From Lactiplantibacillus daoliensis (GTDB lineage Bacteria > Bacillota > Bacilli > Lactobacillales > Lactobacillaceae): 64,000 nucleotides of DNA. Both the position numbers and the translations under genes were made by a program. Positions 1-64,000 of the stretch are shown here, piece after piece. The stretch spans positions 124,001 to 188,000 of the forward strand of contig NZ_BJDH01000001.1 in the NCBI RefSeq assembly GCF_005405005.1, read 5' to 3'. The notes under the pieces were generated by a model. That model was not told the origin of the DNA. It saw nothing but the letters and a program-made list of their open reading frames with translations, and did not search any database. Positions within the stretch are counted from its first letter, which is position 1, and each line of letters starts with the position of its first letter.

Positions 1-38
1 GTCTTACCAGCACCAATTGTTCCTGACATTACAAGCAT
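1..38 (-). CDS. Deoxynucleoside kinase, N-terminal fragment (gene runs off the left edge)
   Basis: Only the first dozen codons are inside the window. The reverse strand reads MLVMSGTIGAGKT, which is the start of a P-loop of the deoxyadenosine/deoxyguanosine kinase (dNK) family; these enzymes phosphorylate salvaged deoxynucleosides in the cytoplasm. A ribosome binding site AAAGGAGAG lies a few bases upstream of the ATG, and a clear promoter lies further up (98-126). The P-loop alone could fit other small kinases, but the SGTIGAGKT pattern at the extreme N-terminus is typical of lactobacillar dNKs. The rest of the gene would decide. Confidence 0.7.
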   Translation of the reverse strand, partial: MLVMSGTIGAGK

Positions 39-97
39 GGGGTTCTCTCCTTTATTCATGACCAATATTTCATCTGTTTATTAAAGCAACACTACAT

Positions 98-126
98 ATT
101 GTACGCACACCCTTGCTAAAATGCAA
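98..126 (-). promoter_or_regulatory. Promoter of the deoxynucleoside kinase gene
   Basis: On the reverse strand TTGCAT (126-121) and TACAAT (103-98) are separated by exactly 17 bases, close to the sigma-A consensus. It points at the kinase start at 38 with a leader of about 50 bases. Confidence 0.65.
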
Positions 127-141
127 TATCTGGTTACAAGA

Positions 142-902
142 TTACTTTGCCGCTTTTTCGCGTGATTTTAATAATGAGATGTATTGTTCCAACGTTAAGT
201 TGTGTTTAGTCATAAAGGCCGCACTCTTTTTGCCGACGTAACGAAAATACCAGGACTCATAGGTAATTCCGGTTGAAGCTTCGCCAGCTTTGGTAAATCG
301 CAAGACGAAGCCGTAATCAGGTGCATGAGTAATTAACCATTTCTGACCGTCCGTCTGATCGGATTTTGAAAGTAACTGATTATCATTGTCGTTATACCAT
401 TTCGTGTTCATAATATCCGCGGCCAAACCCGTCTGGTGTTCACTCGCTCGTGGCATTGCCACAAATTCTTTAGTCAGTTTCAACGCCTGCTTCTCACTTT
501 TACCCTCATTTTCATAAGTCTGAATTGATTCCAAACCGTTTCTTGATCTGCAACTGACCGATACCCTGAAACCAATGTCGCTGGATAACCGGCTACTTTC
601 GCTCCTTTCAAGAAGGCCGTTAGTGGTTTTAATGCTGAGGTTCGAATCGTCTGATTATCAAGAGTCGATTTGCTAAAGGTCAGCTCATTATGCTTATGCC
701 ACTTATTGACCACGATTAAATCAGCATCCGTAGCAGTCACCCCTTTAGGTAACTCACTGATTAACTTTTCACGCTTGGTTTGTCCTCGGCTAATCTGCAC
801 ACTGTGCGTGATTGCACTGCTCATTGAACTGAGCTCAGTGCAACCCGTCAATAATCCTGCCAGTGTTAACAGTGCCAGGCTCATTATCATTCTCTTTTTC
901 AA
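142..902 (-). pseudogene. VanY-like D-alanyl-D-alanine carboxypeptidase lipoprotein, frameshifted
   Basis: The reading frame starts at 902 with a lipoprotein signal (MKKRMIMSLALLTLAGLLTGC), runs through the conserved VSGYRS block and then shifts frame near 535-545. The second frame continues with the zinc-site motif SEHQTGLAAD and ends at 142. Together they match a full VanY/DD-carboxypeptidase, a secreted enzyme that trims the last D-Ala from wall stem peptides. The family's C-terminal EPWHFRYVG-type motif here reads ESWYFRYVG, so the third zinc-binding His is a Tyr (codon TAT where CAT is expected). A single-base indel plus a lost zinc ligand suggests a decaying gene rather than a sequencing error. 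There is no close partner gene; lysP follows upstream on the same strand. Confidence 0.8.
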
Positions 903-1051
903 CTATGCTCGCTGCCTTTCTGTTGTCAGCGTAACATCATTTAACCAGTTTGCAATTACTCAACCTCTTTCTTTGAGACTTCTTAATGATAAGTTATTTT
1001 ATCTAACTACTAAAAAAGCGCCTGAACAATTTTGTCCAGACACTTCAACGA

Positions 1052-2500
1052 TTAATCGTCTAAATGGTGCTTCGAAAGATCCACTTCATCCAACGGAATC
1101 AATTTTGTATGATAACGAATCTTGTAATAGAAAAACAAAATAATAAATAATGGAATACTCATGTACGTTACTCCGATGGCTTGCCAATCCAAGGTTGCAA
1201 ATGAATGCAAGTCTTGACCAATGATAACGATCATACAGAGGAAGAAGGCAAACAACGGCCCAAATGGGAACAATTTTGCGTGATAACGTAACTCACTCAA
1301 TTTATGGCCTTGCTTAACAAAGGCTTGTCGGAACCGCAAGTGTGAAATCGCAATCCCCAACCAAGCGATAAAACCAGTTAAACCACTAGCGGAGACTAAG
1401 AAGATGTAAATCCGGTCACCAAACATGCTTGAGAGGAAGGTTAATAACCCAATAACGGTCGTCCCTAACAAAGCCATCACCGGAATCCCACGGCCATTGA
1501 CACGTCCAAAGGTTTTCGGAGCATAACCTTGTTTCGAAAGTGAGTAAAGCATCCGTGTCGACGCGTACATGCCTGAATTAGCGGCAGATAACACTGACGT
1601 TAAAATGACAGCGTTCATGACACTCGCAGCGGCTGCCAACCCGGCCTTTTTAAAGACTAACGTAAACGGACTGATGGCAATATCGGTTGCAGATGATCCT
1701 AATAAGTCCTTAGACGTATAAGGAATAATCGCCGCAATCACGAAAATCGCTAAGATATAAAATAATAAGATTCGCCAGAAGACCTGTTTGATGGCTGCTG
1801 GGATACTCTTTTCAGGCGTAGCAGATTCACCCGCCGTGATCCCAATCAATTCAGTTCCTTGAAATGAGAACCCAGCAACAACGAAAACACTTAAAATCGT
1901 TGGAATCCCACCAACAAAGGGTGCCTTTTTATACGTAAAGTTGCTGAGATCCGTGGCACTGCTCCCCATAATCCCAAAAATCGTCAAAACACCGACGACC
2001 AAGAAAATCAGGACAGTGACAACTTTGATCAAGGATAACCAATACTCGGTTTCACCGAAGGAACGTACTGACAAAGCATTGATTGTGAAAATTAGAATCA
2101 ATGCAATCAGACTAAAGACCCAACCAGGAATGTGGGGCAACCAAAATTGCATGACGATTGCAGCAGTACTAATATCAACCGCTAACGTAATCGCCCAGTT
2201 AAACCAATAATTCCACCCCATCGCAAATCCAAGTGCCGGATCCACAAACCGTGTTGAATACGTTGAAAATGACCCAGAGACCGGTAAATATGTCGCCATT
2301 TCACCCAAACTGGTCATTAAGAAATACACCATAATCCCAATACCGACGTAGGCCAGTAACGCGCCACCTGGCCCCGCCGTTGAGATTGCGGAACCGGATG
2401 CCACAAACAACCCGGTCCCAATACTACCGCCTAACGCAATCATGGAGAGATGGCGCGTCTGTAACGAGCGCTTCACTTCATGCTGTTGTTCTTCTGCCAT
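1052..2500 (-). CDS. lysP: Amino acid permease, LysP-type (APC superfamily)
   Basis: A 482-residue membrane protein with about 12 hydrophobic segments. The N-terminus RSLQTRHLSMIALGGSIGTG and the following GSGSAI-like, GPGGALLAY region are hallmarks of the amino acid/polyamine/organocation family, subgroup of lysine-specific and related permeases. It would import lysine or another amino acid with protons across the cytoplasmic membrane. The ATG at 2500 has GGAGGTTTCTGC in front. A lysine riboswitch on the same strand (3055-3257) is the only recognisable upstream control and supports lysine as substrate, although 500 bases with a structured repeat separate them. Other APC amino acids remain possible, but the riboswitch makes lysine the best guess. 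Confidence 0.85.
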   Translation of the reverse strand: MAEEQQHEVKRSLQTRHLSMIALGGSIGTGLFVASGSAISTAGPGGALLAYVGIGIMVYFLMTSLGEMATYLPVSGSFSTYSTRFVDPALGFAMGWNYWFNWAITLAVDISTAAIVMQFWLPHIPGWVFSLIALILIFTINALSVRSFGETEYWLSLIKVVTVLIFLVVGVLTIFGIMGSSATDLSNFTYKKAPFVGGIPTILSVFVVAGFSFQGTELIGITAGESATPEKSIPAAIKQVFWRILLFYILAIFVIAAIIPYTSKDLLGSSATDIAISPFTLVFKKAGLAAAASVMNAVILTSVLSAANSGMYASTRMLYSLSKQGYAPKTFGRVNGRGIPVMALLGTTVIGLLTFLSSMFGDRIYIFLVSASGLTGFIAWLGIAISHLRFRQAFVKQGHKLSELRYHAKLFPFGPLFAFFLCMIVIIGQDLHSFATLDWQAIGVTYMSIPLFIILFFYYKIRYHTKLIPLDEVDLSKHHLDD

Positions 2501-2576
2501 GCAGAAACCTCCAAAAAATGTTTGACTCTTTCGTTAATCCTGATGGTGATCAATCTGATTAACCTTGCCGCCTGCC

Positions 2577-2893
2577 GGTTGCCAGCTGAAAGGCTGGAAC
2601 GCTGTGGGCCATTTTGAAGCCAAAAAACGGTCTTCAAAACTGGCCTTTTCCTAAGTCCGGGAAAACCACCCACACTAAGGAAAATTACACGGCTGAGCCT
2701 TTCAGCTGGCAACCTCTCGGCTAGATTCATGCCTTCCTTTGTAAACAGAATTTAACGTCGGGCAGGCCAAAATTGGCTCAGTGGTGAAATTTATCTTAGA
2801 CGGTGTTTTTGTGCCGTCTTAGATAAAGCCCGGCTTGTGAGACCGCACTTTGGCTCACAACCGTGGCCACCACGTTCCAGCCAATTTTTGCCC
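2577..2893. repeat. Structured repeat R0: two adjacent branched palindromes in the lysP leader
   Basis: Module A has a 19-bp perfect outer stem (2577-2595 with 2696-2714) enclosing two hairpins (2607-2645 and 2646-2684). Module B has an imperfect outer stem (2760-2778 with 2879-2893) enclosing a 14-bp perfect hairpin (2790-2827), a second (2835-2860) and a short third (2862-2874). The loop GAGACCGCACTTTGGCTC of the second hairpin and the GAAGCC...TCTTC loop of module A recur in the repeats at 9586 and 28777, with different but still complementary stems. I see no credible coding content; a short ORF across 2473-2730 is an accident of the repeat. Confidence 0.75.
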
Positions 2894-3008
2894 AACCAGA
2901 GTGGCAAGTCAGCACTAATCTTGTTGATTAACCAATCAAGTTTTGACTTAAAGTCGTATATTTATATCTAAAAGTGTTTCCACCGATTCTGGCATCACTT
3001 TTCCAAAA

Positions 3009-3043
3009 TAAAAAGTCCTTCTGCAAACTGCGCAAAAAGACTT
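3009..3043 (-). terminator. Terminator hairpin of the lysine riboswitch
   Basis: The reverse strand has AAGTC...GACTT-type arms with a TTTTTGC/GCAGAA inner pairing, followed by TTTTTATTTT. It lies directly downstream of the riboswitch aptamer and is probably its expression platform. Confidence 0.7.
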
Positions 3044-3054
3044 CATCAGATGGT

Positions 3055-3257
3055 CATGTTAAATGCTGATTTCATCGTCGACAGCGCTCCGCAACTGAAT
3101 CCCAGTTGCGACAGTCCTTGATTTGTTCAACCAAGGCCCAACAATCTCGACGGTAACAGTCAAGATCATTTCGGCGATCGCCCCTTTCACCAATCATCAA
3201 CACCGGTTACCCGATTCCGACTGGCTACTCATGTTAACCGCGTCCTCTTCTTTCGAT
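3055..3257 (-). promoter_or_regulatory. Lysine riboswitch (L box)
   Basis: On the reverse strand the order of conserved blocks fits the lysine aptamer: AGAGGACGCGG near the 5' end, ATGAGTAGCC, then GTGAAAGGGGCGATCGCCGA, GTTGGGCC, GGACTGTC and finally TTGCGGAGCGCTGTCGACG. A terminator follows at 3043-3009. Binding of lysine is expected to stop transcription. The next gene downstream is the LysP-like permease at 2500, so this is its likely control element. A T-box was considered and rejected because the TGGTACCGCG signature is missing. Confidence 0.85.
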
Positions 3258-3267
3258 ATACTCAACC

Positions 3268-3296
3268 ATTATACAAAAGCCATTTCAATTTGACAA
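3268..3296 (-). promoter_or_regulatory. Promoter of the lysine riboswitch transcript
   Basis: Reverse strand TTGTCA (3296-3291), a 17-base spacer and a perfect TATAAT (3273-3268). It lies in the short gap between the alsS stop and the aptamer, so the riboswitch transcript is independent of alsS. Confidence 0.75.
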
Positions 3297-3316
3297 CTGT
3301 AAAAACGACAATCAGT

Positions 3317-4999
3317 CTAATAGAATTGATCAGGCAACATTGTTTTACCAAGTGCTTGGTTGTCAGAATAGTCAATTGGAATATCAACCACAACTGGCCC
3401 TTCTGTCTTAAAGGCTTCATCTAAGACAGCGTCCAATTCAGCGGGAGCATTGACCCGCAGTCCTTTAGCACCAAAGCTTTCAGCATACTTCACAAAATCA
3501 ACTGGGCCAAATTTAACCGCTGCGTCCTGACCGTATTTCATTTCTTCTTGGAACTTAACCATGTCATAATTACCATCGTTCCAAACTAAGTGAACGATGT
3601 TCAAATGTAACCGAACCGCTGTTTCCAATTCTTGGCTAGAGAATAAGAAGCCACCATCACCAGATACCGATACGATTTGCGTATTTGGCCGAACTAAAGC
3701 TGCCGCAATCGCCCAAGGTAAAGCAACCCCCAACGTCTGCATCCCATTACTGAACAATAAATGACGTGGTTCATAACTCCGGAAATGACGGGCCATCCAA
3801 ATATAGAAACTCCCGACATCGACCGTCACCGTCATTTCATCTGTCACCCGCTGTTGCAAAGCCGCAATCACGGATAAAGGATGACTCAATTTAGAATCGG
3901 CATCGATATTTGGCACAAAATCACGCGTCTTAAGCTTCTCTTGTAATTCACTCAAATAAGCTTTTGATTCTGTACTAATATCGTAACCAGTCATATAAGG
4001 CAACAAAAAGTCCAACGTTTGGGCAATATCACCGACTAATTCTGTTTCTGGTTGGAAGTTGTGGTCAATTTCGGCACGCATGGCGTCAATAACGACAATA
4101 CGTGACTTACCTTCTGCATTCCAGTTACGTGGTTCATATTCGATTGGATCGTAGCCGACTGCAATGACCAAGTCGGATTTCTTCAATAACATATCCCCTG
4201 GTTGGTTCCGGAATAAACCGACACGACCAAAGAAATGTTCTGCTTCCAAATCACGTGAAATCACACCGGCAGCTTGGAAAGTTTCCACAACCGGTAAATT
4301 GGCCGTTGTGACCAAGTTCCGAATCGCCTTAGTGACTTCTGGTGATGAAGCTCGCATCCCAACCAGTAAGACTGGCAACTTAGCGGCTTTGATTTTTTGG
4401 GCCAACAAAGTGGCTTCAACCGGACTAGCAGGCCCGAGTTTAGGTGCTTGCAGTGGATTGATCACTGGACGGCGAACAATTGAATCCGTAACGTCTTGAG
4501 GAACACTGACAAAACTGGCCCCTTGCTTAGCTGCAACCGCAGATTGATAGGCATTTGCAATAACTTCAGAGACATTTTCTGGTTCTTGAACTTCAACACT
4601 GTATTTTGTAATTGGTTCAAACAAGGCCGCGTTGTCCATGCTTTGATGGGTCAAACGCAACAAATCTGCTCGCTGAACTTGACCAGAAATAGCCAAAACT
4701 GGATCGCCTTCAGCCGTGGCAGTCACTAACCCAGTAGCTAAATTACTTGCCCCTGGACCAGAAGTCGTCATTACGACCCCGGGCTTACCAGTAATTCGCC
4801 CGATACCAGCCGCGATGAAAGCGGCATTTTGTTCGTGACGAGTCACGATTAACTTAGGGCTCTTGGGGTTTACTGGATGATCTAAGCGTTCGAAAACGCG
4901 GTCGATCTTCGCACCGGGAATCCCAAAAACATACTTAACGTCATGATTAGCCAGACTATCAACGATAGCATCGGCGCCATAATACTTTTTATCTGCCAT
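3317..4999 (-). CDS. alsS: Acetolactate synthase, catabolic type
   Basis: A 560-residue thiamine-diphosphate enzyme that condenses two pyruvates to 2-acetolactate, the first step towards acetoin and diacetyl, in the cytoplasm. The sequence shows the N-terminal TPP block ([42 protein letters not shown]), the central FAD/DHS-like domain, and the C-terminal [15 protein letters not shown]...WND magnesium/TPP motif. It stands alone, without a regulatory small subunit, as catabolic AlsS genes do. The start at 4999 ([10 protein letters not shown]) has AGGAGCGAG before it; a longer frame to 5104 has no RBS. A palindrome at 5050-5065 overlaps the promoter region, and the divergently unrelated but adjacent Rrf2 regulator upstream is a candidate controller. 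Confidence 0.95.
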
Positions 5000-5049
5000 T
5001 TTTTGCTCGCTCCTATTTGTGAAAATTAATGTTAGAATACCATAGATAA

Positions 5050-5065
5050 CGCTGTAATAACAGCG
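5050..5065. promoter_or_regulatory. Palindrome upstream of alsS, possible operator
   Basis: CGCTGTAATAACAGCG is a 6-bp inverted repeat around a 4-base centre. It lies a little upstream of a candidate -10 (TATTCT, reverse strand, about 5036-5041), where the -35 would be. A repressor or activator site is plausible; the neighbouring Rrf2 protein is the nearest regulator. Confidence 0.4.
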
Positions 5066-5185
5066 ATTGTTCACTTGTGAAATAAAGTTTCTGTGAGCAA
5101 CCACGACAGCAATCCCGCAAACTTCCTGTTTCCAGCAAATTCATGCCAGAAACCGCATACATTTTTACCTACTTTGTACGGTCAC

Positions 5186-5710
5186 TCACTTAGCGGTCCG
5201 CATCCGCGCCAAAATCTGGTTTAATTGACCCATTTTATCCTCGGATTGATTGTTCCAATTTAAGACTGGAATTTGGCTCACCGCCAATAAATCCTTGATG
5301 AGGGCCGCAATCTTCTGACCACTTAAAAACTCAAGCCACAGCTGATCAGCTTGTGAGAAAATGCCGTTGACGACTTTTGTGCCTTCGTCCGCAACCGGTT
5401 GAACGTCTTTAAAAACTTGATCGAAGTAACCACGATCTGGGAAAGTATGCAGCGGTCCTTCAATCGCCAAGACCACATCTTTGATTGAAATCGTTTCTGG
5501 CGAACGTGCTAATTGAACACCACCATTATTCCCACTAGTGGACGCTACCAAGTCTGCCACCACTAGTTTTCGAATGATTTTTCGAATATACGACGCCGAA
5601 CCGCCAATCCGTTCATGAATCACATCCGATGTCAGTGGAATATCAGGTCGCTGCGTCGCCAGTAAAACCAGCACACAAGCCGCCTGTTCGAATGATTTAG
5701 CGAGTTGCAT
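5186..5710 (-). CDS. Rrf2-family transcriptional regulator
   Basis: About 174 residues. The N-terminal half is the Rrf2 winged helix-turn-helix: MQLAKSFEQAACVLVLLA, then TSDVIHERIGGSASYIRKII and the wing NNGGVQLARSPETISIKDVV with the family's AIEGP ending. The three cysteines that bind an iron-sulfur cluster in IscR/NsrR are absent, so it probably senses something else, like CymR-type members. ATG 5710 is preferred because GGAG lies nine bases upstream; ATGs at 5719 and 5725 are alternatives. Its start lies inside the end of the GNAT gene, which implies translational coupling. It sits just upstream of alsS on the same strand and may control it. Confidence 0.8.
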   Translation of the reverse strand: MQLAKSFEQAACVLVLLATQRPDIPLTSDVIHERIGGSASYIRKIIRKLVVADLVASTSGNNGGVQLARSPETISIKDVVLAIEGPLHTFPDRGYFDQVFKDVQPVADEGTKVVNGIFSQADQLWLEFLSGQKIAALIKDLLAVSQIPVLNWNNQSEDKMGQLNQILARMRTAK

Positions 5711-6263
5711 TAGTTTCATCTCCATTTGCGGGTAATAACTCAAAAAACAATTCAGTTTGGCCCGCACCAAACTGAGCATAGGCTGGATGGGTCACCTGAT
5801 CATATTGTCTGAAACCAGCATGCATCAAGATTAACTTCGATGCGATGTTTGGTGCCAGACAACTCGCGGTTAACCGACGTAATTTTAAGTCCTGAAACGC
5901 GTAATTGATAATCAAACGCACCGCCGCAGTCATATAGCCGTGCCCCCAAGCAGTGGCTGTCAACATATAACCAAGATCCATCTGTTGTGGCGCTGGCTCA
6001 CCTTGTGCGTTCATCCGCTCATATAACCCAACGCTTCCAATCACTTTAGCGGCGGGCTTTAATTCAATCGCAAACACCGTTGCTAATTTTAGTTGCCGGC
6101 TTAGTAAATATTCAGCCTCAACTAAACTATTGGCCGGCGTGAAACCGGCATTCACTGCCACTTGTGGATCGCGTACCATTTCAAAATAATCGGTGGCATC
6201 CTGATTCACGAATGGCCGTAACCGCAACTGTTCATTTTGTAGATTTGGCGTTGCCTTCAGCAT
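5697..6263 (-). CDS. GNAT acetyltransferase, RimJ/RimL type
   Basis: About 188 residues. The sequence LRLRPFVNQDATDYFEMVRD is the typical first helix of RimJ/RimL-like acetyltransferases, followed by IGSVGLYER and LGYMLTATAWGHGYMTAA, the acetyl-CoA binding motif region, and LRRLTASCLAPNIASKLILM near the end. It transfers acetyl from acetyl-CoA to an amine, perhaps a protein N-terminus or small molecule; the substrate cannot be told. ATG 6263 follows GGGGGTCCAGTG. It overlaps the downstream Rrf2 gene by about 14 bases, so the two probably form one transcript. Confidence 0.8.
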   Translation of the reverse strand: MLKATPNLQNEQLRLRPFVNQDATDYFEMVRDPQVAVNAGFTPANSLVEAEYLLSRQLKLATVFAIELKPAAKVIGSVGLYERMNAQGEPAPQQMDLGYMLTATAWGHGYMTAAVRLIINYAFQDLKLRRLTASCLAPNIASKLILMHAGFRQYDQVTHPAYAQFGAGQTELFFELLPANGDETNATR

Positions 6264-6324
6264 CACTGGACCCCCTTGCTTGCGTTATACTAGTTACGTT
6301 AACCATATCAATAGAGGTGATTGC

Positions 6325-7128
6325 ATGCAAGTTATTCAACAAAAATTAGCAACTGGCCCCGCCCAACTGACCGGACTACTCCACTCATTGGATCAAAATA
6401 CAGCACAAACGACACTCCCCGCCATCATTATTGTGCCCGGTGGTGGCTATCACCAAATTCCAGTTGGCCAAGCCGAAACACTGGCGCTAGCCTTTGCTGG
6501 CCGCGGTTATCAGGCCTTTTATCTCGAATATACATTAATCAGCGACCATCAACCACTGGGCCTGGCACCAGTCTTAGATCTAGGACGCGCCATTCAGCTC
6601 ATCCACCAAAACGCCACGGCTTGGCATATCGATACTAATCAAATTACACCAGTCGGTTTCAGTGCCGGCGGTCACATTGTCGCCCTTTACAACGACTATT
6701 GGCACACACTGCTGCCACAACGAATGCAAGTGCCCGCATCGGAATTAACAATCGCAAATGTTATCTTAAGTTATCCCGTCATTAATCCGACCTATGGCTA
6801 TCCAACCGATGCGGCCACGCTCGCCAAATGGACGACACAGCCTAACGAAATGGCGGCAGATGAACAAATCAATGGTTATAATCGCCCGACTTTTATTTGG
6901 GCAACCGCAGATGATCCCTTGATCCCAGCCACCAACACTTTAGCCTACGCCACGGCCCTCGCTAAGCAACAATTACCCTATGAACTACATCTCTTTGATC
7001 ATGGACCACATGGCTTAGCGCTCGCCAATTTACAAACCGCTTGGAAACCAGATGCCAACCTGCCCCACGCGGCACATTGGTTCGAGCTGGCCTTAGAATG
7101 GCTTCACCAACAAGCCAAACAATCCTAA
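6325..7128 (+). CDS. Alpha/beta hydrolase, small esterase-like
   Basis: 267 residues with the alpha/beta hydrolase pattern: VPGGGYH at residues 37-43 as oxyanion-hole region, nucleophile elbow GFSAGGH (Ser about 113), an acidic residue in TADDPLIP, and the catalytic His in DHGPHGLALA near residue 235. The layout resembles BD-FAE/acetyl-xylan-esterase-like cytoplasmic esterases; there is no signal peptide. It most likely cleaves short acyl esters. ATG 6325 has AGAGGTGAT eight bases upstream. It stands alone, divergent from the GNAT gene and followed by a strong terminator. Confidence 0.8.
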   Translation: MQVIQQKLATGPAQLTGLLHSLDQNTAQTTLPAIIIVPGGGYHQIPVGQAETLALAFAGRGYQAFYLEYTLISDHQPLGLAPVLDLGRAIQLIHQNATAWHIDTNQITPVGFSAGGHIVALYNDYWHTLLPQRMQVPASELTIANVILSYPVINPTYGYPTDAATLAKWTTQPNEMAADEQINGYNRPTFIWATADDPLIPATNTLAYATALAKQQLPYELHLFDHGPHGLALANLQTAWKPDANLPHAAHWFELALEWLHQQAKQS

Positions 7129-7172
7129 GATAGTAAAAAAGCCCAGGAAATTTTTCCTGGGCTTTCGCTATC
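7129..7172. terminator. Rho-independent terminator after the esterase gene
   Basis: AAAGCCCAGGAAA and TTTTTCCTGGGCTTT form a perfect stem around 7138-7165, extended by GATAGT and CTATC at the base. It can serve both strands. Confidence 0.8.
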
Positions 7173-7215
7173 TGAGCAAATTTTAAATTGCCACATTTCG
7201 GTTTATTCAGTTAAT

Positions 7216-7878
7216 TTACAAATACGAGCGATAAAATAGTCGCCACTTTAGCAATGTTGGCGCATAGAAAACATACAACCACTCCATCACTTCAAGCCAC
7301 AGCCAACCTAACAAAACCGCGCCAATCGTATCAGTCGGATAATGGGCTTGTAAATACACGCGCGCTACCATGACAAGTAATAGCCACACAACACTAACCC
7401 ATTTAATCGTTTGTGCTAGTCGATAATTATCAATTTCCGGCACAATGATGATAATTACCGTCGCGACCAATACGAAAGTCCCAATGGTGTGACCACTTGG
7501 GTAACTGTAACCCGTATCCGTTGCTAAATGTCCAATGGGTCGCGCCCGTGCGATGACGTGTTTAACAATGAAATCTAGAATTACCCCACCGGCCATCAAT
7601 CCCAGCGACCAAAAGGCCTGAATTTTGTACTTAAACCCGTACAATAAAAATGCTAAAAGAACCGCCCAAAAAATGTCGCGACCAGGCGAGGCCAACCAAC
7701 TGATCAGCTTGAAAATTGCCGTAAAGAAGCCATTAACTTTAAGTGTTGCCGCCGACGTCAAACCCGCATCCAATAAATCGATACCGACCGCGCCAGACTG
7801 AATAAAGTAGCTTAAATACGCAAATAATATCACCGCAACAACAAATTTGACCGGCCGGCTACGCGACTTATCGATCAT
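7216..7878 (-). CDS. PAP2-family membrane phosphatase
   Basis: About 220 residues with six hydrophobic segments. All three phosphatidic-acid phosphatase motifs are visible: KHVIARARP, YSYPSGHT and ARVYLQAHYPTD, containing the catalytic His/Arg/Asp set facing outside the membrane. Members dephosphorylate lipid phosphates such as undecaprenyl pyrophosphate or phosphatidylglycerol phosphate. The start is uncertain: ATG 7878 has GGGGG 11 bases upstream, while ATGs at 7896 and 7908 lack a clear RBS. It ends near the bidirectional terminator at 7129-7172. Confidence 0.85.
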   Translation of the reverse strand: MIDKSRSRPVKFVVAVILFAYLSYFIQSGAVGIDLLDAGLTSAATLKVNGFFTAIFKLISWLASPGRDIFWAVLLAFLLYGFKYKIQAFWSLGLMAGGVILDFIVKHVIARARPIGHLATDTGYSYPSGHTIGTFVLVATVIIIIVPEIDNYRLAQTIKWVSVVWLLLVMVARVYLQAHYPTDTIGAVLLGWLWLEVMEWLYVFYAPTLLKWRLFYRSYL

Positions 7879-8147
7879 CAAAATTAGAACCCCCATTAAT
7901 ATTAACAATTAATAAAATTATACCATAATTGGTTAACGGGCTAAAAAGTCGTCTCATTTGTTTAGGGAACCTTAAAAAATCACAAAGAAAGCACAAAACG
8001 CGCCCTTTATTGTCACAAAACAGGTATGATTGAGAATGGGTTACGGGACCAAAAACTTCTTCGGGGTTATTTGAAATTTGTTTCCGATGACACTAAAGAA
8101 TGCTAAACTATGTATAGTTTTTACATAACTATTTGGAGGAAAAATTT

Positions 8148-9158
8148 ATGGAAGAAATGCCAAGTCGTTCACAGATGCGTCAGGAAAAATCTGGGGGTAA
8201 GGGTCCTAAGAAGAAGCATCCAGTACGGAATACGCTTTTAGTTATTTTAGCAGTATTACTGGTCGGAATTGGCGCCTTTGCTGCACGGACTTATTTTAAT
8301 GCGCGTAACGCCGCTAAGATCGTCTATCAAAGTAGTGGGATTAAAAAGTCACGGAATACTGATGCCATTTTAAACGGAAAAAAGCCAGTTTCAATTTTGT
8401 TATTAGGAACCGATACTGGGGCTATGGGTCGGGACTACAAGGGCCGAACAGATAGTATTATCATAGCAACTATCAACCCTAAAACTAAAACTACCACACT
8501 AATGAGTCTTCCACGAGATTCAGAAGTCGCAGTTTCTGGTTTTGAACAAGACTTCCCTTCAAAACTAAATGCAGCTTATGCGTATGGTAGTGCAGGAACG
8601 ACCATTAAAACTGTCCAAAAATGGCTAAATGTGCCAATTGATTACTACGCTCTGATCAATATGGGTGGTATGAAAAAAGTTGTAGATGAAATTGGTGGAG
8701 TTGATATTACACCAATCCGAAGTTTTAACTACATTGGCTATACCTTTACAAAAGGTAGTGAGACACACATGAATGGTGCCAAGGCTTTAGCATATTCACG
8801 AATGCGTTATGATGATCCCTTAGGTGACTATGGTCGACAACAACGACAACGGCAATTAATCACTACCATTATTAGTAAAAGTACTAATGCCACTAACTTG
8901 ATGAAACAGGATTTCTTGAAGTCGTTAGCCAAAGAAACGCGGACCGATTTAACATTCGGAAACTTAACCAGCATTGTTTCTAATTATCGGGTTGCGACGA
9001 AGAACATCGTCTCAGATCACGCCCAAGGTAATGGCAAAATGATCAACGGTCAATCCTTCGAAGTCGTTCCTCAAACTGAAAAGCAACGTGTGACGAACGT
9101 TTTACGGAAGTCCTTAGATCTTAAGGAAGCTACCACCGGTTCAATGTACGCCAAATAA
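8148..9158 (+). CDS. LytR-CpsA-Psr (LCP) family wall-polymer ligase
   Basis: 336 residues. A basic cytoplasmic tail (KKKHPVRNTL) is followed by one membrane segment (about residues 29-50) and an extracellular LCP domain with the signatures VSILLLGTDTG, GRTDSIIIATINP, TTLMSLPRDSEV, KLNAAYAYG, the INMGGMKKVVDEIGGVDI block and YSRMRYDDPLGDYGRQQRQ. LCP enzymes attach teichoic acids or capsule polymers to peptidoglycan using lipid-linked precursors. ATG 8148 follows GGAGGA. It forms a single-gene unit closed by a terminator at 9168. Confidence 0.92.
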   Translation: MEEMPSRSQMRQEKSGGKGPKKKHPVRNTLLVILAVLLVGIGAFAARTYFNARNAAKIVYQSSGIKKSRNTDAILNGKKPVSILLLGTDTGAMGRDYKGRTDSIIIATINPKTKTTTLMSLPRDSEVAVSGFEQDFPSKLNAAYAYGSAGTTIKTVQKWLNVPIDYYALINMGGMKKVVDEIGGVDITPIRSFNYIGYTFTKGSETHMNGAKALAYSRMRYDDPLGDYGRQQRQRQLITTIISKSTNATNLMKQDFLKSLAKETRTDLTFGNLTSIVSNYRVATKNIVSDHAQGNGKMINGQSFEVVPQTEKQRVTNVLRKSLDLKEATTGSMYAK

Positions 9159-9167
9159 GCAACTTAC

Positions 9168-9199
9168 TAAAACTATCGACTAACCTCGATAGTTTTTTT
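9168..9199 (+). terminator. Terminator of the LCP gene
   Basis: AAAACTATCGA and TCGATAGTTTTTTT form a tight stem with a seven-base loop and a T tract. Confidence 0.85.
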
Positions 9200-9262
9200 G
9201 TGCAGCATCGGCCTTAATTCAAATGCTATAATGAAGCTATTAACTAACATGGAGTTGAAGAA

Positions 9263-9508
9263 ATGTCACAACCAAAATTTGAACTAGCGAGTCAGTACCC
9301 AGATGGCCCAACACTGGGCGCTGCCATTGAAAAAATCAAAGACAATCCGACCAATGGCTTAAGCGTACGCTATGCGACTCGCAACAACGATGAAATCAAA
9401 TTCATCTTCACTGATTTAAGAACTGGTAAGGTTACCGAGATGGCCTACCAACAAACGCCACAAGGGGTCTGGCTATTCAACGCTGCCGAATCAACTAAAC
9501 TGAATTAA
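9263..9508 (+). CDS. Conserved-looking small protein of unknown function
   Basis: 81 residues, soluble, no signal peptide or membrane segment. ATG 9263 has GGAGTTGAAGAA upstream and a good -10 (TATAAT, 9227-9232), and the gene has its own terminator. The sequence is mixed alpha/beta with an early acidic helix (LGAAIEKIKDNP) and strands KFIFTDLR and GVWLFNAA. I do not recognise a family. Codon use is like its neighbours and the regulatory signals argue that it is a real gene. Confidence 0.75.
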   Translation: MSQPKFELASQYPDGPTLGAAIEKIKDNPTNGLSVRYATRNNDEIKFIFTDLRTGKVTEMAYQQTPQGVWLFNAAESTKLN

Positions 9509-9517
9509 CCCTGATTA

Positions 9518-9564
9518 CAAAAACGGTACCGCAACTGACAATTGTCTCAGTTACGATACCGTTT
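9518..9564 (+). terminator. Terminator after the small gene at 9263
   Basis: AAAACGGTA...TACCGTTTT arms enclose an inner AACTGA/TCAGTT pairing. It is symmetrical enough to act on both strands. Confidence 0.75.
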
Positions 9565-9585
9565 TGATTATTTTCTAAAGGCTGC

Positions 9586-10144
9586 AAGTTAAAAATTGTC
9601 GGTCTGCACCACTATTTCAATAATAAGGCGGTGAAGATTAGTCGATGACTGCCGCTTCCGATTGTTACTGATAGCATGCGAACAAGGGACTGGTTCAAGC
9701 CTCAGAAACGTCTTGACCCTCGCCCGGAAGCTTTGCCAAAACCGCAAATCTCCCGAACCGTCCGTGGTGTAAGACCGGCAAAAATAACACCCGGTCAAAC
9801 GCCACCTGCACGTCCGATGCTAACAGCAACAGCCTTCAGCTAATCAGTAGCTCTTTTGTAAATCAGTTAGTCACGCTTAGCGGAGTCAATTAAAATCGGT
9901 GTGCAGTGTCGGCGAAATTAGTCAGCGTTCTTAGTTGACTAATTTCGCGGGGCAATTCAAAGACGTGCTTCTTCGGCTTTGAATTGAGGTGCCAGACCGT
10001 CCTTTGGCTGGCACCGTCCCCCACAGCACACCAATTTTGACTGACGGAGCGTTGAATTTGAGCGAATCTACTTTAGATGTAATGGTTACTGGCGCTGCGA
10101 CATTTGTGATATTTGTGATATTTTTGAGCCTTTCAACCTCTTTA
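9586..10144. repeat. Structured repeat R1: double cloverleaf-like element
   Basis: About 560 bases with no convincing gene. Module A (9664-9830) has outer arms 9664-9683 and 9812-9830 around hairpins 9692-9719, 9726-9753 and 9764-9805. Module B (9892-10038) has outer arms with GGTGTGC and GCACACC around hairpins 9913-9947, 9953-9986 and 9988-10015. A diverged copy lies in inverted orientation at 28777-29312 and keeps every stem, several by compensatory changes. It starts directly after the stop codon of the DUF915 gene when read on the reverse strand. Confidence 0.85.
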
Positions 10145-10145
10145 A

Positions 10146-10997
10146 TTATTTTCCCCACAGAAAGTGAATCAAGGTCCGATCGACTTTGGGATTCTCATGT
10201 AATTTTGAATGGCGTGCAAGCTTCCCCGTGAACACCTTTTCCCGATAAGACTTTGCCCGTGGACTGACCAGATACTTCAAAGACAGCGAGGACACATTCG
10301 GCACCGTCCCATCCGTCTGACCACCAATATTACCGTACAGATTTAACACACTCACCTGATTTTTCGGCAACACTTGTCGCAGTTTCGTCATTTCGCGATA
10401 AGTCGCATTCATGTGATTGGGTTTTCCAGCCGAGTTCAGGCTCAAGCCGGCCGGTTGTGTGACTGCGGCCGGTAACTTGTCAAAATTCAAGCCAGCAAAA
10501 TGGCCAGCAATATCGACTTGTTTACGCAATTTCGGTAACTTAGTGTTGCCTGAATTTTGCAACGAATAATAAATCAGCGAAATGTTACCTAATGAGTGTC
10601 CGACCATATTTATCGACTTGAAATGATATTGCTTTTGCAACGCCTTGACCACATTAGTCGCCCATTCGCCATGCTTACGATAGTTTAGCTCGCGATTATT
10701 TTCATAATTCACTTCGACAATCGGATTGGTTGCGCCCGTTTTGATCGTCCCAACTAGTTTAACCCGCCCAGTCTTGTCCACCATCGCGCGAATGATTGTA
10801 TTAGTCGCACCGGCTTTTTTCGCAGCATTAGCCATCTGTTCTTCAGCATGATAGCTACTACCACCACCGTGAAAAAACAAGGTCGGCGTCAACTTTTGAC
10901 TCGCCCTTGTTGAAATTTTGTGTTGCGTACAGCTGGCTAAGCTCACCCCTAAAATGATGACCAAGCCTAAAAAGAGCCCTAACCACTTTCGTTTCAT
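10146..10997 (-). CDS. DUF915-type alpha/beta hydrolase lipoprotein
   Basis: 283 residues. The N-terminus is a signal peptide ending in a lipobox (VSLASC), so it should be anchored to the outer face of the membrane. The body is the DUF915 hydrolase fold: PTLFFHGGGSSYHAE at the oxyanion region, the nucleophile elbow INMVGHSLGN and a C-terminal catalytic His in KLARHSKLHENPKV. Substrates of these lactobacillar surface hydrolases are largely unknown. ATG 10997 is preceded by AGGGGATTTTGCAG; the TTG two codons earlier is less likely. It stands alone; the structured repeat R1 begins immediately after its stop and no ordinary terminator is seen. Confidence 0.85.
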   Translation of the reverse strand: MKRKWLGLFLGLVIILGVSLASCTQHKISTRASQKLTPTLFFHGGGSSYHAEEQMANAAKKAGATNTIIRAMVDKTGRVKLVGTIKTGATNPIVEVNYENNRELNYRKHGEWATNVVKALQKQYHFKSINMVGHSLGNISLIYYSLQNSGNTKLPKLRKQVDIAGHFAGLNFDKLPAAVTQPAGLSLNSAGKPNHMNATYREMTKLRQVLPKNQVSVLNLYGNIGGQTDGTVPNVSSLSLKYLVSPRAKSYREKVFTGKLARHSKLHENPKVDRTLIHFLWGK

Positions 10998-11108
10998 CTG
11001 CAAAATCCCCTATTATTTAAAGTTCTCTAAGTATACAGGCTTCGAGTTGGTCGAAGGCAAATTTTTAACACAAAAATATGGCAATCTTCAGTTGCTGCGA
11101 CTAAAAAA

Positions 11109-11131
11109 GCCATCACATGGTTTGTGATGAC
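11109..11131 (-). terminator. Terminator of the ThrE-like gene pair
   Basis: Reverse strand GTCATCAC AAACCA TGTGATGGC followed by TTTTTTAG, just downstream of the stop at 11142. Confidence 0.7.
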
Positions 11132-11141
11132 CCTAGTCTCC

Positions 11142-11594
11142 TTAAACTTTTAATCTGCGCCATTGTTGTTGGCAAAAAGCAATCAATTGATTTAATAGCT
11201 CGGCAACCAAAAAGCCTAACGCAATCGCACCAGTAATGACAACTACCTGTAGCATAAAACCTACAGCTTGATCGTACTGACCTAACGCGAAGTTACGCAC
11301 CATTTGATAAGCCTGGCTCCCCGGCACAAATGAAACCAGACTCGGAATATTAAAAATAATCGACGGCATTTTCTTATAATGAGCGACTAGATTACTGAGT
11401 ACGCCGATACCGACCGAACCGATAAAACTGCCGAGTACCACACCACCGCCATAAGCTTGCACGATGAGATAGCCACCCCAAGTGATGGTCCCAATCCAGC
11501 CGGCGACATTTAAGGCATGTCGGGGAATATTGATAATTAAGCCAAAGCCCAAGACGGCTAAATAAGCCAACATTAATTGTCCAATCACACCCAT
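11142..11594 (-). CDS. Threonine/serine exporter, small subunit (ThrE_2/DUF3815)
   Basis: About 151 residues with four or five hydrophobic segments and the motifs GLIINIPRHALNVAGWIGTI and IPSLVSFVPGSQAYQMV, which match the C-terminal half of ThrE-type exporters (DUF3815). With the larger partner encoded just upstream it reconstitutes a split amino acid exporter in the cytoplasmic membrane. ATG 11594 is chosen because GAGGAGGC is placed seven bases ahead; the in-frame GTG at 11600 would be too close. Thirteen bases separate it from the partner gene, so they are one operon. Confidence 0.85.
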   Translation of the reverse strand: MGVIGQLMLAYLAVLGFGLIINIPRHALNVAGWIGTITWGGYLIVQAYGGGVVLGSFIGSVGIGVLSNLVAHYKKMPSIIFNIPSLVSFVPGSQAYQMVRNFALGQYDQAVGFMLQVVVITGAIALGFLVAELLNQLIAFCQQQWRRLKV

Positions 11595-11607
11595 TAGCAC
11601 GCCTCCT

Positions 11608-12351
11608 CTAAAAAATCGTAATCACCACAGCGATGCCAAATCCCAATGCCGCCGCACTAATCAATGCTTCAACCGCTCGGGCGGGACCACTCACGAAATT
11701 TCCCGCTAAAATATCACGGACGGCATTTGTCAGTGGCACGCCGGGCACTAGCGGCATCAATGACCCAATAATAATATCATTGATATTCGTCCCCCATCCG
11801 ATCTGATAAGCCCACTCCGCCGCAAAACCAATGAATAACGCCGCCACTAACTCACTCAAGAACTTAATTTTTAAATAACGATTTAAAAGATAGAACACTA
11901 AGTATCCCAGGGTACCAATCACAACCGTCGGCCAAGTATTGATGGTTTCCTGACGAAACATAATCATCAATGGCCCACTAACCAAGGCCGCCCCAACTAA
12001 TTGTAACCAGAGGGGAAATGACCGTGACGCTTGGTCTAACTGTCCTAATCGCGCATGCAGTGTTGGTAAATCAATGGATTGATCGGCGAACTCACGTGAC
12101 AATTGGTTCACCTGAGCCACTTTTTCCAAATCAATCGTCCGTTTAGTCACGGCCGCAATCTGTGTCGCATTGCGGCCCTGAATTGACATCATAACCCCCG
12201 TAATTGTCACGTAGGTATTCGCCTGTACCACTCCCGCATTCTGAGCAATTCGAATCATGGTATCATCAACACGTGAAATTTCAGATCCATTTTCTACCAT
12301 TATCTTGCCAGCACGTAAGCAAGTTGCAATAATCAATTCATCTGTGGTCAT
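11608..12351 (-). CDS. Threonine/serine exporter, large subunit (ThrE/DUF1212)
   Basis: About 247 residues. The soluble N-terminal part (CLRAGKIMVENGSEISRVDD, YVTITGVMMSI) and the five membrane segments ending in GSLMPLVPGVPLTNAVRDIL are characteristic of the DUF1212 half of ThrE exporters. It would form a complex with the product of the next gene to export threonine or serine. Two adjacent ATGs exist at 12354 and 12351; the second gives better spacing from GGGGGT. First gene of a two-gene operon. Confidence 0.87.
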   Translation of the reverse strand: MTTDELIIATCLRAGKIMVENGSEISRVDDTMIRIAQNAGVVQANTYVTITGVMMSIQGRNATQIAAVTKRTIDLEKVAQVNQLSREFADQSIDLPTLHARLGQLDQASRSFPLWLQLVGAALVSGPLMIMFRQETINTWPTVVIGTLGYLVFYLLNRYLKIKFLSELVAALFIGFAAEWAYQIGWGTNINDIIIGSLMPLVPGVPLTNAVRDILAGNFVSGPARAVEALISAAALGFGIAVVITIF

Positions 12352-12431
12352 CATGGCACCCCCTAAATGAAACTCATTTCTTAATAGCCTAACTTTAAGC
12401 TAATTTTGAGCTTACAGCTACCCCCAAAACA

Positions 12432-12484
12432 AAAAAGGCCGAAAAAAACCGGCTACGGAAGTTTCCTTCCATAACCGGTCTTTG
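12432..12484 (-). terminator. Terminator of the cold-shock gene
   Basis: Reverse strand GACCGGTTATGGAAG GAAA CTTCCGTAGCCGGTTTTTTT, a long stem with a GAAA loop and T tract, 40 bases after the csp stop. Confidence 0.8.
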
Positions 12485-12527
12485 AAGTTTCTCTAACGAA
12501 TCAGAGAAAAGCCTTTTAAGCCGTTAA

Positions 12528-12728
12528 TTAGTCTTTAGTAACGTTAACTGCTTGTGGGCCACGATCGCTTTCTTCAACGTCGAATGCTACAGCTTGGCCT
12601 TCTTCAAGAGTCTTGAAGCCGTCTTCTTGGATAGCTGAGAAATGTACGAATACATCGCTACCGTTTTCGCGAGTGATAAAACCAAAACCTTTATCGGCGT
12701 TAAACCATTTAACTGTTCCATGTTCCAT
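12528..12728 (-). CDS. csp: Cold-shock protein, CspA family
   Basis: 66 residues, the standard length. RNP1 (KGFGFITR) and RNP2 (DVFVHFSAI) RNA-binding motifs are intact, with the [10 protein letters not shown] start and [10 protein letters not shown] end. It is a single-strand RNA/DNA chaperone that melts structures in mRNA, typically after temperature drop or at growth transitions. ATG 12728 follows GGAGGATTTTTTATT. The 5' leader is long (about 120 bases to a candidate extended -10 at 12851-12856), as is usual for cold-regulated csp mRNAs. Monocistronic. Confidence 0.95.
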
Positions 12729-12850
12729 AATAAAAAATCCTCCTAGTGCTTTTTTGCACATATAAATTAATGTAAATCATGATTCGGTGCAAATGGGGAT
12801 AGTTTATTGAAACGATCTGACCAAAATTACCTAACCAAGCTACAAGAGTA

Positions 12851-12859
12851 ATTGTAGCA
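12851..12859 (-). promoter_or_regulatory. Candidate extended -10 of the cold-shock gene
   Basis: Reverse strand TGCTACAAT, a TGn extended -10. No good -35 is visible. It gives a leader of roughly 115 bases before the csp start. Confidence 0.45.
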
Positions 12860-12972
12860 TATTGTTTTCGAAAAGGATAGCGAATCACGCGAATTTCCTA
12901 AATTCTTTTATCAAACGATTAAAAATTCAGAATTAAGTGATCAACGCACATCACAGCTTTTTGAAGCAGCCA

Positions 12973-13620
12973 CTAACTTACGAAGATATTGTGGGCTGCT
13001 TTGTAACTAACCGGAATCTGTTGGCCAGTTGCTTGAACTTCGATCGTGACTGGTCCTTCGAACGGATCATGCTTCACAACTTTGACCGCCTGACCGATTT
13101 TCAGAGCAATGTCATGTAAGTACACTAACAAATCATGGTTATCAATAAACCGTTCAATCGAAACCACGCTGCCATCTTCCGTATCGGCCAGTGCAGTATG
13201 ACTGTCCTCGGTGTAATGACCATCCTTATCCGGAATAGCCCCACCATGGGGACAATGCGTTGGATGACCCAAATAAGACTCTAAGGAATCAACCAGCCGC
13301 TCGCTAGTCACATGCTCCAAGACTTCCGCCTCAGAGTGAACATCTGGCAAATCATAATCCAGCTTATCAACCAAAAAGTCTTCCCAGATTCGATGCTTAC
13401 GAACCAAGGTTTCTGCATAGCGGATGCCTTCAGGCGTTAATGAAATTCCGGCATAAGGCGTATGCTTTGCTAAACCGTCCTGCACTAATTTACCAACCAT
13501 TTCCGTCACGGAACCAGCTGCGATGTCTAAGCTGAGTGCAATCTGCTTGTTCGACACCTTCTTCTTCGTACCACCAAGTTCGAAAATGATTTTTAAGTAA
13601 TCTTCCTTCATGGGGGTCAT
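12973..13620 (-). CDS. DtxR/MntR-family metal-dependent repressor
   Basis: 215 residues. The N-terminal winged helix (MKEDYLKIIFELGG, IALSLDIAAGSVTEMVGKL) is followed by the dimerisation/metal-binding domain with HRIWEDFLVDKLDY, HSEAEVLEHVTSERLVDSLE, HPTHCPHGGAIP and a C-terminal SH3/FeoA-like domain. These metal-sensing Glu/His/Cys residues support Mn or Fe binding; the protein probably represses manganese or iron uptake genes. ATG 13620 has GAGGTGACG upstream; an ATG three codons later is possible. No transporter gene is adjacent, so its targets lie elsewhere. Confidence 0.9.
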   Translation of the reverse strand: MTPMKEDYLKIIFELGGTKKKVSNKQIALSLDIAAGSVTEMVGKLVQDGLAKHTPYAGISLTPEGIRYAETLVRKHRIWEDFLVDKLDYDLPDVHSEAEVLEHVTSERLVDSLESYLGHPTHCPHGGAIPDKDGHYTEDSHTALADTEDGSVVSIERFIDNHDLLVYLHDIALKIGQAVKVVKHDPFEGPVTIEVQATGQQIPVSYKAAHNIFVS

Positions 13621-13853
13621 GAATTTACGTCACCTCAACTAAATTTATCTGTCTGCTTAATTAAATTATCGTACACCATTTAACATTTTTTAGCTACTGA
13701 TTAATTAAGCCGCATAATTTGGACATTTTTTTGAAAAGCCACGCTAATCGTGCCATAATTAAATTGTAGCGCAAAACGATGACTTACGGGTCATCGCCGT
13801 TTTAAAATTTATTTTTTTCGGATCGTGCTTCAATACTAAGGAGGAACCGCATC

Positions 13854-14198
13854 GTGAATGATGATGCTCAATTATCCATTACCCAACTCAACGATAGCTT
13901 GCAACATAAAGCCGTTGAAGACTTTGCTAAGTTTTATCAACAGCTTTTTGATGCCAACAATCTCGAGTTAATGTCTAACTATGACGTCGTTAACTACATG
14001 ACTGATATTAACGAACATTTGACACTTGGCCGCTACATGACCAAAGCTGAACGTTTGACAGATAGTCTTAACTTTTCATACCAAGCCTACCTCAGTCTTA
14101 TCGACCGTCTCGATCAAAAATATTTTGAAAGTGGCAATCCAGCACTCAGTTGGGATGAATGGTACGCGAGTCATTTCGCGCAACTCTCCAGATCATAA
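13854..14198 (+). CDS. Small helical protein of unknown function
   Basis: 114 residues, start GTG 13854 with GGAGGAACC eight bases upstream. The sequence is acidic and predicted mainly helical (LNDSLQHKAVEDFAKFYQQL, YMTKAERLTDSLNFSYQAYL), with no membrane segment. I do not recognise a family. It is divergent from the DtxR regulator and has its own terminator, so it is probably a real single gene, possibly controlled by the neighbouring metal regulator. Confidence 0.7.
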   Translation: MNDDAQLSITQLNDSLQHKAVEDFAKFYQQLFDANNLELMSNYDVVNYMTDINEHLTLGRYMTKAERLTDSLNFSYQAYLSLIDRLDQKYFESGNPALSWDEWYASHFAQLSRS

Positions 14199-14220
14199 AC
14201 AACCACCGTTAAACTTAATC

Positions 14221-14256
14221 AATGAGGTCAGCACAATTGTGTTGACCTCATTTTTT
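14221..14256 (+). terminator. Terminator after the gene at 13854
   Basis: AATGAGGTCAGCACAA and TTGTGTTGACCTCATTTTTT pair almost perfectly without a large loop. Confidence 0.85.
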
Positions 14257-14758
14257 GTTGCCTGCATTCTCAGAGCGTTAGTTCTAAATTAAATAGCCGA
14301 AACGTGTTCCGCCAACCTGCGTCCTCCGCTTAGCTACGCCACCAGCACCATGCGAAAACCGCATGATACTGGTGGCTAGGCTATGCTCGGAAGCAACCCG
14401 GTTGACCTCACACTCTTGCCAATAAAAAAGACCCAAGCTTTCCCACAACACTTGGGTCCTACTAGTAAATATCATCACCGGACAATTGAAAACTACTTCT
14501 AGATTCAATTACACGTTGTTTTATGCACGATCACTACCTGAACTAAACCAGGCATCTCTCAGCGCTAATTTCGCGCTCTGTTGTAAATCTCTTTGCAAAG
14601 TTAAACTTCAAAACACGACCAACATGACAACGGTCAACCCAGCCATAAGATCGGTTGACGAGTGGGAAACTTGTTGTCCGCATGACTGACCGATACTTAC
14701 CGACTTAAATCTACCATTAATTAACCGGTTTCACAAGTTAGAAGCTAATTTGGCCAGC
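14257..14758. other. Gene-free stretch with a long imperfect palindrome and a terminator
   Basis: Between 14300 and 14412 an extended imperfect hairpin is centred on GCCACCAG...CTGGTGGC (14339-14378) with inner CATGCG AAAA CCGCATG. The GCGAAAACCGC tip resembles the GCCAAAACCGC tip of module A in R1, so it may be a relative or relic. At 14421-14460 a terminator for the reverse strand follows (CCCAAG...CTTGGG then T tract). From 14461 to 14758 I find no gene, only short hairpins. Confidence 0.5.
14421..14460 (-). terminator. Terminator on the reverse strand, probably for the MerR gene
   Basis: Reverse strand GACCCAAG ... CTTGGGTC followed by TTTTTTATT. It lies about 300 bases downstream of the MerR-type gene that ends at 14759. 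Confidence 0.65.
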
Positions 14759-15211
14759 TTATTTTTGGGGATAAACACGATAATGAGGTTCATTATCAAC
14801 GATAAAAACATACAAGTTCTGGGTATGTGCCTCATCAAAGTACCCCAAGTTGATCATGTGATGACCCTCGCGTTCTTCAACACCCTGAAAAGCATTGGTT
14901 GTAAAGATCCGCATCATCTCCATTTGTGTGCTCTGTTCCGTTGCGCGTTGTGACGCAGCCGCTAAAGTAAAACCTTCATCCAACATTGCTTTAATAAAAT
15001 GAACGCGCATGAGTGTGCCATATGAAAAACGATGCACCGTATTTTTTTCAGTTACTTTTTGACTGTGAATATAGCCTTTTTGTTCCCAATAACGTAATTG
15101 CGTTTGTGAAACCCCGGTCGTCTTAGCTAGATCACTAATTCCAACCGTAAATTTGTGTTTAGTCACTTGTGCTTTTAATTTTTTTAAGAATTCTGCATTC
15201 TGATTGTTCAC
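14759..15211 (-). CDS. MerR-family transcriptional regulator next to a drug-efflux gene
   Basis: About 150 residues. The MerR winged helix is central rather than N-terminal: KFTVGISDLAKTTGVSQTQL, RYWEQKGYI, then FSYGTLMRVHFIKAMLDEGF. The C-terminal part is short, so it may sense a drug or a signal with few contacts. GTG 15211 is chosen because AGAGGT is six bases ahead; the frame extends to a TTG at 15232 (adding KKRGRP) without an RBS. It is divergent from the MFS efflux gene at 15341 and both promoters meet at 15261-15306, strongly suggesting that it controls itself and the pump. Confidence 0.85.
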   Translation of the reverse strand: MNNQNAEFLKKLKAQVTKHKFTVGISDLAKTTGVSQTQLRYWEQKGYIHSQKVTEKNTVHRFSYGTLMRVHFIKAMLDEGFTLAAASQRATEQSTQMEMMRIFTTNAFQGVEEREGHHMINLGYFDEAHTQNLYVFIVDNEPHYRVYPQK

Positions 15212-15249
15212 TGGGCGACCTCTTTTCTTCAATTTACAATACTTAGTAT

Positions 15250-15306
15250 ATATTTTTTAACATCGATGTCAAGTTTGTTGACAAAAGCATAAAATCCGAT
15301 TATATT
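15250..15306. promoter_or_regulatory. Divergent promoters with fused -35 inverted repeat (MerR/efflux operator)
   Basis: Rightward promoter: TTGACA 15278-15283, 17-base spacer, TATATT 15301-15306. Leftward promoter: TTGACA on the reverse strand at 15272-15267, 16-base spacer, TATACT. The two -35 boxes form the inverted repeat TGTCAA GTTTG TTGACA (15267-15283), and CATCGATG (15261-15268) is a further palindrome. A regulator bound here would act on both genes. Confidence 0.75.
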
Positions 15307-15340
15307 AGACAACGTAGTTTTTTAGAGAGAAGGGATTTGC

Positions 15341-16813
15341 TTGTCAACTGCTGTTGATACGAATGGGAAGCCATATAAACGTGGCTTACTCATTGCTATT
15401 TTATTAATTGGGACCTTTTGTACCGTCCTGAACCAAACGATTTTAACGACTGCCTTTCCAACTTTAATGAAGGCCTTCACGATTACCACTTCGACTGTTC
15501 AATGGTTAACGACTGGTTTCTTACTTGTTAATGGGATTATGATCCCAGTTAGCGCCTGGTTAAGTACCCGTTTCAGTACCAAGTGGCTGTACCTTTCTGC
15601 CATGACCATTTTTGAAATTGGGACCATTATTTGTTTCACCGCCCCTAATTTCCAATTATTGCTCACTGGTCGGTTGATCCAAGCTGTGGGTGTCGGTGTC
15701 ACGATGCCGCTGTTACAAACGATTATGTTAACGATTTTCCCTGCTGACAAACGTGGGGCCGCCATGGGGATGGCCGGGATTGTGATCGGTTTAGCCCCTG
15801 CAATTGGCCCGACACTTTCTGGTTGGGTCATTGATAATATGAGCTGGCGTGACTTATTTGGGATGATTATTCCTATCGTTGCCGTGGTACTGATTGCTGG
15901 CTTCTTCTTTATGGCTGACGTCTTAGAAACCTCGAAACCAAAACTCGACTTTCTATCATTGGCACTGTCAACCTTGGGCTTTGGGAGTTTACTTTACGGC
16001 TTCTCCTCTGTTGGTGATGACGGTTGGACTTCAACCAAAGTCTTAGTCATGTTAGCAATTGGGGTTATTGGGATTATCTTATTTGTTTGGCGTCAATTAA
16101 CGATGGCCAAACCATTCTTGGATTTTCGCGTTTTCAAGCACGTTCGCTTTACTATTGCGGCTGTTTTAAGTTCCGTCACCAACATGGCAATGGTCGGCGC
16201 CGAAATGGTCATTCCGCTCTACTTGCAAATTATTCATGGCTTTTCCGCCTTTGATTCTGGCTTAACCTTATTGGCCGGTGCCTTAATGATGGGGATTATG
16301 AGTCCAATTACTGGCCAAGCCTTTGACCGTTTTGGGGCAAAACGCCTTGCAATTCTAGGGATGTTCCTCTTAACTGCTGGGACCGTGCCATTCATGTTCA
16401 TCACTCGTACCACCCCAACCATTTATATCGTCGTCTTATACGCGATTCGGATGTTTGGGATTTCAATGGTTATGATGCCAGCCACAACTGCTGGGATGAA
16501 TGCCTTGCCATTAGACATGATGGGCCATGGGACCGCAGTCAACAACACAGTCCGTCAAATCGCCAGTTCCATTGGGACCGCCATTTTGACTTCAGTTTTA
16601 TCAAATGTGACGACATCGCAAGCACCAGCTAAGTCAATGCTCAAACAGAATCCTTTAGGTTACCAAGATAACTATTTCAACGCAACTTTGAGTGGCTATC
16701 ACGCTGCGTTCTATGTTGCTGTTGCCTTCTGTGTCGTTGGCTTAATTGTGGCCTTCTTTATGCAAGATAAGGCCCATTCAACCAAGATTACTAAAAAGGA
16801 GGTTGACGCCTAA
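15341..16813 (+). CDS. Multidrug efflux MFS transporter, 14-TM DHA2 (LmrB/EmrB type)
   Basis: 490 residues with 14 predicted membrane segments. Family marks: FCTVLNQTILTTAFPTLMKA in TM1, WLTTGFLLVNGIMIPVSAWL (TM2), GRLIQAVGVGVTMPL and the motif-C-like GLAPAIGPTLSGWVID in TM5. It expels drugs or other toxic amphiphiles by proton antiport. Start TTG 15341 has GAAGGGA six bases before and is placed right after the promoter at 15278-15306. It overlaps the next gene by one base (TAATG), so they are co-translated. Confidence 0.92.
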   Translation: MSTAVDTNGKPYKRGLLIAILLIGTFCTVLNQTILTTAFPTLMKAFTITTSTVQWLTTGFLLVNGIMIPVSAWLSTRFSTKWLYLSAMTIFEIGTIICFTAPNFQLLLTGRLIQAVGVGVTMPLLQTIMLTIFPADKRGAAMGMAGIVIGLAPAIGPTLSGWVIDNMSWRDLFGMIIPIVAVVLIAGFFFMADVLETSKPKLDFLSLALSTLGFGSLLYGFSSVGDDGWTSTKVLVMLAIGVIGIILFVWRQLTMAKPFLDFRVFKHVRFTIAAVLSSVTNMAMVGAEMVIPLYLQIIHGFSAFDSGLTLLAGALMMGIMSPITGQAFDRFGAKRLAILGMFLLTAGTVPFMFITRTTPTIYIVVLYAIRMFGISMVMMPATTAGMNALPLDMMGHGTAVNNTVRQIASSIGTAILTSVLSNVTTSQAPAKSMLKQNPLGYQDNYFNATLSGYHAAFYVAVAFCVVGLIVAFFMQDKAHSTKITKKEVDA

Positions 16814-17532
16814 TGATTATCGCGCTGTTAATAATTAGTGCTATCGCCTTGTTTTTGACCTTTATTTATATGCCAGCTTCTTGGCTAAAATATGGTTTAA
16901 GCGTCCTCTTCGCTATTTCATTGGTCAGTTCATTGGTGCTCGTCGTCATGAATGACAGCCAGCATTTTGGTATGAAAAAGGTCACGACCACTAAGACCGT
17001 GACTTTGAAATCCGCTGGCAGTTCCCAACTCGACATGTTACTCTACCAATCAGTTGGGACATCCGACCAGCATCGTGTTTACATTTATAAAACGGCGGCC
17101 AATCAGAAAAAAGCCATCACAACGGCGGCCAATGTCAAAACGTCGAACCAGGTCAAAACCACCACCGGTTCAACTAAGCTAGTCACCAAGACGACTCGCT
17201 GGACTTACAAGAGTGGCACGGCCAAGCTCTGGTTTGGGATTGCCGACAACGACAAACAATTGATTAAGCGCACCAATACTTTCTACGTTCAAAAGACTTG
17301 GGCGGTGCTTAGCACGTCTCAAGCTAAACAGCTCAGCAAGCTCGCTAAGCAACAGTCGGCCACATTAAAGGTCCAGGCTAAGACTTACGTTCAAAACGCA
17401 GTTAAAGCTGCCATGATCAAGAATCCAACCATGTCAGCAACGCAATTGGCCCAGCTTGAAAAACAAGCTGCAGCACAATATCAGGCCACTGCCATGCAAA
17501 AGATGATTCAAACTGTCAAACAAGCTAAATAG
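16813..17532 (+). CDS. Membrane-anchored partner protein of the efflux pump (DUF4811-like)
   Basis: 239 residues. Two hydrophobic segments at the N-terminus (about 2-20 and 27-46) are followed by an extracytoplasmic beta-rich part and a lysine/glutamine/alanine-rich helical tail (AKQLSKLAKQQSATLKVQAK). It resembles the DUF4811 proteins that follow LmrB-type transporters in lactobacilli; that name is from memory. Start codon overlaps the stop of the MFS gene, so it probably works with the pump, perhaps as a surface accessory. Confidence 0.7.
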   Translation: MIIALLIISAIALFLTFIYMPASWLKYGLSVLFAISLVSSLVLVVMNDSQHFGMKKVTTTKTVTLKSAGSSQLDMLLYQSVGTSDQHRVYIYKTAANQKKAITTAANVKTSNQVKTTTGSTKLVTKTTRWTYKSGTAKLWFGIADNDKQLIKRTNTFYVQKTWAVLSTSQAKQLSKLAKQQSATLKVQAKTYVQNAVKAAMIKNPTMSATQLAQLEKQAAAQYQATAMQKMIQTVKQAK

Positions 17533-17542
17533 TCAAACATCA

Positions 17543-17597
17543 TAAAGAGGGAGCTCACATTCAGTCATTATCGACTGATGTGGGCTCCCCTTTTTTG
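17543..17597 (+). terminator. Terminator of the efflux operon
   Basis: GGGAGCTCACAT...ATGTGGGCTCCC stem with a CAGTC/GACTG top and a T6 tract. Confidence 0.85.
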
Positions 17598-17730
17598 ATT
17601 AAAGTTCTAATGCTTGAGATTATCACAAAGGCTGTACAAGTCATTGTCGAGTCTTCACTGCCTGATTATTGACATCGTGACCGATTGTTCTGAGCACAAC
17701 ACTAACAGTTCCTGGTACGACATACCCTAA

Positions 17731-18447
17731 TTAATGATTATAATGTTCAACGCAGAAATAGCTGCCATGACAATGCGGACAAGTTAGTTTGCGAGTTTTA
17801 ACCGTGTGACGTGCAAACACCATCTGCCAGTATGTTGGCCTAAAAATGGTCTGACAATTTGGGCAAACATAATTGACGGCGCGAAAATAACGCACTGTCA
17901 ACCAAAATGCGCCAATCACAGCAAGGACTAAGCCAATCATAAATGGCCACCATTGTCCTTGGGTGGACCCCCAGATTAACGTACCAATCTCAATCACATC
18001 TAAACAGCCGCCCCAAATCAGTAAGTCCCGATGAATCCGTGCTAATCCATGTTGATTTGTCATTAATTGATCTATGTCGGTAATTGAATTTATCGGTAAG
18101 TTCGTTAAATCAGTCAAGCCCCGTTGCAACTGTTCAATTTGACTTAATTGTTGTTGCGTCGTATCAACTTGCTTTCGTAGAGCATTGGCCTGCTCAACTA
18201 ATAAGAGTCTTAGGACTTTCGGCGCCTCTGGACTAGCCAATACCGCTTGAATCGACTTCAAAGAAAGTCCTAACTGCTTCAGCAATAAGATCAACTTCAA
18301 GCGATTCAAATCGGCTACACTATACAAGCGTCGCCCACCCTCAGACTTGGCACTGGGTGTTAATAACTGACGTTGATCATAATATTGAATCGTGCGCACC
18401 GAAACTTGCGCTAATTTAGCCATCTCACCGGTCGTGTATTGTGACAT
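17731..18447 (-). CDS. MerR-family regulator with membrane and zinc-ribbon tail
   Basis: 238 residues. N-terminal MerR winged helix (YTTGEMAKLAQVSVRTIQYY, SEGGRRLYSVADLNRL, LLLKQLGLSLKSIQAVLASP), a coiled coil (about 85-125), two hydrophobic segments (about 147-190), and a C-terminal four-Cys zinc ribbon (CPNC...CPHC). A MerR DNA-binding domain fused to membrane helices suggests membrane-tethered sensing. ATG 18447 follows GGAGGTG. No target operon is adjacent apart from the small HTH gene behind it. Confidence 0.85.
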   Translation of the reverse strand: MSQYTTGEMAKLAQVSVRTIQYYDQRQLLTPSAKSEGGRRLYSVADLNRLKLILLLKQLGLSLKSIQAVLASPEAPKVLRLLLVEQANALRKQVDTTQQQLSQIEQLQRGLTDLTNLPINSITDIDQLMTNQHGLARIHRDLLIWGGCLDVIEIGTLIWGSTQGQWWPFMIGLVLAVIGAFWLTVRYFRAVNYVCPNCQTIFRPTYWQMVFARHTVKTRKLTCPHCHGSYFCVEHYNH

Positions 18448-18562
18448 AGATTTCACCTCCAACGCTTGTTATACGGGATGACGTGGCGTCATGAGCAACC
18501 CTTTTTCTCAATTATCGCAAAAAAAGTTTTTCTTTGGTAGCCGCAATTATTTCCCGGGTGAA

Positions 18563-18596
18563 CAAAAAACGAGCTTGATTTTCATCAAACTCGTTT
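18563..18596 (-). terminator. Terminator of the small HTH gene at 18624
   Basis: Reverse strand AAACGAGTTTGAT GAAA ATCAAGCTCGTTTTTTG, directly downstream of the stop at 18624. Confidence 0.8.
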
Positions 18597-18623
18597 GCAC
18601 GATTGCAGTATCCTGATTTAGGG

Positions 18624-18842
18624 CTAATTGGTGGCGCACTGTTCACATAGTGGCATCAAATCTTTTAAGTCCTCAACGGATGAGCCATTTTCTAAGAAGC
18701 AATTGACCATATCTAGCCAATATTGATCGTCAGCATTGAACGTCGCATGGGCGTCCTTGCATGGTAACAAACCAGCTTGCGTGTAAGCAACGATTTTATC
18801 AGCAGCGACCCCGCTACGGGCTGCTAATTGTTCCAGAGTCAT
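18624..18842 (-). CDS. Small MerR-like HTH protein
   Basis: 72 residues. LEQLAARSGVAADKIVAYTQ followed by AGLLP is a MerR-type helix-turn-helix, but the wing and the coiled coil are shortened, and it ends in a CEQC pair. It could be a stand-alone DNA-binding protein or a modulator of other MerR regulators. Start 18842 has only a moderate RBS (GGTGAGAG). It has its own terminator, which supports a real gene. Divergent from azlC. Confidence 0.65.
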   Translation of the reverse strand: MTLEQLAARSGVAADKIVAYTQAGLLPCKDAHATFNADDQYWLDMVNCFLENGSSVEDLKDLMPLCEQCATN

Positions 18843-19033
18843 TTTCTCTCACCATTTGTCCTTTCAAAAAATCAATGTGCTTATGTTACGCCCAGTCACC
18901 TGCAAATGCAAGTAATAATTTCGTGTCCGGAACATTAAAATGGTATGATAAAGTTCTTCATTATTTTCACCAAAAAGTGTAAACTAGACTCACTGATTTT
19001 TTTGGGTCATTTCGAGGAGGCTATTGGAACCAT

Positions 19034-19738
19034 ATGGATTCAAGTTTGACTTTTAAAAGTGGGGCCAAAGATGTGGTCCCAACATTATTCGGTTACATCG
19101 GTGTTGGCTTAGCCATGGGGATCGTAGCGAATACCAGCCACTTATCAGTCCTGGCTGTCTTACTGATGTCGTTAATTGTATATGCCGGCTCGGCACAATT
19201 TATTATTATCAGTATGTTACTCGCCGGCAGTCCGATTTCTGCCATCGTTCTCTCAACTTTTCTCATTAATTCGCGAATGATTTTAATGAGTCTGTCAATT
19301 GCGCAATACTTCAAAAAGGATTCGCTTTTGCAAAATATTGCTTTGGGGTCTCTTTTAACCGATGAAACCTTTGCCTTGAGTATGAACAAACTCAATCAGA
19401 CGCAGCAAAAGTTACGACCACGCTGGTTACATGCAGCAAATATTATCGCCTATTTAGTCTGGGCCGCCGCAACGGTGGTCGGCTGTTTACTGGGTAACTT
19501 AATCGCCGACCCCAACCAATTCGGCCTCGACTTTGCCGTGGTCGGTATGTTTATTGGCTTACTCTATTTACAAATTATTACCGATCGCAGTAAAACGTTA
19601 AAAACGCAATTGTTAGTCGTCCTATTCGTCGCGATTGCCATGTTCTTTTTAATGCGTTTCTTCCCTGGTAATATTGCATTACTCATCGCCACCTTGCTCG
19701 GCTGTGGTTTTGGAATGGTGGTGACTCCGCATGACTAA
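19034..19738 (+). CDS. azlC: Branched-chain amino acid exporter subunit AzlC
   Basis: 234 residues, about six membrane segments. The N-terminal GAKDVVPTLFGYIGVGLAMG, the VYAGSAQFI block and LINSRMILMSLSIAQYF with LLTDETFALS are signatures of AzlC. With AzlD it forms an exporter of branched-chain amino acids or analogues in the cytoplasmic membrane. ATG 19034 is preceded by GAGGAGGCTATTGGAACCAT. It overlaps azlD by eight bases. Confidence 0.93.
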   Translation: MDSSLTFKSGAKDVVPTLFGYIGVGLAMGIVANTSHLSVLAVLLMSLIVYAGSAQFIIISMLLAGSPISAIVLSTFLINSRMILMSLSIAQYFKKDSLLQNIALGSLLTDETFALSMNKLNQTQQKLRPRWLHAANIIAYLVWAAATVVGCLLGNLIADPNQFGLDFAVVGMFIGLLYLQIITDRSKTLKTQLLVVLFVAIAMFFLMRFFPGNIALLIATLLGCGFGMVVTPHD

Positions 19739-20057
19739 TTACGTGCTGGTCACAATTTTGCTATCTGGACTCGTGACCTGGCTCTCACGGGTGGTCCCGT
19801 TCGCGATCATCAAAAACTTGGCCGTTCCCAAATGGTTAATCAACTTTCTGTCATTCGTGCCTGTCGCCATTATGACAGCCATTTTTGTTGAAAGTTTGCT
19901 CGTTTACCACGCTGGACAATGGCCCGGATTCAACCTTGAAAACATCTATGCGTCAATTCCAGCCATTCTCGCTGGCGTTCTAACCAAGAGTTTACTAGCA
20001 GTCGTTATTACTGGAGTCGTTGCTATGGCCCTGCTCCGCCTAGTTGGCATGGGCTAA
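19731..20057 (+). CDS. azlD: Branched-chain amino acid exporter subunit AzlD
   Basis: 108 residues with three or four hydrophobic segments; VTWLSRVVPFAII and LSFVPVAIMTAIFVESLL are typical AzlD features. It begins inside the end of azlC, so translation is coupled and the two proteins should be made in step. A terminator follows at 20076. Confidence 0.92.
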   Translation: MTNYVLVTILLSGLVTWLSRVVPFAIIKNLAVPKWLINFLSFVPVAIMTAIFVESLLVYHAGQWPGFNLENIYASIPAILAGVLTKSLLAVVITGVVAMALLRLVGMG

Positions 20058-20075
20058 CTTTCATCATGACTAATC

Positions 20076-20104
20076 AGAATCGTCATTGTGACGGTTCTTT
20101 TTTA
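20076..20104 (+). terminator. Terminator of azlCD
   Basis: AGAATCGTCA TTG TGACGGTTCTTTTTT, a compact stem-loop with T tract after the azlD stop. Confidence 0.8.
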
Positions 20105-20144
20105 TTGCAATGACAGTTTCACGCTCCTACCTCCCCTGAACACC

Positions 20145-20190
20145 AAAAAGAACGTGCCAACCACTAATTAGTGGTCAACACGTTCTTTTT
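20145..20190 (-). terminator. Terminator of the Apf-like gene (bidirectional)
   Basis: AAAAAGAACGTG...CACGTTCTTTTT with the inner perfect pair AACCACTAATTAGTGGT. Confidence 0.85.
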
Positions 20191-20216
20191 ACTTTTAGCA
20201 GATATTTAAGCTGAGT

Positions 20217-20873
20217 TTAGTACCAGCCGTTAGCTTGCCAGAAAGATTGTGCTGCTGCCCATGAACCATAACGTGATGAAACATAGTTGTTGGCAACACG
20301 TTCTTGATTTGCAGCTGAATAGTCACCATTTAAGTATGATGCGTCTAATTGATACTTACCAATGTATCGACCATTGGTAGCTGAGTATGAACCGCCAGAT
20401 TCCTTGTTAGCAATCCAAGCTTTAGCAGCGCTGTCTGAACCATTAGTTGAATAACTCGGTGTCGTTGCAGCTGGTGCGGCTTGTGATTGTGCAGGAGCTT
20501 GCGAAACAACGGGAGCTGCTGAAGCAGCCTGTGATTGAACTGGTGCCTGTGATTGTACAGGGGCTTGAGACTGAGCTGGGGCTTGTGAGGCAGCCGGTGC
20601 CTGCGATTGGACCGGTGCTTGTGAAGCTGGGGTTGCGACAGCTTGAGTCGTCGTGCCATTTACTTCCAACTGTTGGCCAACGATAATTAAGTTAACGTTC
20701 GCTAATGAGTTAGCTGTTTCAATTGCCGAAATCGTGGTGTTATAAGTGTCGGCCAATGCACTAACGGTGTCGCCAGCTTTAACCGTAACGGTGTCGGCGT
20801 TGGCAGCAGTTGTGCCGAGGACAAACAAACTAGCCGCGGCTGCAGTTGATAATAGTAAACTCTTGATCTTCAT
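20217..20873 (-). CDS. Secreted LysM protein with Apf-type C-terminal domain
   Basis: 218 residues. A Sec signal peptide (cleavage after ANA, about residue 26) is followed by one LysM domain (VTVKAGDTVSALADTYNTTI...GQQLEVNG), a long repeat-rich linker of A, P, Q and S (about 80-145), and a C-terminal block starting AKAWIANKESGGSYSA and ending QSFWQANGWY. That block is the aggregation-promoting-factor/transglycosylase-like domain of lactobacilli, so the protein binds and probably cuts peptidoglycan. ATG 20873 has GGAGTG upstream. It has its own promoter (20957-20984) and TGTAAT repeats further up. Confidence 0.9.
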   Translation of the reverse strand: MKIKSLLLSTAAAASLFVLGTTAANADTVTVKAGDTVSALADTYNTTISAIETANSLANVNLIIVGQQLEVNGTTTQAVATPASQAPVQSQAPAASQAPAQSQAPVQSQAPVQSQAASAAPVVSQAPAQSQAAPAATTPSYSTNGSDSAAKAWIANKESGGSYSATNGRYIGKYQLDASYLNGDYSAANQERVANNYVSSRYGSWAAAQSFWQANGWY

Positions 20874-20956
20874 ATAAATAGTTTCACTCCTGTGTTTTTT
20901 GGTTAGTTTCATAAAGTTCGATGCCATTTGGTCACCGGACTTAACAACAGGAGCTA

Positions 20957-20984
20957 AGTATACGGACTGAATATGACAAGCCAA
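20957..20984 (-). promoter_or_regulatory. Promoter of the Apf-like gene
   Basis: Reverse strand TTGGCT (20984-20979), 16-base spacer, TATACT (20962-20957). The leader to the ATG is about 80 bases. Confidence 0.55.
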
Positions 20985-21015
20985 TAGCAATCAGATTACT
21001 AATTCAGCGTCCAAT

Positions 21016-21050
21016 TGTAATAAACGGCCCTTTTTGTAATATTTTGTAAT
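21016..21050. promoter_or_regulatory. Three TGTAAT repeats upstream of the Apf-like gene
   Basis: TGTAAT occurs at 21016-21021, 21035-21040 and 21045-21050; the last two have a 10-base period. This resembles WalR half-sites (TGTWAH twice with 11-base period) but is one base short. The rest of 21051-21395 holds AT-rich upstream sequence of asnB with a TATAAT at 21167-21172 and no gene. Confidence 0.35.
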
Positions 21051-21395
21051 ATTTAAGCTGGAATCCGTGGGGTCGGCGCAATCAAAAAAGTCAATTATAT
21101 TAAATTTATTTTACTTTGTAACCGCTACGAAACGCTTAATCATCTTTATCTTAGTTCTCAAAGCAAGTATAATAGTTCAAGTGCACTCATGAAAACTAGA
21201 TATAAATGGAATATTAGTTTTGACATGCTAGATTGATCATCTTTTTTTCAAATACAAGATGGCAATTCGGTAAGAATCCGTTACAATGCCCATGATTGCT
21301 TTACTTAAACGGTAAAATCGGGTAAATTAACAACAAAACATGAGTACAATTTAGACACTTAAAATTTAAACTTAAAGATTGAGAGATGAACACAC

Positions 21396-23297
21396 ATGTG
21401 CGGTTTTGCTGGTTGTTTAACTGATCGGACGAAAACGGATAACGACGCCTACGATCAAACGATCCACGAAATGACAAAGATGATTGTCCATCGGGGTCCC
21501 GATGATGATGGTTACTTTGCTGATGACAACATTACAATGGGGTTCCGTCGCTTAAGTATTATTGACTTGGCTGGTGGTCATCAACCGCTGTCATACGACA
21601 ATGAACGTTATTGGATGACTTTCAATGGTGAAATTTATAACTACATTGAATTACGGGAACAACTTAAAGCGGAGGGCTACGAATTCAAAACGAGTTCCGA
21701 TTCCGAAGTCATTTTAGGAATGTATGCTAAGTACAAGGACAACTGTACCAAATACTTCCGTGGGATGTTTGCATTCGTTATCTGGGACAAACAGGAAAAG
21801 ACGCTCTTTGCTGCGCGTGACCAGTTTGGTATCAAACCTTTCTATTATGCTGTTCAAGGTTCAGACTTCTACTATGCTTCTGAAAGCAAATCGATCTACA
21901 AGATTTTAAAGGATAAAACCTTCGATAAAAATGCATTGCAAGATTACATGACTTTCCAATTCGTCCCAGAACCCGAAACGTTGACGAAGGAAATCAAGAT
22001 GTTAGCACCAGGTTGCTCGCTCACTAAGAAGTTGGGCGCTGCTCCTCAAATTACTCGTTACTATCATCGTGAATTTCACCCAGTTAAACGTTCCGAAAAT
22101 GAATACGCTCAAAAAATCAAGGATGCCTTGATTGATTCCGTTAAAATTCATATGCGCTCTGACGTTCCAGTCGGATCATTCTTATCTGGTGGGATTGATT
22201 CTTCTATTATAGTAGCAATTGCCAAAAACTATAATCCTAACCTTGAAACGATCTCGGTTGGTTTCGAACGCGAAGGTTACAGTGAATTAGATGTTGCTCA
22301 GGAAACGGCCCAAATTTTGGGTGTTAAGAATTACAGCAACATTATTACACCGGAAGCCTTCATGAAGGCCTTCCCACACTTTGTTTGGAGTATGGATGAT
22401 CCGTTGGCTGATCCGGCCGCTGTTCCTCAGTATTTCTTGGCTAAGGAAGCCGTTAAGCACGTTAAAGTCGCTTTGACCGGCGAAGGTGCCGATGAATTAT
22501 TCGGTGGCTATACCATTTATCACGAACCAGAATCTCTGAAACCATTCCGTTACACGAAACCAATTAATGGCGCATTGAAGAAGATTGCTTTAATGATGCC
22601 TGAAGGAATGCGTGGCCGCTCATTCTTAATGCGTGGCACGACACCATTGCAAAATCGGTACGTTGGGAATGCCTTCATTTTTGGCGAAGATGAAAAGAAA
22701 AAATTCATCAAAAACTATAACCAAAATCATCCGTTCCAATCAATTACACAACCGTTTTACGATGAATCCGTGGATTACGACCCAATTAGTCGGATGCAAT
22801 TCATCGATATGCACACTTGGTTGAACGGTGACTTATTACACAACGCCGATCGGACCACGATGGCTTCCAGTTTAGAGTTACGGACCCCATTTGTCGACCG
22901 CGAAGTTTACAACTTGGCAGCTGAAATTCCAGCTGACTTACGAATTAGTCATGGCACGACCAAGTACATCTTACGAAAAGCCGTCGAAGACATTGTGCCT
23001 GAACACGTCTTACATCGTAAGAAACTTGGCTTCCCAGTGCCAATCCGATTCTGGTTAAAAGATGAAATGTATGATTGGGCTAAACAAATTATCAATGACT
23101 CACAAACTGACGAATACTTTGATAAGTCCTACTTCTTGAAGTTGTTAGACGATCACAAAGCCGGCGTACGTGATAACTCACGGAAACTCTGGACTGTCTT
23201 GACCTTCATGATGTGGCACAAGATTTACGTTGAAAGTGACAACTTGATGGATAGTCCCACTGCTAACGCACATGCGAGTGCAATCGAGGAGTCTTAA
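21396..23297 (+). CDS. asnB: Asparagine synthase-type amidotransferase, probably amidating mDAP
   Basis: 633 residues. The mature N-terminus after Met is Cys (MCGFAGCL), the nucleophile of class II glutaminase domains; the second half has the ATP-pyrophosphatase loop SFLSGGIDSSIIVAIAK and the GEGADELFGGY motif. In L. plantarum, an AsnB-type protein (AsnB1) amidates meso-diaminopimelate in peptidoglycan precursors rather than making asparagine. This gene is followed at once by aspartokinase and then murE, and the genome window already has asnA for asparagine, so the wall role is favoured. ATG at 21396 has a weak GAGAG RBS. Likely in one transcript with the aspartokinase gene. Confidence 0.9.
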   Translation: MCGFAGCLTDRTKTDNDAYDQTIHEMTKMIVHRGPDDDGYFADDNITMGFRRLSIIDLAGGHQPLSYDNERYWMTFNGEIYNYIELREQLKAEGYEFKTSSDSEVILGMYAKYKDNCTKYFRGMFAFVIWDKQEKTLFAARDQFGIKPFYYAVQGSDFYYASESKSIYKILKDKTFDKNALQDYMTFQFVPEPETLTKEIKMLAPGCSLTKKLGAAPQITRYYHREFHPVKRSENEYAQKIKDALIDSVKIHMRSDVPVGSFLSGGIDSSIIVAIAKNYNPNLETISVGFEREGYSELDVAQETAQILGVKNYSNIITPEAFMKAFPHFVWSMDDPLADPAAVPQYFLAKEAVKHVKVALTGEGADELFGGYTIYHEPESLKPFRYTKPINGALKKIALMMPEGMRGRSFLMRGTTPLQNRYVGNAFIFGEDEKKKFIKNYNQNHPFQSITQPFYDESVDYDPISRMQFIDMHTWLNGDLLHNADRTTMASSLELRTPFVDREVYNLAAEIPADLRISHGTTKYILRKAVEDIVPEHVLHRKKLGFPVPIRFWLKDEMYDWAKQIINDSQTDEYFDKSYFLKLLDDHKAGVRDNSRKLWTVLTFMMWHKIYVESDNLMDSPTANAHASAIEES

Positions 23298-23302
23298 TTC
23301 TG

Positions 23303-24508
23303 ATGGAAATCATTGTTCAAAAATTTGGCGGCACGTCCGTTAAAGACGATGCAGCCCGTAAACAAGCGTTGCGCCACGTTCAATACGCAGTCGACCAAGG
23401 TGACAAAGTCATCGTCGTTGTTTCTGCGATTGGCCGTAAAGGTGCCCCCTATGCCACTGATTCCTTATTAGGTCTAGTTCACGGGGAATCGTCACGTTTA
23501 ACTAACCGGGAACTTGATATGTTAGTTTCAGTTGGCGAAACAATTTCGACCGCTGTCTTTACCGAACTTGCACGTGAACAAGGCTTGAATGTCATCGCAA
23601 TGACCGGCCACGACGCTGGAATTGTCACCAATGATGACTTTCAGAATGCCAAGATTTTACGGGTTGATCCTAAACCAATTCAAGAAGCCTTCGTCGATGC
23701 CGATGTGGTTGTCGTCACTGGCTTCCAAGGTGCTACTGAAGACGGTCATATCACAACGATTGGCCGGGGCGGTTCCGATACTTCCGCTGCGATTTTAGGG
23801 GCGGCGTTGAAGGCCAAACGGGTTGACATCTTTACCGATGTTAACGGAATGATGACGGCGGATCCACGTTTAGTCACTCACGCCCGCTTCATCAAAGCCA
23901 TCAGCTATGAAGAATTAGCTAACATGGCGCATGAAGGTGCTAAAGTGATTCATCCGCGGGCCGTTGAAATTGCAGAACAAGCGCACGTCCCGATGCGCAT
24001 TCGCTCGACCTATCAAGCTCCCGATGAACTTGGAACGTTGGTCACCGATCGCACGACGACTCAAATTGAACATTATCGCACCGTGACCGGTGTTGCGCAT
24101 CAAACTAATTTGACGCAATTTACGGTTCCAACTGATACGATGAGTTCAAGTGAAATTTTCCAACTGATGGCTCAGCATAATTTGAGTGTTGACTTTATTA
24201 ATATCACCCAGCACCAAGTAGTTTTTAATTTGGTCAACGGTGACGCTAAAGTCGCTAAAGAGCTGCTAACCAAAGCACACGTTCATTGCCAAGCAATTGG
24301 TGACTGTGCCAAAGTTTCCGTGGTTGGCGCTGGCATCACCGGGACACCTGGTGTGACGGCACGTATCGTCACAGCATTGAGTGCCCAACACATCGACATT
24401 TTACAATCGACCGATAGCTACACTACGATCTGGGTGCTTGTTAAAGAAGCTGATTTAAAAGTCGCAATGAACGCACTACATGATGAATTTTTAGGAATTG
24501 AAGCTTAA
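23303..24508 (+). CDS. Aspartate kinase
   Basis: 401 residues. KFGGTSVKDDAAR at the N-terminus, GRGGSDTSAAILGAALKA and FTDVNGMMTADPR belong to the kinase domain; the C-terminal 150 residues hold ACT repeats for feedback control. It phosphorylates L-aspartate, the first step towards lysine, mDAP, threonine and methionine. It starts five bases after the asnB stop, with GAGGAG inside the asnB end. Coupling to asnB and proximity to murE suggest a dedicated supply of mDAP. Confidence 0.95.
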   Translation: MEIIVQKFGGTSVKDDAARKQALRHVQYAVDQGDKVIVVVSAIGRKGAPYATDSLLGLVHGESSRLTNRELDMLVSVGETISTAVFTELAREQGLNVIAMTGHDAGIVTNDDFQNAKILRVDPKPIQEAFVDADVVVVTGFQGATEDGHITTIGRGGSDTSAAILGAALKAKRVDIFTDVNGMMTADPRLVTHARFIKAISYEELANMAHEGAKVIHPRAVEIAEQAHVPMRIRSTYQAPDELGTLVTDRTTTQIEHYRTVTGVAHQTNLTQFTVPTDTMSSSEIFQLMAQHNLSVDFINITQHQVVFNLVNGDAKVAKELLTKAHVHCQAIGDCAKVSVVGAGITGTPGVTARIVTALSAQHIDILQSTDSYTTIWVLVKEADLKVAMNALHDEFLGIEA

Positions 24509-24515
24509 GTCTATG

Positions 24516-24551
24516 AAAAGTGCTAGGCCTAAAATGGTCTAGCACTTTTTT
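24516..24551 (+). terminator. Terminator of asnB-aspartokinase
   Basis: AAAAGTGCTAG...CTAGCACTTTTTT with a short loop. Confidence 0.85.
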
Positions 24552-24663
24552 AGCCTTATCACCATCAGTAAGCCACATTGGTCTTCCTCGACTTTTTAGC
24601 TCGTCACATGGTATCCTAGAAGGCGTTAAGTAGTCTATTTTAATTAAAAAGGACGTCTAATTA

Positions 24664-26142
24664 ATGAAAGCAAGCAAATTAATTGAGTGTTTAAAATTCA
24701 AACAGGTCCAACCAGCATTGACCACCGACTTTGACGTGACGATGCTGACGCAAGACACCCGTGAAATCAAGCCAGGCGCGATGTTCGTTGCCGTTGACGG
24801 TTACCATGTCGATGGACACACCTTGGTCGATCAAGCCGTCGCCGCCGGTGCAAAAATTATTGTTGCCCAGAAACCAATCAACGTGAGTGTTCCGGTTATT
24901 TATGTTCAAAACACAGAACGTGCCATGGCCATTTTAGCCGACGTTTTCTATGGTGCACCTAGCCAGAAGATGCGGATGATTGGTGTGACTGGAACAAATG
25001 GTAAAACCACTGTGACCCACTTAATCGAACAGATCTATCGTGACCAACAACAAGCCACTGGCTTGATTGGGACGATGTATCGTAAAATTAAAGATCAAAA
25101 GTACCCAACTGCTAATACCACCCCTGATGCCATCACAACACAGCGAACTTTAGCCGCTATGCGCGATGCCGGTGTTGATACCGTTGCGATGGAAGTTTCT
25201 TCAATTGCCCTCGTCTTAGGACGCGTTTGGGGAATTGACTATGACATCGCCGTCTTCACCAATTTGACGCAGGACCATCTGGATTTCCACAAAACGATGG
25301 CCAACTATGCAGAAGCCAAAGCCATGTTATTCGCCCAACTTGGTAACAAGTATGGTGCGAACGGCACTGAAAAAGTTGCGGTTTTAAACACCGATGATCC
25401 TGTTGGAAAAGAGTTCGAACAATATACGTCCGCGCACGTCTTAACTTTTGGCTTGCAACCAGATGCCATGATCAATGCGCAGCACGTTCAAATTCAAAGC
25501 CATGGGACCGAATTTGACCTGTCTGTCTTTGGACACATCACCCATGTCACGATGAAGTTGATTGGTCAATTCAACGTTTATAATATGTTGGCGGCCTTCG
25601 CTGCAGCTTATGCAAGCGGCATTCCCGAAGACCAAATCATTGCATCGCTTGAAAGAGTTCCCGGCGTTAAGGGACGTTTCCAAGCCGTGCCATCACATAC
25701 GGGTGTAAGTGTCATCGTGGATTATTCACACACACCAGATGGTTTGTTGAACGCCTTGGAAACGATCCAAGATTTTGCTAAAAAAGACATTTATTGCGTG
25801 GTCGGCTGTGGTGGTGATCGTGACAAGGGTAAACGACCAAAGATGGCTAAAATTGCGGTACAACGTAGTACCAAGCCCATCTTCACGTCCGACAATCCAC
25901 GGACTGAAGATCCTGAGGCCATCTTACAAGACATGGTAGCGGGTGTACCAGATGCCAATGTGCCGGTCTATGTGGATCGGCATGAAGCCATCGCCACGGC
26001 CATTGCTCAAGCACAACCCGGCGATGTCGTTTTGATTGCTGGGAAAGGTCATGAGGACTACCAAATCTTAGGCCGGACTAAGCATCATTTTGATGATAGT
26101 GAAGAAGCCGCCAAAGCTTTAGCCTTGAAGCCAACCATTTAA
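24664..26142 (+). CDS. murE: UDP-MurNAc-tripeptide synthetase, mDAP type
   Basis: 492 residues. The Mur ligase ATP loop IGVTGTNGKTTVTHLI, NLTQDHLDFHKTM, and the C-terminal DNPRTEDP motif are clear; DNPR marks the meso-diaminopimelate-adding enzymes, whereas lysine-adding MurE have a different residue set. It adds the third residue of the stem peptide in the cytoplasm. ATG 24664 follows AAAAGGACG. It sits behind the asnB/aspartokinase transcript with its own terminator, giving a small mDAP module. Confidence 0.93.
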   Translation: MKASKLIECLKFKQVQPALTTDFDVTMLTQDTREIKPGAMFVAVDGYHVDGHTLVDQAVAAGAKIIVAQKPINVSVPVIYVQNTERAMAILADVFYGAPSQKMRMIGVTGTNGKTTVTHLIEQIYRDQQQATGLIGTMYRKIKDQKYPTANTTPDAITTQRTLAAMRDAGVDTVAMEVSSIALVLGRVWGIDYDIAVFTNLTQDHLDFHKTMANYAEAKAMLFAQLGNKYGANGTEKVAVLNTDDPVGKEFEQYTSAHVLTFGLQPDAMINAQHVQIQSHGTEFDLSVFGHITHVTMKLIGQFNVYNMLAAFAAAYASGIPEDQIIASLERVPGVKGRFQAVPSHTGVSVIVDYSHTPDGLLNALETIQDFAKKDIYCVVGCGGDRDKGKRPKMAKIAVQRSTKPIFTSDNPRTEDPEAILQDMVAGVPDANVPVYVDRHEAIATAIAQAQPGDVVLIAGKGHEDYQILGRTKHHFDDSEEAAKALALKPTI

Positions 26143-26157
26143 ATAACACCGTTCTAG

Positions 26158-26188
26158 GGCGCTGAGTGAATCTCAGCGTCTTTTTTTG
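26158..26188 (+). terminator. Terminator of murE
   Basis: GGCGCTGAG TGAAT CTCAGCGTC followed by seven T. Confidence 0.85.
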
Positions 26189-26265
26189 CTATTTTCTCGG
26201 TTACTTACAATAACTTTACAATCAAAGTGTATACTCAACTCATCTATGATTGGAGGAAATCTAGC

Positions 26266-26781
26266 TTGATCGTCATTTATATTTTATTGATTGTAACGAC
26301 CGTGATTCTAATGATTACTAGCGGACTTGCTAACCGCCTAAATCATCAACTCACCGATGGCACATTACTTAGTACACGCGACTTCGCAGCTTTTATGGTA
26401 AAAATAGCAGATTTTAATCAGGCCCATCCCCAAGCCAAACAACTCAACAAACGTTATCAGCGTTGCTGGCGTTGGCAAGCGATAATCTTAATGCTTTCAG
26501 GAATTATCGGAATCATTTGGGTGCTTTTTCTGACAGACCTCGATCCTGTTATCCTACTAATATCGATTGTTATGATTACTTTAGCCGCAACTGTTACGAC
26601 CGTCATCACGACAACAAGTTACTACCATTTGACCAAGATCTATACCGCCCATCAATTGCAACTCAAACTTGCCCAAAAGACCCATGCCAGACTTTACTTT
26701 TACAGTAATTCCCTCTTGGTGCTACTGTTCAACTACGAATTCGTCGCTGTAGAATATCACCTATTTGAATCCTTGGTTTAA
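26266..26781 (+). CDS. Membrane protein of unknown function
   Basis: 171 residues with an N-terminal membrane segment, a hydrophilic middle (about 25-65) and two further hydrophobic stretches near 80-120. The TTG at 26266 is chosen as start because GGAGG lies eight bases before; the frame is open further upstream without an RBS. I do not recognise a family. It has a plausible gene layout but codon use is less regular than in murE. Confidence 0.55.
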   Translation: MIVIYILLIVTTVILMITSGLANRLNHQLTDGTLLSTRDFAAFMVKIADFNQAHPQAKQLNKRYQRCWRWQAIILMLSGIIGIIWVLFLTDLDPVILLISIVMITLAATVTTVITTTSYYHLTKIYTAHQLQLKLAQKTHARLYFYSNSLLVLLFNYEFVAVEYHLFESLV

Positions 26782-26904
26782 TCAGTGATTAATTCGATTA
26801 TTCACTAAAGTTACTATTCAGTATTTTATTAATTCGGTTATCGCCTACTTATAATAAAACTTAAGCAACGCACTGCATGTGTCTTAAGAAAGTAGGTCTT
26901 GATC

Positions 26905-27930
26905 ATGATGCCAATGGCTAATCTGAATGCCGTTAAAATTAATGGTATTAATAAAATAACTAAGCCTTTCAACGAGACTGTCACCAGTGGTCAATTTGAT
27001 CCAGCTGTTTTAAAAAATCTGGCTAACTTGACAGAACCTGTCCATTTAGAGAACAATCTCAGGGAGCTCCGAAACGGTAGCTTAACGCCACCGATTGCGG
27101 ATGCCGTGGGTGATCGGGTCAATGTTGAACAAACGCTACTCAAATGCCAAACACGGACCGTCCCAGTGGAATGGTTGACCCCTGCCATTCTGTTACAACC
27201 ACAACTGCTGGTTTATTTCCACGGGGGTGCTTTCTATGGCGGACAGCCTAGCAATAATACGGCTTTATTGAAGTTAATTGCCGATCGTAGTCACTGTGAA
27301 ATCATCAATGTTGATTATGGTCTGGCACCCGAACACAAGGCCCCAGCGGGTATTTTGGATGGCTTAGCCGTCATTCACTATTTGGAGCAAGCCCGACCTG
27401 ATGCCAAAATTGCAATTGCCGGGGACTCAGCTGGCGCTAATATTGCGTTGGCCGTCGCAAGTTTGAATCGGCAACTGGGAAGTCAACAAATCAACCAACA
27501 ATTACTGTTATATCCGGTCACCGCTCCTGGTGCGGATCATCATGGCCCCCTCTGGGATGTTGATCAATTTTCAATTATCCCCAGTCAGCGGAATCGTTTT
27601 GAACATTACCATGACTTGTTCCGTCAAATCGATACGATTATGACTGATTATTATCTCCCTGAAAATGTTGACGCCGCAGCGCCCCTCATCTCACCAATCA
27701 ATCAGTTGGATCTTCGCTGTTCACCTGCCACAACTATTATGATGGGTGAATTTGACCCATTCCGGCTTCAAGCCTGGGATTACGCCGAACGACTCGCTGA
27801 TACCGGTGTGGAGACTACTTTTGTCCAGTACCAAGGTCAAAATCATGCGTTTGCACCATTAATCGATCGGTTCTGGCAAGCTCGAGATGTAGCGAAAATT
27901 ATGACAGAACGACTAGTCAGTTTAATGTAA
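26905..27930 (+). CDS. Alpha/beta hydrolase of the hormone-sensitive lipase family
   Basis: 341 residues. The HSL family's YFHGGAFYGG oxyanion motif, the nucleophile elbow AGDSAGANIALA, the acid residue in GEFDPFRLQA and the His in GQNHAFAP are all present. Such enzymes hydrolyse short-chain esters in the cytoplasm. Start at ATG 26905 (or 26908); AGTAGG is upstream but weak. It stands alone and is followed by a bidirectional terminator shared with the convergent phosphatase gene. Confidence 0.87.
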   Translation: MMPMANLNAVKINGINKITKPFNETVTSGQFDPAVLKNLANLTEPVHLENNLRELRNGSLTPPIADAVGDRVNVEQTLLKCQTRTVPVEWLTPAILLQPQLLVYFHGGAFYGGQPSNNTALLKLIADRSHCEIINVDYGLAPEHKAPAGILDGLAVIHYLEQARPDAKIAIAGDSAGANIALAVASLNRQLGSQQINQQLLLYPVTAPGADHHGPLWDVDQFSIIPSQRNRFEHYHDLFRQIDTIMTDYYLPENVDAAAPLISPINQLDLRCSPATTIMMGEFDPFRLQAWDYAERLADTGVETTFVQYQGQNHAFAPLIDRFWQARDVAKIMTERLVSLM

Positions 27931-27931
27931 A

Positions 27932-27963
27932 CAAAAAAATCTGAGAAAATTCCCAGATTTTTT
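27932..27963. terminator. Bidirectional terminator between the hydrolase and the phosphatase gene
   Basis: AAAAAATCTGAG AAAATTC CCAGATTTTTT; A and T tracts on both sides. Confidence 0.75.
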
Positions 27964-27988
27964 GATCTAATTTACGCTCAGTCAGCGT

Positions 27989-28660
27989 CTATTTACTTAA
28001 ATACCCGGTTTCATTCCAAGTCTTCAACTTAAAGTTTTGATTGTCAGTAGTTTCCACGATCGTTAAACTATCGTTATCCACAATACCGTGACCAACCGTG
28101 TTCAAAACTTTTCCGTCAACCACAAATGGTGCTCGCAAACCCGAGACTGGCACCCCCATTAATGTTTTTATGGTCATAGTAGTGACCAACCCGTGTGACA
28201 CAATTAACACGGGGTTCGGATTATCAACACCCGCCTTGGTCACAACATCATGTACCGCGGCCGTGGTGCGTGCCACGAAGGCAGCGTATGTTTCACCGCC
28301 ATTCGCATCAGCCGGATCATAAGCTTCCGGTTGGTGCATCACCTTGTCTAACTGATCTTTAGGCTCAACATCTTTCTCTAGTTGACCGTCCCACCGGCCA
28401 AAATCAAATTCACTGAAACGTGGTTCTACAATAATTGTTGGTTGCCACTGATTCTCTGCGGTGATCAGCTTCGCCGTGTCCAAGGCGCGCCCTTGAGGAC
28501 TACTATAAACTTGAGAAAATTGAACCTGCTTGAGATAGTTACCAGCGGCGGTTGCGCCGGCAATACCGCTCTCAACTAAAGGTGAATCCGCTGAACCACC
28601 TTGAAAGCGTTTCTCGATGTTATATTGCGTGCGACCATGCCGTACAAAATAAAGTTGCAT
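27989..28660 (-). CDS. Histidine phosphatase (phosphoglycerate mutase family)
   Basis: 223 residues. The catalytic LYFVRHGRTQYN motif is at residues 3-14, with the family's second-half VLIVSHGLVTTM motif bearing the other His. Probably a cofactor-independent-of-glycolysis phosphatase, like PhoE/CobC-type members; too few clues for the substrate. ATG 28660 has GGAGGAAAAGCA upstream. Convergent with the hydrolase at 26905. Confidence 0.88.
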   Translation of the reverse strand: MQLYFVRHGRTQYNIEKRFQGGSADSPLVESGIAGATAAGNYLKQVQFSQVYSSPQGRALDTAKLITAENQWQPTIIVEPRFSEFDFGRWDGQLEKDVEPKDQLDKVMHQPEAYDPADANGGETYAAFVARTTAAVHDVVTKAGVDNPNPVLIVSHGLVTTMTIKTLMGVPVSGLRAPFVVDGKVLNTVGHGIVDNDSLTIVETTDNQNFKLKTWNETGYLSK

Positions 28661-28776
28661 TGCTTTTCCTCCATTATTGACTCGTTAATTTCATTTTACC
28701 CGTCATGCTCATAATAAAAAAGTCCGCAACCTTATCAGGTCTCAGACTCTTGCATGTTTATAATTTTTTAACTAAT

Positions 28777-29312
28777 GGTTGAAAGGCTAAAAAATATCAC
28801 TAATGTCGCAGTACCGGCGACCGTTACGTGTAAAGTAGACTTGTCTAAATTCAGCGTTCCGTCAGTCAGAATCGGTGTGCCGTGGGGGCCAGCGCCAGCC
28901 GAGGTGCGGTCTGGCGCCTCAATTCAAATCCGATAAAACACGTCTTTGAATTGCCCCGCGAGACTAGTCAGCCAGGCACGCCGACTAGTCTTGCCGACAC
29001 TGCACACCGATTTTGACTGACTACACTAAGCGTAAATAACTACTTTATCTCCACAAAACTAATGATTAGCTGGAGGTTGTTGCTGATAACATCGGACGTG
29101 CAGGTGGCGTTTGACCGGCGTTTTTTCCGGTCTTACACCACGGACAGTCCGGGAGATTTGCGATTTTAGCAAAGTTTCCGGGCGAGGCTCAAGACGTTTC
29201 TAAGGCTTGAACCGGTCCCTCGTTCGCATGTTATCTGCAACGACCGGATGCGGCAATGATCGACCAATTTTCATTACCAGATTGTTGACGTCCTCGTGCA
29301 GACCGGCAATTC
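28777..29312. repeat. Structured repeat R2: inverted diverged copy of R1
   Basis: The reverse complement of this stretch aligns along almost its whole length with 9586-10144. Module B lies at about 28868-29013 and module A at 29079-29241 (outer arms 29079-29097 and 29222-29241). Stem bases differ from R1 in matching pairs, for example TAGCAT/ATGCTA versus TAACAT/ATGTTA in module A, and CGAAATTAGTC/GACTAATTTCG versus CGAGACTAGTC/GACTAGTCTTG in module B. No gene is visible. It ends at the stop codon of the GNAT gene. Confidence 0.85.
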
Positions 29313-29888
29313 TTAACTTTCAACCTTGAGTTTTTTAACCATGTGCTCGTAGGGATGGACGCCAATCATCAATTGACCATCGACCTTGAAACCTTGGCGA
29401 TGATATAACTTGGCGGCTCGTGGATTGCCATCATCAACATTCAAGCTAAGTTTCTTCTCACCCAAGTCTGCCACCAAAGCCGGCAAAGCGCTCAACAACT
29501 GACTGCCAATACCTTGACCCTGGGTTTGCGGATCAACAGCTAACATGCTCAGGTACCATTCATCAGGCCGTGCCTCGCCACCTAATTCGAGTGCGCCATC
29601 AAAACCAGATTGAGCCGCCGAAACCGTCGCTAGAATTTGATTAACAGCCACTTCATTTTCTGCGGGATGACCAAAAGCGACCCCGAGAACTTGGTTACCA
29701 TCAACCGCAACAAAGGTCTGTGCTAAACCATCAATATTTTCCGGCATCGCATAAAGTTGCGTTAACATCGCCAATAAATCAGCTTCACTGACCTTTTTCA
29801 AGACCGGCATTTCCATATCCCGATAAATCATCGCAATCAATGGCGCAATTTGGGCACTATCTTGCGGTTGTGCTTTTCGAATTTGCAT
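29313..29888 (-). CDS. GNAT acetyltransferase
   Basis: 191 residues. IRKAQPQDSAQIAPLIAMIY is the typical GNAT start, and LAVDPQTQGQGIGSQLLSAL contains the acetyl-CoA pyrophosphate loop Q-x-x-G-x-G; the end has NPRAAKLYHRQGFKVDG. Substrate not predictable. ATG 29888 follows GGAGGCAAAT. The structured repeat R2 starts directly behind its stop codon. Confidence 0.88.
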   Translation of the reverse strand: MQIRKAQPQDSAQIAPLIAMIYRDMEMPVLKKVSEADLLAMLTQLYAMPENIDGLAQTFVAVDGNQVLGVAFGHPAENEVAVNQILATVSAAQSGFDGALELGGEARPDEWYLSMLAVDPQTQGQGIGSQLLSALPALVADLGEKKLSLNVDDGNPRAAKLYHRQGFKVDGQLMIGVHPYEHMVKKLKVES

Positions 29889-29943
29889 ATTTGCCTCCTA
29901 CAACTAAGTTACACCTCACCCTACCAGAAGAACCGATGCGGCG

Positions 29944-30708
29944 TCAATCTTTCGGCTTAGCTGCGCGGCGATGTTCTAAGGTCATTACCCAAGTCGTAAT
30001 CGGCACGGCTAAAATAACCCCAATCAACGAGAACATGACCATTAAGACCTCACCAACAAAAATTTTATTATTAATCACACTCCCAAAAGAGTAGTGTAGT
30101 CCTGAGAACCAAATAAACAGTGCTAAAAAGCCACCGAAAAAGCCGAAAAACAGCGTATTAAAAGTCGTCCCAATAATCTGCTTGCCAATGCTGATGCCGT
30201 CAATGTAGAGCCGCTTAGTTGCCACGTGCGGGTGCTGCTCGATAATTTCACTTAACCCCGCCGCGATGGCAATGCTGGCTTCCGCAATTGCCCCTAACGT
30301 ACTCAGAATCGCTTCTGTTACCGCGACTCCAACAAAGGATACCCCAATAGTTAGCGACATCCCTTCCAAATCTTCACTATCTTCTAAACTGAATCCCTGA
30401 GCCATAATCACGTGTTCCACAGGAAATATCAGTAAAATCAAGGCAACCATGATAATCAACGAGGCAATATAGGCGGTCTTAGCAGCCAACTCGTTATCTT
30501 CGCCGAAGAAGATGGTAAACGCTAGAATCACAGTGCCAATGACTAATGAGACGCCCATTGCTGGAAAGCCCCACGAAATTAGAACAATGGCTAAAAACAG
30601 TAGCCCAAAATTAAAAATCAAGCTTAAAAAGGCTGTTGCGCCGGTTTTACCACCAATAATGGTCATCAATGCAAACAATACTAGAGCCAAAACGGTAATC
30701 GTACTCAT
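29944..30708 (-). CDS. YibE/F-family membrane protein (second of pair)
   Basis: 254 residues, about seven hydrophobic segments. The pattern LGAIAEASIAIAAGLSEII followed by a conserved ...IGKQIIGTTFNTLFFGFFGG is the YibE/F family signature in its shorter form. Function unknown; the family is thought to be a membrane transporter or channel. It overlaps the upstream homologue by four bases and shares its operon. GGAGGTGACG precedes the ATG at 30708. Confidence 0.85.
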   Translation of the reverse strand: MSTITVLALVLFALMTIIGGKTGATAFLSLIFNFGLLFLAIVLISWGFPAMGVSLVIGTVILAFTIFFGEDNELAAKTAYIASLIIMVALILLIFPVEHVIMAQGFSLEDSEDLEGMSLTIGVSFVGVAVTEAILSTLGAIAEASIAIAAGLSEIIEQHPHVATKRLYIDGISIGKQIIGTTFNTLFFGFFGGFLALFIWFSGLHYSFGSVINNKIFVGEVLMVMFSLIGVILAVPITTWVMTLEHRRAAKPKD

Positions 30709-31817
30709 GCGGACGTCACCTCCCGCGGCATTAAGCGACTAGCCAGCCAGCTAGCCACCGGAATTGCTAAAACAATCCCAATGCCCGAAATCAAGCTCTG
30801 AACCATACCTAATGACATATTCATCGTAAAGGTATAGCCCCAATTATTGCCATTGCGTAGATACAGTAGGGTCATTGAAAAAGTATCTGCCATAAAAATC
30901 AAAAATAAGACATTAATTAAAGGTCCCATGATTGAATGACCAATTTGTAACCCAGACTTGAAGACTTGATTGGGCGCAATGTCTGGCCGTTCTTCCTTTA
31001 ATTGGAACAAAGAGGCAACAATATCAGTCGATTCATCCATGACCGCGCCCAGTGATCCCAGAATTGTTTCTACCAAGAATAACGGCTTAGGTACTTGCGT
31101 CACATATTGCATTGCTTCGTAAGTCACCCCACGCTCATGAGTCACCGCAAAGACAATTAAACTAATCACAACAGCTAATCCAGTTCCAGCCATGGTTGCG
31201 CCCAACGTGACCAACATCTTGCGTGAAAATCCCAATACCAGCCAGAGGGTTAGCACGGCAAAAATCACGGCTAAGATGCCGAATAACGTATAGACGTGAC
31301 CGCCATTCGTGGCCAAATCAATCTGAATGGCCGCATAAAAGAGGACGGCATTTAACGCCACACTCAAAAACGCCATCAGGCCACTGAAACGCATAATCAG
31401 CAACAATAACGCAATGGTCAGCCAAGCAACAAAGGCCAAGGTCGTATCCCGTTTAAGCCCTTGAATGGTAATCGCAGCGGCCTTTTGACTTGGGATCCGC
31501 AGAAAGACCTGATTACCAACGCGATAATCCTGATCCATGGCTTGCGATTTCGTATACGTATTCTTAATCCGATAAGACCGGCCTTGGTGGCGATTATTTA
31601 ACACCGTGACCGTGACCCACTGAGTGGCTGTGACATCTTTGTTATTAAATTCATCCGTCGTCGCATGACGATCGATTGCTTGAACGCGAGTCACCTTCGC
31701 CACCGTTTGCTGGTACAGACCGGCGTTAACTCGTGTCAGACCGACCCCAATTAGACCTAGGACAATCACAATCAGTGTCAGCCATAACCCCCAATGTTGT
31801 TGTATCTGCTGCTTCAC
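30705..31817 (-). CDS. YibE/F-family membrane protein (first of pair)
   Basis: About 370 residues: one N-terminal membrane segment, an extracytoplasmic domain of about 90 residues, then seven or more hydrophobic helices with ETILGSLGAVMDESTDIVAS and GLQIGHSIMGPLINVLFLIF, matching YibE/F. GTG 31817 is preferred because GAAGGG lies eight bases before it; GTG 31835 is the longer option. Works most likely with the overlapping shorter homologue downstream as a heteromeric complex; physiological role unknown. Confidence 0.82.
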   Translation of the reverse strand: MKQQIQQHWGLWLTLIVIVLGLIGVGLTRVNAGLYQQTVAKVTRVQAIDRHATTDEFNNKDVTATQWVTVTVLNNRHQGRSYRIKNTYTKSQAMDQDYRVGNQVFLRIPSQKAAAITIQGLKRDTTLAFVAWLTIALLLLIMRFSGLMAFLSVALNAVLFYAAIQIDLATNGGHVYTLFGILAVIFAVLTLWLVLGFSRKMLVTLGATMAGTGLAVVISLIVFAVTHERGVTYEAMQYVTQVPKPLFLVETILGSLGAVMDESTDIVASLFQLKEERPDIAPNQVFKSGLQIGHSIMGPLINVLFLIFMADTFSMTLLYLRNGNNWGYTFTMNMSLGMVQSLISGIGIVLAIPVASWLASRLMPREVTSA

Positions 31818-31903
31818 TTTTTTCACCCTTCTCACTTAAGCTACTTTCAGCTTAGCACTGCTAATCACCCACCGAACGCTTCCTAACTAATCTTTACCAG
31901 AAC

Positions 31904-32908
31904 CTAAGCACTTTCAATCATGACCTTAAGTGCATGTAGCCAAGCGACCTCAGTTGTCTCACGACTCCGTTGGGCTAACTTCAGACCACGTTCAACTTTT
32001 GCCAACGCAGTTGCCGGCTGCTTGGATACTCGCCATTCATAGACTGCTTGGAGCTTATACTGTGCCAGTGGCTCATAGCGTTGTAATACCTGTTGCACAC
32101 CAGTATCTTGATACCAGCCAATCAAACGTGGCTCTGTCCGGTTAGCCACAAAATTCCAGTAGAGCGTTGCATCTAAATATCGCGCTAAATCGGCTGGCGG
32201 TAATGTATTGAAGCTGGGTTCTAACCGCGCCAGTCCCGTTAGCAAATCAGGTGTACTCAAGCCATGCTGTAAGCCCCATTCCAAGGTTAGAAAGGCTTGA
32301 CGGACGACAAAATAGTTCTGATTACCGCCACCACGAGGCATCTCAATCATCGCCGCGTCTAAATCAGCGACACTGCCCGTTTGCGCATTCAAGGCTGTTG
32401 CTATCGCCGTCACGTACGCAGCCGTCATTGCAGCATCCGACTCACGTGCCGTTTGAAAATCTTTCGCGGCAGTTGGCCGGCCGTGCAAATTCATCGGCAA
32501 TAACTGCCCGATTTTTAAAGTGTTGGCCCAGATCCAAATGATGAAGGCCAATAGCCAGAGATTAAAACTCAGTTTGAATTGTCCCAATGTGACCAGGCTC
32601 ATCACTACCGTAATCAGGCTAAAAAGGCCGCCACCAAAGCAGTAAACGGCATGATTAAACTTGTGCGCATCCGCCGGTGGCATACCGACTAGATGCGGAT
32701 AAGTCGTCAGAGGATGGCTAAAACGCCAATGACCATCACGCTTAGTCAATTGATATCGAAATCCTGCCCATTGCACGACCCGCGCGCCAATCAATCGAAA
32801 CCCAACCCACTGGCCAAGTTCATAGATTAAGGTCGCACCTAATTCGCTAACAATCAGCGCCAGCCCTAACCAGCCAACTGTTGCGATGAATTGTCCCGTT
32901 ACCTGCAT
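31904..32908 (-). CDS. M50-like membrane protein without the HEXXH metal site
   Basis: 334 residues with four hydrophobic segments in the first 140 residues and a helical soluble C-terminal half that looks like tetratricopeptide-type repeats. The stretch ELGATLIYELGQWVGFRLIG has the shape of the M50 (site-2 protease-like) first motif, where HELGH is expected; here Y29 and Q33 replace both histidines. A later LLPMNLHGRPTAAKDFQ resembles the second M50 region without a clear DG. It would be catalytically dead if it is an M50 relative. ATG 32908 follows GGAGGCAGTGGC. Confidence 0.6.
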   Translation of the reverse strand: MQVTGQFIATVGWLGLALIVSELGATLIYELGQWVGFRLIGARVVQWAGFRYQLTKRDGHWRFSHPLTTYPHLVGMPPADAHKFNHAVYCFGGGLFSLITVVMSLVTLGQFKLSFNLWLLAFIIWIWANTLKIGQLLPMNLHGRPTAAKDFQTARESDAAMTAAYVTAIATALNAQTGSVADLDAAMIEMPRGGGNQNYFVVRQAFLTLEWGLQHGLSTPDLLTGLARLEPSFNTLPPADLARYLDATLYWNFVANRTEPRLIGWYQDTGVQQVLQRYEPLAQYKLQAVYEWRVSKQPATALAKVERGLKLAQRSRETTEVAWLHALKVMIESA

Positions 32909-33087
32909 GCCACTGCCTCCTCATGAAATCTTATTATCTAAATTATACGGTAAACTTGCGATGACATAAATATTTCTTCACGACAAAGTTCATCTAGCCT
33001 GCCAACGGTGCTATTATATGAATAATAAATCGTTAAGTATTTGACTTTTTAAATATATATTTTTTTATTTGATTGGAGAATACAGAA

Positions 33088-33526
33088 ATGAAACTTACCG
33101 GAATCATCAATTTAAACTGCTTCTTAAACCATCGACTGGCACAAACAGACTTTTACCGTGAGTGACGGAAAAAGATTCTTTCATCAGCCAGACCATACTT
33201 ATCAATTCAACCAACTTACGAATAGTTATATTATTCGAGAAGTAACCAATAAAAACAAACATAACTTAATTAGCCGAATAATTATTGGCGACATCATTGC
33301 AGGCGGCATTGGCATATTCGCTGATATAATGTCATCCGAAAAAGAATACGCCATTTGTAAACGACTAACGACATTTCTTCAGTTAACTAACGTTTATCCG
33401 AATAAACATGAAATAAATTTAATCACTATGCCTGTCAAAACGATTGCAATTTCCTATAAAACTATCGAAAAGAGCGCAACTATTATGGTAAATGAACTTA
33501 GTGCCGTTGTTGAGTCAAATCACTAA
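33088..33526 (+). pseudogene. Frameshifted small protein, SHOCT/PH-like prophage or stress type
   Basis: ATG 33088 has GGAGAATACAG upstream and gives MKLTGIINLNCFL before running into a stop at 33163. Removing one C near 33130 joins it to the second frame (IDWHKQTFTVSDGKRFF... to 33526), giving about 145 residues. The joined protein, with IIIGDIIAGGIGIFADIM in the middle and beta strands after it, resembles bacterial proteins of the SHOCT/bPH-like group. It is therefore probably a broken gene; its function is unknown. A bidirectional terminator follows. Confidence 0.65.
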
Positions 33527-33562
33527 AATAAACTCAATTGCAAAAAATAATATCAATTTCTA

Positions 33563-33610
33563 TAAAAAAGCCGGTATCACAAGTATTCACTTGCTAATAC
33601 CGACTTTTTT
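33563..33610 (+). terminator. Terminator between the pseudogene and tRNA-Arg
   Basis: AAAAAAGCCGGTAT...ATACCGACTTTTTT with an inner CAAGT/ACTTG pairing; works on both strands. Confidence 0.8.
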
Positions 33611-33616
33611 CATAAT

Positions 33617-33688
33617 TGCGCCCCCCGAGAATCGAACTCGGATCGCAAGGACCGAAATCTCGCGTGCTATCCTTTACACTAAGGGCGC
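33617..33688 (-). tRNA. tRNA-Arg, anticodon UCG
   Basis: The reverse strand folds as a cloverleaf: acceptor GCGCCCT with GGGGCGC, D stem GTGT/GCAC around AAAGGATA, anticodon arm CGAGA TTTCGGT CCTTG, T arm CCGAG TTCGATT CTCGG and discriminator A. The loop places UCG at positions 34-36, reading CGA arginine codons, with the arginine-type GGA in the D loop. Position 31-39 is an A-C mismatch. CCA is not encoded. Confidence 0.85.
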
Positions 33689-33712
33689 CCACATCACTTA
33701 TGTTAGCACAAA

Positions 33713-34477
33713 TTAACGTCGCCGATGCTTGACCACCGTGAAAAAGTGCAAAATTGAGGCTAATAAAATATAAAATATTAAAACAAAGACACCGTAATAC
33801 GCCCAGAAATTATGCAGTGGTATCACAAGCCCTATCGCTGTTTCAATCCCCATTGTGACCAAAGCCATCACGGCTATCATCGCAAATAATTCAATATATC
33901 GTTTCACAGTATTATCATCTCGCTCCTTTTTTAAGGCCGCTTTACGACCAACCCGTTCCCCTTCAGCTTGTTTAGCAGCAGAAAGTTTCTGCATTCCCCA
34001 AGTATGCGTCACCACAATTTCACGAAGCTTGATTAAGCCACCCATGGTGAGAAACTTATCCATCGTTTTAAAAGCAGCATCCGTCACGCCAGTCACATAG
34101 TTTTCAATGCCACCCGCGTAACAATCAGTAATCGTTACATAATGCTTATTCTTAAAACGGTCCGGGACCGCCTCTCCAACGGCATTATAACGGGCAATTC
34201 GGTTTCGAAAACAATCCAAAAAGTTTTTCATCACACCAGATAAGCTTCCCAAATAGACCGGTGCCGCTAGTACCCAAACATCGGCAGACAATAACTTAGC
34301 TTCCAGCTTGTCCAGTACTGGGTTTGGCTGGTTATCATGGTCTGGTTTAATCTCATAATCTGCCAAGTTAACCCACTCCGTCGTCGCAGTTTGACTGGCA
34401 CCAGTTAAAACAGCCTGCAACATTTTTCCGGTCACCCCATCTGGCTGATGTGATCCCAAAATTCCTAAAACTTTCAT
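33713..34477 (-). CDS. NADPH-dependent FMN reductase-like flavoprotein with C-terminal membrane helices
   Basis: 254 residues. The first 175 residues form a flavodoxin-like FMN reductase domain: MKVLGILGSHQPDG at the phosphate loop, WVLAAPVYLGSLSGVMKNFL and a DCYAGGIENY motif. Then follow a basic linker and two membrane segments (about 195-245). A cytoplasmic quinone or FMN reductase tethered to the membrane is the likely picture. ATG 34477 has GGGAGTGAGTCAG before it. Close to the ArsR gene but divergent from it. Confidence 0.82.
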   Translation of the reverse strand: MKVLGILGSHQPDGVTGKMLQAVLTGASQTATTEWVNLADYEIKPDHDNQPNPVLDKLEAKLLSADVWVLAAPVYLGSLSGVMKNFLDCFRNRIARYNAVGEAVPDRFKNKHYVTITDCYAGGIENYVTGVTDAAFKTMDKFLTMGGLIKLREIVVTHTWGMQKLSAAKQAEGERVGRKAALKKERDDNTVKRYIELFAMIAVMALVTMGIETAIGLVIPLHNFWAYYGVFVLIFYILLASILHFFTVVKHRRR

Positions 34478-34614
34478 CTGACTCACTCCCTACAAACAAC
34501 TATTTTACCTCATTTTTAAATATACGGATATAAAACAAACATTAACGATTTAAGTGTCTAATAATGAACGCTTACAATAAAAACAATTGACAACCAATTA
34601 AGGAGTTGTTTTAA

Positions 34615-34816
34615 TGAAGTATAGGTAACGTTGTCTCGTCAGCCCAGCAGTCCGCTCGACAACTTGCGGACTTTAACGATTTGAGCCACTTAGTATTTCA
34701 CCCTTGATATTAACGCATTCAAATAAATTGTGCTCGACAATAATCGCGACGCAAACGTCAAGCATGGCGTAGTTGTTCGCTTAACCCGTTCCAAAGCCGG
34801 TTTCAGTGTCTTTTAA
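34615..34816 (+). pseudogene. Small broken ORF upstream of the ArsR gene
   Basis: An RBS (AAGGAG) and ATG at 34615 give only MKYR before a stop, but adjacent frames carry SIGNVVSSAQQSARQLADFN and later DNNRDANVKHGVVVRLTRSK, ending at a TAA at 34816. Two frame changes and an early stop would turn this into one protein of about 66 residues. I do not recognise the family. A possible -35 TTGACA precedes the RBS. It may be a lost partner of the ArsR regulator. Confidence 0.45.
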
Positions 34817-34877
34817 GCCACCGTGGGGGAATCAGGTCTAAGTGAATCAAATAGAATCTGAAAGGACTAGTTCAGTT

Positions 34878-35204
34878 ATGGCTAATTATGAAAAATCTGA
34901 AACAGCATTAGCAGCAAGTGCCCAGCTAATTGGTATCTTTGCGGAAAAGGTCCGCCGACAAATCATCATTGCTCTGGGGAACAGTGGTGACGGTTTAAAT
35001 GTAACTGATATTACCGCCCTTGTTAACATTTCACGTCCCGCCGTTTCTCATCATCTACGATTGATGCGTGAAGCTGGCGTGATTGATATGCGCAGTAACG
35101 GCGTTGAACATATTTATTACCTCACTTTGACCGCGCCACTCGCTCAGTTAGCTTCTACCTTTGCGACACTCGCAGCTGACTCCGAACCAGTTGCTGGAAA
35201 TTAA
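34878..35204 (+). CDS. ArsR-family transcriptional regulator
   Basis: About 108 residues. The winged helix is complete: EKVRRQIIIALGN, LNVTDITALVNISRPAVSHH recognition helix, LRLMREAGVIDMRSNGVEHI wing. No metal-binding cysteines are seen, so it probably senses a non-metal signal or another regulator partner. ATG 34878 has AGGACTAG upstream; the frame is open back to a GTG at 34842. Single gene with a strong terminator, preceded by the broken small ORF. Confidence 0.85.
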   Translation: MANYEKSETALAASAQLIGIFAEKVRRQIIIALGNSGDGLNVTDITALVNISRPAVSHHLRLMREAGVIDMRSNGVEHIYYLTLTAPLAQLASTFATLAADSEPVAGN

Positions 35205-35217
35205 TTAAATTGTGACT

Positions 35218-35278
35218 AAAAAGGCCACGCTCTGAACGTCATCTGGTTGATGATGTTCAGAGCGTGGCTATTTTTTTG
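35218..35278 (+). terminator. Terminator of the ArsR gene
   Basis: A 16-bp stem CCACGCTCTGAAC...GTTCAGAGCGTGG with a GTCATCTGGTTGATGAT loop and T7. Confidence 0.85.
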
Positions 35279-35283
35279 TTTAA

Positions 35284-36183
35284 TTACTCTGCAGTCATTG
35301 GCGCCAGTTTTTGAACCAGCGCTTGCAAATCAGCCGGTAATGGTGCTGTAAATTCACGCCGTTCACCACTGAACGGGTCCTTGAATTTCAACGTTGACGC
35401 GTGTAATGCTTGCCGTTTGATCAAGCTTAGATCGCCACCGTATAGTTCATCACCCAATAATGGATGACCGAGGTGTGTTAAATGCACCCGAATCTGATGT
35501 GTCCGGCCCGTGACCAGCCCTAATTTGACCTCTGTTACGGTATCGCCAAAGTTTTGCTCAACCCAATATTTAGTAATTGCCTTCTGACCGGTTGCCATCA
35601 CTTCACGCCGCGGACTATCCGTTGGTCGGCCGATGGGAGCCTTAATCGTCCCTTTCGCTGCAGTGATCTTGCCACTAACCCAGGCGAGATAAGTCTTTCT
35701 CAACGTGTGGCCAATGGGTTCATAGGTCAGCATTCCTTGTGCAACGCGATGCTTAGCAATCAGCACTAGTCCACTAGTATCGCGATCCAAACGGGTAATC
35801 AAATGTGGCTTTAAGTTTTCAGCTTGTTCACGTAACAAATGACCTTTGACCCGATTGACTAGGGTATCAGTCTGATTATTAGGTCCAGGGACACTAGTGA
35901 CTCCCGCGGTTTTATTGACGACTAACCAATTATCATCCTCATAGATCACCTCAATAGGAACTTCGCTACTGGCAATGTCATCATCCGCGACTTCAGCGGG
36001 TAAGCTAATACCTGCAGCATCACCAGTTTCAACCGTAATGACACCCGTACGAGCGACGCCATTAACAATGAAGTCACCATTGCCATGTTTAATTTCTTTG
36101 ATCAATCGCATACTGATACCGTGCGTCGTTAAAAAATGTTTCATTGAAACTGGTTCCGTGGTATTTTTCCAAATAATTTGCAT
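35284..36183 (-). CDS. RluD-type 23S rRNA pseudouridine synthase
   Basis: 299 residues. The N-terminal S4-like strand-loop (KHGNGDFIVNGV), catalytic HLITRLDRDTSGLVLIAKHR with its RLD aspartate, and GRTHQIRVHLTHLGHPLLGD are all intact. It converts uridine to pseudouridine in rRNA or tRNA. ATG 36183 follows GGAGGTGTCGTAG. Stands alone, divergent from the serine hydrolase. Confidence 0.93.
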   Translation of the reverse strand: MQIIWKNTTEPVSMKHFLTTHGISMRLIKEIKHGNGDFIVNGVARTGVITVETGDAAGISLPAEVADDDIASSEVPIEVIYEDDNWLVVNKTAGVTSVPGPNNQTDTLVNRVKGHLLREQAENLKPHLITRLDRDTSGLVLIAKHRVAQGMLTYEPIGHTLRKTYLAWVSGKITAAKGTIKAPIGRPTDSPRREVMATGQKAITKYWVEQNFGDTVTEVKLGLVTGRTHQIRVHLTHLGHPLLGDELYGGDLSLIKRQALHASTLKFKDPFSGERREFTAPLPADLQALVQKLAPMTAE

Positions 36184-36293
36184 CTACGACACCTCCAAGG
36201 TGAAAAAACAACTTAAATTTAATTTTTGAGTTTGTACAAGCATGGTATAGTTAGGGTAATTTGAGTGAAACTTAATTTTTGGGGGAATTGACT

Positions 36294-37475
36294 ATGCACT
36301 ATCACCGTCCGAATTGGCTCCGTCGCCTGATCCTCGTAGCTACACTGCTAGTGGGACTTGGCGTCATCGTACTGATTACCACCGATCTCTTACAATCCAC
36401 TGACCGACCAGAAAAAGCCGCGCCGACAACTGTGGTCGCAAAGACTAAACCAGCCACTACGAAAACAGCCGTCAAAAAAGGGTTATCAACTGTGGTCAAA
36501 AATCAAGCACTTGATCACTATATGACTAATCTCAATTTTTCAGGAACCGTCGTCGTCGTTCGCGAAGGCCGAGTCATGCTACGCAAAGGTTACGGCTTGC
36601 GTAATCGCGAAAAAAAGCTTCCTAATGAAGTCGCCACACCATACTATATTGGGTCGGCGCAAAAAGCCATCATCGCCACTGCCATTCTGCAACTTCAAGA
36701 TGCTGGCAAATTAAAAGTTGATGCGCCAATCAGTACTTATTTACCAAACTTTCCCAACGGTCACAACATTAAGCTGCGCAATTTCCTGACACATACGTCA
36801 GGTATTGTCGGTCACGCGGAAACTGATGATGCCATCACGCCGACTGCCTTGGTCGAAGATATTGAGAAGCGCGGCATCCGTTCACAGCCTGGCCGCTGGC
36901 GTTACCTCGATAGTAATTACACCGTGCTAGCTTATTTAGTCGAAAAAATCAGCGGCCAATCCCTCATGTCCTATTTAGAGAAGCATATTTTTAAACCGGC
37001 TGGCATTGATTCCTCAGGAAATTATAAAACTTTTGATCAAGTCGCCAACCACTCAACGGGTTATAAAATTAAAAATGGCCAATACACGATTCCGGCACTG
37101 CCAGACCTATCCCAGTTGTTTGGCTGTGGCAATCTTTACATGACGGCCGATGATATGTACCGTTTCGACCACGCCTTAATGACCGACAAACTCATTTCAA
37201 AAGCCGCTCGTAAAGACATGCTCACCGCTGGTAGCTCTTCCACTTATGGAATGGGATTTTACGTGAATCCGGCGAGCTACAGCAATCATGGTGTCTTGAA
37301 TGGTTGGAATCTCGTTAACAACTTTAGTCGCAGTGGTGGCACCTATATTGTCGTGATGTCCAACGTCCAGAATGGGGTCAAGTCGTTGGGCAAAGTTGCC
37401 AGCGATATCTATGGCATCTTAGATAAACCGACGACGCCAGCCAGCACGAAACCAGCAACGCTTAGTCGGCGGTAG
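36294..37475 (+). CDS. Membrane-anchored serine hydrolase, beta-lactamase/PBP-like
   Basis: 393 residues. One N-terminal membrane helix (about 8-33), a lysine/threonine-rich linker, then a class C beta-lactamase/transpeptidase-like domain: YYIGSAQKAIIATAIL has the SxxK nucleophile, YLDSNYTVLAYLVEK corresponds to the YxN region although the first residues read YLD, and the third box is around NHGVLNGWNL. Probably an extracellular D-Ala-D-Ala type hydrolase or esterase. ATG 36294 follows GGGGGAATTGACT. Its 3' end overlaps the convergent recQ by 14 bases. Confidence 0.85.
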   Translation: MHYHRPNWLRRLILVATLLVGLGVIVLITTDLLQSTDRPEKAAPTTVVAKTKPATTKTAVKKGLSTVVKNQALDHYMTNLNFSGTVVVVREGRVMLRKGYGLRNREKKLPNEVATPYYIGSAQKAIIATAILQLQDAGKLKVDAPISTYLPNFPNGHNIKLRNFLTHTSGIVGHAETDDAITPTALVEDIEKRGIRSQPGRWRYLDSNYTVLAYLVEKISGQSLMSYLEKHIFKPAGIDSSGNYKTFDQVANHSTGYKIKNGQYTIPALPDLSQLFGCGNLYMTADDMYRFDHALMTDKLISKAARKDMLTAGSSSTYGMGFYVNPASYSNHGVLNGWNLVNNFSRSGGTYIVVMSNVQNGVKSLGKVASDIYGILDKPTTPASTKPATLSRR

Positions 37476-39249
37476 CTGGCTGATGCACATAAGCACGAAT
37501 CGTTTCCATAAAGATTTCGCCGTACTTTTCTAACTTGCTGGCACCCACACCTTTCACGTCAAGAAAGGCGGCATCATTTTCCGGCAACAATTCACACATG
37601 GAATGTAAAGTCTTATCTGAAAAGATGACAAATGGCGGCACATGTTGTTCTTCGGCCAAACCATGTCGTAAGGTTCGCAATTGTTCAAATAACGCATCAT
37701 CCAACGGCACAGACTTTTCAACAGTCTGTGCCGTTTTGCGCATCACTTGTGACTTGCCTTTCAAGACAGACACCCCTGCTTGCGTCACTGCCAGTGTCGG
37801 GTATTGACCACCCATCGTCTGCAAATAACCCGTCGCCGTTAAAAAGTCGATCAACTCAGTCACACTTTTTTGTCGCTGTCCTGCCATGATGCCATAAGTC
37901 GGCAGGTCACTCAAATTAAGCTCACGAATACGTTGATTATTGGCACCACAAAGCACCTGCGCCACCACACCTTTGCCAAAACGTGAATGGAGTCGCACAA
38001 CACATGACAAGACTTTTTGCGTGGCTGTAGTGATATCTTGCGCGGCGCGGTCATCTCGACAGTTGCTACACCGACCACAGGGTTCTGAATCCTCACCAAA
38101 ATAATTCAGAATAAATTGTTGCAAACAACCTTGTGTATTCGCGTACTGCGTCATTAATTGCAATTTGTGATAAGAACGATGTTTATGTTCATCATCCATT
38201 TCAGATTCATCAATAAAGAAGTGTTGAATCTGAATATCTTTGGCACGATAAATCAAAATTGCCTGGCTTGGTAAACCATCGCGACCAGCCCGGCCAGCCT
38301 CTTGGTAATAAGCTTCCAATGTTCCCGGCACCTGTGCATGGATGACAAAGCGAACATTACTCTTATCGATTCCCATCCCAAAAGCATTCGTCGCCACCAT
38401 CACCTGCACCCGATCATACAAGAAATCTTCTTGATTCTTACGGCGTACGTCATCGTCTAGCCCTGCGTGATACATGGTCGCCTGAACGTGGTGTCGTTTC
38501 AATAAAGCCACCAACCGTGTGACTTCTTTACGCGTGCTGGCATAAATAATACCCGCTTCAGTTGCATTGGCTGCCAAATAATCCAAGATGTACTTATCAG
38601 TATCTTGATCCTTAACCACCGATAAATCCAAGTTATCGCGAGCAAAACCAGTATTAACTTCCTTGTCTGGTGCGATTTTCAGTCGTTGACAAATGTCTTG
38701 GGCCACTTGTTCGGTCGCTGTCGCCGTCAAAGCCAGGACTTGCGGATGCGTCGGTAATTGTTCGATAGCGGTACTCAACGCCAAATAACTTGGCCGGAAA
38801 TCGTGACCCCATTGTGAAATACAATGAGCTTCATCAATTGCTAACAATCTGATTGGTAAATTACCAAGCGCTTGAATAAATTGCGGTGAATCCAATCGTT
38901 CTGGCGCAATGTAGAGCAACGTATAGTCCCCTGCCCGAAGTTCTTGTAGCCGCAGATTAATGTCACGATAGTCCATGGAGCTATTGATAAATGTCGCTGC
39001 AATGCCGTTGTCATTTAAGGCATCGACCTGATCCTTCATCAAAGAAATCAACGGTGACACGACCACCGTCAAGCCTTCAAATAATAATGCCGGAATTTGA
39101 TAACAAAGCGACTTACCGCCCCCGGTCGGCATTACTGCCAGCGTATTTTGTCCAGCTAATACTTGTTCAATGACCGCTTTTTGACCCGATCGAAATTCAT
39201 CGTAACCAAACGTTGTTTTTAACACTTGCTGCGCCGCCGCTAAGTCCAT
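37462..39249 (-). CDS. recQ: ATP-dependent DNA helicase RecQ
   Basis: 595 residues. Helicase motifs I (LAVMPTGGGKSLCYQIPAL), II (DEAHCISQWGHDFR), III (ALTATATEQV) and VI (QEAGRAGRDG) are intact, then the RQC zinc site (CGRCSNCRDD) and an HRDC domain near the C-terminus. It unwinds DNA during recombinational repair. ATG 39249 follows AAAGGAGTATTGGGCG; earlier in-frame starts lack an RBS. Monocistronic. Confidence 0.95.
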   Translation of the reverse strand: MDLAAAQQVLKTTFGYDEFRSGQKAVIEQVLAGQNTLAVMPTGGGKSLCYQIPALLFEGLTVVVSPLISLMKDQVDALNDNGIAATFINSSMDYRDINLRLQELRAGDYTLLYIAPERLDSPQFIQALGNLPIRLLAIDEAHCISQWGHDFRPSYLALSTAIEQLPTHPQVLALTATATEQVAQDICQRLKIAPDKEVNTGFARDNLDLSVVKDQDTDKYILDYLAANATEAGIIYASTRKEVTRLVALLKRHHVQATMYHAGLDDDVRRKNQEDFLYDRVQVMVATNAFGMGIDKSNVRFVIHAQVPGTLEAYYQEAGRAGRDGLPSQAILIYRAKDIQIQHFFIDESEMDDEHKHRSYHKLQLMTQYANTQGCLQQFILNYFGEDSEPCGRCSNCRDDRAAQDITTATQKVLSCVVRLHSRFGKGVVAQVLCGANNQRIRELNLSDLPTYGIMAGQRQKSVTELIDFLTATGYLQTMGGQYPTLAVTQAGVSVLKGKSQVMRKTAQTVEKSVPLDDALFEQLRTLRHGLAEEQHVPPFVIFSDKTLHSMCELLPENDAAFLDVKGVGASKLEKYGEIFMETIRAYVHQPATAD

Positions 39250-39357
39250 CGCCCAATACTCCTTTGAATAATTCAGTATTTCCATTCTACCGAGAAAGCC
39301 TGTGACTTACAACTACGCGTCTCGTTGAAGCAACAACTTTATCGCGTTCATAACTAC

Positions 39358-39401
39358 CAAAAAAATGCTAATTGCGTTCAACTTCTCGCAATTAGCATTT
39401 T
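39358..39401 (-). terminator. Terminator of the HTH gene at 39414
   Basis: Reverse strand AAAATGCTAATTGCG...CGCAATTAGCATTTTTTT, 12 bases after the stop. Confidence 0.8.
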
Positions 39402-39413
39402 GTATGTACGACA

Positions 39414-39611
39414 TTAATTTTGTTTTGGCCGCCCACGATGATCAACTAACCCCTCATCACCATTTTGTCGGTACTTGCGGACCCAAGTGTAAACCTGCGG
39501 ATAAGACACATTAAATTTATCAGCTGCTTCCTGATAGTTATTTGCATGTGCCAAGGTATATTTCACAATTTCGATTCGTTCCTCATATGTTGCTCGCCGT
39601 CCCCGTTCCAT
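39414..39611 (-). CDS. Truncated IS3-type transposase OrfA (helix-turn-helix only)
   Basis: 65 residues from ATG 39611 (GGGGG eight bases ahead); a longer frame reaches 39698 without an RBS. The sequence RRATYEERIEIVKYTLAHA and FNVSYPQVYTWVRKYRQNGD is the N-terminal helix-turn-helix of IS3-family OrfA from lactobacilli, ending with DHRGRPKQN where full proteins go on into a coiled coil. No OrfB remnant or terminal repeats are seen nearby. It has its own terminator, so it could be a domesticated DNA-binding protein rather than a dead remnant. Confidence 0.65.
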   Translation of the reverse strand: MERGRRATYEERIEIVKYTLAHANNYQEAADKFNVSYPQVYTWVRKYRQNGDEGLVDHRGRPKQN

Positions 39612-39777
39612 GGTCGGGCCCCCTTTCATTCGCCAAAGTTTATCATACCAAGAGTTGACTGCTTTTTGTAGTTTTTTATTAGTGATTTTAGCGACCATAA
39701 CAATTTTTTTGAGATTAGGTCAGTTTTTACTAGCTTTTTAGAACATATGTTCGTATAATGATTTTGAGGTGATCCCG

Positions 39778-40041
39778 ATGGAAATGAAAAATTTAACTGG
39801 TCGCTACGACAATCAGACCAAAATTTTAAAATTAGACCCTTTCATGCTATACGTGCGCGTTCAACCAACTGACACTCAGGCACGACCAGTCAACTGCATC
39901 ATCGTTAAACACGCGCTAACCCTCTACTATCAATTAAAACCAAACGCGCAACTTGCTTTGTATGGCCATTACAACACACGCCATCAATTTGTGATTACTA
40001 AATTCATGGTTGGTCAAGCCGTGCAAGTGCTAGCATGCTAG
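39778..40041 (+). CDS. Small protein of unknown function preceding the exonuclease-like gene
   Basis: About 87 residues, no signal peptide. It is rich in beta-strand-like stretches (FMLYVRVQPT, LTLYYQLKPNAQLALYGHY) and ends in AC. ATG 39778 is chosen because GAGGTGATCCCG is upstream. It lies 38 bases before the exonuclease-like gene with its own GGAGG, so they probably form one transcript. I do not recognise the family. Confidence 0.6.
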   Translation: MEMKNLTGRYDNQTKILKLDPFMLYVRVQPTDTQARPVNCIIVKHALTLYYQLKPNAQLALYGHYNTRHQFVITKFMVGQAVQVLAC

Positions 40042-40079
40042 ACTATTTTTAATTAAAAATAAATTGGAGGCTTTTTATC

Positions 40080-41330
40080 ATGGTAGAACCATTGGTCATG
40101 TTGGTCCGAAACCAAAAAAACGTGGCTACTTTTGTCTACATAGTCAGTTACCCCGCTTTGCAGCTTAACGACGATCAGAGCTTATCGCCAATTGCAAAAC
40201 CGGCTATAACCGGCACCGTCACTAAAATCACTCTTAATCCAAACAATAACCTTTATTCGATTCACTTTAAGAGTAATCAAAAACTACAGCTTAATCCTAA
40301 AAATGTACTTCGGGTCGCAGCTAATCCCGATGACTTACCGGCAGCAGAATTGCTCTCTCACTACGGTTATCGTCTGAAATTACCAGTTGGTTCCGACAAA
40401 TTTCAAACCAATTTTCAAAAGGTTTTCCCGTCAATTAAACAACTCAAAACCATTCCCAACCATTACATCGTTGTTGATTGCGAGTTTGGAACCTTTTTCA
40501 AGCGCCAATTTCACGCCGGTGATTACCACTGGCTACCAACCACGATCAACGGTGCCGATAGTACCGTTTTCCAGTTGGCAGCGCTCAGCTATCAGGCGAA
40601 TCAACAAACCAGTGTCTATTTTGACCGCTTATTAGACTACCCAGCCTTTTTACCTCAAAAAAAGCTATCAGCACTCGCTGCTAGTGAGCAAACATTAGCT
40701 GAATTTGAACAAACAGCCAAGCCCGTTCGAGTGCTCAAGGACTTCATTGACCAAGTCCTAGCACCACAGCTCCCACTAGTCTTTTGGGATCAGAGGCAAG
40801 ACTTAAAATCCTTACACTGGCTGCTGACCCAACACTTTCAAGACCTATCAGCAATACAACAAACAATCGTCAAGCAACCACTGCAAGTCTTCGATGGTGA
40901 ACAATATACTAATATTGTAATTAATCGTAGCAATAAAAAGCCACTTAGCACGGCCCACAGTCTACCGTTAAATGGTGTTGCCGGTTTACTGAACATTTTC
41001 AACCCCCATCAACACAACGCACTGTGGGGTGCTCAGACCACACATTACGTTGTCAATCAAATGGCCCGTGTTCAAGCTGTGGCGCCGCAAATTCTCGAAC
41101 GGCCACAACCCGTTGAGCAAGCTGTTCAGAAAGCTGTTCAGAAAGCTGAATTGCGTCAACAACAGACGAAATATCAACTCGTGCATCAACTCCGAGCAAC
41201 TGGTAAGACTTATCGTGAGATTGCTGTCAGCGCGGGTATAAGTGTCAGTGGCGTCAATTATATTCTTAAAAAGGCTAAACCGATTCCAGCCCAAACACCC
41301 CCTGCTATTACTAACCTGGAAAGCGTATAA
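40080..41330 (+). CDS. DEDDh exonuclease-fold protein with a helix-turn-helix tail, catalytic Asp replaced
   Basis: 416 residues in three parts: an N-terminal region of about 125 residues without recognised family, a DEDDh exonuclease-like domain (IVVDCEFG with D133 and E135; VFWDQRQD for motif [10 protein letters not shown] for motif III), and a C-terminal helix-turn-helix (about 374-398, [20 protein letters not shown]). In DEDDh enzymes motif III reads H-x4-D; here the fifth position after His312 is Gly317. The enzyme may therefore be inactive and act as a DNA-binding protein. ATG 40080 has GGAGGC upstream. Follows the small gene at 39778. Confidence 0.7.
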
Positions 41331-41364
41331 TGAGATTAATAACTTCAAAGGAGTGTCGTTTAAA

Positions 41365-42771
41365 ATGACAAAAAGAATTCAAGGCTCTTGTACCACAATT
41401 CTCGTTGGTAAAAAGGCCTCTATTGATGGTTCAACCATCATTTCTCGAAATGATGATGGTCACGAAGCTTTAGATCCAGAACGTTTGGTGGTTGTTAATC
41501 CAGCCGACCAGCCCAAGCACTATCAATCTGTCATTAGTAAAGTTAAGGTGGAATTGCCTGATAACCCGTTACGTTATACTTCAATTCCTAACTCAATTTT
41601 AACCAATGGGACTTGGCCAGCTGCCGGGATCAACAGTGAAAACATCGCGATGTCTGCCACTGAAACCATTACCACCAACTCACGAATTCAAGGTGTTGAT
41701 CCGTTGGTCGATAACGGGATTGGTGAAGAAGATCTCGTAACTTTAGTCTTGCCTTACATTCATTCTGCTAAGGAAGGAGTCACCCGTCTAGGCGCACTGT
41801 TAAAGGAATACGGGACATATGAACCAAATGGTATCGCCTTTTCTGACAACAATGAAATTTGGTGGTTAGAAACCATTGGTGGCCATCACTGGGCTGCTAA
41901 GCGTATTCCCGATGATGCTTACGTCGTCGCTCCTAACCGCATGAATATCGACGACTTTGACTTCAAATCGTCAGATACTATGGCTTCTGACGATTTGGAA
42001 GACTTGATTGCAACCAACCACTTGAATCCTGACTTCGATCAAGTGAACTTGCGCCACATTTTTGGTAGTGCGACGATCAAGGATACGGTCTATAACAATC
42101 CACGCGCTTGGTTCGGTCAAAAGTACTTCACACCAGACGTTGATCAAGACCCAATGGGGCAAGACTTGCCATTCATCTGCCATGCCAACCGGAAGATTTC
42201 TATCGAAGACGTAAAATTTGTCTTGAGTTCTCACTATGAAAACACGAAGTACGACGTTTATGGTAGCGGTTCTGAAGCCGACAAAAAGCTCTTCCGTCCA
42301 ATCGGGATTAACCGTAACCATGACGTGCATATCTTACAAATTCGGAACAATGTTCCCGCTGAAATTGCTGGGATTCATTGGCTTGCTTTTGGTGCCAACA
42401 CGTTCAATACTGTTGTGCCATTTTACGCGAACGTAAACGACACCCCTGCTAGTTACAAGGATGCCAACGGCACTTTCAATTTGAACAACATGTACTGGTT
42501 GAGCTGTACGACGGCACTCCTTGGTGATACTGACTACGACTTCTATGTTGACATGCGTAACAGCTTTGAACTTGGTGCGATGAGTGCTTACCGTCAAATC
42601 GAAAATGCCACTGATGCCGACTTGAACAACCATTCAGACGTCAATGCCTACTTGGAAGCAGCTAATCAAAAATTAGCCGACGAATCCATGAAACGGCAAA
42701 CGAAATTACTCGGTGACATGGTCATTGCTGGTTCTGAACAAATGAAACTTCGTTATAATCTAAATGATTAA
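41365..42771 (+). CDS. pepD: Dipeptidase, peptidase family C69 (PepD)
   Basis: 468 residues. After a short pro-segment the nucleophile Cys9 is seen in [15 protein letters not shown], followed by [11 protein letters not shown]; these are typical of the C69 N-terminal-nucleophile dipeptidases of lactobacilli. It cleaves dipeptides in the cytoplasm for nutrition. ATG 41365 has AAAGGAGTG upstream; the longer frame from 41242 overlaps the previous gene. Single gene, followed by the asnA leader. Confidence 0.93.
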
Positions 42772-42816
42772 TTAGAGCCTTATTCATCAGGGTCTCGTTA
42801 AATTTTAATTTTGGGG

Positions 42817-42844
42817 TTTACTTTTTAAGAATGAGTGCTAATAT
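42817..42844 (+). promoter_or_regulatory. Promoter of the asnA T-box leader
   Basis: TTTACT (42817-42822), a 16-base spacer ending in TGC, and TAATAT (42839-42844), an extended -10. Confidence 0.5.
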
Positions 42845-42857
42845 AAATGTCACAAGA

Positions 42858-43137
42858 TAAAAAACGTAGGAAAGAGGAGTACGTTCGATCAACCTGCCAG
42901 TGAGTTGGGACATAGTGGAAACCCAACCAGTCCTTGATTGTTCCGAAAAACACTTTCTTAGTTGCTAACTGAAATAACTTCGTTAAAGTAGGATTAGTCG
43001 TTTACCGGTACGTTATCATCGGTGGTGTATGTTTGTACACTGTTTAAAAGCTGGTTTATTTTAGATAAACAACTTGGGTGGTACCGCGAAAAAAGTCTTT
43101 CGTCCCTTGATTAATGTCAAGGACGGAAGACTTTTTT
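42858..43137 (+). promoter_or_regulatory. T-box riboswitch (asparagine) with terminator
   Basis: The leader carries the T-box sequence TGGGTGGTACCGCG (43075-43088), stem I beginning GAAAGAGGAGTACG, and a downstream terminator AAGTCTT...AAGACTTTTTT (43090-43137). An AAC near ...GAAAAACACTTTCTT, just before the strand closing stem I, is a good specifier for uncharged tRNA-Asn. Low tRNA-Asn charging would open the terminator and switch on asnA. Confidence 0.9.
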
Positions 43138-43177
43138 CGTTTTATCTTAGCCAAAAACCCAAAGGAGAACTGAACTC

Positions 43178-44185
43178 ATGCATTTAATTATTCCAAAGTC
43201 ATACGATCCAAAATTGTCCGTCAAAGAAACCCAACAGGCCATCCGTTACATTCGTGAAACCTTCCAAACCGAATTTGGTAAGGAACTTAACCTATCACGC
43301 CTGTCTGCTCCCATGTTCGTCACTAAGGCTTCCGGCCTCAACGATAACTTGAACGGTGTCGAAACCCCCGTTTCATTCACCATGCAAGACTTGCCTGACG
43401 AAACCATTGAAATTGTGCATTCATTAGCCAAATGGAAGCGCGTTGCCTTAAAGCGTTATAGCTTTGATATGCATACCGGCTTATACACGAACATGAATGC
43501 CATTCGTAAAGACGAAGACTTGGACAACCTCCACTCCGCTTACGTTGACCAATGGGACTGGGAAAAGGTCATTGCTAAAGACGAACGTAACATTGAAACC
43601 TTACAAGCAACCGTTAAGACCATTTTCAAAGTAATCAAACATATGGAACACGAAGTTTGGTATAAGTTCCCTAAAGCTGTCCATCATTTGCCAGATGAAA
43701 TCCACTTCATTACCACGCAAGAATTGGAAGACCTCTACCCTGACAAGACGCCTAAAGAACGTGAAAATGCCATTACTAAAAAATATGGTGCCGTCTTTTT
43801 AATGCAAATCGGTGGTGAACTTCACAGTGGCAAGCGTCACGATGGCCGCGCACCTGACTACGATGATTGGCAATTAAACGGTGATATCTTATTCTGGTAC
43901 GAACCATTACAACTTGCACTCGAAGTTTCTAGCATGGGAATTCGGGTCGACGCTGACTCTTTGGCAAAACAATTAAAATTAGCTGATGCTGAAGATCGAC
44001 TACAATACCCTTATCATCAAGCCATTTTACATGACAAACTCCCCTTCACAATCGGTGGTGGAATTGGTCAATCACGCCTCTGCATGCTCTTACTCGGTAA
44101 AGCCCACGTTGGCGAAGTTCAAGCCGCATTATGGCCACAAGCCATGATCGACAAATGTGAAGCTAACGGAATTCACTTACTCTAA
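43178..44185 (+). CDS. asnA: Aspartate-ammonia ligase
   Basis: 335 residues, matching the ammonia-dependent asparagine synthetase: [20 protein letters not shown] at the N-terminus, QWDWEKVI, and the C-terminal [20 protein letters not shown], which is a class II aminoacyl-tRNA-synthetase-like motif 3. It makes asparagine from aspartate and ammonia with ATP. ATG 43178 has AAAGGAGAACTGAACTC upstream. Controlled by the T-box in front. Its presence means that the AsnB at 21396 is free for another role. Confidence 0.95.
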
Positions 44186-44195
44186 TATTAATTTT

Positions 44196-44231
44196 AGCCT
44201 CGTCTGAATTTTTTCGGACGGGGCTTTTTTT
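44196..44231 (+). terminator. Terminator of asnA
   Basis: AGCCTCGTCTGAA TTTT TTCGGACGGGGCTTTTTTT. Confidence 0.85.
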
Positions 44232-44432
44232 AGTCGAAGCAATTACAGCTTTCTTATGACTATCATTAAATTTGACATTAATACAAAAGTTTCATATGAT
44301 GATGTTAATAAGAATAGTGAAATGGTTCACAATTCTTCACCACACCATGAAAGGACGTGATTAGTCATGCATTTTGTTAAACATGACGGCTTATGACCGT
44401 TCCAAACACAACCGTAAGTGAGGTGCATTGAC

Positions 44433-46292
44433 ATGAAAACTCGAGGGGGAAAAACCACATGGCTTAAACTCAGAAAAACTTGGCTCTTAATCATGGCAAC
44501 CTTAGCTATCATTGGCAGTATTGCCTTAAATACCCATGACGCAACCGTTGCCGATACGACTGAACAAAGTGTCGTTGTTCCAGATCAACGACCCGATACA
44601 GAAGACACAACCAACGATGAAAGCACGACACCAGATCAGCAACCAACCGAGGACGAAACAACACCTCCAGCTGAAAATTCTGATGCAGAAGATACCACTA
44701 TTGAAGACGAGCAAACTAATCAAGTCTTCGCTACAGAGGCATCTGATGATGAAATTCCTGATGGCGGCACTGTCTATGACGACCATCCCAACGTACAAAA
44801 CATCTTGGGGATTGCTTCAAAATTCCACATTTTTGCCTTTGAAGCAGAATTAGGCGTCCACACAGCCGGTAATGTCGCCGTCGGAAATATCGCCTGTATA
44901 ACCGACTTCGGTACGACCAACAAATTAGAACTGATTGATCGTGATATTAATTATATTCAAAGTATCACTAAAATTCATGAAGGTTCCTTCGTCTCTGCTG
45001 GTGAAATCCGTAGTAATAAAGTCATCTTCGGCGAAGGCATCGCCATCGATCGTAGCAATCCTCAACGAGTCAAAGTTAACGATGTCGACATTAACCATTT
45101 GTTGGCCGACGAAGTTTACCAAGATCGAAATGGTCAGACTTATATCAACTTTAATGATGAATTTGCCAAATTAACTGAAAGAAATATTCTCATCAGTAAA
45201 ATGACACCACAAAGAACGTACACTAAAACGGATTTTCCAGACATCAATCAACGCGTCATTGATATCACCGACTTTACTCCAGATGAAAATGACCGCATTA
45301 TTATTAATTTAGCCGCTGATCAGTTAACCATGGCACAAAAGCTGACTATCAAAGGGTTATCAACTACCCCTAATGGTAAAACAGTTATCATCAACGTAGA
45401 CATTGGCGGCCAGCATAACTTTAACAGTACCAGCCCCATTGAGATCATTTACGAAGATGGGACGACCCGCGGTAACAAAGATGATGATTATGGCGACAAC
45501 CATCTCCTTTGGAACTTCCACGCCAATCAGCAAACGTATGCTGGAACACTAGCATTTGATGGGATGTTTTCAGGTAGTGTCTTAGCCCCAGCTGCTGTTT
45601 TAGTGGCAAAGAAAAACATGGATGGTAACTTAATCGCCAAACGAGTGGAAATTCACGCTGAATCTCATCGCTGGGATTTACAAGATAACAGCGAAGAAGG
45701 TTTGGTAGAACCGGAGCCTGAAGAAGAACCAGATCCAGGAATTGAACCGGAACCAGGACCAAATCCAGAGCCAGAACCTGAACCGGGACCAGATCCTGAA
45801 CCAGATCCTGAACCTGAACCGGAACCAGAACCAGATCCTGAACCAGAACCAGAACCAGATCCAGATCCAGATCCAGATCCAGAGCCAGAACCGGAACCTG
45901 AAAAAGAAGATCCTGAACCAGATCCTGAACCGAAAGAAGTTGTCGAAACTGATCAACCAACGGAAGTCGATGATCCAGAAACAAGCACAGAGCTAGAAAC
46001 TGAATTGGACACGGCATTAGCTTTACCAGAACCAAAACGAACAACGGCAGTCAAGCGTGTTTTACGCAAAATCGACTCAGCAATTGTTCAAGCCAAGAAA
46101 GCAAGTGCCCCTGTCCAGGCAACCAAATTAACTACCCTTCGGACGCGTGGCTTAGCAGTTCTGCATACCGGACGCTTACCGCAAACTGATGAACGTCACA
46201 CAGAAGTCTTAACAACCATCGGCTTAGGCATGCTGGTCATGATTTTAATCACTGGCTCAAAAATGATTAAACGCTACAGGAAACGGAGCTAA
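44433..46292 (+). CDS. Sortase-anchored surface protein with choice-of-anchor-A-type domain and EP repeats
   Basis: 619 residues. Signal peptide-like N-terminus (hydrophobic about 12-32), an acidic, threonine-rich region (to about 100), a globular region with [13 protein letters not shown] and a choice-of-anchor-A/collagen-binding-like layout (about 120-420), a Glu/Pro/Asp repeat tract (about 425-505, DNA 45710-45935), then a helical segment and a C-terminal LPQTDE sorting signal with hydrophobic helix and RYRKRS tail. LPQTxE is the form used by the L. plantarum sortase. It should be covalently wall-attached; the function, perhaps adhesion, is inferred. GTG 44418 is the alternative start; ATG 44433 has GAGGTG eight bases before. 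Confidence 0.85.
45710..45940 (+). repeat. Pro-Glu-Asp coding repeat of the surface protein
   Basis: Repeating CCA-GAA/CCT-GAA/CCA-GAT codons give EPEP and DPDP runs that space the adhesin head away from the cell wall. It creates long open frames on the other strand (shadow frames, not genes). It is a length-variable candidate region among strains. Confidence 0.85.
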
Positions 46293-46316
46293 GCTTAGAA
46301 ATGAAATTATTAGCTA

Positions 46317-46368
46317 AAACAATTGTCGACTAGCTGGGGGAAAACTTCCCCTGCTAGTCGACAATTTT
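46317..46368. terminator. Bidirectional terminator after the surface protein
   Basis: AAAACAATTGTCGACTAGC...GCTAGTCGACAATTTT with an inner GGGG/CCCC and GAAAACTT loop; it is a very strong stem. Confidence 0.85.
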
Positions 46369-46483
46369 GATGATTTAAATTTCTGAAAATTTTGCAGATA
46401 ACTGTGTAAAACGCTCGGTTGCCGTTGACAATATTTTCTATTGAAAGGACACCTCTTATAAACCAACAAAGTTCACTAGAACG

Positions 46484-47925
46484 CTAAAACCTTCCCCAGC
46501 TCAAACCATCCATACGATGGGATACTAAATCAATAGGTTTATAGACTGCCGAAAATGGTGCTCCACCGGCCAAAATCATCATTAGCGGCATAGCAAAATA
46601 GCGATATCTAGTTTGAATTTCAATTCCTAGATGGACTAATATATATCCGATCAATAAAGTAACAATCAAATTTTCTAAGCCTCGCGGATTTTTTAACAGG
46701 GTCCAACTGACTAATACTGTAATCACCAAATACATCGCTTTTTGTATCACGCAAAGCATACCCACAACTAATTTCGGTATGTTTGTATGCTTAGTTCCCC
46801 AAGAAATGGTTGTATCAATGTCCGCCCACATGATGGCAAACTTTTTACAAAAAGTCCAACCAATTTTCGAGGATTTGACGCCCGTTGAACCACTAATTGG
46901 TGTGCCAGCTTTTGTCGCTGTGAGGGCGTTTTACCGACATTAACGACACTGTAATCAGTTGGATTCCATTTACCATCTGAGTCTGCGTTTAATCCAAGTG
47001 CCAATTTCCAATCCGTATTTGTCGTTGTAATTGATTGGGGACTAATTCCAGTAGCTTGTACTAAATAGTTACTGCCAAGATTTGCGATGCCAAAGGCGAA
47101 TAATAAACTCACTAGCCCTAAGACGACTCCCCGTTTATGTTGCTGTGTTGGCAAATCAATGAAAAGTTCGTACAATGTCACCGCCAACAAAATAATTGAC
47201 GCCAGTGGTCTAATAAAGTTCCCGGCAAAGATAACTAATCCTATCACAGTCCCATTTTTCCACGTCAATGGGTAGGCGACTAACAACCAAATTGCCAGCA
47301 TAAAAAATGCAACGGCTAAAATATCATTAGTTAGCACTGAAGTTACTACGACATTCGGGACATATACAGTCATCATTAACATCGCCAAAATTTGAGCCCG
47401 CTTACCGTATAATCGATAAGTGATTTGACCAACAAAATAAATCGTGACAACACTGAAAATACAATTTAGTAATTGTAATAACAATAGACTATCACCAAAT
47501 AACTTAATAATACTGCCTTGATATAAAACAAAGCCTAACATGTACGGTGAAAAATTCACGTATTGATTCTGAGTGGCAAAGTCCGAAACACCATGTGCAA
47601 ATGCTAAACTTGCTCGATGTAACTGAAAATAATCTTGCGTTGGTGGTGTCTTAGCGACTAAAACCCAGACAACTCGTAACAATAGTGCTAATCCTAATAA
47701 CCATAATTCCCAGTGCTGATTAAAATACGGCCAAATTACTTTTAACACCCATAATCCCACAACGGTTACAGCAGCGAAGAAAACACTTAAGCCCAATATG
47801 CGAATTGGTGTCAAAGAAAACGGCCAATATTGCTGGTTATAGTAAAGAAAATTGCAAAAGTTGATCAGTAAAAATAGACTTGCGCCAAACAGCCACACAA
47901 GCCTATTTGAAAAGCGTGACAACAT
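46484..47925 (-). pseudogene. Polytopic glycosyltransferase (PMT/GT39-like), frameshifted
   Basis: Reads as one protein of about 480 residues if one A is added in a short A run. The first frame (47925 to 46768) has about eight membrane segments and the GT39-like first loop (LRVVWVLVAKTPPTQDYFQLHR), the second (from about 46850 to 46484) has the last helices and a C-terminal tail. The shift falls at five T bases (46842-46846 on the plus strand), where six would keep the frame: KLVGLFVKKFAIMWADIDTT. Thus either a dead allele or a slipping, phase-variable tract. It would have transferred a sugar from a lipid carrier at the membrane. ATG 47925 follows GGAGTGATTT. Confidence 0.8.
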
Positions 47926-48033
47926 CAAATCACTCCAAGTTAACTCATAATCATTATATTATACACCATTGTAATAATTATATTATTTTATACTAATGGT
48001 TAATTCTGATGATTACCTATTTCTTTCTAGGAA

Positions 48034-48426
48034 TCAAGCTAACGGATGTCGCCGATAATGCTGCAAATACCTACGTTGATAACCATTGATGACCAGCAAA
48101 ATTCCAATCAAACCCCAGGCCCACCAACCAAGTGCCCCCTCATTAAGACGTTCGGCCGTCCAATAATAATAAATACCGGCATTTAAAATAATGTAACCGC
48201 CGATCCCGTTAATCAAATTTGCAAGCCTTAAATCGACATGCTGTTGTTGCAACCGAATACTCAGTGGCAATTTTACCCACAGATTATCTAGTTGATGATC
48301 AGCCATCAAGCGCCGCCCTAGTTGCCAGATTAACCAAAGTAACACTGCTGTGAACGAGATAAACGACCGAATACTCAAGCTCACTAAACCCAAATATCCT
48401 AATGCATTGATTAAACCCCAATCCAT
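48034..48426 (-). CDS. Small membrane protein (DUF1146-like)
   Basis: About 130 residues with three or four hydrophobic segments. It starts MDWGLINALGYLGLVSLSIR, has LWLIWQLGRRLMADHQLD and further helices, and ends in basic residues HYRRHPLA. I cannot name a function; the start resembles small YwzB/DUF1146-type proteins found in Firmicutes. ATG 48426 follows AGGCGGTGATCAAA. Monocistronic; upstream, unrelated sequence. Confidence 0.55.
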   Translation of the reverse strand: MDWGLINALGYLGLVSLSIRSFISFTAVLLWLIWQLGRRLMADHQLDNLWVKLPLSIRLQQQHVDLRLANLINGIGGYIILNAGIYYYWTAERLNEGALGWWAWGLIGILLVINGYQRRYLQHYRRHPLA

Positions 48427-48633
48427 TTTGATCACCGCCTTGCAATTTGTGTAATCGTTTTCATGTTTCACGTTAAGTATATGAAAACGACCGGCACGTG
48501 ACCATTAAAGTGAGTTACAAAAATATTTATATTATGAACAATCGTCAGAATACCTACTATCGAATCCCAACAGACTAAATTTGTTGTTCCAAATTGACAT
48601 CAAATATACCCAGAAAATCTGGTTTAAACACCC

Positions 48634-48661
48634 AAAAAGCCTAGTCAATTAACTAGGCTCA
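48634..48661 (-). terminator. Terminator of the HyuA operon
   Basis: Reverse strand GAGCCTAGT TAATTG ACTAGGCTTTTTG, 45 bases behind the HyuA stop. Confidence 0.8.
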
Positions 48662-48706
48662 AAGACATCGATAATAGGTAACGAGACTATAACGCTGTTC
48701 CCAAAA

Positions 48707-50263
48707 TTAGGCTAAATCGCCAACTACTTTCACCCGTACTTTGGTCGTCTTGCCAGGCGCATATGCCAATGGGGTTTCATTAACATCAACCAAGCTTAGT
48801 GAAGTTGCCTTTGCTCCAGCAGCGACAGCTTGTTGATTGGCTAGCTTTTCGGCTTCCTTTAAAGCCCGTTCCCGTTGCACCTTTTCATAGGAATAAATTT
48901 TTTCAAAATCACCACTAATCTGCGCAATCGACGCGCCAATCGCGTTAGCAACCGGTCCTTGAGGATTACGACTAATTTGCCGAACACCAGCTAACTCGGT
49001 TGGCGCAATAATTTCACCGCCTCCAACCAAGACTAAGTCGACTGCATCACGACTGGTCTTCATCTGATCAATCGCATTCTCTAACATGGCTTTGATTTTT
49101 GCAGCCGCACGTTTTGCAAACGCCAAGTCAATCTGTGCCACTTTCTCAGGATCACCAACTTTGGCTTGGCCTAGTCGTACTGCAATATCCGTTGTCGTTA
49201 AAGTATCACCGCCGAAAACTAACGCCTTTTCTTCAATCTGATAGCCCACACTATCTGGTCCGACCGTAATTTCACCTGTCGAATTCTCACGGACAATGCT
49301 CCCGCCACCAAGACCAATCGAAACAATATCTGGCATTCTAAAGTTCGTTCGAATGCCACCAACTTGAACAGCAATTGAAGATTCACGCGGAAAGCCGTTG
49401 ACCAAGACCCCTAAATCAGCAGTCGTACCGCCAATATCCAATACCATGGCCTGTTTAACTTTAGCAAGATAGGCGGCACCACGGATACTATTCGTGGGAC
49501 CACTGCCAATCGTCAAAATTGGATAAGCCTTTGCATAATCTATCGACATCAAGGTACCATCATTTTGACACAAATAAGTTTGCGCATTCTTTACGCCCTC
49601 TTGAACTAAAGACTGGGTAAAACCGTCAGCGGTTCGACGCATGACTTTATCCAATGCCGCATTTAAAATAGTCGCATTTTCCCGCTCAATCAGCCCAATC
49701 GACCCAATTGTCGCCGACAGTGATACTGGAAAATCATCGCCATATTGTTGCTTAATCAATTGCGCAGTCCGCACTTCTTGTTCAGGTTTAATTGAAGAGA
49801 AAACACCAATCACCGCAATGGCCTCAACCTGGCCTTGCCACTTGTCTAACACTTTTTTTAATTCATTCTCATCAAAAGCTGAGATTGGTTGACCACTGTA
49901 TTCGGAACCACCATGAATAATTTCATACTTTCCAGATAAAACTTTTACCATCGAAGTCGGCCAAGCAGTGTATGGCACAATCGCGACGGAAGCTGGATAC
50001 GCGAGTCGAATAACCCCCACTTTGGCCAAATGCTTTCGTTCGACAATCGCATTGGTACATTGCGTGGTTCCTAACATGGCATGCGTAATCTGTTGAGGGG
50101 CAATCTTGGCTTGTTGAATCACCTGATGCATGGCCGCGTAAATACCAGATTCAATGTCAGCGGTTGTATGCACTTTAATACTATTGATCACCTGCAAATG
50201 TTCGTCCAAAATCACAGCATCCGTATTCGTGCCACCAACGTCAATTCCTAACCGATATTTCAT
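48707..50263 (-). CDS. Hydantoinase/oxoprolinase-family protein (HyuA-like)
   Basis: 518 residues. MKYRLGIDVGGTNTDAVILD is the ATP-binding phosphate-1 loop of the ASKHA fold, and AMLGTTQCTNAI, VLDIGGTTADLGVLVNG and GLGGGSIVR are typical of the hydantoinase A/oxoprolinase family. It would open a hydantoin-like or 5-oxoproline-type ring with ATP. ATG 50263 has GAGGTGCAAGC and overlaps the DUF917 gene by four bases, so the two products form a pair. It is the last gene of the permease-DUF917-HyuA operon. Confidence 0.87.
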   Translation of the reverse strand: MKYRLGIDVGGTNTDAVILDEHLQVINSIKVHTTADIESGIYAAMHQVIQQAKIAPQQITHAMLGTTQCTNAIVERKHLAKVGVIRLAYPASVAIVPYTAWPTSMVKVLSGKYEIIHGGSEYSGQPISAFDENELKKVLDKWQGQVEAIAVIGVFSSIKPEQEVRTAQLIKQQYGDDFPVSLSATIGSIGLIERENATILNAALDKVMRRTADGFTQSLVQEGVKNAQTYLCQNDGTLMSIDYAKAYPILTIGSGPTNSIRGAAYLAKVKQAMVLDIGGTTADLGVLVNGFPRESSIAVQVGGIRTNFRMPDIVSIGLGGGSIVRENSTGEITVGPDSVGYQIEEKALVFGGDTLTTTDIAVRLGQAKVGDPEKVAQIDLAFAKRAAAKIKAMLENAIDQMKTSRDAVDLVLVGGGEIIAPTELAGVRQISRNPQGPVANAIGASIAQISGDFEKIYSYEKVQRERALKEAEKLANQQAVAAGAKATSLSLVDVNETPLAYAPGKTTKVRVKVVGDLA

Positions 50264-51351
50264 GCTTGCACCTCCGTATTGATTTTCTCAAGTGGTTGAT
50301 AGTCAAAATCATAGCCAAAATAACGTGGCCCGACCGTATCGATTCCAGCTGGTGTCCGCCATCTTTGATCTGCCGGTAATCCTAAGACTGCAATTCGTTT
50401 ACCATACTTGATTGATTCTGAGGTACAAGGCACCAAACTATCCATATCCGCCAAGCAAATCAAATCGGGAACACAAGTCACCATTTTTCCATCCCGATAA
50501 GCAACTAGATTTTCATTTTGAAATTCAATCACCATGGATTGTTGTTCAAATGTATTTAAGCCATCGATTGTCATCTTGCCATAATCAAAGCCAGCGCGTG
50601 TATCGCGTGAAATATCGATGATTTTACCATCAAACAAGTGATAACCATGAGTCAATGCCTGAATAGCAGCTAACTGTTGATCATGATCAGGATGCGCCTG
50701 ATGGACAATTTCGCCCAACCGTTCACATTTAGTAATAATGCCATCAACACCATTAGCTTTCATTTGTTGACCCGTTGAGGGATATAAGCACACGGATGCG
50801 CTGGCGCCCATTTCAACAACTTGGTCACGAGCCAACAATTCGGACCATTTATCGGTAATTGTCTCAATAATGCTTAAATTACCTTTCTCATCTGTCACCA
50901 CCATCGGCGTCGCTGCAACGCCACCTAAATGGAACGTTGTCATCTGAAGTTCTGGGAAGGCCCGCCCCATCCCATCACAATCAACGAGTGGTAAACCCGA
51001 TTGAGCCGCCACGACGATTGGCACCATCGAATTCACGCCACCAGCTTCCATAGGAAAAGTCCCCGCGATTTTAGTCCCGAGATAATTGCCTAAGCGATTA
51101 AAGGCCCGGGCAAATTCATCCCCTTTTGGAAACTTTTCTGTTAACACCATGGGTGCCCCCATTGACGCTGCCGGCATATAGACATCTTCGTCATCAATTT
51201 CGTCCAAAGATAATAACTTGACTGGACCGTATTTTGCCACGGCCGACAAAGCCATCATTTTGCCAATATAGGGGGCACCACCACCACCGGCCCCTAATAG
51301 AGACGCCCCAGTGGCAATCTTTTCAATATTACTTGCATCTAAATACCGCAT
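50260..51351 (-). CDS. DUF917-family protein (S-methyl-thiohydantoin-desulfurase-like)
   Basis: 363 residues. The N-terminal GASLLGAGGGGAPYIGKMMA and the central AGGVNSMVPIVVAAQSGLPLVDCDGMGRAFPE are hallmark stretches of DUF917. Family members are nearly always paired with HyuA-like proteins and take part in ring opening of hydantoin derivatives; the exact reaction here cannot be told. The operon order, permease-DUF917-HyuA, is typical. ATG 51351 has GAGGTAG ahead. Confidence 0.85.
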   Translation of the reverse strand: MRYLDASNIEKIATGASLLGAGGGGAPYIGKMMALSAVAKYGPVKLLSLDEIDDEDVYMPAASMGAPMVLTEKFPKGDEFARAFNRLGNYLGTKIAGTFPMEAGGVNSMVPIVVAAQSGLPLVDCDGMGRAFPELQMTTFHLGGVAATPMVVTDEKGNLSIIETITDKWSELLARDQVVEMGASASVCLYPSTGQQMKANGVDGIITKCERLGEIVHQAHPDHDQQLAAIQALTHGYHLFDGKIIDISRDTRAGFDYGKMTIDGLNTFEQQSMVIEFQNENLVAYRDGKMVTCVPDLICLADMDSLVPCTSESIKYGKRIAVLGLPADQRWRTPAGIDTVGPRYFGYDFDYQPLEKINTEVQA

Positions 51352-51375
51352 TTTTCTACCTCACTCATTTTTAAG

Positions 51376-52647
51376 TTAATTGTCGTTTGTCATTCGATCT
51401 CGAGCTGGATTAGTCTCGAAGCGGTGAAAAATTAAATAAGCCACAAACGATAACACGATCCCAGTTAGTGGATTAATCTGTGGATGTACGACTCCAGGGA
51501 TTAACCCCATCACGACTGGCACGGTCGCCACAATCCCGCCAACTGCCCAAGCCGAAACTCCGGCCCAACGAAACCCAGGAACTGATTCCCATTCACTGGC
51601 ATGCCCACGATGCGTTAACCAGTACGAAGCCGACATCACACCAGCGACTGGCGGAATCATCGCACCTAGAATATTCATCACCGGCGTAAAGTAATTCATG
51701 ATACCTAGAATCGCTAAAATAGTGCCAACGACCCCAACTGTAAATGTCGATAATTTATGATATTTAGCAGGAATATTAAACGCATTATTCAACGCAATCC
51801 CGCCTGAGAAAGCATTGATGACATTCACTTTCCAAGTTCCTAAGACTAATGCCAAACCACCAATGGCTGGTGATGCGATCTTCAAGAAGACAGCATTTAA
51901 ATCAGCCGCGTGATAAACGATGGTTAAAACCGCCCCAACGCCAATCATCAACACCCCAGCTGGAACAACACCAAACAAAGCTGCCTTGACAACATCACGA
52001 CGTTTAGGCGAATACTGCGAATAGTCCCCAGCAATGACCGCACCAATTGCAAATGACCCTAACGTGATTGTTAAACCAGTGCTCAACGGTAAGGTCGTTG
52101 CTGGCTGATAAGCTACTAACTGGGACCAGCTCGTCGTGGTTAACGCTTGATATAACCCATAGACACAGACAATGACTAAATATGGCACCGCGACGTATGT
52201 TAAAACCCGGATGACTTTGATGCCATAAATGGCCGTTACCACCATAATCAATCCCCAAATCAAGGAAGACAATGCTGTAGGAATCGTGAATCCAAACGCC
52301 TTGGCGAGTCCAACAAATGCTGCACCGGCAACATTAGCTTGAATCCCAAACCATCCGAGACAGCCCACCATAATGAGTAGTGAAATAATCCGCTGCGAGC
52401 CTTTAGTTCCAAAAACCTGTTCAGCCACTTTCACTGTTGGCCGCCCTAAATCGCTACTCTGCATTCCTTGAAAAATCATAATAAATACGACAAGCGCATA
52501 ACCAACAAATGCAGTTAATAAAGTCTTCCCTAATGACATTCCTGAAACCAAGGTACCACCTAATAAGAGACTCGGAATCGAGACTAGTGCCCCGGCCCAG
52601 ACAAAGGCCAAACTGACCCAGCTTTGATTTTGTTGTGATTTTTTCAT
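51376..52647 (-). CDS. CodB-type permease (NCS1 family)
   Basis: 423 residues with 12 predicted membrane segments; WVSLAFVWAGALVSIPSLLLGG, VGCLGWFGIQANVAGAAF and a GLYQALTTTSW loop match cytosine-permease-like NCS1 transporters for nucleobases, allantoin or hydantoins. It brings in the substrate for the following DUF917/HyuA pair. ATG 52647 overlaps the stop of a small upstream ORF (ATGA) with AAAGGG in front. Confidence 0.88.
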   Translation of the reverse strand: MKKSQQNQSWVSLAFVWAGALVSIPSLLLGGTLVSGMSLGKTLLTAFVGYALVVFIMIFQGMQSSDLGRPTVKVAEQVFGTKGSQRIISLLIMVGCLGWFGIQANVAGAAFVGLAKAFGFTIPTALSSLIWGLIMVVTAIYGIKVIRVLTYVAVPYLVIVCVYGLYQALTTTSWSQLVAYQPATTLPLSTGLTITLGSFAIGAVIAGDYSQYSPKRRDVVKAALFGVVPAGVLMIGVGAVLTIVYHAADLNAVFLKIASPAIGGLALVLGTWKVNVINAFSGGIALNNAFNIPAKYHKLSTFTVGVVGTILAILGIMNYFTPVMNILGAMIPPVAGVMSASYWLTHRGHASEWESVPGFRWAGVSAWAVGGIVATVPVVMGLIPGVVHPQINPLTGIVLSFVAYLIFHRFETNPARDRMTNDN

Positions 52648-52787
52648 CGACTCACCCTTTCTGACTGAACGACTGATAACACATTTTTCTGACTGACGGC
52701 TATCAGCTCCCTTCGTGACTCCCGCTTAAAACTACTGATCACTGACTTCAAACTCAAAGCCGGCCGCCATTGCCTTTCACCAACCAT
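52644..52787 (-). CDS. Small basic ORF coupled to the permease start
   Basis: 47 residues: MVGERQWRPALSLKSVISS and onward, with nine Arg/Lys. It has an RBS (AAAGGTGG, eight bases before ATG 52787) and its TGA overlaps the ATG of the permease (ATGA). The peptide resembles no family I know. It may be a leader peptide that couples translation of the permease, or a real small protein; unproven. Confidence 0.4.
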   Translation of the reverse strand: MVGERQWRPALSLKSVISSFKRESRRELIAVSQKNVLSVVQSERVSR

Positions 52788-52902
52788 ATGTATGACCACC
52801 TTTCAAAAATTAGAATACAGATATCCGTCTCATCGTTTTCTAATTAATTGATTGATGAAAATTTTACGTTGCTTTTCACAAATTGTCATTAGATGAAACA
52901 AC

Positions 52903-52948
52903 AAAAAAAATCGCCAAACTTTGTCTATCTGGACAAAGCCTGACGATT
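52903..52948 (-). terminator. Terminator of the PucR gene
   Basis: Reverse strand AATCGTCAGGCTTTGTC...GACAAAGTTTGGCGATT followed by a long T tract, 5 bases after the stop at 52954. Confidence 0.85.
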
Positions 52949-52953
52949 GCCGG

Positions 52954-54474
52954 CTATTTCGTCAGCAAACGATCGATGGCAACTAATTGGTACAACTGTA
53001 TAGACTCCGGTAAACTACCAACCTTGAAGCCAAAGTAATCATCTAACTTACTTAAACGATATTTAGCTGTATTCCGGTGTACAAATAACTGCTGGGCGGT
53101 TACTTCCACGTTTCCTTTGGCATCAAGCAGAAACACACGCAATGTTTTCAGCAAATCGGTAGACAAGTCATGCAACGATTGCAATTTCTTGGTTAGTTTA
53201 GCCGGCGACTGTTTGATTAGTCGTTGGCAGTCGGCCGCAAAAGTTAATTCATTATCCGTAAAAGCCGTATTCAGCGGAAAAATTTGACGACTAATTTTCA
53301 ACTGATGCTGATTTGCAGCGTAAGCACCGCTTAGCTCGGCCAAGTTCGATAATGAAGTGAAACGAGTACTAACAACTTTCAGCCGAGTCGTGTCAGTGTT
53401 CAAAGCTGCTTGCCAAGCTTCCCATTCATGATAACTCGGCAAATCGGCTAGCGGCAACAACACTAGTTCACCTTGATACCACTCACAGATGACTCGACCG
53501 ACATAATTAGTCGCAGTTTTTCGCATTTGCTGCTGATACTCAGTCGGATTAGTCACTGGGGCTAACGGATGAATAATTAGTAAATTCCGTAATTGGGCCG
53601 GTTCCAACTGCAAAGCCGTCAATAACTGAGTGAGTTTTTGCGGTTGATTTTGCATGATTGCTGCGACTAGTTCCGCAGACTGATTGTTGGCCAAGTCATG
53701 ATTGTCCCAGAGATTCAATGCAATCCGCAACGTTTCAAAAGCTTGTTGTTGCATTGTTTTACTAAGCTGACCACGTTCTCGATAAAGCGTCACCTGACGC
53801 GTAGGCGACAACGCTAACTGATAACTATTTCCGTCAACGGTTTGGGTGAACACCGCTGACCAATCCAGTGTATTCGTCGGTGGCCATTGCTGTGAACTTA
53901 ATAGTTGCTGATTCTGATCCGTTAAGGCAACTGATACCTTGAGTCGATTGCTGAGTAACCGGCTCACCATATCAAAATTTTGACGATAACTTGGCATAGT
54001 CGACACTTGTTCAATCAGTTCCGTTGCAAAATTGGGATGGACTAATTGATCGTTATAAACCGAATACAAGATTTCAGAAATAACACTACTATATGTAAGA
54101 TTAGGTTCATTTTTAGGCATACAAATAATCAAAAAACTCAGCCGATCCGCCAGTTCTAACACTTCTGGCTGAATTTCTGGGACAATCAGGCCAACATAAA
54201 ACCACACGACCCCAATTTCTCCTGCCGCCGCCAAGGTTTCAATATTCTGGCATTGGGCTTCAACATCATCACGAATACTCGCAAAGGCCGTCAAAATAAT
54301 TTCATCGGTGTTGAACTTGATATGTTGATAAATCTCCGTCTGAATCAACGACGGTTGTGAATATTCTAGGACACTAACTGACCCAACCGTTTTGGTTAAA
54401 GCACTGCGACCAGCCAGCACTTGAGCACCTTTCAAAGACGGTAACTTCAAGACTTCTGCCACTGTCAAACTCAT
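52954..54474 (-). CDS. PucR-family transcriptional regulator
   Basis: 506 residues. The N-terminal purine-catabolism-regulatory domain (SLTVAEVLKLPSLKGAQVLA) binds a small signal molecule, the middle is GGDEF-like sensor material, and the C-terminal HTH_30 helix-turn-helix has LLKTLRVFLLDAKGNVEVTA and NTAKYRLSKLDDYFG. Probably activates the permease-DUF917-HyuA operon when its ligand, perhaps a purine or hydantoin derivative, is present. ATG 54474 has GGAGGTGGTTTG. Own terminator; the operon starts downstream. Confidence 0.88.
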   Translation of the reverse strand: MSLTVAEVLKLPSLKGAQVLAGRSALTKTVGSVSVLEYSQPSLIQTEIYQHIKFNTDEIILTAFASIRDDVEAQCQNIETLAAAGEIGVVWFYVGLIVPEIQPEVLELADRLSFLIICMPKNEPNLTYSSVISEILYSVYNDQLVHPNFATELIEQVSTMPSYRQNFDMVSRLLSNRLKVSVALTDQNQQLLSSQQWPPTNTLDWSAVFTQTVDGNSYQLALSPTRQVTLYRERGQLSKTMQQQAFETLRIALNLWDNHDLANNQSAELVAAIMQNQPQKLTQLLTALQLEPAQLRNLLIIHPLAPVTNPTEYQQQMRKTATNYVGRVICEWYQGELVLLPLADLPSYHEWEAWQAALNTDTTRLKVVSTRFTSLSNLAELSGAYAANQHQLKISRQIFPLNTAFTDNELTFAADCQRLIKQSPAKLTKKLQSLHDLSTDLLKTLRVFLLDAKGNVEVTAQQLFVHRNTAKYRLSKLDDYFGFKVGSLPESIQLYQLVAIDRLLTK

Positions 54475-54546
54475 CAAACCACCTCCAGTTAATGACAATA
54501 TTAACATATGATGGCATTAATATTAAAGAATACTCATTTTGACCAT

Positions 54547-54577
54547 AAAAAAAGTGATACATTGCTGCATCACTTTT
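54547..54577 (-). terminator. Terminator of the DsbA-like gene
   Basis: Reverse strand AAAAGTGATGCA GCA ATGTATCACTTTTTTT. Confidence 0.75.
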
Positions 54578-54591
54578 ATCAAACCAGTTTA

Positions 54592-55110
54592 CTAACCGCG
54601 ACTAATCTCAAATAATTGCTTTAATGGCACCAACTGCTCATCAAACCGCTTCTCGCCATCAAAAATTAGTGTTGGCAGACTCGTAATACCATTCGCACAA
54701 ATTTGGTCGTCAACTGCCGTTTTGACGGCACTTGCCGCTGGATAAGGAGTTACGCCATACATTTTTTCAAGGTAGGCTGGCACCTCCTCATTGGGCAACT
54801 CGCGTAAAACTTGCTGTTGCGTGAAAACAGCTTCGATATACGTCAATGCCGCTTGGGGATGCTGATAATCAATATAACCATTGGCGGTATTACCATTTCG
54901 CAAAGGTTCCTTAATCTTATTCCAGAACTTCAAATGCAACTGGAGCTGTCCCTCATCAACCGCTTTAAATAAATCGGCAACATTCGGTAGCCACCATTCT
55001 TGCGTATCCACACAACCCAAATTGAGAATCATGGTTAACGTATGTGGCGCATCTGCTTGACCAAGATTAATCGTGTTTTCATCTGAATAATCAAAATTTA
55101 CTGTGCTCAT
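54592..55110 (-). CDS. DsbA/thioredoxin-fold protein with a single-Cys active site
   Basis: 172 residues. The start MSTVNFDYSDENTINLGQAD lacks a signal peptide; a thioredoxin-like fold follows, with LNLGCVDTQEWWLPNV at the place of CxxC, where only one Cys remains, and ANGITSLPTLIFDGEKRFD, whose cis-Pro is intact. Such DsbA-like cytoplasmic proteins may reduce or glutathionylate rather than oxidise. ATG 55110 follows GAGAGGCTG. Monocistronic. Confidence 0.75.
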   Translation of the reverse strand: MSTVNFDYSDENTINLGQADAPHTLTMILNLGCVDTQEWWLPNVADLFKAVDEGQLQLHLKFWNKIKEPLRNGNTANGYIDYQHPQAALTYIEAVFTQQQVLRELPNEEVPAYLEKMYGVTPYPAASAVKTAVDDQICANGITSLPTLIFDGEKRFDEQLVPLKQLFEISRG

Positions 55111-55175
55111 ATTATTTCAGCCTCTCTTTTCACAACAATACTAGTACGATCATAAAATCACTAGACTATTTTAGT

Positions 55176-55206
55176 AAAAAAGTTGCCTCAAAATCTGAGA
55201 CAACTT
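55176..55206 (-). terminator. Terminator of pepN
   Basis: Reverse strand AAGTTGTCTCA GATT TTGAGGCAACTTTTTT, 14 bases after the pepN stop. Confidence 0.85.
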
Positions 55207-55219
55207 CATAATCATTAAC

Positions 55220-57754
55220 TTATTTAACTGCTTTCGCCACGGCATCATTAACCGCAGTTTGTTCAGCCTCAATCAAGCTAACACGGCTCGCAATCACTTT
55301 GGTATCCATCGTGATTTCACGTGTCAACCCAGGTGTATTCAGTTTAGGCTCAAAGAATGCTTTGAACTCAGCTAAGCGCTTAGCTGTCCGGAAAACGCCG
55401 GCAGTTACGGTAATATAAGTGGTAAATTCCATATCCCCACCAACCGTCTTTTCCAACCAAGCCCAATCGTTGCGAATCCAGTCCCAAGCAGCTTGTTCAC
55501 CAGCATCGTTACTCAAGACGCCACGATACCAAGCCCGTAAATCTTGTGGCTTAACCGTATCAGCATCTTCAAAGGCTTCAATTAAACGGGCAATTAATTT
55601 TGCATCCGTCGTGCTAGTCAACGCAACACAGATATCTGCCTTGTAACTGGCGTCAGAGGTTTGCCGATAAGCACTCAACAGCTTGTCAAACAAGGCGTCA
55701 TTACCAAAATGCTTGACTTCATTACGTAAGATTAAAATTCGCACATCCGCCGATAAGGCATCCAAATGTCCAGCTTGGCCTTCAAACAATTCATGAGCAG
55801 CCAAAATGGTCCCAGCATTTTCAGCATACAACGCCGCGTTCAAAATAACCGGCCGTGAGAGTTGATCATCAATGGACTCACCATCATTGGCCGTCCAACC
55901 TAAGCGTTTAACTTCCGCCTGGCTCAATTGATCATATAATGCCTTCAATTGTTGTTCCGCCTCAGAAGCAGGATCAACAAAGCGTTTCAAGTCACCAGCC
56001 ACGCGGTAAAGTGCAACGTTCACGACGGTTGATTGACTATTGGCAAACCGTGCTAATAATGGCACAACAGCCGCATACGAAATTTGCCGACCTTCAGCTA
56101 AAAGCCGCAAGTCTTGCAACATCTGAAGCTGTGAAATGGCATCCAAGTTTTCGGCATCGCTCAAAATATCGTCTAATAAGGTTTGATCGTATTTGACGAT
56201 AAAGTGTGAGTTATTCCCCACATTTAGCCGGAATGGTTCACCAGCAGCTTGACGTAGTTCGGCGTAGTCACCTAGCGTGATCCGTTCTGCATCAAAAATT
56301 TGTGGTGCCGCATCATAATTACTATTGAGTGGAATTGACCAACGCCGATTAGCGTCATGGCCGTCGCCAATGAAGAATTGTTGTTGCGCAATTGTCAATT
56401 GACCGTCAACCACTGCTGCAGAAACAACTGGATAACCTGGTTGTTCCAGCCATGAATTCATGATTGCTGCTAAGTCAATACCGGAAGCATCGCCCAAGGC
56501 CTTCCAGAGGTCAGCCCCAGTGGCATTACCATATTGATGGGCTTCAAAATACTGTCTCAAGCCTTGACGTAGCGCATCGTCACCAATCAGAGCGCGAACC
56601 ATAACGAGCATCCGTGCACCTTTGGCATAGACAATGGCGCTGTCAAATAAGGAATCAATTTCAGCAGGATCTTCAACTTGCACATGAACTGATTGCACGC
56701 CATCCGTGGCATCCCGTTGCAAAGCAGCTGGTGCTTCAGAAGTCTGGAAGGTTTCCCAAATATGCCAATCTGGTTCAATCGCGTCAACCGCTACATATTC
56801 CATCATGTTGGCAAAACTTTCATTTAACCAGAGATCATCCCACCACTTCATTGTCACTAGGTCGCCAAACCATTGATGCGCTAATTCATGCGCAATCACG
56901 GTTGCTACCCGTTGTTTCATGTCTAAAGCAGTGTTGTCAGGATCGAGTAAGAGGTAAGCTTCTCGATAAGTGACCAAGCCCCAGTTTTCCATCGCACCGG
57001 CAGAGAAATCTGGCAAAGCCAGCTGCCATGAATGTGGTAATGGATATGGCTTTTGATAAAAGTCTTCATAAAATTCAATCGAACGTTTAGCAATATCTAA
57101 AGCGAAATCAAGTTCATTGGCTTGATGAGCCTTCGTCCCGAAGACCCCAACTTTAACGTCGCTCTTCGTTGTGGTGAGCTTGCTTTGTAATTCACCAAAG
57201 GCAAAGGCAATTAAGTATGTGGACATCTTAACGGTCGACTCAAAATAATGCACGCCAGCTTCAACTTTGACTTCTGGCATGTTACTGATCGTCGTTTCGC
57301 CAGCGTGTTCGTCATATTTGATTGCTAAATCGAAGGTTGCTTTAGCCGCCGGTTCATCAATACATGGGAAAGCTTGGCGAGCCGCAGTCGTTTCAAACTG
57401 TGTCCCGATAATTTGCTTCTTCTCACCATTAATTTCGTAATATGATGGATAAATTCCCATCATCGTATCCGTTAACGGCGCGGTATAATCAATGACTAAT
57501 GTCACGTCACCAGTTTGTACTAAATCGATATCAATAGCTTCTTGTGCTGGATTATCCTTAAAGGATACCGTTTTCCCGTCAGCTTTGACCGCTGATACGG
57601 CCAACCCTTTTTGATTAATACTAATGGTTTTAACTTTAGCATCACCAGTAATCGTTGTTTGACCAGTGATTAATTTTTGGGCACGGTTAATATCAAGATA
57701 GATATTGTAGTGCTTTGGTTGGAATTTATGAAAAAGACGCGTTGATTCACTCAT
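55220..57754 (-). CDS. pepN: Aminopeptidase N (peptidase M1)
   Basis: 844 residues, the usual size. The GAMENWGL exopeptidase motif, the zinc site HELAHQWFGD with the second ligand in LWLNESFANMMEY are intact. Cytoplasmic broad-range aminopeptidase that completes casein-peptide breakdown in lactobacilli. ATG 57754 follows AGGGGGAAACTC. Own terminator. Confidence 0.96.
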   Translation of the reverse strand: MSESTRLFHKFQPKHYNIYLDINRAQKLITGQTTITGDAKVKTISINQKGLAVSAVKADGKTVSFKDNPAQEAIDIDLVQTGDVTLVIDYTAPLTDTMMGIYPSYYEINGEKKQIIGTQFETTAARQAFPCIDEPAAKATFDLAIKYDEHAGETTISNMPEVKVEAGVHYFESTVKMSTYLIAFAFGELQSKLTTTKSDVKVGVFGTKAHQANELDFALDIAKRSIEFYEDFYQKPYPLPHSWQLALPDFSAGAMENWGLVTYREAYLLLDPDNTALDMKQRVATVIAHELAHQWFGDLVTMKWWDDLWLNESFANMMEYVAVDAIEPDWHIWETFQTSEAPAALQRDATDGVQSVHVQVEDPAEIDSLFDSAIVYAKGARMLVMVRALIGDDALRQGLRQYFEAHQYGNATGADLWKALGDASGIDLAAIMNSWLEQPGYPVVSAAVVDGQLTIAQQQFFIGDGHDANRRWSIPLNSNYDAAPQIFDAERITLGDYAELRQAAGEPFRLNVGNNSHFIVKYDQTLLDDILSDAENLDAISQLQMLQDLRLLAEGRQISYAAVVPLLARFANSQSTVVNVALYRVAGDLKRFVDPASEAEQQLKALYDQLSQAEVKRLGWTANDGESIDDQLSRPVILNAALYAENAGTILAAHELFEGQAGHLDALSADVRILILRNEVKHFGNDALFDKLLSAYRQTSDASYKADICVALTSTTDAKLIARLIEAFEDADTVKPQDLRAWYRGVLSNDAGEQAAWDWIRNDWAWLEKTVGGDMEFTTYITVTAGVFRTAKRLAEFKAFFEPKLNTPGLTREITMDTKVIASRVSLIEAEQTAVNDAVAKAVK

Positions 57755-57841
57755 GAGTTTCCCCCTAAATTATTAGATTAGCTTCATTATACGACACTTT
57801 AAGCCATGGCGGGAATGGTTTGACTAACGAAGCATGATTAT

Positions 57842-57875
57842 AAAAAAATAACTCGAATTTTTAATCGTCCGAGTC
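57842..57875 (-). terminator. Weak terminator after the first DUF4767 gene
   Basis: Reverse strand ACTCGG ... TCGAGTTATTTTTTT. The stem is short, but the T tract and the place right after the stop suit a terminator. Confidence 0.5.
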
Positions 57876-57885
57876 ATCGTTAAAA

Positions 57886-58917
57886 TTAATCATCTTGTTC
57901 GCGTGTCTTAGTTTCATCACCGTATGTGAAACCTTTGAGTTGGGTTGCCACTGATCTGCTTCGATAGCCATTGCCGTCAAACCAGGCACGTGCACCACTA
58001 CCCATCATTAGCACTGGAATCTGCTGACCATCAAAATACTTATAGCGAAGATATTCGTAATCACCTGCACCAGCAGTTTGATTAATTCCTCTAATATTCA
58101 ACATCTTAGGTGTAATCGAATCTGCGTAACTTAACTTCAAATCTTTAATATTGAGAGGTTTCATCGTTTCAACATCATCATCAAGCATCCAGTACCAAGT
58201 CCCGTTATACCCATTTGGAATCCGTTGAGGTGACGCATTAACAGCTGGTTCAACATCCGCATTCAAACTCGCATCCGTCTTGATCGCTGGCTTGACACCC
58301 GTCACAATTTTAGCAAAACCCGCTTGGAGTTCTGCATTTTGCGTATCCTGAATATAGAAAGTATCACCATTGGTTGTTTGTGACATGAAGACAACTGGTC
58401 GTTGGTTGTGTAGACAGAATAAGTAAGACGTTGGGAAACTTTCGCCACCATCTTTACCACCAGTTGCAGCGGCAACAATCTGGAATTCTTTACCATTTTC
58501 ACCGTTCGTTGACCACGACAAGTCGACAGGTTGATTGCCCCAGCTCACGCGGTTATTCATTTCGCCACTAGTAATGGCTTTAGGGAAAATGTACCCAAGA
58601 TGATTGGGCTGTTTGCCATCATAAGTGCCTTGATAGGTTTGCCCCATTTTTGCTTGCCATGATTTCATAAACGCTGATAATTGTTTTTCTTTGCTAGCGT
58701 TCCATAATGTTGTGGCAGCCTTACTCGACTTAGATGACGACTGTGGCGTGACCTGATTCGAGCTTTTTGATTGCGTAGTGTTAGTAGATTTATTGACTTT
58801 TTTCGCCGTTCTACTTGATTCACTGGTTTTACTACTGGTTGACTGCTTAGTCAGCTTCCCCGAACATCCAGTTAATAAAAGTACCCCGACTAGCGCTGCT
58901 GTCCATAATTTTTTCAT
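57886..58917 (-). CDS. DUF4767 lipoprotein with a C-terminal extension
   Basis: 343 residues. Signal peptide with lipobox (VLLLTGC at Cys21), a Ser/Thr/Lys-rich linker, then the DUF4767 domain (LWNASKEKQLSAFMKSWQAK, GQTYQGTYDG, LSWSTNGENG, YLFCLHNQRPVVFMSQTTNG), and a further domain of about 120 residues absent from its paralogue (NGTWYWMLDDDVETMKPLNI...). It is probably a surface-exposed lipoprotein; function unknown. ATG 58917 lies behind a hairpin that is preceded by GGGGGG. Tandem paralogue of the next gene. Confidence 0.85.
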   Translation of the reverse strand: MKKLWTAALVGVLLLTGCSGKLTKQSTSSKTSESSRTAKKVNKSTNTTQSKSSNQVTPQSSSKSSKAATTLWNASKEKQLSAFMKSWQAKMGQTYQGTYDGKQPNHLGYIFPKAITSGEMNNRVSWGNQPVDLSWSTNGENGKEFQIVAAATGGKDGGESFPTSYLFCLHNQRPVVFMSQTTNGDTFYIQDTQNAELQAGFAKIVTGVKPAIKTDASLNADVEPAVNASPQRIPNGYNGTWYWMLDDDVETMKPLNIKDLKLSYADSITPKMLNIRGINQTAGAGDYEYLRYKYFDGQQIPVLMMGSGARAWFDGNGYRSRSVATQLKGFTYGDETKTREQDD

Positions 58918-58955
58918 TTGTTGCGAATACTCTCCCACTTAGAGTATTCTCCCCC
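58918..58955 (-). promoter_or_regulatory. Hairpin between a distant Shine-Dalgarno and the start codon
   Basis: Reverse strand order: AGGGGGGA, then GAATACTCT AAGTGGG AGAGTATTC (9-bp perfect stem), then GCAACAA and ATG. Linear distance from GGGGGGA to ATG is over 30 bases, but if the hairpin folds only about seven bases remain. The second DUF4767 gene has the same layout. Confidence 0.65.
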
Positions 58956-59169
58956 CTACTTAATTTAATTGACTTGTATTAAGTTTAACCTTTGTCACAA
59001 TAATTGCAATCGTTATCAGTTGCATCACACAACTGTTTTTTTACAAAAAAATCATCATGTTGATCTCATAACTGCACGACCAACATAACGATTCTTATTT
59101 TCAGCTCAAATACTATTCAGGAGCGATAGCATTTTATCAATTTTTAAATAATCATCAACAAACTACATG

Positions 59170-59901
59170 CTAGTTCTGACCGGCCACGATCTTAGCAAAA
59201 CCAGCCTGGAGTGCTGCATTCTGCGTATTTTGAATGTAGAAAATGTTGCCATTCGTCGTTTGTGACATATAGACCACTGGCTGCTGATTGTGGATACAGA
59301 ACAAGTAAGTCGTTGGGAAGCCTAGTTTGCTTTGGTTGCCAGTTGCAACCGCCACAACCTGATAGGCTTGCCCATTCTCACCATTAGTTGACCATGTCAG
59401 GTTAACCAATTGACCACCTAGGCTAACGCGACCATTTAACTGACCACTGGTGATTGCGTCAGGGAAGACAATTCCAAGATGATTAGGGTTATCGCCATTA
59501 TAAGTGCCTTGATATGTTTGACCCATCGCTGCTTGCCACTGTCCCATAAATGCGGCTAATTGTTGCGTCTTAGTCGCATTCCAGACCGTCGCGGTTGCTT
59601 GAGTTGTTTGAGTCGTCGACTGGCTAGACCGAGTTACAGCTGGCGCGGTGGCTTGGCTGGCAGACGGTGTGGTCGCACTGACCTGACTGCTCGATTCCGC
59701 TTGACTGCTGGCTTTCATGGCAACGGCGGAACGTGTTGATTTAACTGACTTAGTGACCCTTTTTGCGTGTGTCGCCTTAGCAACCGTTTTAGTGCTACGA
59801 ACTGACTCGCTGGATTTACTAGAAGCTTGCTTGTTATTATTCCCAGAACATCCGGTTAATAATAAAGTCCCAACTAATACAACTGCCCATAATTTTTTCA
59901 T
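59170..59901 (-). CDS. DUF4767 lipoprotein, single-domain paralogue
   Basis: 243 residues. Lipobox LLLTGC, a long Ser/Thr/Ala-rich linker and one DUF4767 domain (VWNATKTQQLAAFMGQWQAA, QTYQGTYNGDNPNHLG, LTWSTNGENGQAYQVVA, TTNGNIFYIQNTQNA). It is about half identical by eye to the domain in the downstream paralogue, suggesting tandem duplication. Starts at ATG 59901 behind the same hairpin architecture. No terminator is obvious before the next gene. Confidence 0.85.
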   Translation of the reverse strand: MKKLWAVVLVGTLLLTGCSGNNNKQASSKSSESVRSTKTVAKATHAKRVTKSVKSTRSAVAMKASSQAESSSQVSATTPSASQATAPAVTRSSQSTTQTTQATATVWNATKTQQLAAFMGQWQAAMGQTYQGTYNGDNPNHLGIVFPDAITSGQLNGRVSLGGQLVNLTWSTNGENGQAYQVVAVATGNQSKLGFPTTYLFCIHNQQPVVYMSQTTNGNIFYIQNTQNAALQAGFAKIVAGQN

Positions 59902-59942
59902 AAGCTACGAATGCTCACCATATTGAGTATTCTTCCCCCCTA
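59902..59942 (-). promoter_or_regulatory. Hairpin between a distant Shine-Dalgarno and the start codon (second copy)
   Basis: Reverse strand GGGGGGAA, then GAATACTCA ATATGG TGAGCATTC (8 of 9 paired), then GTAGCTT and ATG. The pair at the top is A-T here and T-A in the other copy: a compensatory swap. The rest of 59943-60172 is AT-rich sequence in which I see no gene. Confidence 0.65.
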
Positions 59943-60172
59943 CTCATTCTAATTTGCCTCAACTTAATTTTACGCCATGTTCAACTAAATACAAGCGCTT
60001 TCAGCAGTGATATATCAATATTTTCACCAATCTTAACTATTTCGCAACTTAATCAAAATTTTTAGTTTTTCTAGCTAAATTTTCTATAAAAATCAGCTTG
60101 CTAGCGAATGCCAAATGATCGCTATTGTCGCTTTTTCGGCTTGTCATCTCAGCCATTTTATCGTATTTCTAG

Positions 60173-60201
60173 TTGACAAGTTATTAAAAACAGTGTAAAT
60201 T
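60173..60201 (+). promoter_or_regulatory. Promoter of the lyase-MFS operon
   Basis: TTGACA (60173-60178), a 17-base spacer and TAAATT (60196-60201). It ends just before the palindrome at 60207. Confidence 0.6.
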
Positions 60202-60206
60202 AATTT

Positions 60207-60246
60207 AAATTACAAAACAATTAGAAAACTATTTATTTTGTAATTT
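60207..60246. promoter_or_regulatory. Operator-like inverted repeat before the lyase-MFS operon
   Basis: AAATTACAAAA (60207-60217) and TTTTGTAATTT (60236-60246) are perfect 11-base inverted arms separated by 18 bases. It lies at or just after the transcription start, a usual place for a repressor. The regulator is not in this window. Confidence 0.55.
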
Positions 60247-60285
60247 AATTCATATACTTATTCACACTTAGGAAGGAAGTACGCC

Positions 60286-60894
60286 ATGTCATTTCAAGTA
60301 ACTACTGTTAGTGCCGCACCGGACGTCACTCATAATCCAGCAACTTCGGCTTTTTATTTACCTGGGGATCTTGTTGCCACCCAATTATTAGGTGAAGCAA
60401 ATGAGGGCCTCTTGTCTTTATCTGAGTATGCAGACTATTTTAGTTATATGCGTCTGTTAACAGATCAACCCTTTTGGACAGATGGCCAAGCCGGTTTCGG
60501 AAATCCACTCAACACTTACTTTACAATAAAAGAACTCGAACAGCGAGGTGCCGATGTTATTCTGCTTAATGATCAGCGCTATCCCGCACACACTCAAGAT
60601 GATCAGCGCTCAGCCACGGGTTTGGCCGACTTTGCTGGTAAATTAAAAGCAGGCGTCGATGCTCACAACGCGGCCGATACTGAAATTTGGGCCAAATTAG
60701 ATTGCTTCAGTGAATATGGTGCTGCGGGATTACAAAAACACGCCGATATTGCTAAAAAAATTGGCGTCACTGGTCTCGTCGTTGATCACGCACCAGTCAA
60801 TGCCTTAACAAACTTGAAAACAACATTGCCAGTCAGCTTTGTTGAACGCGCCGGCGCCGCACCAACAGATGTCACCTACTTAGTTCAATATTAA
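60286..60894 (+). CDS. Catalytically dead, shortened isocitrate lyase/PEP mutase-family protein
   Basis: 202 residues. It aligns in order with residues 80-230 of the next gene product: WTDGQAGFGNPLNTYFTIKE against FADADTGYGDTENVARTVRS, VILLNDQRYP against GLFIEDQVWP, then helix-strand pairs. The metal-binding second Asp is Gln (Q68), the acidic loop residue E is Asn (N95), and the catalytic KRCGH loop is AHTQDD. The protein should therefore be a pseudoenzyme. ATG 60286 follows GGAAGGAAG. It leads the operon; a regulatory or heteromeric partner role is inferred. Confidence 0.75.
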   Translation: MSFQVTTVSAAPDVTHNPATSAFYLPGDLVATQLLGEANEGLLSLSEYADYFSYMRLLTDQPFWTDGQAGFGNPLNTYFTIKELEQRGADVILLNDQRYPAHTQDDQRSATGLADFAGKLKAGVDAHNAADTEIWAKLDCFSEYGAAGLQKHADIAKKIGVTGLVVDHAPVNALTNLKTTLPVSFVERAGAAPTDVTYLVQY

Positions 60895-60911
60895 CCGGAG
60901 GAATTACATAT

Positions 60912-61814
60912 ATGAAAACATTTGCTGACAAACGAACTACTTTTAATAAATTATTGACCGCCCCCGAAATTCTCAGTATGGCGGTCGCGCCAGATGCCTT
61001 AGCCGCGCGTGTCGCCGAAAGTGTTGGCTTCAAAGCTGTCTTTTGCGCTGGCTACGCGACCAGTGCCAGCACGCTAGCACTGCCTGATCGTGGTATTCTC
61101 GATTTTGGGCAGATGCTACATAAACTTCGTGAAATTGTCGCAGCTGTCAGTGTTCCGGTCTTCGCCGATGCTGATACCGGTTATGGCGACACAGAAAACG
61201 TTGCGCGAACCGTACGTAGTTTTGAAGCTGCTGGTGCCGCAGGACTATTTATTGAAGACCAAGTTTGGCCCAAACGTTGTGGTCATATGGCTGGGAAGAG
61301 TGTTGTTCCAGCCGAAGAATTAGCCGCTAAGATTCAGGCAGCGGTTGCGGCCCGAAAGCATCAAGACTTTCTCATCATGTCTCGAACTGATGCCCGCCAA
61401 GTTAATGGGTTACAGGACGCGCTTGATCGTAGTAAATTATACCGTCAAGCTGGTGCCGATATCGTCTTTGTTGAAGCACCCCAAAGCGTTGACGAGCTCA
61501 AGACTATTGCTCAAACTTTTCCAGAGACACCCCTCATGTCAAACATGATTGAAGACGGCGACACGCCCTTATTAACAGCTAAGCAACTCCAAGACATTGG
61601 CTTTAGTTTCACCGTACATCCCAATGCACTAACCTATGCCCATGCTTATGCCGATCGTGAACTATTGTCAGAGCTGGCAACAACCGGTAAAACCGCCAAA
61701 AGTCGTGCGCATATGATTGCGTTCAATGATTTCAATCACTTTGTCGGTCTTGAAAAGTTAAACGCGCTCGAGGCTGAATATGCTCCTGAGAAAATGACTT
61801 CATTTATCGAATAA
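60912..61814 (+). CDS. Isocitrate lyase/PEP mutase-family lyase (oxaloacetate- or methylisocitrate-type)
   Basis: 300 residues. The family's FADADTGYG metal site (D86, D88), FIEDQVWPKRCGH with the catalytic Cys123 and SRTDAR are intact. Homologues cleave C-C bonds of 2-methylisocitrate, dimethylmalate or oxaloacetate, or make C-P bonds; the substrate cannot be read here. ATG 60912 follows CCGGAGGAATTACATAT. It lies 17 bases after its dead homologue and 41 bases before an MFS transporter, so the three probably act together on an imported organic acid. Confidence 0.88.
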   Translation: MKTFADKRTTFNKLLTAPEILSMAVAPDALAARVAESVGFKAVFCAGYATSASTLALPDRGILDFGQMLHKLREIVAAVSVPVFADADTGYGDTENVARTVRSFEAAGAAGLFIEDQVWPKRCGHMAGKSVVPAEELAAKIQAAVAARKHQDFLIMSRTDARQVNGLQDALDRSKLYRQAGADIVFVEAPQSVDELKTIAQTFPETPLMSNMIEDGDTPLLTAKQLQDIGFSFTVHPNALTYAHAYADRELLSELATTGKTAKSRAHMIAFNDFNHFVGLEKLNALEAEYAPEKMTSFIE

Positions 61815-61855
61815 TATCGTTCATTGACAATTAAATACGAAAGGTCGCAACTTAT

Positions 61856-63142
61856 ATGGAACAATCCTTACAATTACAAACCCGTATCGACCAGGCCAAA
61901 GAATCCCCGCTTTTTTACAAAGTATTTGCTTTAGTTGGTGCTGGCATGATGCTAGATGCCGCCGATGTTTACATGGCTAGCGCCATCAATTCCACCATGA
62001 TCAGTGCTAAATTTGCGACACTGACCCAAGGCTCATTCTTTTTATCAGCTGGCTTCTTAGGACTTTTTATTGGCTCGCTCGTTGCTGCCTTCCTTGGCGA
62101 TTTTTATGGTCGACGGCGAGCCTATCAGCTTAACCTACTTCTGTTTGGCGTCTTTACCTTATTAGGATCATTGGCACCAAACATTTACATATTAATTGGC
62201 CTGCGATTAGTTGCTGCTATCGGTCTAGGTGCCGAAGCAGTGACGGGTTACGCGGTCATCAATGAGTTTGCACCAGTAAAATCACGTGGTAAATGGAGTG
62301 GCGCAATGGCCGTCATTGCCAACCTAGGAGCCCCAGTGGGATTACTTCTCAGCACTTTTCTAATTGCGCCATTCGGTTGGCGCGCAATGTTTATCACCAT
62401 TGGGATCTTCGCAATTCTGTTGTGGATTGCCCGTCGGCATTTTCCAGAGTCACCACGTTGGTTAATTACCCAAGGTCGGACAGCCGAAGCAGCCACTATC
62501 ATCCATCAATTAGAACGTAATGGCAGCTATGAGTCGTCCTCTACTACTGACAACGTCGCTTCCAGTCAGATTAGCAAGACCCGTGGACTATTTGTCGGCA
62601 TTGTGGCTGTCTCCGCAGCATTAGTTTGTCAGTATACCTTCACCTCTTGGGCACCAACCTTACTTGTTCGTCAGGGTATCAACATCGTTCATTCCATCGG
62701 TTTTTCAGCGTTAATGATGGTTGGTGCTCCTTGTGGCGCTTTATTGGGCGGACTGTTAGTTGATCGTATCGGTCGTAAATGGACAATTACCCCCAGCTTT
62801 TTGCTTGTCGCAATTTTGGGATTATTTTATGCACACCAAAGTACAGCTAGTGGGACAGTCATTACTGGTTTTCTACTCACGATGATGATGTATGTCTTGA
62901 TTGCTAGTATTCTATCCGTCTATGTTTCTGAACTCTTTGAAACCAGTTTCCGTTTTCGTGGTGTTGGCTATGCCAATGCCGTTGGTAAATTGCTTAGCAC
63001 CTTGACGCCCTACCTCGTTGCCTTAATTTTAATAACGTTCAATCCTAGCTTCATCTTTTACATTATCGCAGCCGTAGCGGTGTTTGCCGCACTGGTTGTA
63101 GGCCTATTTGGTCCCGAGACTAAACAACGAGTCATTCATTAA
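61856..63142 (+). CDS. MFS transporter, metabolite:proton symporter type
   Basis: 428 residues with 12 predicted helices. The family signatures GDFYGRRRAYQLNLLLFG, GAEAVTGYAVINEFAPVKSRG and PESPRWLITQGRTAEA fit the organic-acid/sugar-porter-like MFS groups. It is likely to bring in the substrate of the upstream lyase. ATG 61856 is preceded by AAAGGTCGCAACTTAT. Last gene of the operon. Confidence 0.87.
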   Translation: MEQSLQLQTRIDQAKESPLFYKVFALVGAGMMLDAADVYMASAINSTMISAKFATLTQGSFFLSAGFLGLFIGSLVAAFLGDFYGRRRAYQLNLLLFGVFTLLGSLAPNIYILIGLRLVAAIGLGAEAVTGYAVINEFAPVKSRGKWSGAMAVIANLGAPVGLLLSTFLIAPFGWRAMFITIGIFAILLWIARRHFPESPRWLITQGRTAEAATIIHQLERNGSYESSSTTDNVASSQISKTRGLFVGIVAVSAALVCQYTFTSWAPTLLVRQGINIVHSIGFSALMMVGAPCGALLGGLLVDRIGRKWTITPSFLLVAILGLFYAHQSTASGTVITGFLLTMMMYVLIASILSVYVSELFETSFRFRGVGYANAVGKLLSTLTPYLVALILITFNPSFIFYIIAAVAVFAALVVGLFGPETKQRVIH

Positions 63143-63241
63143 AAACAACTTTAAAACAGTCCTATAAATGAGCTTATGATCAACTTAGCTTTACCCAGTA
63201 ATTTGGTTGATAAATAACCGTTAACTTAGTCATCACTAAAG

Positions 63242-63305
63242 CACCGGTCAACAATTAGAATGTTTTCTCAACACTTACATTCTGATTGTTGGCCGGTATT
63301 TTTTG
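63242..63305 (+). terminator. Terminator of the lyase-MFS operon
   Basis: CACCGGTCAACAAT...ATTGTTGGCCGGT with inner AGAATGT/ACATTCT pairing and TTTTTT. Confidence 0.85.
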
Positions 63306-63411
63306 TTTTAAATCATGTCACACTCAACTTGATTAGAAAACAAAGGCCTCGAAAAGTTATTTCAACTGGTGCTGCATCTCAATTGCTCATAATCACCAAT
63401 GAAAGACAAAG

Positions 63412-63455
63412 AATCTGTAATAATTGACCAAAAAATTAGTCAATTATTACAGATT
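63412..63455. terminator. Strong bidirectional stem between the two MFS genes
   Basis: AATCTGTAATAATTGAC CAAAAAATTA GTCAATTATTACAGATT, a perfect 17-bp stem; it serves the reverse-strand MFS gene that ends at 63470. Confidence 0.75.
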
Positions 63456-63469
63456 CTTATTGATTGTCT

Positions 63470-64000
63470 TTAGTCTTCACAATCCTCAGGTGTCTCATTT
63501 TCAACTGGTCGCGCTAGCCAAATCAAGCCGGCTAATAAGACCAAACTAACGACGACCATCAAAGCACCAAAAACTGGTGTCCACGCTAAACCGAATTGAG
63601 TTGTCACTTGACCCCCAATCCCCGAACCCAGCGCAATTCCAACATTAAAAGCGGAAATATTCAACGCCGATGCCATGGTAATATCTTGTGGCGTATGAAC
63701 TTCGGCCAACTGAACAATGTAGAGTTGTAGCCCCGGCACATTCATGAATGCAAAGATTCCCATCGCCAAAACGGTGAATAAGCCCAACCAATGACTGTGT
63801 GCCGTGAATGCCAGCACGAGTAATGTGATCAATAAACCGACAAACATTTTAAACAAAGCTACTAACGGGCGCTTATTTGCCCAGCGGCCACCAAGCGTAT
63901 TACCCAGCGCAACCATCAGTCCGTAAACGACTAGAATCACAACTACCGCACTGGCTGACCAACCCATCGATTGTTCCAATAATGGTGAAAGGTACGTGTA
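63470..64000 (-). CDS. MFS transporter, C-terminal part (gene runs off the right edge)
   Basis: The frame is open to the end of the window: TYLSPLLEQSMGWSASAVVV continues upstream of the TTG at 63979, so no true start is inside. The part seen has about five membrane segments with WANKRPLVALFK and LNISAFNVGIALGSGIGGQV, typical of AraJ/YdhP-like sugar-efflux MFS proteins of the DHA1 group. It is a proton-driven efflux protein of unknown substrate. Confidence 0.85.
   Translation of the reverse strand, partial: YTYLSPLLEQSMGWSASAVVVILVVYGLMVALGNTLGGRWANKRPLVALFKMFVGLLITLLVLAFTAHSHWLGLFTVLAMGIFAFMNVPGLQLYIVQLAEVHTPQDITMASALNISAFNVGIALGSGIGGQVTTQFGLAWTPVFGALMVVVSLVLLAGLIWLARPVENETPEDCED

Follow-up and report, generated by a model that had tools for sequence, protein, structure and literature searches.

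Bacterial interspersed repeats are usually regarded as junk in decay that contains one or two hairpins. Among the families closest to the one reported here, the EFAR (Efa-1) repeats of Enterococci use hairpins as insertion targets and retain a portion of the target stem at each terminus. They are intergenic palindromic repeats of ~165 bp with two adjacent stem-loops (PMC2267715), and they are listed among the MITEs (PMC3733652). MITEs of the IS4 family are short, non-coding, intergenic and multicopy, with terminal inverted repeats (TIRs), 8-bp target duplications and internal-deletion derivatives. REPINs contain two inverted structured units per element and form long-lived populations within a genome, the underlying REP unit being ~20–40 nt in size (PMC3733652). 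bcr1 of the Bacillus cereus group, RUP and BOX of pneumococcus and Correia/NEMIS of Neisseria are likewise dispersed structured repeats with mobile-element traits.

The window analysed in this study is a stretch of 64,000 nucleotides from Lactiplantibacillus daoliensis, in which three elements, R0, R1 and R2, share features with each of these systems. All of the IS4-family MITE traits listed above are found in the present family, whose TIR CTAAAGGTTGAAAG is that of an intact IS4-family element of the genus; however, it is the inner cloverleaf pair that is conserved here and not the TIRs, and the pair is also found with different ends, or with no recognisable ends, in other genera. The two inverted structured units and the long-lived within-genome populations recall REPINs, from which the family differs in its unit of ~180 nt, in the lack of correlation with Y1 transposases and in the TIRs and duplications of one of its two types. 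For bcr1, RUP, BOX and Correia/NEMIS, the literature consulted (PMC2267715 included) describes no cloverleaf pair. Our literature searches found no description of such a cloverleaf design, and nothing relevant on Lactobacillus MITEs.

Overall architecture of the repeats

R1 and R2 are copies of one ~560-bp repeat (type I), inverted relative to each other and 80–83% identical over most of their length, and R0 is of a related ~360-bp type. R0 represents a second sub-family (type II) and is not a third copy of the R1/R2 element. The three stretches for which the original prediction had described a two-module design do carry it, with limits refined to 2565–2924, 9575–10144 and 28772–29330 (minus strand). 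The features are as follows; the E values are those of the covariance model described below.

2556–2564, no strand: probable left target-site duplication of R0, TGATTAACC (exact 9-bp repeat)
2565–2924, plus: R0, type II element, an inverted cloverleaf pair with two hairpins per module and other ends
2567–2722, plus: module A of R0 (E = 7.7e-17)
2754–2905, minus: module B of R0, an inverted cloverleaf (E = 2.9e-11)
2925–2933, no strand: probable right target-site duplication of R0, TGATTAACC (exact 9-bp repeat)
9567–9574, no strand: left target-site duplication of R1, ATTATTTT (direct reading; identical 8 bp at 10145–10152)
9575–10144, plus: R1, type I element, classed from its ends as an IS4-type MITE with an inverted cloverleaf pair
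9575–9588, plus: left TIR of R1, CTAAAGGCTGCAAG (two mismatches to the IS4-family TIR CTAAAGGTTGAAAG)
9651–9841, plus: module A cloverleaf of R1, outer stem and three hairpins (178.5 bits, E = 5.4e-52)
9878–10053, minus: module B of R1, the cloverleaf inverted (E = 2.8e-20)
10130–10144, minus: right TIR of R1, in plus-strand letters CTTTCAACCTCTTTA
10145–10152, no strand: right target-site duplication of R1, ATTATTTT (direct reading)
28764–28771, no strand: target-site duplication of R2, TTAAAAAA, other copy
28772–29330, minus: R2, type I element in the opposite orientation to R1
28853–29028, plus: module B of R2, an inverted cloverleaf (E = 5e-16)
29068–29254, minus: module A cloverleaf of R2 (196.1 bits, E = 3e-57)
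29331–29338, no strand: target-site duplication of R2, TTAAAAAA, one copy (8/8 match; locus L021)

At 29313–29330, the 3' end and the stop codon of a GNAT-like gene (29313–29888, minus) fall within the R2 terminal inverted repeat. Elsewhere in the window, positions 45678–45964 consist of ~12-bp tandem coding repeats (PEPEPDP-like, mostly E, P and D) within a 624-aa ORF.

R0, R1 and R2 are all far more stably folded than their dinucleotide shuffles (z = −5.7, −10.1 and −9.1, respectively). RNAalifold applied to 30 aligned and oriented copies of the R1/R2 type gave two cloverleafs with a variable spacer between them, each consisting of an outer stem of ~24 pairs and three hairpins. Each element contains two copies of one ~180-nt cloverleaf, inverted and head to head. 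A covariance model was built from 40 aligned A-type modules from ~14 species, which show two-sided changes at 39 of the 51 pairs, and this model matches all six modules of the window, the B modules on the opposite strand. Because the A-type model recognizes module B in this way, module B is identified, by sequence and fold, as an inverted and diverged copy of module A; both predicted modules exist, but not as two separate designs. Among neighbouring module pairs within 1.5 kb in the window's genome, 30 of 31 are convergent (+−), with gaps of mostly 22–42 nt, and inverted module pairs are also present in other genera. The compensatory stem pairs pointed out earlier (TAGCAT/ATGCTA against TAACAT/ATGTTA and AATTAG/CTAATT against GACTAG/CTAGTC) are present, as are the loops shared by R0 and R1 in the form quoted. 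Coding potential was considered for the right arm of type I and rejected, the protein-like open stretch not being kept in related copies on inspection by eye.

Mobility of the elements

Type I copies are bounded by CTAAAGGTTGAAAG/CTTTCAACCTTTAG, terminal inverted repeats of 14–16 bp, and the TIR pattern CTAAAGGTTGNAAG, with at most one mismatch, has 88 matches in the window's genome against four in the control. Some TIR pairs enclose just 239–400 bp and represent internal-deletion derivatives. A search of plasmids with the type I end gave an L. plantarum plasmid whose copy of the TIR lies ahead of a transposase gene; the transposase of this TIR-bearing element is of the IS4 family (NCBIfam NF049925). 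An intact IS4-family insertion sequence (IS) with both TIRs and a 451-aa transposase is found in genome G008 (locus L217), with relatives in G010, G017, G019 and G020 (L218–L221). In these elements, L217–L221, the right end harbours a strong hairpin (e.g. GCATTACCGAGTAGCCTGG...), located where the transposase gene ends. Target duplications matching at 7 or more of 8 bp flank 13 of 28 type I copies, compared with a shuffled mean of 0.67 and a maximum of 4 in 2000 shuffles; in this survey the R1 duplication ATTATTTT is offset by one base.

Since they combine IS4-family TIRs with 8-bp target duplications, R1 and R2 are assigned, from their sequence, to the MITE-type non-autonomous transposons of an IS4-family IS. 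The elements had been described as matching no Rfam family and no mobile element. The first part stands, as no Rfam family matches them at gathering or relaxed thresholds; the second does not, because the transposon match that had been named beforehand as counter-evidence was found in the IS4-family ends and the 8-bp duplications of R1 and R2.

The vehicle differs between the types. Besides R0, type II copies have 9–10-bp repeats such as TATAGTAGCT together with TIR-like ends that differ from those of type I and are approximately CACTTGGTGCTAGTTGACTTAAATTGCC in some copies; repeats of 8 or more occur in 5 of 10 type II copies against 1.1 expected. In other genera no IS4-type TIR was seen at the module pairs, and target duplications immediately at the module ends are not clearly above chance. 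EFAR-like target-stem remnants were not found, the complementarity of the flanks being 5.58 against 5.50 ± 0.23 in shuffled sequences. The cloverleaf was not found within the IS4-family elements, and the cloverleaf pair is a cargo that is also found with other ends. No IS4-type transposase or IS with the type I TIR was found in the window's own genome. Because the IS4-type transposase was also not found in the module-rich genomes G004, G007, G013, G016 and G018, it may not be the maintainer of the modules.

The site of R0 is empty in most of the Lactiplantibacillus species compared. In most relatives the lysine riboswitch directly adjoins the permease gene, and R0 is therefore an insertion; in L. 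nangangensis, module B alone is kept at this site. At the R1 site, L. pingfangensis carries an apparent decayed remnant in place of the complete element. The proposed searches for target-site duplications and empty sites thus both gave positive results, in the type I copies and the 9-bp repeat of R0 for the former and at the R0 site for the latter. An IS4-family transposase would have moved R1 and R2 in trans, leaving 8-bp target duplications, and R0 is regarded as their sister, which has the same cargo but other ends and a duplication of 9 bp. The mobility is by known means, and the unusual part is the inverted cloverleaf cargo with its DNA-level constraint.

Occurrence in lactic acid bacteria

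In the window's genome, 40 best copies were listed by DNA search and at least 132 modules by the covariance model. Contig C4 of genome G000 (275,013 bases, outside the window) carries one of the 132 listed modules, against about ten to fourteen expected by length, and is a chromosomal region poor in modules. Modules are present in 15 of 21 Lactiplantibacillus genomes, with a maximum of at least 124 per genome, and are absent from the other six. In the wider sample of Lactobacillaceae, the covariance model was positive in 45 of 201 genomes and 11 of 40 genera, so that the family reaches across no fewer than eleven genera and the many genomic copies foreseen for it are borne out. With more than 100 modules of ~180 nt plus flanking arms, the share of some food-bacterium genomes is estimated at roughly 1–2%. 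A lone module relic lies at 1634–1788 of locus L101 in L. plantarum EGD-AQ4 (E = 7.6e-11).

Among 295 genomes sampled across the order, two outside the Lactobacillaceae (G333 and G270, both of family f2) have one weak match each. The matching repeats have 34 and at least 40 DNA copies, are ~165–200 nt long with an AGCC...GTCT hairpin, and several of them match the model independently (best E = 4.7e-10). These weak matches, which lie in a second family of the Lactobacillales and are likened to EFAR by description, suggest a probable kinship with the enterococcal EFAR repeats. No match to R1 was found among 50,697 phage and 72,556 plasmid records; a phage or plasmid origin was rejected on this basis, four pattern matches in viral contigs being attributable to chance.

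The inverted palindromic pairs, the intergenic location, the high copy number and the extrahelical bases would also be expected of a giant form of REP/REPIN moved by a RAYT (Y1) transposase that has folded single strands as its substrate, and a Y1 gene is present in the window's genome. However, Y1_Tnp is missing from G004, G008, G013, G016, G018 and G020, each of which has between 63 and at least 123 modules, and is present in G001, G002, G015 and G019, all without modules. Locally encoded Y1 proteins are short and IS200-like, and the TIRs and 8-bp target duplications of type I are unlike REPINs. A RAYT/Y1 partner was rejected because the two distributions do not match, and a REPIN origin is very improbable. 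The single-strand origin of rolling-circle plasmids was also considered as a functional analogue; no test result supports it.

Constraint on the fold

In an alignment of 132 distinct modules, 92.9% of the cells pair and two-sided changes occur at 50 of the 51 pairs. The covariation score is 0.677, compared with 0.193 ± 0.005 in shuffled and 0.07–0.11 in slid alignments, in agreement with the structure-preserving evolution originally proposed. One-sided wobble is rare: G.T and A.C mismatches number 174 and 142, against 5835 Watson–Crick cells, although the decay of old inserted copies adds symmetric mismatches and may dilute a G.U signal in this ratio. When pairs with common mismatches were left out, the 95 best modules gave a G.T:A.C ratio of 91:91, whereas the Lactiplantibacillus lysine riboswitch, used as a control, gave 124:11. 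As G.T is about as frequent as A.C, the stems are constrained as Watson–Crick pairs on both strands. This spectrum does not fit an RNA of a single fixed sense strand (174:142 against 124:11), one form of the initial alternative of RNA or single-stranded DNA. The spectrum fits DNA hairpins or cruciforms, or an RNA that is obliged to fold in either orientation. With DNA folding parameters, both strands fold better than every shuffle. Among the 30 type I copies, A.C mismatches outnumber G.T when either module is read in the A orientation, which hints at a possible preferred strand; this excess is absent from the wider alignment.

Long palindromes are hot spots for template switching, and the elements might be plain selfish MITEs in which template switching from one palindrome arm to the other during replication, and not selection, preserves the stems. 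Copying from arm to arm yields two-sided changes with almost no one-sided intermediates, as observed here. Such copying should, however, erase mismatched positions, and the non-complementary stem positions are near-invariant (columns 69, 119, 151, 178, 214 and 225–226 at 0.93–1.00), which argues against simple arm-to-arm copying. The loops are moreover conserved across 11 genera, and orthologous modules change less than their flanks, so that we consider this explanation improbable.

The conservation of orthologous modules is evident at two sites. Module B of R0 is 96% identical between the window's species and L. nangangensis, against 86% for its flanks (p = 0.0036), and an orthologous module B of L. 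songbeiensis and L. dongliensis is 88% identical against 72% for the flanks (p = 0.0006), where one hairpin stem shows paired changes in its two arms. Orthologous solitary modules are therefore shown to be conserved above their flanks. Within type I, private substitutions per kb number 38–42 at the edges, 29 in the spacer and 13–30 in the modules, values that come from copies picked as best matches and in which alignment errors raise the edge figures.

The genomic setting bears on whether the cloverleaf acts as RNA in the orientation in which it has landed, as a read-through structure that, within leaders or 3' ends, alters mRNA stability or termination, an effect also proposed for other MITEs of bacteria. 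None of the sampled type I copies lies inside a gene; 14 of 29 are between convergent genes (compared with 10 of 42 gaps between genes in the window), and they often adjoin stop codons. R0 lies in a leader, between the lysine riboswitch (3074–3257, minus) and the amino-acid permease gene (1052–2500, minus). Its insertion extends the permease leader by several hundred bases in the window's lineage. For bacterial MITEs, transcription and effects on neighbouring mRNAs have been reported (PMC3733652), and folding from either strand would likewise remove G.U pairs. Nevertheless, the near equality of G.T and A.C is unlike the riboswitch control, about half of the neighbourhoods are convergent and without a fixed sense strand, and there is no Rfam relative. 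RNA action in either orientation, as the element happened to land, appears rather unlikely but is the chief rival to folded DNA.

With moderate confidence, we favour the explanation in which R1 and R2 are IS4-type MITEs, R0 is a sister element and their shared cloverleaf cargo acts as folded DNA read by a protein. The cloverleaf would be extruded as a DNA hairpin or cruciform on either strand, and its conserved unpaired bases would be read by a putative binding protein. Recognition of the fold may then aid the amplification or maintenance of the elements, possibly with a benefit to the host; a host role is suggested by the single modules that are still conserved at their sites after loss of the partner. 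No protein partner was found, and the presence of Y1 and IS4-type transposases fails to track module numbers. A wider version, which we put forward tentatively and regard as somewhat doubtful, is that the modules form a deeply conserved folded-DNA class of the Lactobacillales, in which cloverleaf pairs selected site by site are carried by several unrelated transposon vehicles and serve a host or element function via a structure-specific protein.

Conclusions

In conclusion, this study describes a family of bacterial interspersed repeats that keeps an elaborate fold by Watson–Crick exchange alone, even at orthologous sites after the loss of one module. The family also cautions against taking strong covariation of intergenic repeats in bacteria as proof of an RNA. 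Were the fold read as DNA, it would exceed in size the structure-specific recognition sites known for REPs and for integron attC, and a comparison of species that have modules with those that lack them, among them the module-free Lactiplantibacillus genomes, would provide a natural test for the protein partner.
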